This document shows positions 1-45,692 of a stretch of 45,692 bases of DNA, piece after piece (the stretch's first letter is position 1; each line of letters begins with the position of its first letter). The DNA lies in the NCBI RefSeq assembly GCF_000210715.1, contig NC_021038.1:2491879-2537570 (forward strand). Direction: 5' to 3'. Source of the stretch: Fretibacterium fastidiosum. Lineage in GTDB: Bacteria; Synergistota; Synergistia; Synergistales; Aminobacteriaceae. Both the position numbers and the translations under genes were made by a program. The notes below the pieces were generated by a model. It was not told where the DNA came from, did not search any database, and worked only from the letters and a program-made list of their open reading frames with translations.

Positions 1-7
1 GGTCAAC

Positions 8-1393
8 ATGAGTTCAAAGCGCATCGTCATCATTGGGGCCGGCCCGGGGGGATACGTGGCCGCCATTCACGCGGCGCACCTCGGCGCCTCGGTCACCCTG
101 ATCGAGAAGAAGACCATCGGGGGCACCTGCCTCAACGTGGGCTGTATCCCGACCAAGGTGCTGCTGCACACGGCGGAGCTCCTCACGGAATTGAAGTCCG
201 AGGCAAAGCGCATCGGGGTGCTCGTGGAGGGGACGCGGCTGGACTGGGACGCGCTGATGAAGCGAAAGACGCTGACCGTCTCCCGCCTCGTGAAGGGGAC
301 GCTGAGCCTCGTGCAGGGCAACGGCATCGAGTACATCGAGGGCGCCGCCGCCATCAGGGACCCCCACACCGTCGAAGTGAACGGCAGGGCCATCCAGGCC
401 GACGCCATCGTGATCGCCACGGGGTCCGTGCCTGACGTCCCGGATGTACCGGGGTACGACCTCGAAGGGGTCATCACCAGCGACGAAGCCCTCTCGCTGC
501 CCGCTCCCCCGGCCTCCATGGTCGTCTCCGGGGGCGGCATCATCGGCATGGAGTTCGCCGCAGCCTACGCCGCCTTCGGGACCAAGGTCACGGTCGCCGT
601 CACCTCGCCGGAGATCCTGCGGAACCTGGACACGGACATCGCCCTCATCCTGCGGAAGAACCTGGAGAAGCGCGGGGTGAGCTTCCGCACGGGGGCCAGC
701 ATCACCAGGGTCACCCGGTCCGGAGAGGGGCTCAAGATCGAGCTCACGACGCCGGAGGGCCAGGCGGAGCTGGAAGCGGAGAAGCTCCTGGTGGCCAAGG
801 GCCGCAAGCCCTACACGGAGGGCCTTGGCCTCGAAGCCCTGGGCATCGAGATGAAGCGGGGGCGCATCGTGACGGACGCCCACATGGAGACCAACGTCAA
901 GGGGATCTATGCCATCGGCGACTGCGTGAACGCCTACATGCTGGCCCACGTGGCCTCCCGCGAGGGTGAGGTGGCTGTGGAGAACGTCATGGGGCACGCG
1001 GTGGACATGGACTACACGACGACGCCGGGCGCCATCTACACGTCGCCTGAGATCGCGACCGTGGGACTTTCGGAAAAGGACGCGGCGAAGCGCGGCCTCA
1101 AGGTCAAGGTGGGCAGTTTCCCGCTGATGCTGAACGGCAAGAGCATGATCACGGGGGACACCAGCGGCGTCATCAAGATCATCGCAGACGACGAGACGCG
1201 GCAGATCCTGGGCGTCGAGATGGTGGGCGGCCCGGCGACGGACATGATCGCGGAGGGGGCCCTGGCGCTCCACTTCAAGGCGACGCCTGAGGACCTTCTG
1301 AACACGATCCACGCACACCCCACCGTGGCGGAGGCCGTGGCGGAGGCCGCGGGGAACGTCTTCGCCCGAGGCATCCACACGCCGAAGGGATAA
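8..1393 (+). CDS. lpdA: Dihydrolipoyl dehydrogenase (E3 / glycine-cleavage L protein)
   Basis: FAD-dependent enzyme that reoxidises dihydrolipoamide on 2-oxoacid dehydrogenase or glycine-cleavage H protein and passes electrons to NAD+. The 461-residue product has the FAD-binding GxGxxG at residues 10-15, the redox disulfide pair C41 and C46 in GGTCLNVGCIPTK, a second Rossmann motif (GGGIIGMEFA, near residue 175) for NAD, and the C-terminal dimer-interface pair H437 and E442 in HAHPTVAEA. The length is normal for the family and every key residue is present, so it should be active. No E1, E2 or gcv gene follows it; the window starts only 7 bases upstream, so partners may lie to the left. The ATG at 8 has little upstream sequence to judge by, and no ribosome-binding site can be checked. 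Confidence 0.95.
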   Translation: MSSKRIVIIGAGPGGYVAAIHAAHLGASVTLIEKKTIGGTCLNVGCIPTKVLLHTAELLTELKSEAKRIGVLVEGTRLDWDALMKRKTLTVSRLVKGTLSLVQGNGIEYIEGAAAIRDPHTVEVNGRAIQADAIVIATGSVPDVPDVPGYDLEGVITSDEALSLPAPPASMVVSGGGIIGMEFAAAYAAFGTKVTVAVTSPEILRNLDTDIALILRKNLEKRGVSFRTGASITRVTRSGEGLKIELTTPEGQAELEAEKLLVAKGRKPYTEGLGLEALGIEMKRGRIVTDAHMETNVKGIYAIGDCVNAYMLAHVASREGEVAVENVMGHAVDMDYTTTPGAIYTSPEIATVGLSEKDAAKRGLKVKVGSFPLMLNGKSMITGDTSGVIKIIADDETRQILGVEMVGGPATDMIAEGALALHFKATPEDLLNTIHAHPTVAEAVAEAAGNVFARGIHTPKG

Positions 1394-1426
1394 CGCCGCG
1401 GGTCCCCGTCCGGCGGACAAAAGCGA

Positions 1427-1450
1427 GGGGAGCGCCTCGAGGCGCTCCCC
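1427..1450 (+). terminator. Hairpin terminator after lpdA
   Basis: A perfect 10-bp stem (GGGGAGCGCC with GGCGCTCCCC) closes a TCGA tetraloop 33 bases after the lpdA stop. Only two T residues follow on the + strand. The stem is symmetric, so it could also end the converging - strand transcript whose last gene stops at 1501. Confidence 0.7.
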
Positions 1451-1500
1451 TTCGTCGTGCCGCTCCCGCAGGGGCAGGAGAGGTATCTAAGCCATCGGGG

Positions 1501-1755
1501 TCACTCGTGCACCCGACGGATGGAGTAGACCTGCCGCATCCGATCCCGCCGCCGGAGGTCGCGCTGGCGGGTCCAGGCGGATTCGAGGGCGCGAACCACC
1601 GCGCCCCAATCTCGCGTCCACACCTCCGCCGCCTTGCTGGCGGGGGAGGCGCTGAGGGCCTCGTCCATGACCCTGGGGCGCTCCTGCAGCGTGAACCCCG
1701 TCCCGTCAAAGGCGACGGAGGACCCGTCGCTGAAGGGGATGTAAACCTTCATCAT
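1501..1755 (-). CDS. Small hypothetical protein (84 aa)
   Basis: Not recognised. It is the last gene of the long leftward run. The product starts MMKVYIPFSDGS and is rich in charged residues toward the C-terminus (an Arg-rich stretch near residues 63-80); no signal peptide, membrane segment or metal motif is visible. I place the start at the ATG-ATG pair (1755 or 1752) because a GGGAG ribosome-binding site sits at 1765-1761; a TTG six codons upstream lies inside that site. Its 43-base gap from rimI suggests co-transcription. Open frames on the other strand over the same bases show no such start signal, which favours this reading, but it remains a prediction. Confidence 0.6.
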   Translation of the reverse strand: MMKVYIPFSDGSSVAFDGTGFTLQERPRVMDEALSASPASKAAEVWTRDWGAVVRALESAWTRQRDLRRRDRMRQVYSIRRVHE

Positions 1756-1798
1756 CAACGCTCCCTTCCGCAAAAGACCCCGAAGGCCGCCGCTGTCC

Positions 1799-2275
1799 TC
1801 AGCCCTTCCGCACCGCCAGGGGAAGCGGCGCGCTCATCACGATCGCGTCCTCTCCGTCGGAGTAGTAGCCGGGGCACGTCGTTTCCCTGCGAAAGGACAT
1901 CCCCTCGTAGAGCGACAGGGCCGCCTCGTTGGACCTCCTGACGCGCAGACGGAGCCGCCCCAGGTTCAGGTACAGGGCGCAGTCCCCCACGGCGGCCAGA
2001 AGCTGAACCCCTATGCCGAGCCGGCGAAAGTCCGGGTGGACGAGGAGGGACATCAAAAGCCCCGCACGCCCCTCCCGTCCCAACACGGCGTACCCCAAAA
2101 GCTCCCGGGACGGGGCGGTCGAGAAGGCGCCGAGGTAACTGATCTCAGCCTCCGAGCCCTCCCGCAGGTCCCCCTCGACGATCGACTCGGGCCAGGGGGA
2201 TCGGGACATGGCGTTCAGTGCGATGAGGGCAGGCAGGTCGCGAGGCCCGCAAAAACGAATTTCCGGGACGTACAC
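1799..2275 (-). CDS. rimI: GNAT N-acetyltransferase, RimI-like
   Basis: Predicted acetyl-CoA-dependent N-alpha-acetyltransferase of the RimI type, which acetylates the N-terminus of ribosomal protein S18 in E. coli. The 158-residue product has the GNAT fold: motif A is visible as RRLGIGVQLL around residue 85 (the R-x-x-G-x-G/A acetyl-CoA loop), followed by the C-terminal LRLRVRRSNEAALSLYEGMSF segment split over motif B, where N and the Y of the LYEGMSF helix are typical. The start is GTG at 2275, set by a strong AGGAGG at 2290-2285 with 9-base spacing. It sits 30 bases after purA in the same transcript. RimI is the best guess, but the GNAT family is broad and the substrate could be another protein or a small molecule. 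Confidence 0.75.
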   Translation of the reverse strand: MYVPEIRFCGPRDLPALIALNAMSRSPWPESIVEGDLREGSEAEISYLGAFSTAPSRELLGYAVLGREGRAGLLMSLLVHPDFRRLGIGVQLLAAVGDCALYLNLGRLRLRVRRSNEAALSLYEGMSFRRETTCPGYYSDGEDAIVMSAPLPLAVRKG

Positions 2276-2305
2276 GCCCTCCCGCCTCCTTAGAGCCTAT
2301 CTGCG

Positions 2306-3601
2306 TCAGTCTCGCAGGAGCCCGCAGTTGATCGCCTGGTCGCGGTCCGCCCCCACCGCGATCAGGCCAACGGGGACGTTCAGCTCCTTCTCGATGTAGC
2401 GCACGTAGTCCTGGGCCGCCTGAGGAAGGGAGTCGATGGTCCGGCACCGGGCGATGTCGTCAGACCAGCCGGGCAGGGTTTCGTAGATGGGTTTGACCGC
2501 CTCGAGCACCCGCGTGCTGACCGGAAAGCGGTCCAGCCGCTCTCCCTCGTACTCGTAGGCGACACAGACCTTGATGGGCCCTATTCCGGTCAGCACGTCC
2601 AGCTTCGTCAGGGCGATGGTGTCCGCGCCGTTCAGGGCCATGGAGTACTTCAGCCCCACCAGGTCGAGCCAGCCGCAGCGGCGTGGCCTGCCGGTGGTGG
2701 CGCCGAACTCTCCGCCGTTCCTGCGCAGGGTCTCCCCCGCCTCCGTCAGGTCCTCCGTGGGCAGGGGCCCCTCCCCCACGCGCGTCGTGTAGGCCTTCGT
2801 CACCGCGATCACGCGATTCAGGTCGTGCGGGGAGAGCCCCGTCCCCGTGAAGGCGCCGGCCGCGGAGGTGGAGGAACTCGTGACGTAGGGATAGGTGCCG
2901 TGGTCGATATCCAGGAGGGCCGCCTGCGCCCCCTCCAGGAGGACGTGCTGGCCGTCGTCCACCGCCCTGCGGAGCAGCACGGCGACGTCGTCCACGTAGG
3001 GCGCCAGCGTCTTGCCCCATTGGCGCGCGGGTTCGTAGACCTCGTCGAAGGGAAGGGGTTTTTCGCCGTAGAGACGCGTCAGTATCTGGTTTTTTTCCTC
3101 AAGCAGCGGCGTCAGGCGATCGCGAAGGACGTCCGCGTCCAGCAGGTCCTCGATCCGGAGGCCGCAGCGCGAGTACTTGTCCACGTAGCACGGGCCGATC
3201 CCGCGTCCCGTCGTGCCGATCCTGCGCCCCTTGCCACGGGCCTTCTCCTGAGCCTGATCCAGTATCTTGTGGTAGGGCATCACGACATGGGCGCGGGGGC
3301 TGATGGCCAGACGGGCCCTGTCCTGCTGCTTCTCGCTGAGGTTCGCGATCTCCTTCAAGAACTGCTCCGGATCGATCACAAGGCCGTTGCCCAGGATGCA
3401 GAGCTTTCCCGGATAGAGCATCCCCGACGGCAGGAGGTGAAAGACCACCTTCTCGCCGTCTGCAATCACCGTGTGCCCCGCGTTCGCGCCGCCCTGATAG
3501 CGGACGAAGATGTCCACGTCCGCCCCAAGGAGATCGACGACCTTCCCCTTGCCCTCATCGCCCCACTGGGCGCCGACGAGCAGATCTACGTTATTCTTCA
3601 T
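2306..3601 (-). CDS. purA: Adenylosuccinate synthetase
   Basis: Catalyses the GTP-dependent joining of IMP and aspartate to adenylosuccinate, the first committed step to AMP. The 431-residue product is of standard length. The N-terminal GDEGKGK phosphate-binding loop lies at residues 14-20 with the catalytic Asp15, and TTGRGIGPCY near residue 130 and the C-terminal GLIAVGADRD region are family signatures. An in-frame TGA 15 bases upstream forces the start at or downstream of the ATG at 3601. The nearest good ribosome-binding site, GAGGAGG, is about 15 bases upstream, longer than usual. A large hairpin lies between ctpA and this site (see 3627-3690), so expression may be separated from or attenuated relative to ctpA. 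Confidence 0.97.
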   Translation of the reverse strand: MKNNVDLLVGAQWGDEGKGKVVDLLGADVDIFVRYQGGANAGHTVIADGEKVVFHLLPSGMLYPGKLCILGNGLVIDPEQFLKEIANLSEKQQDRARLAISPRAHVVMPYHKILDQAQEKARGKGRRIGTTGRGIGPCYVDKYSRCGLRIEDLLDADVLRDRLTPLLEEKNQILTRLYGEKPLPFDEVYEPARQWGKTLAPYVDDVAVLLRRAVDDGQHVLLEGAQAALLDIDHGTYPYVTSSSTSAAGAFTGTGLSPHDLNRVIAVTKAYTTRVGEGPLPTEDLTEAGETLRRNGGEFGATTGRPRRCGWLDLVGLKYSMALNGADTIALTKLDVLTGIGPIKVCVAYEYEGERLDRFPVSTRVLEAVKPIYETLPGWSDDIARCRTIDSLPQAAQDYVRYIEKELNVPVGLIAVGADRDQAINCGLLRD

Positions 3602-3626
3602 AATTATTCAGCACTGCCTCCTCAAA

Positions 3627-3690
3627 ACGTCCGAACGGGGGCCTCGCAGGGAGGAAGGTCGCTTCCCCCCTGCCCCCGACGGGGACGTCC
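3627..3690 (-). terminator. Large nested hairpin between ctpA and purA
   Basis: Three nested inverted repeats: an outer ACGTCC/GGACGT arm (3627-3632 with 3683-3688), a CGGGGG/CCCCCG arm (3636-3641 with 3673-3678), and an inner 12-bp stem with one mismatch (3646-3657 with 3662-3673) closed by a GTCG-type loop. On the - strand the last arm runs into TTTT and then the purA ribosome-binding site. It is built like an intrinsic terminator or attenuator placed in the purA leader. Confidence 0.5.
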
Positions 3691-3694
3691 CGTG

Positions 3695-4927
3695 CTACTT
3701 CTTTTGCCTCTCCGGCCCGGACGGCGGCTGGAGCCGTTTTTTGACCTCGGCCGCCGCCCTCTGGAGCTGTGCGTCCTTCATCACGTCCCGATTCAGGTCT
3801 CCGCTGACCTCGACCTCCGGCGTAAGCCCCACGTGATCGATCACGCGCCCTGACGGCGTGTAGTACCGCGCGATCGTCACGTAGAGGCCCGAACCGTCCG
3901 TCAGGGGAAAGAGCGTCTGCACCGACCCCTTCCCAAAGCTCTTCTCCCCCACCAGCACGGCCCGTTTCCTGTCCGTCAGGGCCCCGGCAACGATCTCCGA
4001 GGCGCTGGCGCTTCCGCCGTTGATCAAAACCGCCATGGGCATGTCGGTGAGGAAGAGCGCCTCGTCGGCGAAGTACTTCTCGTTGGCCCGTTCGGCGCGC
4101 CCCCGCGTCTCCACCACCAGGCCGCCCTTCACGAACATGCTGACGATCTTCACCGAGGCATCCAGGAGGCCGCCGCCGTTGTTGCGCAGGTCCAGGATCA
4201 GCCCCTTCGCCCCCTGCCGCAGGATGTCCCGCAGGGCGTTCCGCGCCTCCTCGTCCGTCTTCTGCTTGAACTGAGTGAGCCGCAGGTAGCCCACGTCGTC
4301 CGAGAGCATCTGATAGCGCACGCTCTTGAGCTTGATGATCTCGCGGGTCACGTCGAACTTCAGGAGCTCGTCCTCTCCCTCGCGCCGCACCCAGAGCGTA
4401 ACCTTCGTGTCGGGCGCGCCGCGCAGGCGCTGCACCACCTGCTCCGACGTCCAGCCGATGACGACCTCGTCGTCCACCTTCACGATCTGGTCCTTCGTCT
4501 TGAGGCCGACGCGCTCCGCCGGCGAGTCCTCCATGGGGCTGATGACCAGGATCTGTCCGTCGCGGGTCCCGATGTACATTCCAAGGCCGCCGTAGCGCCC
4601 TTCCATCTCGATTTCCTCGTCCTTCAGCTGGCCCGGGGAGACGTAGCGCGTATAGGGGTCCTTCCAGGCCTCCACCATGCCCTTCATGGCCCCCTGAAGG
4701 AGGTCCTCCTCGGAGGTCGGCTTCTCCTCCGCGTCCACCTGATACGTTTCGATGATCGCCCTGGCCTGTCGGAGAAGCCACAGGGATCGAACGCTGAACG
4801 GCGAGAGCTTGTCCAGATCCGAGACGTCTGCGGCCCCGGCGTGTCCTGCCGCGAAGGCGCCGGCGACCAAAAGGGCCAGGAGAAACCCCGCAGCGTTCAC
4901 CCACGACCTGCCGATCTTCTGCTTCAT
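3695..4927 (-). CDS. ctpA: Carboxyl-terminal processing protease (S41, CtpA type)
   Basis: Periplasmic serine protease that trims or degrades proteins from their C-termini and often controls cell-wall hydrolases. Using the ATG at 4927, the product is 410 residues: a signal peptide (about 1-33, with GFLLALLVAGAFAAG), an S41 N-terminal helical region, a PDZ domain (about 105-190, with RYGGLGMYIG) and the S41 catalytic core. The Ser-Lys-Gln triad is visible as S308 in GGSASASE, K333 in SFGKGSVQ and Q337. The longer open frame begins at a TTG (4996), but a possible -10 box at 4977-4982 would start transcription downstream of it and the signal peptide fits the ATG. It follows two LytM-domain genes, consistent with a role in turning over peptidoglycan hydrolases. 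A large hairpin separates it from purA. Confidence 0.92.
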   Translation of the reverse strand: MKQKIGRSWVNAAGFLLALLVAGAFAAGHAGAADVSDLDKLSPFSVRSLWLLRQARAIIETYQVDAEEKPTSEEDLLQGAMKGMVEAWKDPYTRYVSPGQLKDEEIEMEGRYGGLGMYIGTRDGQILVISPMEDSPAERVGLKTKDQIVKVDDEVVIGWTSEQVVQRLRGAPDTKVTLWVRREGEDELLKFDVTREIIKLKSVRYQMLSDDVGYLRLTQFKQKTDEEARNALRDILRQGAKGLILDLRNNGGGLLDASVKIVSMFVKGGLVVETRGRAERANEKYFADEALFLTDMPMAVLINGGSASASEIVAGALTDRKRAVLVGEKSFGKGSVQTLFPLTDGSGLYVTIARYYTPSGRVIDHVGLTPEVEVSGDLNRDVMKDAQLQRAAAEVKKRLQPPSGPERQKK

Positions 4928-4976
4928 CTTACAAACACCATCCTCAATAAACGTGCGCGAAACGGCGCGCCCCAGA

Positions 4977-4982
4977 AGTATA
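4977..4982 (-). promoter_or_regulatory. Possible -10 box for ctpA
   Basis: TATACT on the - strand, about 50 bases before the ctpA ATG. No convincing -35 hexamer is present at 16-18 bases, so this is a weak prediction. It lies in the 134-base gap between the LytM gene and ctpA. Confidence 0.3.
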
Positions 4983-5061
4983 CCGCAGCCGCGCAAAATA
5001 TTACAGTCCGGCCCCTTGGCGGCTTCCCGGACGCAGGGCGTGCCCGCGCAAGGGAGGCGGG

Positions 5062-6328
5062 TTAAAACCGCCTCAGATAGCGCAGCGGGTCCTCCGCCCT
5101 GCCGCTGCGGCGCACCTCGAAGTGCAGCCCGTAATCCGTGTTGGCCCCGCTGTTTCCCACCTTCCCCAGAAGGCTCCCCGTCTTGACCGCGTCCCCTTCA
5201 GTGACCGAGACAGAGGCGAGGTGGGCGTAAACCGTGGAGAGCCCACGACCGTGATCGACGATGACCACCTGGCCGAACCCCCGGATCCAGCCGGTGAACA
5301 ACACCTCCCCGGCCCTGCAGCCCTCACGGGGGCCCCTGAGGCGGCCCGGATGTCGATCCCGGAATTGAACACCTTCGTCTTAAAGACGGGGTGTACCCTG
5401 GACCCGAAGGCCATGGCGATGGGCCCCTGGAGCGGCCATTCCAGCACCGCCCCGTTCGCGAGGTAGGTGTACTGTTGGGGCTGTCGTTGCGGTTTCTGTG
5501 GCGCGGGCGCCCCCGGAGAGGCGGGTGGAGCTGGAGAAGGTGCGGGAGCTCTCTCCTCCCGTCGCCCCCGCGCCCCCTTCTCCTGCATCAGGGCGATGAT
5601 CTTGTCCCCTATCGCCTGCTGTGCGCTCATGAGCTCCTGAGCCGCCGCCTTCGCCTTTTTCTGCTCTCCCTGAACGTTCTTCAGGAGCACGTTGGTCCGC
5701 TGGATCGTCGCGGCGAACTCGTCGCGCTTCTTCTTCAACTCCGTCTGCTGGCGCTGGACCTGCGCCCGGCTCTTCTCCAGCTTTTCCCTGGACTGTTCAA
5801 GCTCGTCCGCCTTCCTGGCAAGGGTCTCGACGACCTTCTGATCCTGATTGGCCAAACGCCGCAGCATGTAGGCCATGATCAGAGCCTCGTGGGTGCTCCG
5901 CGTCGCCAGGAGCACGTCCAGCCTCTCCTGGGAGCTGTACTTGTACATGTCCACGATCCTCGTTCGCAGCTTGATGAGGAGGTCCGCCAGGAGGTTGCTG
6001 GTCTCCGCGATGCTCAGGTTCAGCTGAGCCATGGAGCCCTGCAGCCTGCCGCTTTCCTTCTCCAGAAAATCCATGCGGGCCTGGGACTCCAGCGCGCTGC
6101 GGCGAAGGTTCATGAGGCGCCCCAGGATGCTTCGGGACTCCTTCATTTTGCTCAGGGCAAGCTCGTTGTAGTGTTCGATCTTCCTGCTCAGGCTCTCCCG
6201 CTCCCGCTCCCGGATCGCGATCATGTCGTCGAGGGCCGCGTCCTGCGGGGACGGCGCCGCCTGAGCCGCGGACCACAGGAACGACAGGAGGAGGACGGCG
6301 GCAGGGAAGTTTTTTTACCTTTCCACAT
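5062..6328 (-). pseudogene. EnvC-like LytM/M23 protein, degenerate active site, two frameshifts
   Basis: Reads as one gene in three segments. From ATG 6328 the frame runs Met-Trp-Lys-Gly-Lys-Lys into a run of seven A residues (T run at 6310-6316). One more base there would join it to FPAAVLLLSFLWSAAQA, a good signal peptide, and to the long coiled-coil ORF that begins at 6224. A second break at the G4 run (5307-5310) separates GAPVRAAG from EVLFTGW; reading -1 there restores the LytM domain up to the stop at 5062. Order: signal peptide, coiled coil (about 180 residues), basic/Pro-rich linker, LytM domain. Compared with the neighbour at 6360-7580, the first zinc-ligand His is Asn (FNSGID) and the first His of HxH is Gly (YGLHFEV), as in amidase activators like EnvC. 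It could be a real pseudogene, a sequencing artefact at homopolymers, or a slippage-decoded gene. Confidence 0.8.
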
Positions 6329-6359
6329 CTTGATAGAAGGCCTCTAACCGCGCCAGCGC

Positions 6360-7580
6360 CTAGCGCCTCAAATAGTCCAGCGGGTTCTTCACCGTGCTGC
6401 CGATGCGCACCTCGAAGTGAAGGTGATACCCCGTCGCCGTCCCCGTCCTGCCCACCCTGCCCAGGGCCGATCCGGCCCTCAGCACCTGGCCCTCGCGGAC
6501 CAAGGCCGAGGACAGGTGCGCGTAGACCGTCGAGTGGTTCCGGCCGTGATCCAGGATGACGACCTGGCCGTACCCCCTCAGCCAGCCCACGAAGAGGACT
6601 TCCCCCGCTGCTGCCGCCTTCACCGACGTGCCGGCCGGAGCCGCGATGTCGATGCCGGAATGAAAGTTCTTGGTCTTAAAGATGGGATGGATTCGCAGAC
6701 CGAAGTTGCTGGAGATGGGGCCCCGAAGGGGCCAGTCGAACATGGAGCCGCGGCCCTGGCCCGCCAGGTAATCCACGCCGCTGCCCCTTCGCCGCCCGCC
6801 CCCCTGGACGCTGCGCTCCTGCTTGCGGCGCATCAACGCCAGGATCGTCTGGCCGACGGCTTTCTGGGCTTCCTCTGCCTCCCGCGAGGCCTTCTCGGCC
6901 AGCTTCTTCTGACGCTGGATCTGGCCGACGAAGGAGTTCGTGGCCAGGATCGTCTTGTGGTACTTCTCCTTCTGCTCCCTCAGCGCCTGGCTTTGCGCCT
7001 TCAGTTGAGCGCGGTGCTCGTCCATGGTCCTGCGCGAGAGGTCCAGGTTTTGATAGCGATATTGAAGCTGGGAGAGGAGCACCTCGTCGTGGCGGGCGAT
7101 GAGCTGCATCATGTGTACGGCCTCGACGGCCTGAAAGACGTTTTCCGAGGAGAAAAAGAGGTTCATCTCCTCGGACGTTCCATACTTGTAGAGGTCCACG
7201 ATCCTGTGCTGCATCCTGTCGGACAGCTCGTCGATCTTGACCTGCTCCCGCGTCATCTCGGCGTTCAGGATGGCGATGTTCTCATGGATCTTGTTCTGCT
7301 GCAGCTCCAGGACGGATATCTCCTGAGCGGCCAGGTTCTCGTCCTGCTCCAGCGCGTCGATACGTCCCAGGAGGCTGTCCACCTTGGCACCCATCTCCCG
7401 AATTTTTCGACGGTAGTCCTCGACGCGCTTGTCCAGCTCTCGGCGCCGCCTCTCCTCCGCGGCGATGCGCGTGTCGATGTTCTCGGCGGCGCTTCCCCGG
7501 GACGGGCACACAACGGGCGCCAGGAGCGGCAGCAAAAGGCCGAGGATCAGGACCCCCGCGAACTGCACTCTGCCTTTCAA
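6360..7580 (-). CDS. Murein endopeptidase, coiled coil plus LytM/M23 domain
   Basis: Predicted periplasmic peptidoglycan hydrolase. The 406 residues comprise a signal peptide (1-32), long coiled coils (about 35-130 and 165-255) and a C-terminal LytM domain (about 280-406). All catalytic and zinc positions of the M23 family are present: H307 and D311 in HSGID, H355 in VYAHL, and H386 and H388 in YHLHFEV. It is therefore likely to cut peptide cross-links, unlike the degenerate paralogue downstream. The start is TTG at 7580 with AGGGG 7 bases upstream; the signal peptide supports it. It begins 10 bases after the ftsX stop, so it is probably the partner that FtsEX controls at the septum. The exact bond cut cannot be told from sequence. 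Confidence 0.9.
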   Translation of the reverse strand: MKGRVQFAGVLILGLLLPLLAPVVCPSRGSAAENIDTRIAAEERRRRELDKRVEDYRRKIREMGAKVDSLLGRIDALEQDENLAAQEISVLELQQNKIHENIAILNAEMTREQVKIDELSDRMQHRIVDLYKYGTSEEMNLFFSSENVFQAVEAVHMMQLIARHDEVLLSQLQYRYQNLDLSRRTMDEHRAQLKAQSQALREQKEKYHKTILATNSFVGQIQRQKKLAEKASREAEEAQKAVGQTILALMRRKQERSVQGGGRRRGSGVDYLAGQGRGSMFDWPLRGPISSNFGLRIHPIFKTKNFHSGIDIAAPAGTSVKAAAAGEVLFVGWLRGYGQVVILDHGRNHSTVYAHLSSALVREGQVLRAGSALGRVGRTGTATGYHLHFEVRIGSTVKNPLDYLRR

Positions 7581-7590
7581 GACGGCGCCC

Positions 7591-8481
7591 CTATTCCGGT
7601 CGGGTCTCGGCGTGCATGAAGCGCGCCACCACGATGTAGCTGCACACCCAACCCAGCGTCGCCCCGAAGCCGACGAGGAGGACGCAGAAGCGCGCGATCA
7701 CGTAGGGGTCTGCCACCAGCCCCGACGTCAGAAAGGGCAGGTTGCGCTGAAGGATGGAGATGCCCGGCAGGTACGTCGAGACGATTCCTCCCACCGCGAT
7801 CAGGGACCCCACGAGGGACAGAAGCGTGCCCTCCAGGACGAAGGGCGTCGCGATGTAGGCACGGGTCGCTCCCACCAGGTACATGATGCCGATCTCCTCC
7901 CGCCGGGAGTAGAGGGAGATGTGGATCGTGTTGTAGACGACCAGCGCGGTTATGACGATGGAGAGGACGAACATCATGAATGCCACGCGGGAGGAGACTC
8001 GGGAGAGGGCCTTGACCCTCTGGACGACCATCCCCGCATAGATGACGTCCTCGACCTCCGGCATGGCCATGAGCGTCCGAACCAGGGGCTCCACGTCGGA
8101 AGCGTTCTGGACCCGGATCTCGAAGTTCCACGGGATGGGGTTGTCTCCCAGGAGATCCAGGGCCCTCGACTGACTGCCCATCTTCTCCTGCAGTTTTGCG
8201 AGGGACTCCGCCGGGGAGTAGGCCTTCGTCGCCGCCACGGCCTCCAGTGCCTGAATTTTTCGCAAGACCTGCTCCACGTCGCTGCCCTTTCGGACGTAGG
8301 CCTGAATGACCAGCTCGCTTTCGAGGCGGGAGAGCAGGTTTTCGATGTTGAGGGAGAAGAGCGTCGTCATCCCAAGGATCCAGAGCATCACGGAGGCGGT
8401 GACGAGGGTGAGCATACCCAGGACCCAGTGGTTGACGATGAGGCGCCCCATGTCCCTCAAAATGTATCTAAAGGTTGTCAT
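7591..8481 (-). CDS. ftsX: Cell-division ABC transporter permease FtsX
   Basis: Membrane half of the FtsEX complex, which couples cytoplasmic ATP hydrolysis to activation of periplasmic peptidoglycan hydrolases. The 296-residue product has the family's four membrane segments: TM1 at about 20-45, then a large periplasmic loop (about 46-160), then TM2 (about 165-190), TM3 (about 213-240) and TM4 (about 265-288). The ATG at 8481 lies inside ftsE, giving a 14-base overlap, with GGAGG upstream in the ftsE reading frame. The periplasmic loop is the expected docking site for the coiled coils of the LytM proteins encoded next. Confidence 0.93.
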   Translation of the reverse strand: MTTFRYILRDMGRLIVNHWVLGMLTLVTASVMLWILGMTTLFSLNIENLLSRLESELVIQAYVRKGSDVEQVLRKIQALEAVAATKAYSPAESLAKLQEKMGSQSRALDLLGDNPIPWNFEIRVQNASDVEPLVRTLMAMPEVEDVIYAGMVVQRVKALSRVSSRVAFMMFVLSIVITALVVYNTIHISLYSRREEIGIMYLVGATRAYIATPFVLEGTLLSLVGSLIAVGGIVSTYLPGISILQRNLPFLTSGLVADPYVIARFCVLLVGFGATLGWVCSYIVVARFMHAETRPE

Positions 8482-9163
8482 CGGCGAAGTATCCTCCCGA
8501 CATCTCGTCGCGAATCAGCCTTCCGGCGTCGAGTTCAACGACCCTCTGACGGCAGGAATCCACGATGTACTGATTGTGCGTTGACATCACGACCGTCACC
8601 CCTCCGGCGTTGATGGCGAAGAGGACCTTCATCACGTCCGCTGCCGTGTTGAAATCCAGGTTGCCCGTCGGCTCGTCCGCGATAAAGAGCGAAGGGGAGT
8701 TGGCCAGCGCGCGCGCTATCGCCACGCGCTGCTGCTCCCCTCCCGACAGCTGAGCCGGCCGCATGAAACGGCGTCGCCAGAGCCCCACCTGTTCGATGAC
8801 CTCGTTCGTTCGATAGGAGACGATCTTCGGCGGCACGGCCATGGCCTCCATCACGAAGGCGATGTTCTCGTAGACCGTCAGGTGCGGAATCAGCTTGAAA
8901 TCCTGCGCCACCAGCCCCACGTCGCGCCTGTAATAGGGGATGTCCGCCTTTCGCATCTCCCGCAGGTTCACTTTGTTGACCCGAACCGAGCCGCGGGTCG
9001 GCAGAAGCTCCCGCGTGATGATCCTCAGGAGGGTGGACTTGCCCGATCCGGTAGCCCCGATGACGTAGACGAACTCCCCCTTGTTGATCTCGAGGTTGAT
9101 ATCTCTCAAGGCGACGATATCAGGCTCAAAGACCTTGCTCACCCCTGAAAAAGTGATCTTCAA
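8468..9163 (-). CDS. ftsE: Cell-division ATP-binding protein FtsE
   Basis: Cytoplasmic ATPase of FtsEX. In 231 residues it has Walker [10 protein letters not shown] (36-44, Lys42), the signature LSGGEQQR (139-146), Walker B LFIADEP (159-165, catalytic Glu164), the GNLD D-loop and the switch His in STHN (near 195). Length and motifs are standard. The start is TTG at 9163 (encoding MKITFSGV), supported by AAGGGGA about 8 bases upstream; no ATG or GTG is better placed. The gene overlaps ftsX, so the two are translationally coupled. Upstream, 50 bases separate it from the transketolase-like genes. Confidence 0.95.
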
Positions 9164-9213
9164 TATGGCGTTCCCCTTCGATAATCAGCTCATCGCAGGA
9201 CGCGCCGGGCGCC

Positions 9214-10134
9214 CTATCCTACCCTGCGCCTGGCCCAGGCCTGCACCGCGGCGCTGACGACCTGAGTCGCCGTCAATCCGTAATAGTCCCTCAAGTTCTG
9301 CGTTGACCCGCTCTGCCCGAAGCCGCCGCTCGCCGTCACGGGCAGGACGGGCACCGGGTACTCCTGCGCGGCGAGGGCCGTCACGCTCTCAAAGAGCCCT
9401 CCCGCCAAAAAGTGCTCCTCCGCCACGACGCAGCACCCCGTCTTTTGGAGGGACGAGAGAATCGAGCGACCGGGCAGAGGGCTGACGCAGCAGCAGTCGA
9501 TGACCTCGGCGTGCAGGCCCTGCTGCGCCAGAATGTCCGCGGCCTTCAGGGCCTCCTTCACCATGATACCACACGCGCAGATCGTGATGTCACCCCCCGG
9601 CCGCAGCGTTCGGGCCCCTGAAAAGCAGAGGGGCTCATGCCCCTCGCCCGAAGCGACGTCGCGTTCCTCCGCAAACCGGAGGAACGCAGGCCGGCGGCGG
9701 CGAAGGGCCTCCCGAAGCAGGGCGACCGAGGCGTCCCTGTCCGAGGGGACGAGAAGCGTTATCCCCGGCAGGAGGCGCATGAGGGCCACGTCCTCGAGCA
9801 TTTGACGTGCCGCGCCCTCATAGCCCGCAGAGAAGCCGGAGTCGTACCCCACGATGCAGACCGGCAACGCGGTCAGGGCGATCGCAGAGCGAATCTGCTC
9901 ATAGGCTCGGCCGAGGAGGAACGACGTCGCCCCGCTCAGGACGACCCTGCGGCCGCCATAGGCCATTCCCGCCGCCATCAGGACCAGCCCCTGTTCCCCA
10001 ACGCCGGGGACGTAGGGACGCTGCCCGGCCCAAAGCGGCGGCGCACAGTCCCCCACAAGCGCCACGTCGGCGAACTCGCCGCCGTGCCCCAGGGCTTCCT
10101 CCACAAACGACCGGTAGACCTTCCGAAGCGTCAT
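9214..10134 (-). CDS. Transketolase-like C-terminal subunit (Pyr domain plus C-domain)
   Basis: The 306 residues match the C-terminal half of split transketolases: the pyrimidine-binding domain (about 1-165) and the C-terminal domain (about 185-300). The catalytic Glu that activates thiamine diphosphate is retained (E47 in GVGEQ), and SFLLGRAYEQIR (71-82) and QMLEDVALMR (111-120) are family-like. Other usual residues differ: the His of the ATHQALED motif is Arg here (AARQMLED) and the THAGL segment is YDSGF. ATG 10134 lies 6 bases after the stop of the N-terminal subunit, so the pair should be made together. Whether it is a working transketolase, a relative with another substrate, or a non-catalytic protein is open; the family call is firm, the function is not. 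Confidence 0.75.
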   Translation of the reverse strand: MTLRKVYRSFVEEALGHGGEFADVALVGDCAPPLWAGQRPYVPGVGEQGLVLMAAGMAYGGRRVVLSGATSFLLGRAYEQIRSAIALTALPVCIVGYDSGFSAGYEGAARQMLEDVALMRLLPGITLLVPSDRDASVALLREALRRRRPAFLRFAEERDVASGEGHEPLCFSGARTLRPGGDITICACGIMVKEALKAADILAQQGLHAEVIDCCCVSPLPGRSILSSLQKTGCCVVAEEHFLAGGLFESVTALAAQEYPVPVLPVTASGGFGQSGSTQNLRDYYGLTATQVVSAAVQAWARRRVG

Positions 10135-10140
10135 CAGAGC

Positions 10141-10947
10141 TCACGCCTTCATCCTGCTGATCAGCACGTCCGCCGCCTGACGGTCCAGAGGCCCCTCGTC
10201 GTCCATCAGGTCGTCGCTGACGTGCGGCAGCCCGCGACCGCGGACGGTTCGAGCCAGCAGGACACGCATCCCCTTCCCGCGGGACTCCGCCGTCAACTCG
10301 CCCCAGGCCGCGTTCAGGGCCTCCACGTCGTGGCCGTCCACACGGACGGCCTCGCAGCCCGCAACCGCGGAAAGCGCCCTCGCCGCATCGGCGTCTTCCC
10401 CGTCCGACTCGACGATGAGGATCAGGCCGGGGAGCGCCGCCTCCGCGGCGAGGGTCAGCGTCTCGTACACGGGTCCTGAGGCCAGCTCGTCCGCGCCGAG
10501 GAGGCAGACGACTCTGACCTCCGGCGCGGCGTCCCGCAGCGCCAGCGCAAGTCCCAGGGCAAGCCCCAGACCGATGCCACGCACCCCGCAGGACACGTCG
10601 ATCCCCGGAGCGTGCCGAAACTCCGGGGCGGACTGCAACATGCCGCCCAGGCGCCGGTACTCCCACAGCTCCTCCCGCGGGAAAAAACCGTACTCCGCAA
10701 GCGTGGCGTACAGGGCGGGCGCGGCGGCGACGCGGCTCAGGACGAAGCGATCCCGCCCCTCGTCGAGGGGTGCTTCGGGGCAAACGCGCAGCACCCGGCC
10801 GTAGAGCCAGACCAGAAGGTCCACGCTGGACACGGCGGAAAAGAGGTAACCGTCGTGAAGCGCTCCCGGCATGCCGGCGATATCCCGACGCACGCAGAGA
10901 GCCCTCTCCTGAAGCGCCTCCGTCCCGCAACCCTCCCCCGGTTTCAT
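10141..10947 (-). CDS. Transketolase-like N-terminal subunit with degenerate ThDP motif
   Basis: The 268 residues align by eye with the PP domain of split transketolases (DRFVLSR..APALYATLAEYGFFP at about 66-90; a GxGLGLALGLALAL helix at about 124-138). Residues expected to bind diphosphate and metal are altered. The family GDGE is GADE (151-154), the Asn that completes the ThDP motif is absent from IVESDGED, the His of LSKGHAAPALY is missing (LSRVAAAPALY), and the C-terminal WHG-type His is absent. I therefore doubt ordinary transketolase activity. The start is ATG 10947, with GGAGG 6 bases upstream; the open frame extends 12 codons further without such a site. It is followed at once by the C-terminal subunit and then ftsEX. 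Confidence 0.7.
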   Translation of the reverse strand: MKPGEGCGTEALQERALCVRRDIAGMPGALHDGYLFSAVSSVDLLVWLYGRVLRVCPEAPLDEGRDRFVLSRVAAAPALYATLAEYGFFPREELWEYRRLGGMLQSAPEFRHAPGIDVSCGVRGIGLGLALGLALALRDAAPEVRVVCLLGADELASGPVYETLTLAAEAALPGLILIVESDGEDADAARALSAVAGCEAVRVDGHDVEALNAAWGELTAESRGKGMRVLLARTVRGRGLPHVSDDLMDDEGPLDRQAADVLISRMKA

Positions 10948-10982
10948 TCGCTTCCTCCGCCACCGAGCTCGGTGAAGGTCCA

Positions 10983-11012
10983 AACGCCCCTAGAGCCCTG
11001 AATCGGGGCGTT
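10983..11012 (-). terminator. Hairpin after the 11027-11950 gene
   Basis: An 8-bp inverted repeat (AACGCCCC at 10983-10990 with GGGGCGTT at 11005-11012), loop 14 bases, just past the stop of the upstream gene and before the transketolase-like gene. On the - strand the arm ends in TTT. Weak terminator or attenuator. Confidence 0.35.
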
Positions 11013-11026
11013 CGGGAACGCGCTCT

Positions 11027-11950
11027 TCAAGGTCGGACGACCTGAGGCCGGCTCAAGGAGACGCCGCCGGGCCCTCTCATGTAGCGGGAGCGGTCCTCCA
11101 AAGCGCGATCGACATCGCGCTGCCCCCACAGGCCCAGCACCACCTCGCGGATGGGCAGCTTTCGGCGTTCCCTCAGCTCCGTCCAGAGGGCGGAGGGCAG
11201 AAACGCCCAGGTCAGGAACTCGCTTCGGGTGAGGCGGTCCAGGACGAGGTACCCTGCGCGCGGGTTGTACAGGAAGATCGGCGTAATTCGTTGCGACGCC
11301 ATGTGCTTCAGGTCCCCCCGCGAAAAGGAGAGGGCCTCCAGCTCCTGGAGGTCCGATTCGGCGGGCAGGTTCAGGATGGAAAACCATATCCGGGCCCCGT
11401 TCTCCGGGTCGCCGAGCAGCTCAGGACCGGCTTTGAGCCAAGCCTTGAGGCGTGTGACGGCGTCGTACTCCCCACGCGCCATGGCAAAGCGAAGCGCCCA
11501 ATACGCCTTTCGCAGGACCTCGTCGTCGTTCAGACAGAGGGCAAAGGCCGCCTCGTCCTGAAAGGGGAAGTCGTCGAAAAAGGCGGCGTGGTCCTTCATA
11601 AAACCCTTCAGGGTAAGGACCGTCGACACGTGGCTCCCCGGAGGGTCCATCTGGGCCAGCAGCTCCCCCCGCAGGAAGGTCACGGTGTCCTTCGGAAGGC
11701 TGATGAGCGCGGAAGCGTCCACGGGCAGCGTGAGCGCCTCGTTCTCGTAAAGCGACACGGCCGACATCCCCCCGCCCGGCTTTCCCCAGGACCAGGAGTC
11801 GCCGGCCCCTGCGGAGGGTACGCCCACCAGGCAGCGGTTGTGGGGCAAAAGCAACATCACGAAGGGACCCTCTGGGGGGGTGATTCCCTCCGGAGCGGAT
11901 GCCTGCGGCAGCTTCGCCAGGGTTCCATTGGACATCAACTCAAAGATCAA
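11027..11950 (-). CDS. Hypothetical protein (307 aa)
   Basis: Not recognised. No signal peptide or membrane segment; it looks cytosolic. The N-terminal part (about 1-110) is mixed beta-like and contains FVMLLLPHNRCLVGVP and a Gly/Trp-rich turn. The middle (about 120-215) is helical and acidic, around AFALCLNDDEVLRKAYW and DAVTRLKAWLKAG. The C-terminal part is basic. The start is TTG 11950, chosen because GGGGGGA lies 6 bases upstream; the next ATG (codon 6) has no ribosome-binding site. It is the first gene of the leftward run ending at 1501, although a hairpin follows its stop. Nothing nearby fixes a role. Confidence 0.65.
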   Translation of the reverse strand: MIFELMSNGTLAKLPQASAPEGITPPEGPFVMLLLPHNRCLVGVPSAGAGDSWSWGKPGGGMSAVSLYENEALTLPVDASALISLPKDTVTFLRGELLAQMDPPGSHVSTVLTLKGFMKDHAAFFDDFPFQDEAAFALCLNDDEVLRKAYWALRFAMARGEYDAVTRLKAWLKAGPELLGDPENGARIWFSILNLPAESDLQELEALSFSRGDLKHMASQRITPIFLYNPRAGYLVLDRLTRSEFLTWAFLPSALWTELRERRKLPIREVVLGLWGQRDVDRALEDRSRYMRGPGGVSLSRPQVVRP

Positions 11951-12068
11951 CCTGTTCCCCCCTCACGATTCGTCACGCCGCGCGCCCTCCGCAAAACGCA
12001 GGTCAAAACGCGCGTTGACAATCAAAGCATACCACAACCCCTCTACAAAAACACATCCAGTTTCATTC

Positions 12069-12095
12069 CGCGCAGGGAGGACGTCTCCCTGCGCG
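12069..12095. other. Perfect 11-bp hairpin between clpB and the 11027-11950 gene
   Basis: CGCGCAGGGAG (12069-12079) pairs perfectly with CTCCCTGCGCG (12085-12095) around a 5-base loop. Neither side has a T tract, so it is not a classic terminator. It could be an operator-like palindrome or an RNA structure in the leader of the 11027-11950 gene. I see no convincing promoter in the remainder of 11951-12134. Confidence 0.5.
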
Positions 12096-12134
12096 TGAAG
12101 GTCAGCCGGTAGGCCTTTCCCCATCCGAACGCGA

Positions 12135-12175
12135 AGCGGGCAGCGGCCGTTCATCGGTCTGGCCTGCTGCCCGCT
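12135..12175 (-). terminator. Terminator hairpin after clpB
   Basis: A perfect 10-bp stem (AGCGGGCAGC at 12135-12144, GCTGCCCGCT at 12166-12175) with an inner GGCC/GGCC pairing lies 14 bases after the clpB stop. The following bases are only weakly T-rich. Confidence 0.6.
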
Positions 12176-12189
12176 CTTAACCCCACCCC

Positions 12190-14802
<2,613 letters not shown>

Positions 14803-14848
14803 GCCTATAACCTCCCCATGAAGGGTATATTCTTGATCTATCGTCCCT

Positions 14849-14893
14849 GGTCAAAGGCCCCGTAGGCCTCAATCCCTGACCAATAATGACCAA
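14849..14893 (-). promoter_or_regulatory. CtsR-like repeat cluster in the clpB leader
   Basis: On the - strand two GGTCA half-sites lie exactly 10 bases apart (within 14877-14893, TTGGTCATTATTGGTCA). That spacing matches the CtsR tandem heptamer (RGTCAAA-NAN-RGTCAAA), although bases 6-7 of each heptamer do not fit. A perfect GGTCAAA heptamer in the opposite orientation follows at 14849-14855. All lie just downstream of the predicted clpB promoter, where a repressor would block transcription. The match is partial, so it is a candidate only. Confidence 0.4.
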
Positions 14894-14894
14894 A

Positions 14895-14922
14895 ATTATA
14901 GAGAAAGGTTTTATGCCCGCAA
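14895..14922 (-). promoter_or_regulatory. Sigma-70-type promoter of clpB
   Basis: TTGCGG (-35, 14922-14917), a 16-base spacer and a perfect TATAAT (-10, 14900-14895), about 95 bases before the clpB ATG. I see no CIRCE element. The remainder of the gap, 14923-15071, is G+C-rich with imperfect hairpins and no gene that I can support. Confidence 0.65.
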
Positions 14923-15071
14923 TCGGTTATTTTTCGTAATCGGCCTTTCGAACCGACGACCGGGCGGCAGGTGCGGGGGCGCGTGCCTGCGGAGGCCGCC
15001 GGCCCCCTATGGCCTTATAGATGGGTGCAATCCCAAAAAACGCGGGGCGGGCGTCAGCGCGCGACACCTGC

Positions 15072-15112
15072 AAGGAAAAGGGGACCGTCCATCGACCGGT
15101 CCCCTTTTCCTT
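15072..15112 (-). terminator. Terminator of the rpsF-dnaB cluster
   Basis: A perfect 16-bp stem (15072-15087 with 15097-15112) with a 9-base loop; it includes the dnaB stop codon. On the - strand the descending arm itself ends in a T-rich TTTTCCTT. Strong intrinsic terminator shape. Confidence 0.8.
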
Positions 15113-16445
15113 AACCCTTCCAGCTGCGAAAGCGCGTAATCTCCCTTTGAAAGACGAGGGTGATCGTGTCCGTCGGGCCGTTTCGGTTCTTTGCCAGGGT
15201 CAGCTGAGCCTCGCTGTCCACCCCAGGCTGGGTCTCCTCGTAGTAGTCCCTTCGATAGAGGAACATCACCGTGTCCGCGTCCTGCTCAATGGCTCCCGAA
15301 TCCCGGAGGTCCGAGAGCATCGGCTTCTTGTCGGGGCGTTTTTCCGTCTCGCGCGACAGCTGGGAGAGGGCGATGACGGGGCAGGCCAACTCGCGGGCGA
15401 CCCCTTTCAACATGCGGGAGATCTCGGAGACCTCCTGTTGGCGGTTGTCCGTCTGACGGCCGCCAAAGCTCATCAGCTGCAGGTAATCCACGATCACGAG
15501 CCCCAGGGTCGGGTAGCGGGACTTGAACCTGCGGCAGCGCGCCCGAAAATCCATCGTGGTCAGCATGGAGCTGTCGTCGATGAAGATGGGCCTCTGCGTC
15601 AGCACGCCGGCGGCATTCTGAAGCTCGTCCCAGTCCCCCCTGCTCATGGTCCCGGTGTTCATCGCCTGGAGGTCCACCTCGGACTGCGCCGCCAGCATAC
15701 GCTGCACCAGCTGTTCCGCGGACATCTCAAGGCTGAAGATCAGGACGGCCGACCGGCTTCCGCCGCCCCCGAACTGCGCGATGTTGAGGGCGAAGGCCGT
15801 CTTTCCCATGGAGGGACGCGCGGCGATGATGTTCAGGCTTCCGGGCTGAAAACCGGCCGTCAAACGGTCCAGATCCGCAAAGCTGGACTCGAAGCCGCTG
15901 ACGTCCGATCCGCTCTCCTGATAGCGCTGCTCGATGTTCTGAAACGTCCTGCCCAGAATGTCGCTGACGGGGCGGAAGTCGGCCCGATTGTTGCGCTGGG
16001 AGACCTCAAAGACGGCTCGCTCCGCCTCATCCACGATCATGGCGCTCTCCAGCTCGCTCGAATACGCCAGGCTGACGATCTTGCTCCCCGCGTCGATCAG
16101 CCGGCGACGGACGGACTTCTCCCGCACGATGCCCGCGTGGAAGGCGATGTTGGCCGTCGTCGGGACCTCCGCCACCAGGGCGGCGAGGAAGGGCTGTCCC
16201 CCCAGCTTGTCAAAGACGCCGCGCCGGGCCAGCTCATCCCCGATGGTGACAAGGTCCACGGGCCGGCTGGCGTTGAACATCTCCCCCATCACCTCGTAGG
16301 CGGCTCGGTGGTTGAGGTCGTAAAAATCCTCCGGCCTCAGGGTCTCCAGGGCGACCCCCAGGGCCTCGTGCTCGAGAAGGCACGCGCCCAGAACGGCCCG
16401 CTCCGCGTCCAGGTTCTGGGGCGGGACCCTGTCGTAAAGCTGCAT
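15111..16445 (-). CDS. dnaB: Replicative DNA helicase DnaB
   Basis: Hexameric helicase that unwinds DNA at the replication fork. The 444 residues comprise the N-terminal DnaG-interacting helical domain (about 5-105), a linker, and a RecA-like core with Walker A ARPSMGKT (209-216, Lys215), Walker B around LVIVDYLQLM (about 321-330) and a DLRDSGAIEQDAD arginine-finger/H4 segment. No intein interrupts the core. The ATG lies 5 bases after the rplI stop with only a weak ribosome-binding site, which implies translational coupling. The rplI-dnaB pairing is a common ancestral arrangement. Confidence 0.97.
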   Translation of the reverse strand: MQLYDRVPPQNLDAERAVLGACLLEHEALGVALETLRPEDFYDLNHRAAYEVMGEMFNASRPVDLVTIGDELARRGVFDKLGGQPFLAALVAEVPTTANIAFHAGIVREKSVRRRLIDAGSKIVSLAYSSELESAMIVDEAERAVFEVSQRNNRADFRPVSDILGRTFQNIEQRYQESGSDVSGFESSFADLDRLTAGFQPGSLNIIAARPSMGKTAFALNIAQFGGGGSRSAVLIFSLEMSAEQLVQRMLAAQSEVDLQAMNTGTMSRGDWDELQNAAGVLTQRPIFIDDSSMLTTMDFRARCRRFKSRYPTLGLVIVDYLQLMSFGGRQTDNRQQEVSEISRMLKGVARELACPVIALSQLSRETEKRPDKKPMLSDLRDSGAIEQDADTVMFLYRRDYYEETQPGVDSEAQLTLAKNRNGPTDTITLVFQREITRFRSWKG

Positions 16446-16450
16446 TCGGT

Positions 16451-16903
16451 TCAGTCTTTCTGGGTGGTCACAGACAGCGTCATGTCCGCGTGGACGCCGG
16501 CGTGCAGCTTCAGCGCGAAGGGAAAACTGCCCGGCTGCTTGATGACGTCGTCCATTTTGATGTCGCGCTTGTCCACCGTCCGACCGTACTGCCGGCTCAG
16601 GGCCTCGGCCACCTGAGCCGTGGTGATGCTCCCAAAGAGCTTCCCATTCTCCCCCGCCTTCGCCTCGATCCTCACGGCCTTTCCCTGAAGCCCCTTCTTC
16701 GTCTCCTCAGCCTCCTGGAGCTGTTTCGCCTCCTTTTTCCTCTTGTTGGCCTGTTCCTCCTTCCACGCCGCCACCTTGCTGGGGGTCGCCTCGACGGCAA
16801 GCCCCCGCGGAAAGAGGAAGTTGCGGGCGTACCCGTCGCTGACGTTCACAAGCGCGCCGGCGCTGCCCACCTTATTGACGTCCGCCTTTAAAATCACCTG
16901 CAT
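16451..16903 (-). CDS. rplI: 50S ribosomal protein bL9
   Basis: The 150 residues show the N-terminal RNA-binding domain (MQVILKADVNKVGSAG then GYARNFLFPRGLA, 1-50), the long connecting helix rich in Lys and Glu (about 40-80) and the C-terminal domain. The start is ATG 16903 with GGGAG 8 bases upstream; the frame is open for nine further codons without a better site. Its 95-base upstream gap contains a weak GTCGG/CCGAC hairpin. It is read with yybS and dnaB. Confidence 0.97.
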   Translation of the reverse strand: MQVILKADVNKVGSAGALVNVSDGYARNFLFPRGLAVEATPSKVAAWKEEQANKRKKEAKQLQEAEETKKGLQGKAVRIEAKAGENGKLFGSITTAQVAEALSRQYGRTVDKRDIKMDDVIKQPGSFPFALKLHAGVHADMTLSVTTQKD

Positions 16904-16998
16904 GAAAGATTCTCCCTTCAAAAAGCACAAAAGTCCCCGCGTCGGGAAAACACCGACCTAAGGCCGATCGGCGCTTCCCTGAAGGCATTACCCGCACC

Positions 16999-17958
16999 CT
17001 ACGTCCTGCGGCGCGTCGCCCTGCTCCTGAAGTCGAAGACGATGTCGCCGATGCCCATGAGCACCTGCCACGGCCACGCCAGAGGGATCAGGAACAGGAC
17101 GGCGGCCAACGTCCGAAGGACGGGGCCCACCCCTCGTCGCCCTATCCACCAGAAGGCCAGGGAAAGGCCCTCGACGAAAAAGAGGACGTTCAGGACCAGC
17201 TCCAGGTTGGCCGCAAACAGGGCACCTGCCCTCCAGTCGTCCAGCCCCCACAGGAGGTTGATGACGAAAGCGAGGAAAAACGCCGACAGCAGGGACTTTG
17301 GGAAACGCCATTCCGTAAAGGCGGGCAGGGCGGGCGGGCGGTGCGCCTGACCTCGCTGAAAATACCCGCACAGCTTGTAGTTGCAGAGCGCATCCAACCC
17401 CGCGTAGAGAAGGAGCATCGAGGGCGTCATGTAGGGCAGCAACGCAGCGGCCTGTCTCATATTTTCCTGCGTCGAGATCGTCTCTCGAAAACCGGACGAG
17501 AAGCCCGCGTACAGCCGCCCCATCATCTCCTCCACCTGTCCGGCGTCAGGGGCCAAAAAGTTGCGCCCCGTCAGCGCCCAGAGGAGGAAGAAGAAGAACA
17601 GCTTCTCTGTGACGGACACGAAGGTGCAGGCCAGAAGTGCCTCTCCTCCGCTCCAGCTCTTCCTTGAACTCGCGGCAAGGGCAGCGGAGAGGGGAGCCGA
17701 AGCGGTTACGAAGTACAGGGCGGAAGGGATCGACAGGAGGAGCGCCGTCAGCCCCCCCGTCAGGAGCACTCCCAGCCCCAACGACCTGCGCCCCTCCCGG
17801 CACCCCAGGAGGGCGAGCGGCAGTGGGGAGAAGAACAACCCCCAGAAGGTCACCGCCGGAACGTAGTCCTTCACCTTCAAGAGAAGGACCGTCAAAAGGG
17901 AAAAAAAGACCACACGGCCAAGGGTTCTTTGTTTAAAAACGCTCTCCGGCCCCGGCAT
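16999..17958 (-). CDS. DUF2232 (YybS-like) membrane protein
   Basis: A 319-residue polytopic membrane protein with about seven to eight hydrophobic segments (for example around 20-55, 60-85, 110-135, 195-215, 235-260, 265-285 and 295-312), and a basic C-terminus. In Bacillus, yybS lies between rpsR and rplI-dnaC, as here, and the membrane topology fits. Its molecular role is unknown. In Bacillus the next gene is the c-di-AMP phosphodiesterase gdpP; that gene is missing here, and rplI follows directly. ATG 17958 has GGGGGTGG upstream. An intrinsic terminator lies only 23 bases before the start, so expression needs readthrough or an unseen promoter. Confidence 0.8.
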   Translation of the reverse strand: MPGPESVFKQRTLGRVVFFSLLTVLLLKVKDYVPAVTFWGLFFSPLPLALLGCREGRRSLGLGVLLTGGLTALLLSIPSALYFVTASAPLSAALAASSRKSWSGGEALLACTFVSVTEKLFFFFLLWALTGRNFLAPDAGQVEEMMGRLYAGFSSGFRETISTQENMRQAAALLPYMTPSMLLLYAGLDALCNYKLCGYFQRGQAHRPPALPAFTEWRFPKSLLSAFFLAFVINLLWGLDDWRAGALFAANLELVLNVLFFVEGLSLAFWWIGRRGVGPVLRTLAAVLFLIPLAWPWQVLMGIGDIVFDFRSRATRRRT

Positions 17959-17980
17959 AGTCCACCCCCTTCAAGGAATG

Positions 17981-18009
17981 AAAAAGGGAGAGCCCTGTGG
18001 CTTCTCCCC
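17981..18009 (-). terminator. Intrinsic terminator after rpsR
   Basis: On the - strand a 9-bp stem with one bulged base (17986-17994 with 17999-18008) is followed at once by TTTTT (17985-17981). It falls between rpsR and the yybS-like gene. Confidence 0.75.
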
Positions 18010-18069
18010 ATGAAATTTCAGCCGACATCCCGTCAAAGAACAGATGCCCCCTCGCGCAACAGGAGAGGA

Positions 18070-18348
18070 TCAGTCCAGCGAGTAAGGCAGGAGCGCCATG
18101 TAGCGCGCCCTCTTGATGGCCTCGGTCAAAAGCCTCTGGTGCTTTGCGCAGTTCCCCGTGACGCGGCGCGGAACGATCTTTCCCCGCTCGCTGATGTACT
18201 TGCGCAGCTTCTCAACGTCTTTGTAGTCGACCTTTTCCTGCTTCTCAACGCAGTAATAGCAGAACTTGGGGCGTCGTTTGGAGCCCCTGCGCATACCGCC
18301 GCGCGGCGCGGCGGCGCCTGCGGGCCTGCTCTCCCTCTCTCCGTTCAT
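18070..18348 (-). CDS. rpsR: 30S ribosomal protein bS18, zinc-binding form
   Basis: The 92-residue product has the conserved core from FCYYC to LLPYSLD and a Gly/Arg-rich N-terminal tail. C30 and C33 (FCYYC) plus C67 and H70 (GNCAKH) could form a four-ligand zinc site; the E. coli protein lacks it. This is the so-called C+ form. AAGGAGG lies 9 bases before the ATG. It pairs with bS6, encoded two genes upstream, in the ribosome. Confidence 0.97.
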
Positions 18349-18443
18349 CTAAGATATCCTCCTTAAAAATCCCCACGGACCGCCGACAGAGGAGCGCTTG
18401 CCCGGACAGGCAGCTCCCACGAAGGTCCTCTCGGACGCCCTCG

Positions 18444-18971
18444 TCAAAAGGGGATGTCCGATTCGGCGCTCTTGTTGGCGTCCTTTTCCATCTCCGCAAA
18501 ATCCATCGGGAAGTCGTCGCTGAACCCCTTCTCGTGGATGCTCTTGCCGAAATCCTCGTCGCTGGAGAAGGAGGACGGCGAGGAGGAATCGGGGGCAGCC
18601 TGGGGGTCGTAGGGGACCCCCTCGTCCGAGGTCCTCTTTCCACCCACGAAGACGACCTCCCCCGCCTCCACCTCCGTCACGTATTTCTTCCCGGACCCGT
18701 CGCGCGCGTCGTAGCTGCGCGAACGTATCCGGCCCTCCACGAGGACGCCGCTTCCCTTCTTGAGGTAGCGGCCGCAGCGCTCCGCCAGAGGGCCCCAGGC
18801 GACGACGGATATAAAGTCCGTTCCATCCTGATACTCCCCGCTCTTGTTCTTCCACGCATAGCCGACCGCCACGGTGAAACGGGCCCACGCCCGCCTCTCC
18901 ACCGTGTAGCGAACGTCTGGATCGCGGGCGAGATTGCCCATAAGAACCACTTTATTGAACCCTCTGGCCAT
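18444..18971 (-). CDS. ssb: Single-stranded DNA-binding protein
   Basis: Binds and protects single-stranded DNA. The 175 residues comprise an OB fold (about 1-112, with NKVVLMGNLARDPDVRYT and VVAWGPLAERC), a disordered Ser/Asp/Gly-rich linker and the acidic tip ending DIPF, which docks partner proteins. GGGGAGGG precedes the ATG, which lies 14 bases after the rpsF stop; co-transcription with rpsF and rpsR is usual. Confidence 0.97.
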   Translation of the reverse strand: MARGFNKVVLMGNLARDPDVRYTVERRAWARFTVAVGYAWKNKSGEYQDGTDFISVVAWGPLAERCGRYLKKGSGVLVEGRIRSRSYDARDGSGKKYVTEVEAGEVVFVGGKRTSDEGVPYDPQAAPDSSSPSSFSSDEDFGKSIHEKGFSDDFPMDFAEMEKDANKSAESDIPF

Positions 18972-18985
18972 GGCCGTTCCCTCCC

Positions 18986-19267
18986 CTACTCGTCCAAAAG
19001 GATGATCATCTGACGATAGACGTTGGAACGCAATCCAAGGATACGGCGCAGCTCAAAGGTCGCCGCCGGCTCAAGGTCAAAATTGAAGAGCACGTAGTTC
19101 CCCTCGGATTTCTTCTGAATGGGGTAGGCCAGCGCCTTCTTTCCCCAGACATCCGTCTGGGTCACGTTGCCTCCCAGACTGCGCACGACTTCCTCGATCT
19201 TGCCGACCTCCTCCTTGGGGTCCTCAAGTTCAGCGCTAAGGATGGTCAACATCTCGTAATGCCGCAC
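18986..19267 (-). CDS. rpsF: 30S ribosomal protein bS6
   Basis: The 93-residue product (RHYEMLTILSAEL near the start; YPIQKKSEGNYVLFNF mid-protein) has the standard length. The start is GTG 19267, fixed by a very strong GGAGGAGGTGA with 8-base spacing; the open frame continues 19 codons upstream through the leader hairpin and is not translated in my reading. It heads the rpsF-ssb-rpsR transcript from the promoter at 19336-19364 and is probably autoregulated through the leader structure. Confidence 0.96.
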   Translation of the reverse strand: MRHYEMLTILSAELEDPKEEVGKIEEVVRSLGGNVTQTDVWGKKALAYPIQKKSEGNYVLFNFDLEPAATFELRRILGLRSNVYRQMIILLDE

Positions 19268-19281
19268 GTCTGTCACCTCCT

Positions 19282-19321
19282 CCCTGTGGTCTGATGGCCT
19301 CTTCCGGAAGAAGAGGCAGGG
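19282..19321 (-). promoter_or_regulatory. Structured rpsF leader, possible S6:S18 autoregulatory site
   Basis: On the mRNA strand an outer CCCTG/CAGGG pairing (19321-19317 with 19286-19282) encloses a 7-bp hairpin CCTCTTC/GAAGAGG (19316-19310 with 19304-19298) with CCG in its loop, ending next to the rpsF ribosome-binding site. The known S6:S18 leader motif has a conserved CCG in a hairpin at this place. I matched the shape and the CCG only by eye. Confidence 0.5.
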
Positions 19322-19335
19322 CATAAAACTTTTTT

Positions 19336-19364
19336 ATTATAACGACAGACAGAGGTTTACGCAA
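19336..19364 (-). promoter_or_regulatory. Promoter of the rpsF operon
   Basis: TTGCGT (-35, 19364-19359), a 17-base spacer and a perfect TATAAT (-10, 19341-19336). The -35 box overlaps the last codons of the thioredoxin-fold gene upstream, so the two transcription units abut. Confidence 0.75.
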
Positions 19365-19635
19365 GCGCCGCTTCAAAGACGCGCTTGACGTTGGTCTTGC
19401 ACTCCTCGTACTCCTCTCCTTTATGCGCCTCGTACAGCTTCTCCGAACCGATGAACATCGTCGGCACGCTGTAGTAATCGTACTTCTCAGCCACCTCCGG
19501 GCGCTCGCTCTCCTCCACCCAATCCATCTCGATCGCCCGATACCGGGCATCCCCGGCCTTCAGTTCATCCATGGCCCTCCGGGCGTTCTTGCAATAGGGG
19601 CAGGCCTCAAGGTAAAAAAACGTGACCTTCTTCAT
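19357..19635 (-). CDS. Small thioredoxin/glutaredoxin-fold protein (CPYC)
   Basis: A 92-residue cytosolic protein with CPYC at 12-15, the glutaredoxin-type redox centre, after a first beta strand (KKVTFFYLEA). The cis-Pro is in YSVPTMFIG (near residue 58). It is shorter and more acidic than typical thioredoxin and lacks the glutaredoxin GSH-binding TVPxVFI/GG pattern in full, so its partner is unclear. The start at ATG 19635 fits the fold; GGGGAGG lies about 12 bases upstream. It has no obvious operon partner: the GLUG-repeat gene is 111 bases upstream and rpsF has its own promoter. Confidence 0.8.
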   Translation of the reverse strand: MKKVTFFYLEACPYCKNARRAMDELKAGDARYRAIEMDWVEESERPEVAEKYDYYSVPTMFIGSEKLYEAHKGEEYEECKTNVKRVFEAALA

Positions 19636-19681
19636 CGCTGCAGCGCACCTCCCCAAATTCCGGACAAATTATGGATCACAA

Positions 19682-19699
19682 CTCATATGACTCATATGA
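19682..19699. repeat. Tandem 9-bp repeat upstream of the CPYC gene
   Basis: CTCATATGA occurs twice in direct succession (19682-19690 and 19691-19699); each copy contains the palindrome CATATG. It lies in the 111-base gap in front of the CPYC gene and could be an operator, but no promoter boxes were clear. Confidence 0.45.
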
Positions 19700-19746
19700 A
19701 CGAAGGGGACGGCTCCAAAAGGCCGCCTCCTCTGTTTTCTCACGAA

Positions 19747-21054
19747 TTATTTTTCGCTCTCGTTTCCGATCTCGCGGCCGCTCTTGAGCCCGGCATGTAC
19801 AACCACGGACGGCTGGCAGTTCGTGTACCTGCCGCCGACGTAGCGACCGATCAGTCCCCCCACGATATCGCCGCCCCGAACCTCCTCGTCCGACGTGCAG
19901 TGATCCAGCAGCCCCTTCTCCATCTGCCCGGTGACCCCGCCGACGTTGGCCCTGCCGTTCACGGAGGCCGTCGAGAGACAGCGCATGGCAGTCCCCCCAC
20001 GCCACAGGCCGAACGCGCCGCCGACCTGATTCGTCCCCATGACGTTGCCCTGGACCGAGGCGTCTTTCACCGTGCCCTGGGCATTGAACCCCAGAACTCC
20101 CCCCACGTTCTCCACGCCCTCCACGTTGCCGTCAAAGGCCACGGATTGAAACTGGATGGGACCGGCCGCGGCCCCCGCCACGCCGCCGACGTTTTCCGTT
20201 CCGGCGACGGTGCAGCGCTCGACTGCAGCATTCTGAAGGAGCCCGGCCTGAAACGTCCCCGCCATGGCCCCCACGTTCTCACGCCCCTCGATGCTGCTGC
20301 CGGAGACGGAGACGTTCATCAGGACGGATCCGAACGCGCCGCCGGCGATGCCGCCCGCACTGGCCCCCGCGCCCTTTACCCTGCCGATGAACTCCGAGTG
20401 CAGGAGGCGGCACTCCATCGCGTTGCCGATCATGCCGCCCACGTTCTGGCTGCCGGCGACGGAGCCGGACACGGAGACGTTCTTCACCGTGGACTTCTGC
20501 GCGGCACCGGCCAGGATCCCGACCTCCGTCACTCCGTTCACCTCGGCGTCCTCAACGGTGAGGTTGCAGACGTAGGCTCCCGAGAGCGTGCCGAACAGGC
20601 CCACCGGGTCCTTCCCCGCGTGTTTCAGCGACAGGCCGCTGATCGTGTGCCCATTGCCGTCAAAGACGCCGCTGAACGCCAGGGTTCTACCGATGCGCGA
20701 GAAGCCGATGGGAACCCAGGCCCTTCCTCCAAGGTCCACGTTGGCGGTCAGCCGAACGTACTTGCCCGCGTAGTTCCTCCCGCCATTGACCAAAGCGGCA
20801 AAGGCGCGAAGCTGCGCCTCCGTGCCGATGGTCCATGGGCTCTTTGCGGTGCCCCGCCCTCCCGTGAAGGGGGAGACCGCCTTTCGTTTGCCGGCCTCTC
20901 TCCTGCGTAGCCTCGCCTTCCGCACCGTCCTCTTTCCGTCAGGCGTCCTGGTCACAACCCGTGGAGCGCCCTCGGCGGAGACAGGGGCAAGCTCAGGCAA
21001 CACAAAGGTGAAACTCAGAACGCATAAAAGACAGAGAGCAAAGCCAACCCTCAT
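19747..21054 (-). CDS. Secreted GLUG-repeat beta-helix protein
   Basis: A 435-residue exported protein. The signal peptide begins MRVGFALCLLCVL (about 1-27), then a basic stretch (RKARLRRREAGKRK), then about nine degenerate repeats of roughly 25-30 residues built on NVGGxxG and GxVxNxxVxG, typical of GLUG/right-handed beta-helix surface proteins. No anchor, sortase signal or autotransporter barrel is visible at the C-terminus. Its role is probably adhesion or surface display. The frame is open to an ATG at 21117, but a possible promoter (-10 at 21126-21131) would start transcription almost on it, and the signal peptide fits the ATG at 21054, so I prefer that start. It is divergent from the SPFH operon. 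Confidence 0.78.
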   Translation of the reverse strand: MRVGFALCLLCVLSFTFVLPELAPVSAEGAPRVVTRTPDGKRTVRKARLRRREAGKRKAVSPFTGGRGTAKSPWTIGTEAQLRAFAALVNGGRNYAGKYVRLTANVDLGGRAWVPIGFSRIGRTLAFSGVFDGNGHTISGLSLKHAGKDPVGLFGTLSGAYVCNLTVEDAEVNGVTEVGILAGAAQKSTVKNVSVSGSVAGSQNVGGMIGNAMECRLLHSEFIGRVKGAGASAGGIAGGAFGSVLMNVSVSGSSIEGRENVGAMAGTFQAGLLQNAAVERCTVAGTENVGGVAGAAAGPIQFQSVAFDGNVEGVENVGGVLGFNAQGTVKDASVQGNVMGTNQVGGAFGLWRGGTAMRCLSTASVNGRANVGGVTGQMEKGLLDHCTSDEEVRGGDIVGGLIGRYVGGRYTNCQPSVVVHAGLKSGREIGNESEK

Positions 21055-21125
21055 CAGGCCCTTTCCCGCTTTTCCCTCACGCGGCGATCTCTCGACAGAC
21101 ACCATCGACCTTGACATCCTTTCGC

Positions 21126-21152
21126 TTTATATTTTGAAACTCAAAAGCTCAA
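21126..21152 (-). promoter_or_regulatory. Possible promoter of the GLUG-repeat gene
   Basis: TTGAGC (21152-21147) and TATAAA (21131-21126) with a short 15-base spacer on the - strand, in the A+T-rich part of the divergent intergenic region 21118-21437. Confidence 0.3.
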
Positions 21153-21329
21153 GACCACCTTGCACTCCATTTCGATCAAGGCATTCTCTTTACTATTTTA
21201 TCCCAACTCAGGCGATCTTTGGGCACTCCACCATACGAATTTCCGTCGTTCGTTCTCGCCATCTCGTCCCCTTCACGATTTTGTTTTCAATACGGCAGGA
21301 AAAACCACCCATGAAAACGCAACTCAATA

Positions 21330-21358
21330 TTGACATAACCCCCGCCGTTCTGCAAAAT
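21330..21358 (+). promoter_or_regulatory. Promoter of the SPFH/zinc-ribbon operon
   Basis: A perfect TTGACA (21330-21335), a 17-base spacer and CAAAAT (21353-21358) on the + strand, 80 bases before the first gene. A 24-codon open frame (21311-21385) also lies here but has no well-placed ribosome-binding site. Confidence 0.5.
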
Positions 21359-21437
21359 AAAGCGGCGAAACGCGGACGAAAATAGGTGTCGCGGCGCGGG
21401 CCTCGCCCGTTCAGCAATTTTTAGGAGGAAAACGACG

Positions 21438-22040
21438 ATGATCTGTCAGCACTGCGGAGCCCCTCTGGAAGCGGGAATAGAGCTCTGTTCCTTCTGCGGC
21501 TCCCCGACGCCCTACGACGAGATGCTCCTGGACGAAAAGATCCAGCGGAAACAGGCACTTCAGCGGAAGAAGAAGCTGGCAGGGCTCGCCGCCATCAAGC
21601 ACGTCTCAGACCTGTCCCTGCCCTTCCTATGGATCGCGACCATGGGCATCTACAGCCCCGTCTGGTATCTGACGAGGGCACGATCGCTGAACCGCATGAA
21701 CTCCCCCAAAAAACTGCCCGCCTTCGCCACGATCGTCCAGCTGGTCCTCTACCTCGGCGCCCTGAGCCTTCCAGGTGCCTGGGAGGGGATCGGGGTAGAC
21801 GCCGAGACGGCCTCGGCATACAACCACTGCGTGTTCGGCGCAAGCTTCTTTCTCTCCATCTGGCTGGCCTTCCGCGTCAAGGACATCCTTCAGGCCCATG
21901 CCGCCCAATACCTCGATAAGGCCGTCGTCGTTCACACCATCGCGCCGTCGGCGGCCCTTCTCGTCGTCTTCGGGCCCCTCTACCTTCAAACCCAAATCAA
22001 CAAGATGATCTTCATGGAGCTCTTGAAGCCCGCCGTCTAG
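21438..22040 (+). CDS. Zinc-ribbon DUF4234-like membrane protein
   Basis: A 200-residue protein with an N-terminal zinc ribbon (C3, C6, C17, C20), a basic charged helix (about 30-48), and about four membrane segments (about 60-80, 95-112, 128-145, 163-182). The segment around MGIYSPVWYLTRARSLNR resembles the DUF4234 signature. AGGAGG lies 9 bases before the ATG. It is the first of three + strand genes (followed by the SPFH protein), all with zinc ribbons and/or membrane segments. Function unknown; the context suggests a membrane-associated assembly. Confidence 0.75.
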   Translation: MICQHCGAPLEAGIELCSFCGSPTPYDEMLLDEKIQRKQALQRKKKLAGLAAIKHVSDLSLPFLWIATMGIYSPVWYLTRARSLNRMNSPKKLPAFATIVQLVLYLGALSLPGAWEGIGVDAETASAYNHCVFGASFFLSIWLAFRVKDILQAHAAQYLDKAVVVHTIAPSAALLVVFGPLYLQTQINKMIFMELLKPAV

Positions 22041-22090
22041 GCGCGGCAGGCAAACTTAAAAATTTATCGAGAATGGAGTGACGGCCCATC

Positions 22091-23305
22091 ATGGCTTTGC
22101 TACAGATCGTACAGTGGAATGAGAAGATCGACAGCGGCGACGTCTTCGCGTGGCGTTGGACGGACGCCAGGGACCCGGTGCGGAGCAACGAGTTGGGGAA
22201 CTGGACTCAGCTGATCGTCCAGGAGACTCAGGAGGCGATCCTCTTTCGCGACGGGCAGGCGCTGGACCTCTTCGGTCCCGGACGCTACACGCTCTCCACC
22301 GAGAACGTTCCCATCCTGCGGCACCTCATCAACCTGCCCACGGGAGGCGAGAGCCCCTTCAAGGCGTGGGTGTGGTTCATCAACAAGGTGAACGTGCTGG
22401 ACGTGAAGTGGGGAACGCAGACCCCCATCCTGCTCCGCGACCCCGAATACCAGGTCCCGCTGCCCGTCCGGGCCTACGGCCAGTTCGGCATCCGCGTCAA
22501 GGAGAGCCGGCAGTTCCTGCTCAAGCTGGCGGGCACCCGCGTGCAGATCACCCGCGAGGACCTGGTGAACTCGTTCCGGGGGCTCCTGCTGAGCCGCATC
22601 GGCGACATGATCGCCACTTATATATCGCAGAAGAAGATCACCATCTTCGACATCAACGCCTACCTCCAGGACATGTCGGACGAGGCGACGGAAGCCCTGC
22701 GCCCCGCGTTCGACGAATACGGCATCGAGTCCGTAAATTTCTTCTTCGGCTCCATCAACGTCCCGGACGACGACGAGGCCGTTAAGGACCTGAAGCGGGC
22801 GATGAGCGAGCGGGCGCGCATGGACCTGAAGGGGTACAGCTACCAGCAGGAGCGCTCCTTCGACGTGCTGGAGGCGACGGCGCAGAACACCGGAGACGGC
22901 GGCGGGGGGTCCCTGATGGCTGCGGGCGTCGGCCTGGGTGCAGGCATGGGGCTTGGCGGCGCCATCGGACAGATGGCCGCCCAGATGGGGCAGTACGTCA
23001 CCCAGGGCACCCAACCCGCCAGCCCGCCCGTAGCCTCTGCGGCCTCGGAAGCAAGCTGCCCCAGGTGCGGCAAGCCCTGCCCCCCCGCAAGCTCCTTCTG
23101 CCCTGCGTGCGGGGCGCGGCTTGCGGAGGAGGAGAACCAGGCCCCGGCCTCCACGCGCAACTGCCCGAAGTGCGGCAAGCCCTGCGCGGAGGACGGCAAG
23201 TTCTGCCCACATTGCGGACTGCCGCTCTCCTGCCCCAACTGCGGAACGCGGCTCGAAGCGGCGTCGAAATTCTGCCCGGAGTGCGGGAAATCACTTCTGC
23301 CGTAA
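22091..23305 (+). CDS. SPFH-domain protein with three C-terminal zinc ribbons (YdjI-like)
   Basis: A 404-residue cytosolic protein. The N-terminal two thirds (about 1-270) resemble the SPFH/virion-core-protein-like family that includes Bacillus YdjI: note ETQEAILFRDGQ, GPGRYTLSTENVP and the PVRAYGQFGIRV strand. A Gly/Ala/Met-rich linker (about 270-305) follows, then three C-x2-C zinc ribbons in CPRCGKPC..CPACG, CPKCGKPC..CPHCG and CPNCG..CPECG (about 318-400). The family binds membranes or partner proteins and takes part in envelope-stress modules. ATG 22091 is 50 bases after the first gene. It is the centre of the three-gene operon; no PspA homologue, its usual companion, is in the window. 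Confidence 0.82.
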   Translation: MALLQIVQWNEKIDSGDVFAWRWTDARDPVRSNELGNWTQLIVQETQEAILFRDGQALDLFGPGRYTLSTENVPILRHLINLPTGGESPFKAWVWFINKVNVLDVKWGTQTPILLRDPEYQVPLPVRAYGQFGIRVKESRQFLLKLAGTRVQITREDLVNSFRGLLLSRIGDMIATYISQKKITIFDINAYLQDMSDEATEALRPAFDEYGIESVNFFFGSINVPDDDEAVKDLKRAMSERARMDLKGYSYQQERSFDVLEATAQNTGDGGGGSLMAAGVGLGAGMGLGGAIGQMAAQMGQYVTQGTQPASPPVASAASEASCPRCGKPCPPASSFCPACGARLAEEENQAPASTRNCPKCGKPCAEDGKFCPHCGLPLSCPNCGTRLEAASKFCPECGKSLLP

Positions 23306-23335
23306 GCGGCATTCGTCACGAAAGGAAGGATCGCC

Positions 23336-24085
23336 ATGAGCATCAAAAGCGCTATCGACAAGCTACACCAGGCTTTTAACCTCGTCCTCGCCTTTTCCCT
23401 CATCGCCGTCACGGCGGGCGTCTTCATCTTCTTCCTCACGACGCCGGAGGAGCGGGGAACGACGTTTTGGATATCCATGGTCTCCCTCGCCTTTGCGCTG
23501 ATCCTGGGCCTGCTCTTCTCCTCAAAGGTCGCGCTTTCCGACGGGCGGGAGGCGCCGGGCAACTTCTCCCACCTGATCGTCGTGGCGGCCTACTTCATCT
23601 TTGTCGTCGGGGCCTCCATCGCCAACGTCTACCTTCACTTCTCGACGACGACGTACTTCCTGATCCACGTCGGAGGGGCAGCGGCCTTCCTCCTCCCCCT
23701 CCTCCTGATCCACATGGCGATGCTGAAGCCCGGGGGCGCGGACCGCAGGGACCAGAGGGAGGGACGCCTGAGCCTCTCGCTCAAGGCAAGCCACCTCCAG
23801 GACCTGGTCAAGAACCTCGAGTTCTCCCTCAACCTGCCCGGAGAGGATTTCTCCCCCCTCCTTCGCCTGGCGGACTCCCTTCAGTACGCGGACCCCACCC
23901 CGGCCTCCAGGAGCACGGAAAATGTCCTGATCGGCGCCCTGAGCGCCCTGGATGGGGCCGTCGCTGCCCTCACGAACGGCACGGAGGCGGATCGGGTCGA
24001 AAAGTGGCAGGCGGTGCTGGCAGCCTGCCACGCCGCGGAGAGCGCCCTGAAACAGCGCAACATGGAGGTTATCAACGCAAAATAG
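23336..24085 (+). CDS. Four-TM membrane protein with cytosolic helical tail
   Basis: Not recognised by family. The 249 residues have four membrane segments (about 14-35, 44-62, 77-98, 105-128). A basic/acidic loop (GGADRRDQREGR) follows, then a soluble C-terminal half (about 145-249) that looks all-helical and contains SLKASHLQDLVKNLEF. It ends the SPFH operon 30 bases after the SPFH gene, with a GAAAGGA ribosome-binding site, and a strong terminator follows its stop. It probably works in the membrane with the other two products. Confidence 0.7.
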   Translation: MSIKSAIDKLHQAFNLVLAFSLIAVTAGVFIFFLTTPEERGTTFWISMVSLAFALILGLLFSSKVALSDGREAPGNFSHLIVVAAYFIFVVGASIANVYLHFSTTTYFLIHVGGAAAFLLPLLLIHMAMLKPGGADRRDQREGRLSLSLKASHLQDLVKNLEFSLNLPGEDFSPLLRLADSLQYADPTPASRSTENVLIGALSALDGAVAALTNGTEADRVEKWQAVLAACHAAESALKQRNMEVINAK

Positions 24086-24123
24086 CGTTGTGGCCCTGAG
24101 GTTCCCTCAGGGCCACAACGTTT
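24086..24123. terminator. Bidirectional terminator between SPFH operon and fhs
   Basis: A perfect 16-bp stem (24086-24101 with 24105-24120), 3-base loop, directly after the TAG stop of the + strand gene. TTT follows on the + strand and CTATTTT on the - strand, so it can end both converging operons. Confidence 0.85.
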
Positions 24124-24163
24124 CCGCGTCCGGCGACGGGCCGTTTCCGCTTCAAAAGCGGGA

Positions 24164-25840
24164 TCAGAACAGGCCCGTGATCTTTCCGTGCTCGTCCACG
24201 TCGATGGAGAGCGCCGCGGGCTTCTTGGGCAGGCCGGGCATCGTCATGATCTCTCCCGTGACCGCCACCAGGAACCCGGCTCCAGCGGAGAGGCGCACCT
24301 CGCGCACCGTGATGCGGAAGCCGCTGGGACGCCCCACCTTCGTCGCGTCGTCCGAGAAGGAGTACTGCGTCTTGGCCATGCAGACCAGAAGGTCGTCCTT
24401 GCCCAACTCGTGGATGACCTGAAGGTCCTTTTCGGCCTGAGGCGTGAAGTCCACGCCCTCCGCCCCGTAGATCTCACGCGCGATGGCCTCCATCTTCTCC
24501 TTCGGGCTCATCTTCGCGTCGTAGATGAACTTGAAGTGCGAGGGCTTCTCGCAGGCTTCAACGACCTTCTGCGCCAGCTCCCTGCCGCCCTCGCCGCCCT
24601 TTTCCCAAACCTCGGACAGCGCGAAGGAGGCGCCCAGCTCCTTGCACTTCGCCTCCACCAGGGCAAGCTCCGCCTCGGTGTCCAGCGGGAAGCGGTTGAT
24701 CGCCACCACCACGGGCAGGCCGAACTTCTGAACGTTCTCGATGTGCTTCTGCAGGTTGGGGATCCCCGCCTCCAGCGCCTTCAGGTCCTCGGTGCCCAGC
24801 TCCTTCTTGCTGCGGCCACCGTGCATCTTGAGCGCGCGCACCGTGGCGACCACGACGACCGCATCGGGCTTCAGCCCCGCGACGCGGCACTTGATGTCCA
24901 GGAACTTCTCAGCTCCGAGGTCTGCGCCGAACCCGGCCTCCGTCACCAGGTAATCCGCCGACTTCAGGCCCAGCCGCGTCGCCTGCACGCTGTTGCACCC
25001 ATGGGCGATGTTGGCGAAGGGGCCACCGTGGATGAACGCGGGCGTTCCCTCAAGCGTCTGCACCAGGTTGGGCTTGATGGCATCCTTCATCAGGGCGGCC
25101 ATGGCGCCAGCCGCGCCGATGTCGCCCGCCGTAACGGGCTTTCCGTCATAGGTGTAGGCCAGGACCATCTTCTTAAAGCGTTCCTTCAGGTCCGTCAGGT
25201 CCATGGACAGGCACAGGATCGCCATGACCTCCGAGGCGACCGTGATGTCGAAGCCGTTCTCGCGCGGCACGCCGTTCGCCTTCCCGCCAAGCCCGATGAC
25301 GATGTTGCGCAGCGCGCGCTCGTTCAGGTCCATCACGCGGCGGAACACGACGCGGCGCGGGTCGATGTTCAGCTCGTTACCCTGCTGAAGGTGGTTGTCC
25401 AGCATGGCGGCGCAGAGGTTGTGCGCCGTGGTGATGGCGTGCAGGTCGCCCGTAAAGTGCAGGTTGATGTCCTCCATCGGGATCACCTGGGCGTAGCCGC
25501 CGCCCGCAGCGCCGCCCTTCACGCCGAAGCTGGGCCCTAGTGAGGGCTCGCGAAGCGCCACGCAGGCCCTCTTGCCAATCTTGTTCAACCCATCCGCCAG
25601 CCCGACGCTGGTGGTCGTCTTGCCCTCGCCCGCCGGGGTCGGCGTGATCGCCGTGACGAGGACGAGTTTGCCGTCGGGCTTCTTCTCGCGCTCCCTCAGC
25701 ACCTCAGGGAGCACCTTGGCCTTGTACTTTCCGTAGCACTCCAGTTCGTCCTCTGAGATGCCCAGCTTTTTCGCGACCTCAACAATCGGTTGGGGCCTTG
25801 CCGCCTGCGCAATTTCGATGTCGCTCGGTACGTTTGCCAT
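24164..25840 (-). CDS. fhs: Formate--tetrahydrofolate ligase
   Basis: Joins formate to tetrahydrofolate with ATP to give 10-formyl-THF, feeding purine synthesis and the methyl branch of one-carbon metabolism. The 558 residues are standard. The ATP loop TPAGEGKT lies at 68-75, and [23 protein letters not shown]-type substrate residues follow at about 97-120 in two segments. The enzyme is frequent in anaerobes that ferment amino acids. ATG 25840; GGAG lies about 12 bases upstream. It is the last gene of a three-gene - strand operon after an acidic TPR-like protein. Confidence 0.97.
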
Positions 25841-25900
25841 CTGAATCAGTCACTCCGTTTCTCTTAAGGATTTCGGGCGCGTGGCTTCACGCGCCGCCCC

Positions 25901-26794
25901 TCACTGTCCTGCCAGACAGTGGTGTGCCGCCAACGCCTCGATGACGGCCACGTCGTCGCCCTCCATCGGGAGCTTGCCCATGGCCTCGTATTCCTGCCGT
26001 CCGCCAAGGGAGGTCAGGATCTCAAGCATATCACCGCTCTCCTCTCCAAAACGGCCGGAGAGCAAACCAAACAGGATCACCCCGCGGGAGAACCAGTTGA
26101 GGAGGTCCCGCGACGTGGACCACACGTCCGCGTAGAGCGAGGCGAAGTTGAAGTCCTCCTCCTCCGCCTCGGAGTCGTCCACGGGCTCCGCAAAGTACCC
26201 CAGCATGTAGAAGGGGACGTTCGGGGACATGGTCAGCGCCTCCCAGAACATGCGCGCCGCCGTCCCCCGCTCCGCTCCCTTCGGCCCCAGCATGAAGGCC
26301 GCACAGAGCCTGGAATAGGCCCAGCCCAACTGGTGTTCCTCGTCCTGCATCGTCTTGCTGAGGATGAGCTGCCAGGCATTCTGCTCGATCAGTATTCTGT
26401 AGTAGAGGCTCTTGACCGCGCCGTTGTCGTCCAGGTCGTGGCGCAGGAGGCGTTCGATCAGCTCCATGGCCCGCTCGTCGTCCCCGACGCCATAGAGCGT
26501 GAACGCCATGCGCTGCATCAACGCCAGGGACACGGTCCCCAGGGGGTTGTCCTCGTAGGCCTCCTCACCGACCCCCTCCTCCTTCAGCACCGTCTCCACG
26601 GCCTCGAGCGCCCCCTGAAGGATCGACAGGCGCTCCTCGTCGTCCTCCGTCAGGTCGGCGCGCAGCAAGAGCGCCTCCGGATTGTCGGGCTCGATCTCCA
26701 GGGCCCGCGTCACCAACGCCTCCACTTCCTCCGCGTCCTCGGACTCATAGGCCCTGTCCAGAAGGGCCTCGACGTCCACTTCATCTTCGCCCAT
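25901..26794 (-). CDS. Acidic TPR-like hypothetical protein
   Basis: A 297-residue, very acidic, cytosolic protein with no signal peptide. The N-terminal third contains helical pairs of TPR type (VEALVTRALEIEPDNPEALLLRADL, about 24-50 in two pieces, and an Ala/Leu-rich pair at about 105-145). The remainder is helical, with an acidic patch AEPVDDSEAEEED near 205-220. No catalytic motif. ATG 26794 has AAGGAGA upstream. It lies between a secreted protein gene and fhs; the gap to fhs is 60 bases. The role is probably scaffold or protein binding. Moderately sure of the fold, not of any function. Confidence 0.65.
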   Translation of the reverse strand: MGEDEVDVEALLDRAYESEDAEEVEALVTRALEIEPDNPEALLLRADLTEDDEERLSILQGALEAVETVLKEEGVGEEAYEDNPLGTVSLALMQRMAFTLYGVGDDERAMELIERLLRHDLDDNGAVKSLYYRILIEQNAWQLILSKTMQDEEHQLGWAYSRLCAAFMLGPKGAERGTAARMFWEALTMSPNVPFYMLGYFAEPVDDSEAEEEDFNFASLYADVWSTSRDLLNWFSRGVILFGLLSGRFGEESGDMLEILTSLGGRQEYEAMGKLPMEGDDVAVIEALAAHHCLAGQ

Positions 26795-26844
26795 GCAAAA
26801 ATCACTCTCCTTGAAAGGCAGGCGTCCGCCCCTCTCGCTCTGCC

Positions 26845-27693
26845 CTACTCGACATCCCAGTGGCCGCCGTTGTCGGGCTTCTTCTCCGGCGTCTCCGGGG
26901 CCCTGGTTGCGGGGAGGCTCCTGCGGTTGCCGTTCTCCGCGCCGTTGCCGCCGCGATAACCGCCCAGAGCGTCAAACCGGACCTCGCCGCCCCACAAAAG
27001 CCCCCACTGACGCGCCAGGTCCGCAAGGTCACAGGTCTCCGGGCAAAGCCAACCGATGCAGTTCCTGCGGAGTTCCCCGCCGATCCACTGGCGCCGGCGC
27101 TTCAGCGCCTGCCAGGTGTACTCCCCCGCCTGCGGCGTGATCTTCTTCCAGCGATCCCCAAGCCACACCCAGGCGCCCTCGCTCCCCGAACGCCAGGCGA
27201 CCACGGTCCGCGCCATGGGGTCCCCGATGATCCCCATGCGGTCACAGCGGTAGTTCATGATCTTGCAAAATTCGGGATCGTTGACGTATCGGCCGCACAG
27301 CCCCGTCGCCGCGATGCGGGTCAGACCGGGGACCTGCCCGGGGACGACGGACCCCACCAGGATACAGGTCGGGACGAGCGCCCCGTCCGGCCCAAGCTGG
27401 CCGTACACCCAGCGGTTCTGGGCCGCCTGCGCGACGGGGAAGCCGTCAAAGGTAGCGTACCACCCGGCCGGCAACCCCATGGGCTTCCAAACCTCGAAAT
27501 TCATGGCGTAGGGCTGTTGATACGCTGCGATCACCGCTCCGCCCTGAGAAAAAGGCCACACCGCAACCCCGACGGGGGACGCAGGACAGGGGCCAGGGTA
27601 GACGAAGGACGCCCCGGAGGACGACGCGCCGAAAAACACGAGGCACACCGACGCCGCAACGAGCGCAGCGCTTTTTCTAAACGACCGTCGCAT
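26845..27693 (-). CDS. Secreted cysteine-containing hypothetical protein
   Basis: A 282-residue exported protein: a signal peptide (about 1-28, RKSAALVAASVCLVFFG) and a mature part with eight or so Cys residues (for example CPAS, TCILV, GLCGR, FCKIM, YRCDR and the cluster NCIGWLCPETC), which suggests disulfides outside the cytoplasm. It is rich in Trp and Gly, with a hydrophilic Asn/Gly/Pro tail (EKKPDNGGHWDVE). No enzymatic motif recognised. ATG 27693 has TGGAGA about 10 bases upstream, a leader very like that of the next gene (GGAGAGTGAT in both). It heads the operon with the TPR-like gene and fhs. Confidence 0.7.
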   Translation of the reverse strand: MRRSFRKSAALVAASVCLVFFGASSSGASFVYPGPCPASPVGVAVWPFSQGGAVIAAYQQPYAMNFEVWKPMGLPAGWYATFDGFPVAQAAQNRWVYGQLGPDGALVPTCILVGSVVPGQVPGLTRIAATGLCGRYVNDPEFCKIMNYRCDRMGIIGDPMARTVVAWRSGSEGAWVWLGDRWKKITPQAGEYTWQALKRRRQWIGGELRRNCIGWLCPETCDLADLARQWGLLWGGEVRFDALGGYRGGNGAENGNRRSLPATRAPETPEKKPDNGGHWDVE

Positions 27694-27863
27694 ACAAGAT
27701 CACTCTCCATCATCGTGCGCCGCCCTCGCGTTCAAAAGGGGCGCCTACGGCACCAGAGATGTCGCTCTTATTCATTATACAGGGAATCGCGGAAATCGCA
27801 CCCGACGCAAGCCCCGTTCTCTCGTTCTTCTCGCGCACTTCCGTCACGTCGATTCGCATCCGA

Positions 27864-27872
27864 TGCTATAAT
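27864..27872 (+). promoter_or_regulatory. Extended -10 promoter for the 27914-28285 gene
   Basis: TGC directly in front of a perfect TATAAT (27867-27872), an extended -10 element; there is no good -35. The 220-base divergent gap 27694-27913 also holds a TATAAT on the - strand (around 27775) that may serve the secreted-protein operon. Confidence 0.6.
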
Positions 27873-27913
27873 AGGCGCAAAAGGCGATCTGCCGTCGAGG
27901 AGGTGAGGAAACG

Positions 27914-28285
27914 ATGCTGAGGGTGGACCGTGAGATGAGCGGCTTCCAGGGTTCGACGCGTACTCCGTCCGGCGCGGGGGAGGTCGTCGAGACCAAGGGG
28001 TTCGCCAGCGTCGAGGACGCGCTGAAGCAGGTTGAGGAGGCCAGGGCAAGGACCTCGGAGGCCACGTTTCGGGCGTGGGACCGACACACCGACATGGTGG
28101 AAAAATCCCAGAAGCTGAGGCGAATCCGTATGCGACAGGAGGCCATTAAGCGAAGGAATCAGGAGCAGCGGGAGAACAGCCGGGAGCTCATGGCGCAGGT
28201 GGCGCTCCAGAACGCCAACCGCACGAAGATGATAGAGGCCGGCGCCATGAAGCGAAAGGCTCAGGAGAGGAACGCCGTCGCGTGA
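27914..28285 (+). CDS. Small basic coiled-coil hypothetical protein
   Basis: 123 residues with no recognised domain. After a Ser/Thr/Gly-rich N-terminus, residues about 30-120 form one or two long charged helices (KQVEEARARTSEATFRAWD; RRIRMRQEAIKRRNQEQR), a likely coiled coil with many Arg, Gln and Glu. A good GGAGGTGAGG ribosome-binding site precedes ATG 27914, and an extended -10 promoter lies about 40 bases upstream. It is a single-gene unit closed by a shared terminator. A structural or nucleic-acid-binding protein would fit; this is inference. Confidence 0.7.
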   Translation: MLRVDREMSGFQGSTRTPSGAGEVVETKGFASVEDALKQVEEARARTSEATFRAWDRHTDMVEKSQKLRRIRMRQEAIKRRNQEQRENSRELMAQVALQNANRTKMIEAGAMKRKAQERNAVA

Positions 28286-28324
28286 CCCCATGTGACGAAT
28301 TAAACCTGTCCTGAAAAATGCGAG

Positions 28325-28366
28325 AGAGAAGCGCACGGGCTCAGGCGGGAGTCCGTGCGCTTCTCT
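28325..28366. terminator. Bidirectional terminator between converging genes
   Basis: An 18-bp stem with one G-T wobble (28325-28342 with 28349-28366), 6-base loop. CTTCTCTC follows on the + strand, and on the - strand a TTTTT lies a few bases past the stem. Confidence 0.8.
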
Positions 28367-28384
28367 TCTCTCAAGGAATAGCGA

Positions 28385-29170
28385 CTACAGCGGTTCGGAG
28401 GCCCAGGGGGGCAGTCGGCTCCACGCGGAGCGCAGTTCCTGCCGGTGTCGGTCCGTCTCCGGGTCCATGGACCGGAGCCGGGCGTAGAAGGCCGGGCTGT
28501 GATTCATCTCCGCCATGTGGCACAACTCGTGCAGCATGACGTGCCTCACGAGGTCGGGCGACAAAAAGAGGAGCCTGGAGTTCAGGTTGACGTTGTGGCG
28601 CACCGAGCAGCTGCCCCAGCGGCTGCGCATCTCCTTCACGAGGACGCGGGCCACGACCAGCCCCTGCTCCGCCGCCAACTCCAGCAGCATGGGCGGCAGC
28701 GTTTGCCTTGCACGAAGGCGCACCCACTCCCTCAGGGCCCGTAGCGCCTCCGTCCGGCCGAGGCCCGAAGCCAGGGGGATAACCCCCTCGGAGGCCGACG
28801 CACACCCGGCCTCCACGACCTCAACCCGCCACTCCTCGGAGAGGGCCGGGAGGCGCACCACCCCCGGCAGAGCGACGGGGCCCCGCCCCGCGTCGCGAGG
28901 GCGCGGGAGGAGCCGGCTCAACCCTCGAAGGATCCAATCCAGGTTTCGCTCCAAAAGGCCCTCCAGGTCCCTCTCCGGCCGGAAGAGACGCGGGACGAGG
29001 ACGGTGAGGCCACGCTCGTCCACGATCAGGCGGACCGTCCTCCTGCGGGGGGCGCGGTGCAGCGTTCCGGAGAAGCTTCCCCCCGGCCCGCCGCTCAGGT
29101 CCGCCGTGAAACGAACGGCACTTCCCCGATCTCCCCGCACGGGGTCGAGAAAGCACCTCACCGTTTCCAT
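28385..29170 (-). CDS. YgjP-type zinc metallopeptidase
   Basis: A 261-residue cytosolic protein of the YgjP/SprT-like group (DUF45). The zinc site HELCH is at 214-218 (His214, Glu215, His218) with a third likely ligand His224 in MNHSPAF. The family signature RSRWGSCS lies at 182-189, just before a beta hairpin (NLNSRLLFL). The N-terminal half (about 40-150) is basic and less conserved. Substrates of the family are poorly known. ATG 29170 lacks a clear ribosome-binding site. It follows plsY by 83 bases and ends the operon. Confidence 0.85.
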   Translation of the reverse strand: METVRCFLDPVRGDRGSAVRFTADLSGGPGGSFSGTLHRAPRRRTVRLIVDERGLTVLVPRLFRPERDLEGLLERNLDWILRGLSRLLPRPRDAGRGPVALPGVVRLPALSEEWRVEVVEAGCASASEGVIPLASGLGRTEALRALREWVRLRARQTLPPMLLELAAEQGLVVARVLVKEMRSRWGSCSVRHNVNLNSRLLFLSPDLVRHVMLHELCHMAEMNHSPAFYARLRSMDPETDRHRQELRSAWSRLPPWASEPL

Positions 29171-29253
29171 GGCTGCCGCACGGCAGGCGCGGTCAGAACG
29201 GCCTCGTCAGGGTCGGTCGGAACAGCGTTTTGCGTCAAAGGTCGTCGCCCCCG

Positions 29254-29850
29254 TCAAACGCGGTTTTCCTTCCCCTGCAGCAGGCGGGAGATGTTGGAGC
29301 GGTGACGGAAGATCGAGAGGAGCGCCAGAGCCAGGGCCAGGAGCTGAAACTGCCACGGGGCCCCCAGCATCCAGAAGAAGACGGGCAGCATCAGGAGGGA
29401 CAGCATGGAGGCCAGGGAGACGTAGCGGGTGCAGGACATGACGCCGTACCATATCGCGCCGCACATCAGGACGATGGCGAAGGAGTTGTAGGGCCAGACG
29501 AAGAACATGGTGCCGTAGGTGGTCGCGACGCCCTTTCCTCCGCGGAACTTGAGCCATATCGGGTAGTTGTGTCCGACCACCGCCGCGAAGGCGGAGAGCG
29601 CGACGAGCTCGTGGGAGGTCGTTCCGGCGTGCGCAGCCAGCAGGAGCGCCAGCGCCCCCTTGGACATGTCCACGATCGTGACGAAGACCGCCCATCCCTG
29701 CCCCAGGGCGCGGCGAACGTTCGTCGCCCCGATGGAGCCCGACCCCACCGTCCGAATGTCGATTCCGCGGGTGAGGCGCACGACGAGATAGCCCGTGGGC
29801 AGAGAGCCGATCAAATACGAGATGAGCATCCAAAGCAGCACAACCTGCAA
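29254..29850 (-). CDS. plsY: Acyl-phosphate:glycerol-3-phosphate acyltransferase
   Basis: Inner-membrane enzyme that acylates glycerol-3-phosphate from acyl-phosphate, the first step of phospholipid synthesis in most bacteria. The 198-residue product has about five to seven membrane segments and the three PlsY motifs: GSGSIGATNVRR, GHNYPIWLKFRGGKG and the C-terminal FRHRSNISRLL. I start at TTG 29850 because GGAGGGGGG lies 8 bases upstream; the frame extends seven codons over that site to another TTG, and an ATG lies seven codons inside. The partner plsX is not in the window. The gene lies between the RelA/SpoT-fold gene and ygjP. Confidence 0.93.
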   Translation of the reverse strand: MQVVLLWMLISYLIGSLPTGYLVVRLTRGIDIRTVGSGSIGATNVRRALGQGWAVFVTIVDMSKGALALLLAAHAGTTSHELVALSAFAAVVGHNYPIWLKFRGGKGVATTYGTMFFVWPYNSFAIVLMCGAIWYGVMSCTRYVSLASMLSLLMLPVFFWMLGAPWQFQLLALALALLSIFRHRSNISRLLQGKENRV

Positions 29851-29895
29851 ATCCCATTCCCCCCTCCGCAAAAGCGGCCTGCGCGGCAGGCAGGC

Positions 29896-30984
29896 TCAGT
29901 CGATGCCCAAAATGCGATCGTTGCCGCGCTTGATCCCCAGCTTCACGAGGTCCTTGTCCTTCAGGACGTCCCACTTGGAGTTCAGGACCAGCAGGAAAAG
30001 AGCGGAGAAGGGGTCCATGCGCCACGAGACGTCCCTGCGCCGGACGTCCATGCGCACGCCCTGAAGCTGCCTCAGCCCCCGGTCGTCCTCCTCCATCTCC
30101 CCCAGGAACTCCCGAACGTCGGAGATCGTGTCGATCCCCGCAGCGCGGAAGATCCGACAGAGGCAGCCGAAACTCTCCTTCAGGTAGTCCGAATCCGGAA
30201 CGAAGGGCGGGAACCCCGCCTTGAGCGCGATGGCGTTCCAGGTACCCAGCAGGCTGGGATCCTCCTTGAAGTAGTGGTACAGCTCATCATCGGTAAAGGT
30301 GCGCTCGGCGACAAGCGGCTCCTGGGGCCGCCGCCGGCCCTGCGGCGCGGACGGCACGAGGAGCGCCTCGTCGCCGACCTGCGCGCGAAGGGCCAGGAAC
30401 CCCTCGTCGGCCTCCTCCAAGAGCGCCGCCAGGCGCACCAGCTTGCGCTTCAGCTTCTTCTCGGAGACCGTGCTGACGTTCAGGTCCACCCTGGGCGCAA
30501 TGGCGGCCCAGGCGTCCTGGAGCATCGTCCTCAACTCAAGCCGGAAGCTCAGGTTCCTGTACTTCGCCCACTCGCGGAGCGTGGAGCGCGTCTCCGAGAG
30601 CGAGAGCGTGTAGACCACCGCAGGATAGCCGAAGCGGAAGGGGTCCTCCAACCCGCTTGAGGGGATGGAGCGCCCCATGTCGACGTCAAACTCCGAACGG
30701 ACGACCTCCTCGATCTGCTGAACGTCCTCCGGGAAGCGCAAAAGCACCCGCACCGTCACCAGGTCCACCCCTGAGAGGCTGTCCTCGTCCAGCGCGTTCA
30801 GGGCTCTGAGCAGCTCGTCCGGCTTCTGCGCCCATCCTTCGATCGCCTGAAACTCCACCCCCTCTCCCTCGATAAGGTCCTGAACCAGATTGCGTATGCG
30901 TGAGGCGTACTCCTCGTAAAGGGAGAACTTCTCAACATAACTGATGCCCAGCTCATCAATACGACGTTTGTCCAATACAATCAC
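29896..30984 (-). CDS. Divergent RelA/SpoT-fold protein with C-terminal extension
   Basis: A 362-residue cytosolic protein. Residues about 15-170 align by eye with the alarmone-synthetase fold: a helical start, DLVTVRVLLRFPEDV (74-88, the D-L-x-x-x-R core), GYPAVVYTLSL (119-129) and LRTMLQDAWAAI (151-162). Key residues are changed: the R-x-K of the ATP site (around 50-55) is WAQK, GYRSIHY is GYPAVVY, and the EIQVRT glutamate position is Arg (RLELRT). A basic linker (170-185) and an unrecognised 170-residue C-terminal part follow. It may be a pseudo-synthetase or use another nucleotide. The start at GTG 30984 has no good ribosome-binding site and is uncertain. It heads an operon with plsY and ygjP. 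Confidence 0.65.
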   Translation of the reverse strand: MIVLDKRRIDELGISYVEKFSLYEEYASRIRNLVQDLIEGEGVEFQAIEGWAQKPDELLRALNALDEDSLSGVDLVTVRVLLRFPEDVQQIEEVVRSEFDVDMGRSIPSSGLEDPFRFGYPAVVYTLSLSETRSTLREWAKYRNLSFRLELRTMLQDAWAAIAPRVDLNVSTVSEKKLKRKLVRLAALLEEADEGFLALRAQVGDEALLVPSAPQGRRRPQEPLVAERTFTDDELYHYFKEDPSLLGTWNAIALKAGFPPFVPDSDYLKESFGCLCRIFRAAGIDTISDVREFLGEMEEDDRGLRQLQGVRMDVRRRDVSWRMDPFSALFLLVLNSKWDVLKDKDLVKLGIKRGNDRILGID

Positions 30985-31041
30985 CGCCAGAGAACGAGTT
31001 GCACGCCGCTTTAGCTTCCATGCGCACGAGTCATTTCATCT

Positions 31042-31071
31042 ATTATTGCAAAAATTATGTGGGGCTCGCAA
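31042..31071 (-). promoter_or_regulatory. Possible promoter of the RelA/SpoT-fold operon
   Basis: TTGCGA (31071-31066), an 18-base spacer and AATAAT (31047-31042) on the - strand, about 60 bases before the GTG start. The 318-base gap 30985-31302 also holds an 8-bp inverted repeat GACCGCCC/GGGCGGTC (around 31077-31112) and, on the + strand, a 15-codon open frame (31225-31272) behind AGGAGG; no other gene seen. Confidence 0.45.
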
Positions 31072-31291
31072 GGCGGTGACCGCCCGTTGCCCCCATTCGA
31101 TTCGAGGGCGGTCCGCTAAAATGCAATGCCTCACTGAATCGCGGTGCGGTTGACCGGTTCCCCCTGCGAGGACGGGCAAAACGATTTCATCAACGTTCCT
31201 TAAGTATAACGCAGGAGGCTCCTAATGAAAAGCACGGATGCGCGTTCCGGCCCATCCGGCTTGAAAATTTGAATTTGAAGATTGGGGAAGG

Positions 31292-31313
31292 CGGAGGCAC
31301 CATCATGCCTCCG
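31292..31313 (-). terminator. Hairpin at the csaB stop
   Basis: CGGAGGCA (31292-31299) pairs with TGCCTCCG (31306-31313) around a 6-base loop that contains the csaB stop codon. Followed on the - strand by CCTTCCCC, so termination may be partial. Confidence 0.5.
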
Positions 31314-32304
31314 AAAGCGCCGCCCGACAAAGGGCATCCACGTCCTCGCGAACCTTCTCAGGGGCGATCGGGAGGCGGGGGCGGACCAGCTTCACGGCCC
31401 CTTCCGCAGGGTTCCCCACCCCGGAGAGCCCCACCCATTCCGCAAAGGCCGCCGTCTTGGGGTCGTAGGAGAGGAGGGCCAGCGGCGTCCCGTAGATCGC
31501 CGACAGGACGGCGAAGTGCAGCCGCATCCCGACGGCGCCCGTCGCCGCGCTCCAGAGGGGCGCGACGTCCGACGCGCTCTCCGCGAGGACCGTGCGCTCG
31601 ATCCGCAGCCGCCCCATCCGCCTCGCCCCCTCCAGGAGCTCATAGTCCTCCGGCGACATGGCAACGCCCACCCGCTCGCCGTCAAAGGCATCGACGCACG
31701 ACGCGGCAAGTTCGACGAACCGCTGAGGCCCCGCGACGGGCCTCAGGTTCACGAGGAGCCTCTCCCTCCCCGCAGGGGCCGCGTTTTTTGGCATCTCAAG
31801 CGCCAGAGACAGGTCCGCTCCCGGCGTCGCCCGAACCCCCAGGCGCCGTGCCCACTCCATGGAGGGGCCGTCCCGAAGTTGAAGCACCGTGCAGGAGGCG
31901 AGCGCCGTCCGGGTCAGCCATCGCGCCGCGTGTCGCCTCAGGGGGCCGATCGACTGCCCCAGGGCCCAGGGGCGCGCCCCACACAGGCACGCCAGACGGA
32001 CCAGCCCCCAATACCAGAGGCACGAGAGCAGGCTCGTGCTGTCCTGAAAGAGCCCTCCGCCGCCCAAAAGCAGCGTATCGCTGGACCGCAGGACCCCTCG
32101 CACGGCGGAAAGGTTCCAGCGGTCCACGGAGTCCGCGCCCAGGATGCAGGACGTCTCAGCCGGGACGCTGGACAGGACCACGACCCGATCGCGCCCGACG
32201 CCGCAGCGCTCCAACGCCTCCAGCGAGGCCCGCAACAGGAGCTCGTCCCCCAGGTTGCCGAAGCCGTAATAGCCGGCCAGGGCAACGCGATAGCGGCGGC
32301 TCAT
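31303..32304 (-). CDS. csaB: Polysaccharide pyruvyl transferase CsaB
   Basis: Transfers pyruvate from phosphoenolpyruvate to a cell-wall polysaccharide, making the ketal recognised by SLH domains of surface-layer proteins. The 333-residue product has the family start (RVALAGYYGFGNLGDELLL), LLLGGGGLFQDSTS near residue 80 and the C-terminal VGMRLHFAVLSAIYGTPLALLSYDPK region (in two pieces) that characterises CsaB. ATG 32304 overlaps the DUF5693 stop as ATGA, so the genes are coupled. No SLH protein is in the window. A membrane protein next door may move or polymerise the modified polymer. Confidence 0.92.
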   Translation of the reverse strand: MSRRYRVALAGYYGFGNLGDELLLRASLEALERCGVGRDRVVVLSSVPAETSCILGADSVDRWNLSAVRGVLRSSDTLLLGGGGLFQDSTSLLSCLWYWGLVRLACLCGARPWALGQSIGPLRRHAARWLTRTALASCTVLQLRDGPSMEWARRLGVRATPGADLSLALEMPKNAAPAGRERLLVNLRPVAGPQRFVELAASCVDAFDGERVGVAMSPEDYELLEGARRMGRLRIERTVLAESASDVAPLWSAATGAVGMRLHFAVLSAIYGTPLALLSYDPKTAAFAEWVGLSGVGNPAEGAVKLVRPRLPIAPEKVREDVDALCRAALSEA

Positions 32305-34190
32305 TCCGCCAACGGGCGCATCGTCCTCAGAAGGGGCAGCATGAGCCAGCGAACGACCGCCACGAGGAGCGCTCCGACCAGCAGCCCGGTCCAGAGCCCG
32401 TTGAACTCCCTCAGGAGGATGAACAGGATGGGCGTGTGAAAATGGCAGAAGCTGTTCACGACGGACGAGAAGCCCAGGACCACCCCGATGCGCAGGACCT
32501 CCCGATACTGCGCCCAAAGCCCTCTCTTGACGAGGAAGGCCAGGAGCAAGAGACAAGGGTATCCGAGGAAGACCTCCTTGCTTCGGGGCCGCGCGACGAG
32601 CAAACGTTCGAGAAATTCGCGCATCCGGGCCTCAAAGCCGGGGATGAACCGAACGTTGTCGCTTCGGAACAGCATGACGGCCAGCCCGACCAGCAGCACC
32701 CCGCCGAGCAGGAGCTCCCCCCACAGCGGCGGGCGACGGAGAAGGTCCGTCAGGGACTCCGGGTGGACGCGGTTCCTGAGGTCGTGGACCAGCACCAGGA
32801 GCGGCGGCAGGAGGAGCGTCAGCTTCACCCCGGAGAAGGTCTTGAGCCTCAGCATGTAGGACGGGACGCTGAAGAGGGCGGCCAGGGCCAGCCCCCCCAC
32901 GACGGCAACTCCGAAGGCCTCGACGACCCTCTGCCACAGCGGCGGGCGTCCCTGGAAGTCCAGCGCGGTCAGCGCGGCCTCCGTCACGACGAGGGGGGCG
33001 GCGAAGGCCCCGGCCAGGCGGGCTGCCGCGGGGAACTTGAACAGCAGAAGGGCCAGGACCGCGGTCGAGGCGGCAAAGAACGACGCGGCGCGCAGCCCGA
33101 TCGGCCCCGACGTGCAGGCGTTCATGCGGGCTGCGAGGCGCCAGGACATCAGGAGCAGGAGGGCGGCCAGGGCGACCGCGGGCCAGGGGGCTGCGGCACC
33201 CCATCCGCTCCCGAACGCCGGACGGGGCCAACCCATGGTGAAGCCATGGGAGATCAACGTGTCGGCGAGCGCGGCGATCTCCTGAGCCACGTCATCGAAG
33301 GTGGCGGTCCCCATGTTCTGGGGGGAAGGGCGCACCACCAGCAGGCGAACGCTCCTTTCCACGGCGGCGCGCAGGAGCCGCTCACGCAGCGCCCGACTTG
33401 TGATGTTGCGCGCCATCAACTCCTCGTTGGTGACGCTGTGCAGGGGCAGGAGGAGGGGAAAGGCCGCGGCGTCGAGCGCGCCGGCCCCGACCTGACGAGA
33501 GAACTCGACGGAGGCGACGGGGAGGTCGCGCTCATGGGAGACGGAGGCGAGGCCGCTGACGTCGGGATAGCCGGGGACGATCTCCCCTGCCGGGGCGAAG
33601 GCGGCGATGGGATAGGCATCCGCCGTCGCCCGAAGCGCGGCCGCGGCGTTTGCCACGAGCCAGCCGAGCGTCTGAGCGGGGCGATAAAAGATGGGGAGCC
33701 CAGCCTCCTTTGCCGCATCGAGCCCTTCGACGTCCGGGACGACGCCGACGTTTTTCATCATGTTGATGGGGATCGGCAGGGTCACCGGCCCCGCAGAGAG
33801 CGCGTCAGCCGACGCCACCAGGCGGATGCGCAGCCACCGCGACAGGCGTTCGGCGTGTGGGCTCTCCGGCATGATGGAGAGCAGCGTCCCCTGGCCCTCC
33901 CCCGCGCCCCGCCTCAGGCTCAGCATCACCGCCGGGCCGATCCCGTTCTCCAGGTCCTCCCCCGTCAGCTCGCTCACCATGAGGCCGCTCAACCCTTTCC
34001 CCTTGAGCCGGCTCAGGGCCTCGGAGGTCGAGAGCCCCGCGCTGCGCGCCAGGGGCAGGATCGATCGAAAATCGGTGACGATCGCCACCGTCCGGTTCGC
34101 GCCTTCGGCGCGCCATCGCGGCAGCAGGCCGGGGAGGGCACAAGCCACAGCGAACAGGAGCGTCAGCCATAAGAAACAACGACGAGACAT
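32301..34190 (-). CDS. DUF5693 family membrane protein
   Basis: A 629-residue protein: an N-terminal signal-like TM (about 5-27), a large extracytoplasmic domain (about 30-325) with TVAIVTDFRSILPLA and PINMMKNVGVVPDVEGL, then about eight to nine membrane segments from residue 330 to the end. The family is found next to csaB in several lineages, but its function is unknown; a part in exporting or assembling pyruvylated polymer is inference. The start is ATG 34190, with GGAGG 7 bases upstream; a TTG two codons earlier is less likely. The gene overlaps csaB by 4 bases and follows maf by 21 bases. Confidence 0.82.
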   Translation of the reverse strand: MSRRCFLWLTLLFAVACALPGLLPRWRAEGANRTVAIVTDFRSILPLARSAGLSTSEALSRLKGKGLSGLMVSELTGEDLENGIGPAVMLSLRRGAGEGQGTLLSIMPESPHAERLSRWLRIRLVASADALSAGPVTLPIPINMMKNVGVVPDVEGLDAAKEAGLPIFYRPAQTLGWLVANAAAALRATADAYPIAAFAPAGEIVPGYPDVSGLASVSHERDLPVASVEFSRQVGAGALDAAAFPLLLPLHSVTNEELMARNITSRALRERLLRAAVERSVRLLVVRPSPQNMGTATFDDVAQEIAALADTLISHGFTMGWPRPAFGSGWGAAAPWPAVALAALLLLMSWRLAARMNACTSGPIGLRAASFFAASTAVLALLLFKFPAAARLAGAFAAPLVVTEAALTALDFQGRPPLWQRVVEAFGVAVVGGLALAALFSVPSYMLRLKTFSGVKLTLLLPPLLVLVHDLRNRVHPESLTDLLRRPPLWGELLLGGVLLVGLAVMLFRSDNVRFIPGFEARMREFLERLLVARPRSKEVFLGYPCLLLLAFLVKRGLWAQYREVLRIGVVLGFSSVVNSFCHFHTPILFILLREFNGLWTGLLVGALLVAVVRWLMLPLLRTMRPLAE

Positions 34191-34211
34191 CTTCAAACCT
34201 CCACTTTACCC

Positions 34212-34859
34212 TCAGAAACCGAAAGAGCGTTCTTCCACGCAAACGCCGGGCCGGTCCCATCCCAGCATCCCGTTCAGACAAAAGCCGAGGGACTCCATCA
34301 TCTGGCCAAGGCGACAGAGGGGGAGCCCCACGACGTTGAAGTAGTCTCCCCGAATCTCAGAGACCAAAAGCGCCCCACGCCCCTGTATCGCGTAGGCCCC
34401 CGCCTTGTCGTCGCCCTCGCCCGAGGCGGCATAGGCGCGGACGGCCTCCTCGCTCAAGGGGCGAAAGGTGACGGAGGTCCGCTCCACGCAGGAGAGAAGC
34501 CGTCCTCGCCAGGAGACGGCGAGCCCGGTCATCACCTCGTGGGTCCGTCCCTGAAGCCTGTGCAGCATCGCGCAGGCCTCGCGGCGATCCGTCGGCTTGC
34601 CCAGCGCCAGGCCGTCGATGGCGACGACGGTGTCCGCCGCGACGACGGGGAGGTCGCTGTCCGCAGCGCAGGCCCCGGCCTTGAGGCGGGCGAGGCGCTC
34701 GCAGAGCTCCGCCGGCCCTTCCCCCGGACGGTGGGACTCGTCCACGTCCGGCGACAGGACATCGAGGTCCCATCCCAAATCGGACAACAGGGCCCGACGG
34801 CGGGGGCTGCTGGAAGCCAGCCTCACGCGCAGGGGCACGACAACAGGTCGCTCCGTCAT
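34212..34859 (-). CDS. maf: Maf nucleotide pyrophosphatase
   Basis: House-cleaning enzyme that hydrolyses non-canonical or methylated nucleoside triphosphates; overproduction of relatives blocks septation. The 215 residues show the N-terminal LASSSPRRRALL (about 14-25), the catalytic Asp76 in VAADTVVAI, and YAIQGRGALLVSEIRGDYFNVVGLPL (spread over about 155-185), which is standard. ATG 34859 with GGGGG 7 bases upstream; the open frame extends back into uppP but has no start signal there. It sits between uppP and the DUF5693 gene. Confidence 0.94.
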   Translation of the reverse strand: MTERPVVVPLRVRLASSSPRRRALLSDLGWDLDVLSPDVDESHRPGEGPAELCERLARLKAGACAADSDLPVVAADTVVAIDGLALGKPTDRREACAMLHRLQGRTHEVMTGLAVSWRGRLLSCVERTSVTFRPLSEEAVRAYAASGEGDDKAGAYAIQGRGALLVSEIRGDYFNVVGLPLCRLGQMMESLGFCLNGMLGWDRPGVCVEERSFGF

Positions 34860-34869
34860 GAGGTTCCCC

Positions 34870-35682
34870 CTAAAAGAGGTCCAGGGCCACGAGGATGGCG
34901 GCCGATCCGACCAACAGGCAGTAAAGCCCGAAATACGCCCACCGCCCGGACAAGACCAGGCGGCGCAGAAGGCGAAGCGAGAGCCACCCCAGGACAAAGG
35001 CCACCGCGGCCGCCCAGGCCCAGCCCTCCGGAAGCGCGGCGACCGTTCCGGCGCGATGGATCTTCAGGAGCTCCAGGAGCGTCGCCCCTAGGACCGCGGG
35101 GATGGAGATCAGGAAGGAGAACCGAAAGGCCTCGCCGACCGCAAGCCCCATCAAAAGTCCCGCTGCGATCGTCGCGCCGGAGCGGGAGATTCCGGGCAGG
35201 ACGGCCGCGCCCTGAGCCAGGCCGACGACGATGGCCGCAGCGGCGCGAAGCCTCCCCTGCCGGTCCGCGAAGAGGGGCGTCAGGGCAAGGATCGTCCCCG
35301 TCAGGAGCAGCCCGCCGCCCACGGCGAGGGGCGAGGTCATGGCCCGTTCCACCGTCCCCTTGAGCGGCAGCCCCACCAGGGCGGTCGCGGCCGAGGACAG
35401 CAGGATGAACCAGCCCATCCTCCACCCCTCCCGCTCCCGTTCCGCGCTGAAGAGGAGCCCCCGCAGCCATTGTCCGGCGATCGTGACGACGTCCTTCCAA
35501 AAGAAGACGAGGACAGCCAGCATGGTGGCGCAGTGCAGGAGGACGTCGAAGGACAGGAGCCCTCCCTGGTCAAGGCCAAAGAATATCTGAAACAGGGCGA
35601 GGTGCCCGGAACTGCTGATGGGCAAGAACTCACAGAGCCCCTGCACGGCGCCCAGCACAAGGGTTTCCACGTTAAAAGCCAC
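34870..35682 (-). CDS. uppP: Undecaprenyl-diphosphatase UppP (BacA)
   Basis: Membrane phosphatase that recycles the C55 lipid carrier used for peptidoglycan and surface polysaccharides. The 270 residues have eight-odd membrane segments and both family motifs: the Glu-rich first motif ending in CEFLPISSSGHL (about 17-28) and GISRSGATIAAGLLMG (about 160-175), with the catalytic Ser/Arg region. The start is GTG 35682, behind GAGGTGA. It lies 74 bases after rnj and 10 bases before maf. Confidence 0.95.
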   Translation of the reverse strand: MAFNVETLVLGAVQGLCEFLPISSSGHLALFQIFFGLDQGGLLSFDVLLHCATMLAVLVFFWKDVVTIAGQWLRGLLFSAEREREGWRMGWFILLSSAATALVGLPLKGTVERAMTSPLAVGGGLLLTGTILALTPLFADRQGRLRAAAAIVVGLAQGAAVLPGISRSGATIAAGLLMGLAVGEAFRFSFLISIPAVLGATLLELLKIHRAGTVAALPEGWAWAAAVAFVLGWLSLRLLRRLVLSGRWAYFGLYCLLVGSAAILVALDLF

Positions 35683-35756
35683 CGCTGCATCACCTCAAAC
35701 GTCAAACCAGGGAATAATCCGCAAAACCGTCCGCCGGCCGGGCGCGCCGCATCCCC

Positions 35757-37523
35757 CTAGAAAAAGTCCTTCTCCATCCATGTGTCGTCCGCCCCGTGGT
35801 CCTCCCCGATCACGGAGATGACGGGCAGGACCACGGCATAGGAGTAGTTTCGGCGCCGCAGGACGTCGCGGACCCGGCTGCGGATGACCTTCGCAACGGC
35901 TTCCCGATCGACGGAGCGACTGCCCGCGAACTCCCTGATGCCGCGCTCGGCGGCGGCCCGGATCTCGTCGAACACCCGCTTGTGGTCGTCTGAGATGAAG
36001 ACGCCCTGCGTCTCGATCGCCAGGGGGGCCGCCAGCGCCCCCTTTTCGCCAAGGGTTGCCGCAACCACCAGCACGCCGTCCTCGGCCAGGTCCCGACGCT
36101 CCCTCACGACGTCGCTCTTCAGCCCGCCCACCGCGTTTCCATCGATCAGGACCGCGCCCGACGGCACGTGTCCCTTCAGCTTCGGCTGGAGCCCCTTCGT
36201 GAAGGTGAGCACGTCGCCGTTTGCCATGATGAAGACGTTCCGGGGGGGAACCCCCACCTCCTGAGCCAGCTGGGAGTGGCGCACCAGATGGCGGTATTCC
36301 CCGTGGACCGGGACGAAATAGTCGGGGCGCACCAGGTTCAGGACGATCTTCAGCTCCTCCGAGGAGGCGTGTCCGGAGACGTGTATCTGTCTGCCCGGCT
36401 CGTAGACCACCTCGCAGCCCAGCGCGAACAGGCGATTGATCGTGTTGTTGACCAGCTTCTCGTTGCCTGGAATGACGGACGCCAGCAGGAACACGGCGTC
36501 GTGGCTGCCGAGGGTGACCATGCGGTGTTCCCCGCGGCTCATCATCACGAGGCCGGAGAAGGGCTCCCCCTGGCTGCCCGTCGTCATGATGACCAGCTGG
36601 TTGTCCGGGACCCTGCCGATGTCCTCGACGGGGACGATCATCTTCTGGTCCAGCTTGAGGTACCCCAGCTCGCGGGCCAGCTCCACGTTGCGGATCATGC
36701 TGCGGCCCAGGAACGCGATCTTGCGGTTGAAGCGCATGGCGACGTCCACGACCTGCTGAACGCGGTGGACGTTGCTGGCGAAGGAGGAGATGATGATGCG
36801 CCGAGACCTGTAGTTGCGGTAGAGCTGGTCCAGGGTGCCGCTGATGATGCGCTCGGAGGGGGTGAAGCCCGTGCGCTCCGCGTTCGTGGAATCCGACGTC
36901 AGGAGGAGCACTCCCTTGTCTCCCTCCTCGGCGAACGCGCCGTAGTCCGTTATGCGCCCGTCGATGGGGGTGGAGTCCAGCTTGAAGTCCCCCGTGTGGA
37001 CGATGCGCCCCAGCGGCGTCTCGATGGACAGGGCCACGCCGTCCGGGATGGAGTGCGCGACGGCGATGAAGCGAACCTTGAAGGGGCCGATCTGGACGAC
37101 GTCGCCCGCCTTGACCTCGTTGAATTTCGGCCGGAAGTTGGGCAGGTCCTCCTGCAGCTTGTTCTTGATCAGCCCCAGCGTCAGCCTGGTCCCGTAGAGC
37201 GGGACGTTCAGCCGCGGAAGGACGTAGGGGAGCCCTCCCGTGTGGTCCTCGTGCCCGTGGGTGATGAGGACGGCCAGGACCTTCTCGCGATTGGCCTCGA
37301 GGTAGGAGATGTCGGGCACGATGTAGTCGATGCCAGGAAGCTCCTGGTCGGGGAACATCAGCCCGCTGTCGATGACGATCATGTCGTCCCCGTACTCCAC
37401 CACGTACATGTTCTTTCCAATCTCGCCGAGCCCTCCCAGGGGGATGAAGCTCAAGTGCTCCTTGCCCTTCCCAACGCCGGACGCCCTGGGCCTCCGGCGC
37501 GACCGTGCAGTTTTCTCTGCCAT
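35757..37523 (-). CDS. rnj: Ribonuclease J
   Basis: Metallo-beta-lactamase/beta-CASP nuclease with 5'-3' exonuclease and endonuclease activity in mRNA decay and rRNA maturation. In 588 residues: a basic N-terminal tail (1-20), the zinc motif HGHEDH (89-94), further His/Asp ligands around AVAHSIPDGV and VHTGDFKLD, a beta-CASP domain (about 215-360), the HVSGHASSEEL motif (about 398-408), and a C-terminal dimerisation domain (about 465-588). ATG 37523 has GGAGG 12 bases upstream, inside a tandem 18-bp repeat. It is the first gene of the rnj-uppP-maf-DUF5693-csaB run. Confidence 0.97.
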   Translation of the reverse strand: MAEKTARSRRRPRASGVGKGKEHLSFIPLGGLGEIGKNMYVVEYGDDMIVIDSGLMFPDQELPGIDYIVPDISYLEANREKVLAVLITHGHEDHTGGLPYVLPRLNVPLYGTRLTLGLIKNKLQEDLPNFRPKFNEVKAGDVVQIGPFKVRFIAVAHSIPDGVALSIETPLGRIVHTGDFKLDSTPIDGRITDYGAFAEEGDKGVLLLTSDSTNAERTGFTPSERIISGTLDQLYRNYRSRRIIISSFASNVHRVQQVVDVAMRFNRKIAFLGRSMIRNVELARELGYLKLDQKMIVPVEDIGRVPDNQLVIMTTGSQGEPFSGLVMMSRGEHRMVTLGSHDAVFLLASVIPGNEKLVNNTINRLFALGCEVVYEPGRQIHVSGHASSEELKIVLNLVRPDYFVPVHGEYRHLVRHSQLAQEVGVPPRNVFIMANGDVLTFTKGLQPKLKGHVPSGAVLIDGNAVGGLKSDVVRERRDLAEDGVLVVAATLGEKGALAAPLAIETQGVFISDDHKRVFDEIRAAAERGIREFAGSRSVDREAVAKVIRSRVRDVLRRRNYSYAVVLPVISVIGEDHGADDTWMEKDFF

Positions 37524-37537
37524 GAATGCGCATTGCC

Positions 37538-37573
37538 TCCGTAAATTTATTTATGTCCGTAAATTTATTTATG
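37538..37573. repeat. Perfect tandem 18-bp repeat at the rnj ribosome-binding site
   Basis: TCCGTAAATTTATTTATG occurs twice without spacing (37538-37555 and 37556-37573). The copy nearer rnj overlaps its ribosome-binding site. The A+T-rich units could form the leader or -10 region. The rest of the gap, 37574-37849, has two small hairpins (37756-37778 and 37781-37795) that may end nhaC transcription, and no gene. Confidence 0.85.
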
Positions 37574-37849
37574 ATTGATACCGTCCGCCGCTCTCAGGCA
37601 GACCTGCGTTCACTACGAATCGCCCCGTTCGGCTGCGAGCGGGGGCCGACGCCGGCATGTCCGCCCCTCGCAGCTTCATCTTATGGCGTCCTCATCTGCC
37701 GAGCGAAAACAAACTTCACTTTCACTCAACAATACTTTTACTCGACGATCTTGATGGTTTCCCCTGTTACTTGAAACCCCACCCGCAGCGCGGGTCAATT
37801 CCTGCCGTCGCGGTCGGGCCCACTCGCCCTGCCGCACAGCGGGAAAGGC

Positions 37850-39286
37850 TCACTCCCCCTGCGACGCCCTCTTCTTCAGTATCTCAGAACCGTCATTTCG
37901 GCCAATCCCAAGGAAAATCGAGGCGAACATCACGAACATGAGCACGTAGCCGTAGACGACGAACGGCGTAACCTGAATGGCCGCCAGGGGCGCTTTCGTC
38001 CCCGACGCAAAGCTGATGGTGTAGATCACGGCAGGGGTCCAGGGCATGGAGTAAACGAGCGTGTTGGACTGCGCATCCAGCAGGTTCGCCGCCCGATATC
38101 CCGTGAAGCCGTACTTCTCCGACAGCGGTTTGGCGAAGGAGGCGCCAACCGCCAGGATCGCCGGGGCGTTCAGCCCCATCACCGCCGACAGGATGATGAC
38201 CATCAGGGAGATCACGACCTCCGCGCCGCAGGCGGTGGAGGCCACCGTCCCCAGAGCGTTCAGGAGTTTTTTGTCCCCCCCGCCGGCGCGCATGATGGCG
38301 ATGGAGCCAAAGAGGAGCAGCGCCAGGATACAGACCTGAAGCATACTGGCCAGGCCCATGTAGAAGATGCCGTCCACCGTCCGGTCCAGCCCCTCACCGT
38401 GAACCGCGATCAGGGCCGTTTGCGCGGGATTGACGGCGTCGACCTGCAGAAAGTCAAACTGGCCGGAGGCCACGCCAACCACCGCAGCGGCCACAATGCC
38501 TATCGTCGTCGCGATGATGATGTCTCCCGTCCTCATGGCCATAACAAGCGTTAAAATCACCGCCGCAAGCATCCAGAAGGCCCTGGGGTCGTAAGAGAAA
38601 TTCGCGTTGACCGCGGAGGCCGCTGTGTCCAGTTTCGTGGAGAGAAAGACGGTTATCGCGATGGTAATGCAGGCTGCGACAAAGGAATATTTGAACCGGG
38701 AGCGAACGACACCGGGCACATCCACCCCCTGCGAGGTGGCGGAACAGATGGTGGTGTCCGAGACGGGGGCCAGGTTGTCGCCGAAAGCGGCGCCCGATAT
38801 GATGATCCCGGCCAGGAGGGCAGGATGACAGCCCAGCTCGACGCCCGCCGGGTACAGGACCCCCATGGCCGCCGCGATGGTGCCAAAGCCGGTGCCGCTG
38901 GCCGTGGCGAACAGGCAGGACGCCAGGAAAGTGATGACAAGGAACGCCGTGCTCCCCACGCCAAGCCCTGCAGCGTAGCCGGCAATGGCCGCCGCAAGTC
39001 CGGAGACGCGCAACAGCCGGGAGAACACGCCCGCCCACAGCCAGCAGACCACCGGCGTGATCGCCTCCCTGCTGGCGATGCCGGAGATAACCACATCCGC
39101 GTAATGCGCCTTATCCCTGGAGAAAAAGAAGGTGACGATCAACGCCAGAAATGCAGGAACCCAGAGAGCTCCATCGGAGATGGACCCCCAGAAAAATGTC
39201 GTCAAAAGGATCAGGGAAAGAAAGATCACAAACGGTAAAAACGCCATCCATTCCCCGCCGTAAAACTCCAGTTTCCTGTCACTCAT
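37850..39286 (-). CDS. nhaC: NhaC-type Na+/H+ antiporter
   Basis: A polytopic secondary transporter (478 residues, about 11-12 membrane segments) exchanging Na+ for H+ or a related substrate. The family motif GAAFGDNLAPVSDTT is near residue 165-180, with further Gly-rich helices (CLFATASGTGFGTIAAAMG). Some members exchange organic ions (malate/lactate), so the substrate is not certain. GAGGAGG lies 8 bases before ATG 39286. It stands alone between two gaps of about 300 bases. Confidence 0.88.
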   Translation of the reverse strand: MSDRKLEFYGGEWMAFLPFVIFLSLILLTTFFWGSISDGALWVPAFLALIVTFFFSRDKAHYADVVISGIASREAITPVVCWLWAGVFSRLLRVSGLAAAIAGYAAGLGVGSTAFLVITFLASCLFATASGTGFGTIAAAMGVLYPAGVELGCHPALLAGIIISGAAFGDNLAPVSDTTICSATSQGVDVPGVVRSRFKYSFVAACITIAITVFLSTKLDTAASAVNANFSYDPRAFWMLAAVILTLVMAMRTGDIIIATTIGIVAAAVVGVASGQFDFLQVDAVNPAQTALIAVHGEGLDRTVDGIFYMGLASMLQVCILALLLFGSIAIMRAGGGDKKLLNALGTVASTACGAEVVISLMVIILSAVMGLNAPAILAVGASFAKPLSEKYGFTGYRAANLLDAQSNTLVYSMPWTPAVIYTISFASGTKAPLAAIQVTPFVVYGYVLMFVMFASIFLGIGRNDGSEILKKRASQGE

Positions 39287-39349
39287 GCCGTTTCCTCCTC
39301 AAGAGTTCCGCTAAAATGCCGTCCTGCGTGGACGGGGACAATCCATGCC

Positions 39350-39380
39350 ATCTTAAAAGCTGTCGTGGGGTGGACGTCAA
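39350..39380 (-). promoter_or_regulatory. Possible promoter of nhaC
   Basis: TTGACG (39380-39375) and TAAGAT (39355-39350) with a 19-base spacer, or TTTAAG with 17, about 65 bases before the nhaC start. Between it and the gene lies a CCGTCC/GGACGG palindrome (39319-39335). I see nothing else in 39381-39503. Confidence 0.4.
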
Positions 39381-39503
39381 CTTGGCCATACCGCACCTGC
39401 GGTGCCTTTTGTACCTGCACCCCCGGCGCCCGCCCTGTCCACTTCGGCAGCTGGCGACAGCAAAGGCGGCCTCGAACGGACTCGGCTCACCCTGCCGTCC
39501 ATA

Positions 39504-39546
39504 AAGCAGGGAGTCCCCGTCTCGCCGCGACGGGGACTCCCTGCTT
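39504..39546. terminator. Strong terminator after the Bax-inhibitor-1 gene
   Basis: A perfect 18-bp stem (39504-39521 with 39529-39546), 7-base loop. On the - strand it follows the 39593-40312 gene and ends in CTTTAT; on the + strand ATTTTAA follows. Confidence 0.85.
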
Positions 39547-39592
39547 ATTTTAACCTAAAGCTCAGTTTCTTGCCAACGATATCGAGCGATCG

Positions 39593-40312
39593 TCAGCGGC
39601 GCTTTCCAAAGAGGCGCAGAAGGTAGAGGAAGATGTTGATGAAGTCGAGGTAGAGCGAAAGGGCGCCCAGGACGGCCACCTTGCGGATCGTAACGCCGTC
39701 CTCCCCGTCCTCGATCTCGTCCCCCATCCGGCGGATGGCCTGCGTATCATAGGCGGTCAACCCCAAAAAGACGATGACGCCGATGATGCTGCTCACGAAC
39801 TCCACCATGGTGGACCGGACGAACAGGTTGACGAGGGCGGAGATGATGAGCCCGAAGAGCCCCATGTACAGAAAGCTGCCGAGCGACGTCAGGTCGCGCC
39901 GGGTGTAAAGCCCGTAGACGCTCATGACGGCGAACATCCCCGCCGTGGAGAAGAAGGCGGCGTACACGGACTCCTGAGCGTAGATCAGAAGCACCCCCGA
40001 GCAGAGCAGGCCGTTCAACACGCTGTAGATCACGAACAGGGCCGACGCGGCGCCGGCTGAGATGCGCCGGATCCCCGCACTCAGCGCAAACACGAGGCCC
40101 AACGTGGCGACGGCGACGACGATGAGCGGCATCGGCGAGCCGTAGAACACCCTCATCAGGGTCCCGTTGGACGCAACCCCGTAGGCGGTGACGGCCGTCA
40201 GGATCAGTCCGATCGCCATCCATTGATAGACGCGACGGAAAAGCGCGTTGACCAGATCGACGCGCGAGTCCGCGACCGAGTAGGAAAGCTCCCTGGTAAA
40301 CTCCTGCGACAT
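39593..40312 (-). CDS. Bax inhibitor-1 family membrane protein (YccA/YbhL-like)
   Basis: A 239-residue protein with seven membrane segments (about 28-48, 52-72, 82-102, 107-127, 140-160, 165-185, 208-232) of the BI-1/TMBIM family. Conserved features are VNALFRRVYQWMAIGL early, the mid-protein SVYGLYTRRDLTSLG, and the C-terminal AYDTQAIRR plus SLYLDFINIFLYLLRLFG. The family includes pH-sensitive Ca2+ leak channels and the FtsH modulator YccA. ATG 40312 has GGGGAG 6-7 bases upstream; the frame continues back 33 codons without a good start. Divergent from greA. Confidence 0.92.
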   Translation of the reverse strand: MSQEFTRELSYSVADSRVDLVNALFRRVYQWMAIGLILTAVTAYGVASNGTLMRVFYGSPMPLIVVAVATLGLVFALSAGIRRISAGAASALFVIYSVLNGLLCSGVLLIYAQESVYAAFFSTAGMFAVMSVYGLYTRRDLTSLGSFLYMGLFGLIISALVNLFVRSTMVEFVSSIIGVIVFLGLTAYDTQAIRRMGDEIEDGEDGVTIRKVAVLGALSLYLDFINIFLYLLRLFGKRR

Positions 40313-40588
40313 TGCAATCTCCCCTTTACGAAAATAAAATTCGATGTCCTGTCTTAAAGCCGGTGCCCCACGAGCGCTTCGAGGTCCCCAGGGCCACAGC
40401 GGCGGGGGCAAGCCCCACGCGCTCTCTAGGTTGAGTTTATTTTATCAAACCACCAATCCGAACGCCATGGGGCGAAAGGCGGAGCGACGGCGATCTCAAA
40501 ACGTCCCCTTCGCTGCCTTCGTGGACGAAGCGGGAGCAGCCGGGCCCTGCGCGCGCTCAAGGCCTGTCGCCCGGAGGGTTGAAAAATA

Positions 40589-40597
40589 TGTTAAAAT
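40589..40597 (+). promoter_or_regulatory. Extended -10 promoter of greA
   Basis: TGT directly before TAAAAT (40592-40597), an extended -10 element without a clear -35, about 70 bases before the greA start. The 353-base divergent gap 40313-40665 holds no gene I can support; a TAAAAT on the - strand (around 40440) may serve the BI-1 gene. Confidence 0.5.
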
Positions 40598-40665
40598 ACG
40601 CCCCAGCCAATGATTTCGGCGGCACTGGACCGGATCGTGGAGACAGAGCTTTCAGGAGGCTTCAA

Positions 40666-41199
40666 GTGGTGAGCAGGAAAAACGACAATCAATCGGTGGT
40701 GACGCGGAGCGGTTTTGAGAGCATGACGGCGGAGCTGACGAACCTTCGGACGGTCCGTCGGCTGGAGGTCGCCCGTCAGCTCGAGGAGGCCCGCGCCTTC
40801 GGCGACCTCAGCGAGAACGCGGAGTACGCGGCAGCCAAGGACGAGCAGAGCAGGGTCGAGGGGCGCATCATGGAGCTGGAGGTGATGCTCTCCAAGGTCA
40901 ACGTCGTCGATGAGGCCAACCTGGACACGAATCGGGTGGGCATCGGCCTGACGGTTTCGCTTCAGGACCTCGACTCGAAGAAGGACTACACGTACACCCT
41001 GGTGGGCTCCGAGGAGCTCTCCAGCTCAAACAAGGAAAGCACTTCGGCGGTGCAGCGCATCTCCCAGAAGAGCCCCGTCGGCCAGGCGATCCTCGGACAC
41101 GCCATCGGCGACGAGGTCCACGTCAAGATCCCCCGCGGCACGCGCCGATTGAAGATCACGAGCATCGACCGTGGCGGCATCAAGGCAAAAAGGAACTGA
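40666..41199 (+). CDS. greA: Transcription elongation factor GreA
   Basis: Rescues backtracked RNA polymerase by stimulating transcript cleavage. About 177 residues, slightly long for the family: an N-terminal coiled coil with the acidic tip DLSENAEYAAAKDEQ and a C-terminal FKBP-like domain ending in SPVGQAILGHAIGDEV and basic strands. The start is one of two adjacent GTG codons (40666 or 40669), set by CAGGAGG 6 or 9 bases upstream; the ORF upstream has no other site. A glycosyltransferase gene overlaps its 3' end by 29 bases, so greA heads the glycan operon. Confidence 0.95.
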   Translation: MVSRKNDNQSVVTRSGFESMTAELTNLRTVRRLEVARQLEEARAFGDLSENAEYAAAKDEQSRVEGRIMELEVMLSKVNVVDEANLDTNRVGIGLTVSLQDLDSKKDYTYTLVGSEELSSSNKESTSAVQRISQKSPVGQAILGHAIGDEVHVKIPRGTRRLKITSIDRGGIKAKRN

Positions 41200-42370
41200 C
41201 GCTCCGGAACGAGCGGCGTTTCCCAGAGTCCTCATCCTCTGCCCCGACCTTGAGATCGGCGGGCTTCAGCGCGTCGCGGTGAACCTTGCCAGAGGGCTTT
41301 CCGACCTGGGCGTCCATCCCCTCTGCCTCGTCCTCCGTCGGGGCGGGGCCCTCCGCAGCCTCCTACCACAGACCATCGAGGTCCATGAACTCGGCTGCAC
41401 CAGCCAACCCCTTGCCCTGCTCCTCCCCACCTCCAAACTGGGCCGGGCCCTCAGGGCAGCGCAATCGGACGTCGTGATCTCCCTCGGACACACGACCAAC
41501 CTGCTGGCCGCGTGGGCAAAGGTGCTGTGGGGCTTCCCCTTCTCCCTCGTCGCGTCGGAGCACAGCACGCTCAGCCAGCGCATCGCGGACGGCTCGGCGC
41601 TTTCCCGCCTGCGGCGGAGGCTCCGCGCCCGATCCCTCTACCGCAAGGCACGCTGCGTCGTCTGCGTGTCGCAGGGCGTCGCGGAGGACCTGACGGCCCT
41701 TGGCGTCGTCCCCGCCGGGAAGGCCCGCGTCATCTACAACCCCATCGTGGCCCCCTCCATGCTTGAGCAGGCGAAGGCTCCGGTGGACCACCCGTGGATG
41801 GGCGGGGAGGTCCCCGTGCTGCTGGCCGTGGGTCGTCTGGTGGCCCTGAAGGCCTATGACGACCTGCTGCGGGCCTTCCAAATTCTCCGGGAGGAGGCCG
41901 GCTTCGCACCTCGCCTCGTCCTCCTTGGGGAGGGCCCTGAGCGGGGGCGGCTTGAGGCGTTGACCGCAACGCTCGGCCTGGAGGACTGCGTGTGCTTTGC
42001 AGGACGTCAGACGAATCCCTACGCGTGGATGGCGCGGGCTTCCGCGCTGGTGCTTTCCTCTCGCTGCGAGGGGTTCGGCAGCGTCCTGGCGGAGGCCATG
42101 GCCTGCGGAACCAACGTCGTAGCCACGGATTGCCGAAGCGGACCGCGGGAGATCCTGGAGGGCGGTCGGTGGGGACGTCTGGTCCCCGTGGGCGACGTTT
42201 TGGCGCTTGTGCGCGCAATTCGGGACGCGCTCCTCGATCCCCTGCCTCGCGCGGACCTGATCCGGGCCGCCGAACGCTTTTCCGTGGCCAGGTCCGCCGC
42301 TCTGTGGCGCGACCTCATCCTCGAGGCGGCGCAGGACGACGGCAGATTGCAAAAGAGCGGAGAGGGGTAG
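41171..42370 (+). CDS. GT4-family glycosyltransferase
   Basis: A GT-B retaining glycosyltransferase of 399 residues. The N-terminal domain has LCPDLEIGGLQRVAVNLA (about 23-40, the glycine loop). The C-terminal donor domain has AVGRLVALKAYDDLLRAF and the E-x7-E motif in SSRCEGFGSVLAEAMACG. Donor and acceptor cannot be told. The start is GTG 41171 inside greA (29-base overlap) with a weak ribosome-binding site; no other start exists in frame before the conserved domain. It is followed 5 bases later by the GT9 gene, in an operon making surface glycan. Confidence 0.87.
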   Translation: MAASRQKGTDAPERAAFPRVLILCPDLEIGGLQRVAVNLARGLSDLGVHPLCLVLRRGGALRSLLPQTIEVHELGCTSQPLALLLPTSKLGRALRAAQSDVVISLGHTTNLLAAWAKVLWGFPFSLVASEHSTLSQRIADGSALSRLRRRLRARSLYRKARCVVCVSQGVAEDLTALGVVPAGKARVIYNPIVAPSMLEQAKAPVDHPWMGGEVPVLLAVGRLVALKAYDDLLRAFQILREEAGFAPRLVLLGEGPERGRLEALTATLGLEDCVCFAGRQTNPYAWMARASALVLSSRCEGFGSVLAEAMACGTNVVATDCRSGPREILEGGRWGRLVPVGDVLALVRAIRDALLDPLPRADLIRAAERFSVARSAALWRDLILEAAQDDGRLQKSGEG

Positions 42371-42375
42371 GAGCC

Positions 42376-43353
42376 ATGAGCATCGTTCGTCCGAAGGACG
42401 GGGACAGGGTGTTGTGGATTCGCTTCAGCGCCTTCGGGGACGTGCTGCAGTGCGCCGCCGGCGCGCGGGCCTTCAAGAGCGCCTTTCCCGGCACGCGGCT
42501 GACGTTCCTGACGCAGAAGGAGTACGGCGGCCTCCTCGGCAGACAGCCGTACATCGACGACCTCCTCTTCTGGGACCTCAAGCGCCCCTGGAGCTTTTTC
42601 TCCGTCATCCGCCGGATACGCGGCCGATACCAGTGGCTGGTCAGCCAGCACCGGGGCGCCGCCGCCGCGCTCACCGCCCTCCTCAGCAAGGCCCCCATCC
42701 GGCTGGGCTACAACAGCGGACTTCAGTTCGCCTACACCACGACGCACTGGGAGTACCTGGACGCGCTGGGGGTGGACTTCACCAGCCGCCCCGAACCGGC
42801 CATCTTCACGACGGAAAGCGACAGGGCTCAGGCGCAGGCCATGCTGAAGCCCCTGCCCTCCCGGCGCCTCTTCTGCATCATCGGCGCCAGCAAGCCCCAG
42901 AAGTTCTGGCCCATCCCCCACTGGATCGACTTCCTTCGTCCCCTCGTCGGCGAGGGGTGGGGCGTCGTCCTGAACGGGCACGGCACGAGGGAGATGCAGA
43001 CGGCCCAGGAGATCGTCGGAGCGCTCGCAAGCCCCCTCGTGCTGAACCTCGTGGGGAGGGCCGACTTCCCCCTCATGGCAGCCCTGGCGCAGTCCTGCGC
43101 CGCCGCCGTCGGCAACGACACAGGCCCCCTCCACCTGGCCGCCCTCGTCGGGACGCCGACGTTGGGCTTCTTCGGCGTCACGGACGCCTGGGAGATGGGC
43201 TTCCGCATGCCCTGGTTCCGGGAGGTCCGCGTCGCCTGTCCCCTCGCCGGCTGCCGAAACTACGGCTGCCCCAGGGACTGCCTCGCGGACATTGCGCCGC
43301 AGCGGGCCCTCGCCGCGTTCCAAAGGATGCGGGAGGAGCTCTCGATCCGATGA
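42376..43353 (+). CDS. GT9 (heptosyltransferase-like) glycosyltransferase
   Basis: A 325-residue protein of the ADP-heptose:LPS heptosyltransferase family, which adds heptose or related sugars to lipid A core. The N-terminal VLWIRFSAFGDVLQC is the family's acceptor-side loop; C-terminal KPQKFWPIPHW and GNDTGPLHLAA form the nucleotide-sugar site. It implies an LPS-type outer membrane. ATG 42376 is behind GAGGGG; the longer open frame overlapping the GT4 gene is not credible. Its stop overlaps the next start as ATGA. Confidence 0.9.
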   Translation: MSIVRPKDGDRVLWIRFSAFGDVLQCAAGARAFKSAFPGTRLTFLTQKEYGGLLGRQPYIDDLLFWDLKRPWSFFSVIRRIRGRYQWLVSQHRGAAAALTALLSKAPIRLGYNSGLQFAYTTTHWEYLDALGVDFTSRPEPAIFTTESDRAQAQAMLKPLPSRRLFCIIGASKPQKFWPIPHWIDFLRPLVGEGWGVVLNGHGTREMQTAQEIVGALASPLVLNLVGRADFPLMAALAQSCAAAVGNDTGPLHLAALVGTPTLGFFGVTDAWEMGFRMPWFREVRVACPLAGCRNYGCPRDCLADIAPQRALAAFQRMREELSIR

Positions 43354-44486
43354 GGCTGACCGTGACGGCGCTCTGCGCTCTGCCGGCACTCGTCCTGCTG
43401 GCCCTGATCCTCAAGAGAAAAAGTCCGGGACAGCTGCTCTACGGCCTCGTCCGCGAGGCGGAGAAGGGCCTGCGCCACGTAGGCCTCTGCGTTCCGTCGC
43501 TTCGCTTGTGGGTCATGGAGCGGAACCCTCAACGGATCTGCCGCTCCCCCTTCGCCCGCCTGAACGGGGCCGTTCCGGATCACTCCCCCATCCTCCTGAA
43601 CCTGCCGACCTCCGACGGGTCCGGCGAGGCCACGCACCCCGACATCCTCCACGTCCCCCAGGGCTGGGGGGCCGGAGGCTGGACGTGGCTCATGGCCATG
43701 ACGCCCTACCCCCTTGGGACCGACTACCACGAGAACCCGGAGTTCTGTGTCTCCTACGACGGCATCCAGTGGACGGTCCCGGAAGGGCTGCACCCTCCCC
43801 TGGCCCGAGTCCCGCTCAAGCCGCGGAACGGGGCCCGCGCGGAGTTCCACTCGGACCCCTCGCTCCTCCTGAAGGAGGACGGCGAGCTGCTGTACTACTA
43901 TCGCTGGACGGCGGTCTTCCACTCGGAGACGGAGAACCGGATACTGTTGACGACCTCCCGGGACGGGGTCCACTGGACGCCGCCCGAGGCGGTTCTGGAG
44001 GAAAGGCGCCCCACGGGGCTGGACCGTAAGTTTCTCTCGCCAAGCGCGCTGGTCCTGAACGGGAAGTACGCGCTCTGGACGGTGGACTGCGAGGGCGGAG
44101 AGCGCTTCATCGTTCGGCGCTCAGGCCCCGACGGGCGCCGTTGGGGCGATCCGGTGCACGCCGCGGTCAGCTCGCCGTTCCCCGTGAACGCCCCATGGCA
44201 CCTCGACGTGGTCGACGACGACGGGGTCCTCCGCATCCTCCTGACGACGGCGGCCGAACGCGGCTACGAGGCGGAGCTCTTCATGGGCAGCGGCGACGGG
44301 CTTTCATGGAAGGTCGAAGGAAAGCCCTTCACTCCCGCCTACCACTTTGAGGGAAAGAGGGTTTACCGATCCTCGCTGGTGCCCCTGGGCAGCGGACGGC
44401 ACCGCATCTATTACTCCGCCCTGTCCCTCAGCGGAACGTGGAACGTCGCGATGCTGGACGCGGCGACCGAGAAAGACAACAGCTGA
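43350..44486 (+). CDS. Membrane-anchored beta-propeller protein with Asp-box-like repeats
   Basis: 378 residues: an N-terminal TM (about 5-22), a short basic stretch, then a soluble domain built from repeats of the S-x-DG-x-x-W kind (SYDGIQWTV, TSRDGVHWTP, SGPDGRRWGD, SGDGLSWKV), as in sialidase-like or five-bladed glycosidase propellers (GH32/43-like). Acidic residues that could be catalytic occur (HSDPSLLL near residue 170; HLDVVDDD near 288), but I cannot assign a family. ATG 43350 overlaps the GT9 stop by 4 bases. Membrane anchoring in a glycan operon suggests a trimming or sugar-binding role in the periplasm; this is inference. Confidence 0.75.
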   Translation: MRLTVTALCALPALVLLALILKRKSPGQLLYGLVREAEKGLRHVGLCVPSLRLWVMERNPQRICRSPFARLNGAVPDHSPILLNLPTSDGSGEATHPDILHVPQGWGAGGWTWLMAMTPYPLGTDYHENPEFCVSYDGIQWTVPEGLHPPLARVPLKPRNGARAEFHSDPSLLLKEDGELLYYYRWTAVFHSETENRILLTTSRDGVHWTPPEAVLEERRPTGLDRKFLSPSALVLNGKYALWTVDCEGGERFIVRRSGPDGRRWGDPVHAAVSSPFPVNAPWHLDVVDDDGVLRILLTTAAERGYEAELFMGSGDGLSWKVEGKPFTPAYHFEGKRVYRSSLVPLGSGRHRIYYSALSLSGTWNVAMLDAATEKDNS

Positions 44487-44502
44487 AAAGGAGATGACGT
44501 CA

Positions 44503-45534
44503 TTGAGCGAGAAGCCGACGTCGCAGTATCGAACGCTTCACCCGATGTTCCCCGCGCTCCAGGGGAAGGAGCACCGCTGGCTGGTCACGGGGGCGGCCGG
44601 TTTCATCGGTTCGCACCTTGTGGAGGCCCTGCTCTCCATGGGACAGAGGGTCACCGCACTGGACGATCTCAGCGTGGGGCGACGGCGAAACCTCGACCTC
44701 GCCGTCGAGGCGGCCGGGCCCGACTCCGGCGCCCGCCTTCGCTTTATCGAGGGGAGCATCACCGACCCCGAACGGTGTCTGGAGGCGGCCGAGGGGGCCG
44801 ACTTCGTCCTCCACCACGCGGCCCTGGCATCCGTGCCAGGCTCCATAGAGGCCCCGGATCGGTTCAGCCTTGTCAATGCGGGGGGGTTCGTCAACGTCCT
44901 GGAGGCCGCGCGAAAGGGAGGCGCGCACCGGGTGGTCTACGCCTCTTCGAGCGCCGTCTACGGGGACGCTCAACGCCTCCCCCAGATCGAAGCGGAGACG
45001 GGGGCCTGCCTTTCCCCTTACGCGCTGACCAAGGCCGTAAACGAACTTTACGCCAACCTCTGGACCCGCCTCTATCACGTTGACTGCATCGGCCTTCGCT
45101 ATTTCAACGTCTTCGGGGCAAGGCAGGACCCCGAAGGAGCCTATGCCGCAGTCATCCCGCGCTGGATCGACGCCGTCCGAAAGAGCGAATCCCCCGTCCT
45201 CTATGGGGACGGGACGGCAACGCGGGACTTCTGCCCTGTCTACAACGTGGTCCTGGCCAACCTTCTGGCAGCCCTGACCGACGCTCCGGACGCAGCGGGC
45301 GGCGTGTTCAACGTCGCCTGCGGGAAAAGCGTCACCCTGAACGAGCTCCTGTCGCTCGTCGCAGCCAACTTCGCGCCCGGCTGCACCGTCCAGCCGGTCC
45401 ACGAGCCGGAAAGGAAGGGCGACATCCGCCGCTCCTCGGCATCCATCGAACGAGCCGCCCGTATCCTTGGCTACCGCCCCCTACAGTTCCTCGAGGATGG
45501 CCTGAAGGCGCTTGCCGCTCAGGCGTCCGATTGA
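44503..45534 (+). CDS. UDP-N-acetylglucosamine 4-epimerase (WbpP/TviC-like)
   Basis: Extended short-chain dehydrogenase that interconverts UDP-GlcNAc(A) and UDP-GalNAc(A) for surface glycans. The 343 residues have GAAGFIG (30-36) for NAD, SSSAVYG, the catalytic Tyr/Lys pair in YALTK, and the RYFNVFGARQDP and CGKSVTLNELL signatures of the WbpP branch, including its extra N-terminal residues. AAGGAG (44488-44493) touches an ATG at 44494 but lies 9 bases before the TTG at 44503, so I start at the TTG. It ends the operon with the GT4, GT9 and propeller genes. Confidence 0.85.
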   Translation: MSEKPTSQYRTLHPMFPALQGKEHRWLVTGAAGFIGSHLVEALLSMGQRVTALDDLSVGRRRNLDLAVEAAGPDSGARLRFIEGSITDPERCLEAAEGADFVLHHAALASVPGSIEAPDRFSLVNAGGFVNVLEAARKGGAHRVVYASSSAVYGDAQRLPQIEAETGACLSPYALTKAVNELYANLWTRLYHVDCIGLRYFNVFGARQDPEGAYAAVIPRWIDAVRKSESPVLYGDGTATRDFCPVYNVVLANLLAALTDAPDAAGGVFNVACGKSVTLNELLSLVAANFAPGCTVQPVHEPERKGDIRRSSASIERAARILGYRPLQFLEDGLKALAAQASD

Positions 45535-45610
45535 CGCATCGGGAAGCCCCGCCCCTCAGGAACAGGGCAAAAAGCGGTCGATAACTGTCATACCAATTCG
45601 CGTTTAATAT

Positions 45611-45692
45611 GAACCACCTCCCCTTTCAGGGGAGGTGGTTCGCGTCAGCGAACCGGAGGGGTTGTTTCTCAGGCTCAACACCCCCCAGCCCC
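45611..45692 (+). repeat. Structured repeat-like element at the window end
   Basis: A perfect 13-bp stem (GAACCACCTCCCC at 45611-45623 with GGGGAGGTGGTTC at 45629-45641) is followed by CGCGTCAGCGAACCGGAGGGGTT and a second weak hairpin that runs to the window edge. The arrangement (CCTCCCC-loop-GGGGAGG, then a CCGGAGGGG tail) resembles short interspersed palindromic elements seen in other bacteria. The first hairpin may also terminate the glycan operon. The element is cut by the window edge. Confidence 0.55.

Follow-up and report, generated by a model that had tools for sequence, protein, structure and literature searches.

Among the known systems of this kind are those built around YdjI, which in Bacillus subtilis is a soluble SPFH protein that requires the membrane proteins YdjG and YdjH in order to form membrane foci (PMC8581546). 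Surveys of Psp systems have described such combinations of a band-7 domain and a zinc ribbon in association with PspA, TPM and YdjG (PMC11237479, PMC9239133). Many bacteria have YdjI-type SPFH proteins without PspA, which raises the question of what partners such SPFH proteins have.

The genes considered here, P1, P2 and P3, lie within a 45,692 nt stretch of the Fretibacterium fastidiosum chromosome (contig NC_021038.1), referred to as the window. An ORF check confirmed the presence, strand and coordinates of all three, as given in the initial annotation; the features of the locus are as follows.

21330-21358, + strand: promoter-like site TTGACA-17-CAAAAT, from a consensus scan (10 of 12 matches)
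21438-22040, + strand: P1, 200 aa, an N-terminal zinc ribbon (about 21444-21497) and a DUF4234-like membrane body
22091-23305, + strand: P2, 404 aa, a YdjI-type SPFH protein (PF13421) with its SPFH domain at about 22175-22795
23057-23302, + strand: the three C-terminal zinc ribbons of P2 (three stretches matching Pfam Zn_Ribbon_1; sequence)
23336-24085, + strand: P3, 249 aa, four TM helices (about 23336-23725) and a putatively cytosolic helical tail (about 23732-24079), from an AlphaFold2 model
24086-24120, strand not assigned: terminator-like hairpin with a 16-pair stem, between P3 and a convergent formate-THF ligase gene

The genes are separated by gaps of 50 bp (P1-P2) and 30 bp (P2-P3), and each is preceded by a purine-rich ribosome-binding region. 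They were originally proposed to share one promoter and one terminator. A promoter-like site was indeed found around 80 bp upstream of P1, in a region where the scan returned two sites against 0.4 expected, but the terminator is only partly supported, because the T-run of the hairpin belongs to the minus strand and faces the formate-THF ligase gene that converges on P3. The divergent gene upstream (19747-21117, - strand) contains GLUG motifs (Pfam E 2.7e-9), and its product has a hydrophobic N terminus resembling an export signal.

P2 is an SPFH protein carrying three zinc ribbons, in agreement with its first description: it matches PF13421 (Band_7_1) with an E value of 6.6e-48 in a Pfam search, and the three Zn_Ribbon_1 stretches occupy residues 323-341, 358-376 and 381-399. 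The SPFH domain is followed by a short helical part and then by the zinc-ribbon tail. All structure predictions were of single chains, using AlphaFold2; the model of P2 matches solved structures of stomatin, HflK/C and flotillin (Foldseek E 3e-8 to 1e-6), these and prohibitin being the closest folds, and neither this model nor the hydrophobicity of the sequence revealed a TM segment. P1, by comparison, has a single N-terminal ribbon of the CxxC...CxxC form, the four cysteines of which are invariant in 18 homologues. Described initially as a four-TM protein, it has about four hydrophobic segments, the first of which is weak. The match of P1 itself to DUF4234, at 22.3 bits, lies below the Pfam cut-off of 25.3; nine of the 18 homologues match this family at E <= 0.001, with a best E value of 4.4e-12. 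No NTF2-like domain was found with Pfam in P1 or its homologues.

P3 likewise has the make-up originally ascribed to it, with four hydrophobic segments and a helical tail in the sequence, and four TM-length helices and four tail helices in the AlphaFold2 model (mean pLDDT 92, pTM 0.75). Lysine and arginine residues are found at the N terminus, in the TM2-TM3 loop and after TM4, a charge pattern that suggests the tail is cytosolic. The initial annotation could not place P3 in a family, and the same is true here: there is no match in Pfam, NCBIfam or PADLOC, a fold search of the PDB with the model returned nothing better than E 0.19, and a search of a viral fold library gave no match. Membership of a known family was further rejected because 77 homologues gave no consistent result in Pfam: there were weak matches to Acyl_transf_3, MFS_1 and UbiA, but these were inconsistent. 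A sequence match between the tail of the P3 profile and yeast Not5 (E 8e-5) was dismissed as the kind of similarity that helical stretches share in general, the fold search with P3 having given nothing. Short forms of P3, of 136-158 aa (L102, L109, L112, L114 and L117), retain the four TM segments, but the tail has been lost and replaced by a conserved ending, D.RQK(D/N)HH; hence the tail cannot be the sole contact with the SPFH protein.

P3 is a near-obligate partner of SPFH proteins in many phyla. When bacterial genomes were scanned using only SPFH patterns, at least 576 relatives were detected, of which the best 80 loci were analysed; these are the ones most closely related to a Butyrivibrio query rather than a random sample. 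Their labels are mostly Bacillota, with Lentisphaerota, Acidobacteriota, Actinomycetota, Synergistota and others also represented, although many are metagenome bins whose taxon labels may err. Using an iterated P3 profile, P3 was found directly downstream of the SPFH gene in 78 of these best 80 of at least 576 loci: 76 through a script, and two (L131 and L175) by inspection, which was needed because the overlap of their stop-to-stop ORFs with the SPFH gene is greater than the script allowed. In the remaining two, P3 either lies 1.66 kb downstream, behind a TIR gene (L123), or the contig ends (L129). Coordinates read from 20 whole genomes place P3 behind all 25 strong SPFH copies, and an SPFH gene in front of 25 of the 27 P3 matches. 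Of 183 Synergistia genomes, 65 contain P3 and 103 have a P2 match, the latter count including weak matches to the zinc ribbons only; a same-strand SPFH gene directly precedes P3 in 54 of 66 places, whilst some of the other 12 are near contig ends and a few represent real separations (L088/L089). The neighbourhood search recommended with the initial annotation tied P3 to YdjI-like genes in each of these three sets.

In a phylogenetic tree, the P3-linked SPFH proteins are found in one supported group (97/92), which also holds four entries without an adjacent P3 in the examined stretch; outside this group are a PspA-linked SPFH protein, whose branch is very long, and two SPFH proteins from Proteobacteria. 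Bacteroides finegoldii has an SPFH gene, a P3 relative and a zinc-ribbon (ZnR)-TPR protein in a row, and the SPFH protein of Bacteroides has no terminal zinc ribbons. A plasmid search with one P3 query gave no match. On the Butyrivibrio plasmid pNP21 (L093:6169-6950), the SPFH gene is followed by a broken P3 gene, which is split between two frames at a short repeated stretch.

P1 was found near the P2-P3 pair in 29 of 50 places: convergent and behind P3 in 15, upstream on the same strand in seven and downstream on the same strand in seven. As three arrangements keep it near the pair, its closeness has outlived rearrangement, and the P1-P2-P3 set looks to be stably inherited in the Synergistaceae. 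Were the three genes a chance grouping, they should rarely be adjacent in relatives; gene neighbourhood at well over a hundred places rules this out, clearly in the case of P2 and P3 and in part for P1, which is located elsewhere in the other 21 of the 50 places.

A second SPFH-P3-ZnR set is present in the genome of the window (L070:4685-7479; G000:C1, about 364684-367478), the third gene of which encodes a ZnR protein with a TPR-like part and several hydrophobic segments that is not DUF4234-like. In a Synergistia genome with P3 at a separate place (G075; L088:3522-6864), the genes just upstream of the SPFH gene encode a ZnR-TPR protein like that of Bacteroides and a protein that combines a coiled coil with a TM segment at its C terminus.

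The third partner varies between loci. One homologous group of N-terminal ribbon proteins is encoded nearby in 64 of the best 80 of at least 576 loci, any other recurring neighbour being limited to six or fewer of them. Among these best 80 of at least 576, 57 of 69 loci have a ribbon ORF starting in the 3 kb that follow the SPFH gene, in comparison with 10 of 61 for the preceding 3 kb, and one of 53 and three of 49 at 3-6 kb away. The bodies attached to the ribbon include TPR-TIR with DUF6273 or MORN, ankyrin, DUF6591, and TPR or coiled coil, as well as the DUF4234-like body in the window. ZnR-TPR-TIR proteins were counted by pattern in 29 of the best 80 of at least 576 loci, across several phyla, and three of these were confirmed with Pfam TIR_2. 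They have an invariant WVKNEW motif, at a position which we take to be that where TIR NADases carry their catalytic glutamate. One locus (L130:7887-10788) has two adjacent zinc-ribbon genes behind SPFH-P3, both with MORN repeats, one with a TIR domain and one without.

On balance, we lean towards these genes encoding a PspA-independent, YdjI-type membrane platform, in which P3 would be the receptor for P2 and ribbon-bearing clients would be gathered at the membrane. P2 would be a cytosolic, TM-less SPFH protein, probably oligomerising on the inner membrane, with P3 as its dedicated integral membrane receptor, standing in for YdjG and YdjH; this is the simplest reading because P3 is the constant membrane partner of a protein that itself lacks a membrane segment. 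The four TM helices would anchor P3, and its cytosolic side, composed of the tail and the TM2-TM3 loop, would likely contact P2. P1, whose zinc ribbon is of the same type as those of P2, may be either a client or a second anchor, its place being taken elsewhere by other N-terminal zinc-ribbon proteins (TPR, ankyrin, DUF6591 or TIR). As an N-terminal ribbon recurs on the otherwise variable third proteins, and the SPFH protein has ribbons too, it is suggested that the ribbon is the docking element through which clients are collected at the platform. This part is made less certain by the ribbonless SPFH protein of Bacteroides, and zinc ribbons can bind nucleic acid rather than proteins; the platform as a whole is also harder to reconcile with the 21 of 50 places where P1 is elsewhere, and with the few Synergistia genomes where P3 is apart from the SPFH gene. 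The initial suggestion of a membrane complex based on zinc ribbons holds up, whilst the surveillance and cargo clustering attributed to it are roles that we infer, the most plausible purpose of the platform being to detect disturbance of the envelope or respond to it. A broader proposal, which we put forward only tentatively, is that SPFH-ZnR and P3 form a widespread two-protein chassis on which interchangeable zinc-ribbon proteins, including TIR effectors, would dock, with the ribbon as adaptor for a PspA-independent stress or immune platform.

The TIR proteins also raise the possibility, which seems unlikely, of a conflict or defence module, in which SPFH-P3 would watch for damage done to the membrane by phages or toxins and trigger a zinc-ribbon effector: TIR in many bacteria and, perhaps, a membrane-acting P1 in the window. 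The occurrence of ZnR-TPR-TIR next to the pair in several phyla, its invariant motif and the frequent exchange of the third partner would fit such a role. However, none of P1, P2 and P3 matches a PADLOC model, and for most of the TIR neighbours elsewhere the PADLOC matches are only weak; no strong ZnR-TIR was found in the genome of the window; and P1-P2-P3 looks stably inherited in the Synergistaceae, unlike most defence genes.

A role in membrane protein quality control or assembly is improbable. HflK/C encloses or sorts membrane proteins with FtsH, and by analogy an SPFH oligomer and P3 could enclose or sort such proteins with the ribbon proteins as adaptors, as would be congruent with the fold of P2 being closest to stomatin, HflK/C, flotillin and prohibitin; yet P2 lacks the membrane segment of HflK/C, and the recurrent neighbours of the pair in the best 80 of at least 576 loci include neither a protease nor an AAA gene.

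PspA and TPM, reported as missing from the locus, have no match (PF04012 and PF04536, respectively) in the whole 2.73-Mb genome, a single contig estimated to be 89% complete, whilst control genomes were matched; this search rules out PspA being encoded elsewhere in the genome of the window, short of one that has diverged beyond the reach of the profile. PspA exceeds the cut-off in 24 of the 183 Synergistia genomes. Synergistales MS502-76 (L179:3775-13333) carries both a PspA-ZnR-SPFH set and a ZnR-TIR/SPFH/P3 set within 10 kb; hence the two types are distinct and able to coexist. That the module is a degenerate Psp system with its PspA encoded elsewhere is very improbable, for although ten P3-bearing Synergistia genomes have PspA at another place, MS502-76 being a further one beyond these, PF04012 is absent from the genome of the window and from 55 of the 65 P3-bearing Synergistia genomes, no PspA was found in any of the best 80 of at least 576 SPFH loci, and the tree separates the group of SPFH proteins linked to P3 from the one linked to PspA.

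P3 therefore gives YdjI-type SPFH proteins a specific, nearly obligate membrane partner, unnamed in the domain libraries searched. The zinc-ribbon partner alongside it is variable, and roughly one in three of the related loci (best 80 of at least 576) has a TIR protein in this position. Two questions become directly testable: whether P3 recruits the SPFH protein, and whether the ribbons recruit clients. Neither P3 nor the SPFH-P3-ZnR-TIR arrangement was found to be described in the open literature searched, which takes in few subscription papers and preprints.

In comparison with known systems, P2 shares the SPFH fold of HflK/C, stomatin and flotillin but has no membrane segment of its own, and only a short helical part and a zinc-ribbon tail after the SPFH domain. 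The SPFH-NfeD pairs (QmcA-YbbJ type, YuaF/YqiJ) are similar in coupling an SPFH gene to one small multi-TM partner; however, there is no NfeD match among the 77 P3 homologues, and P3 has no fold match in the PDB, although this includes QmcA-YbbJ. The likeness to pspA-ydjGHI (PMC8581546, PMC11237479) was noted from the outset: P2 is of the same Pfam family as YdjI, PF13421, has C-terminal zinc ribbons and no TM segment, and its gene lies beside those of a zinc-ribbon membrane protein and another membrane protein. The differences are that PspA and TPM are absent, with P3 and a DUF4234-like ribbon protein present instead; that a PspA-linked SPFH protein falls outside the group formed by those linked to P3; and that YdjG has two ribbons, an NTF2-like domain and TM, whereas P1 has one ribbon, several TM segments and a DUF4234-like body. 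The module is a variation on the YdjI theme in which the partner family is one not previously described.
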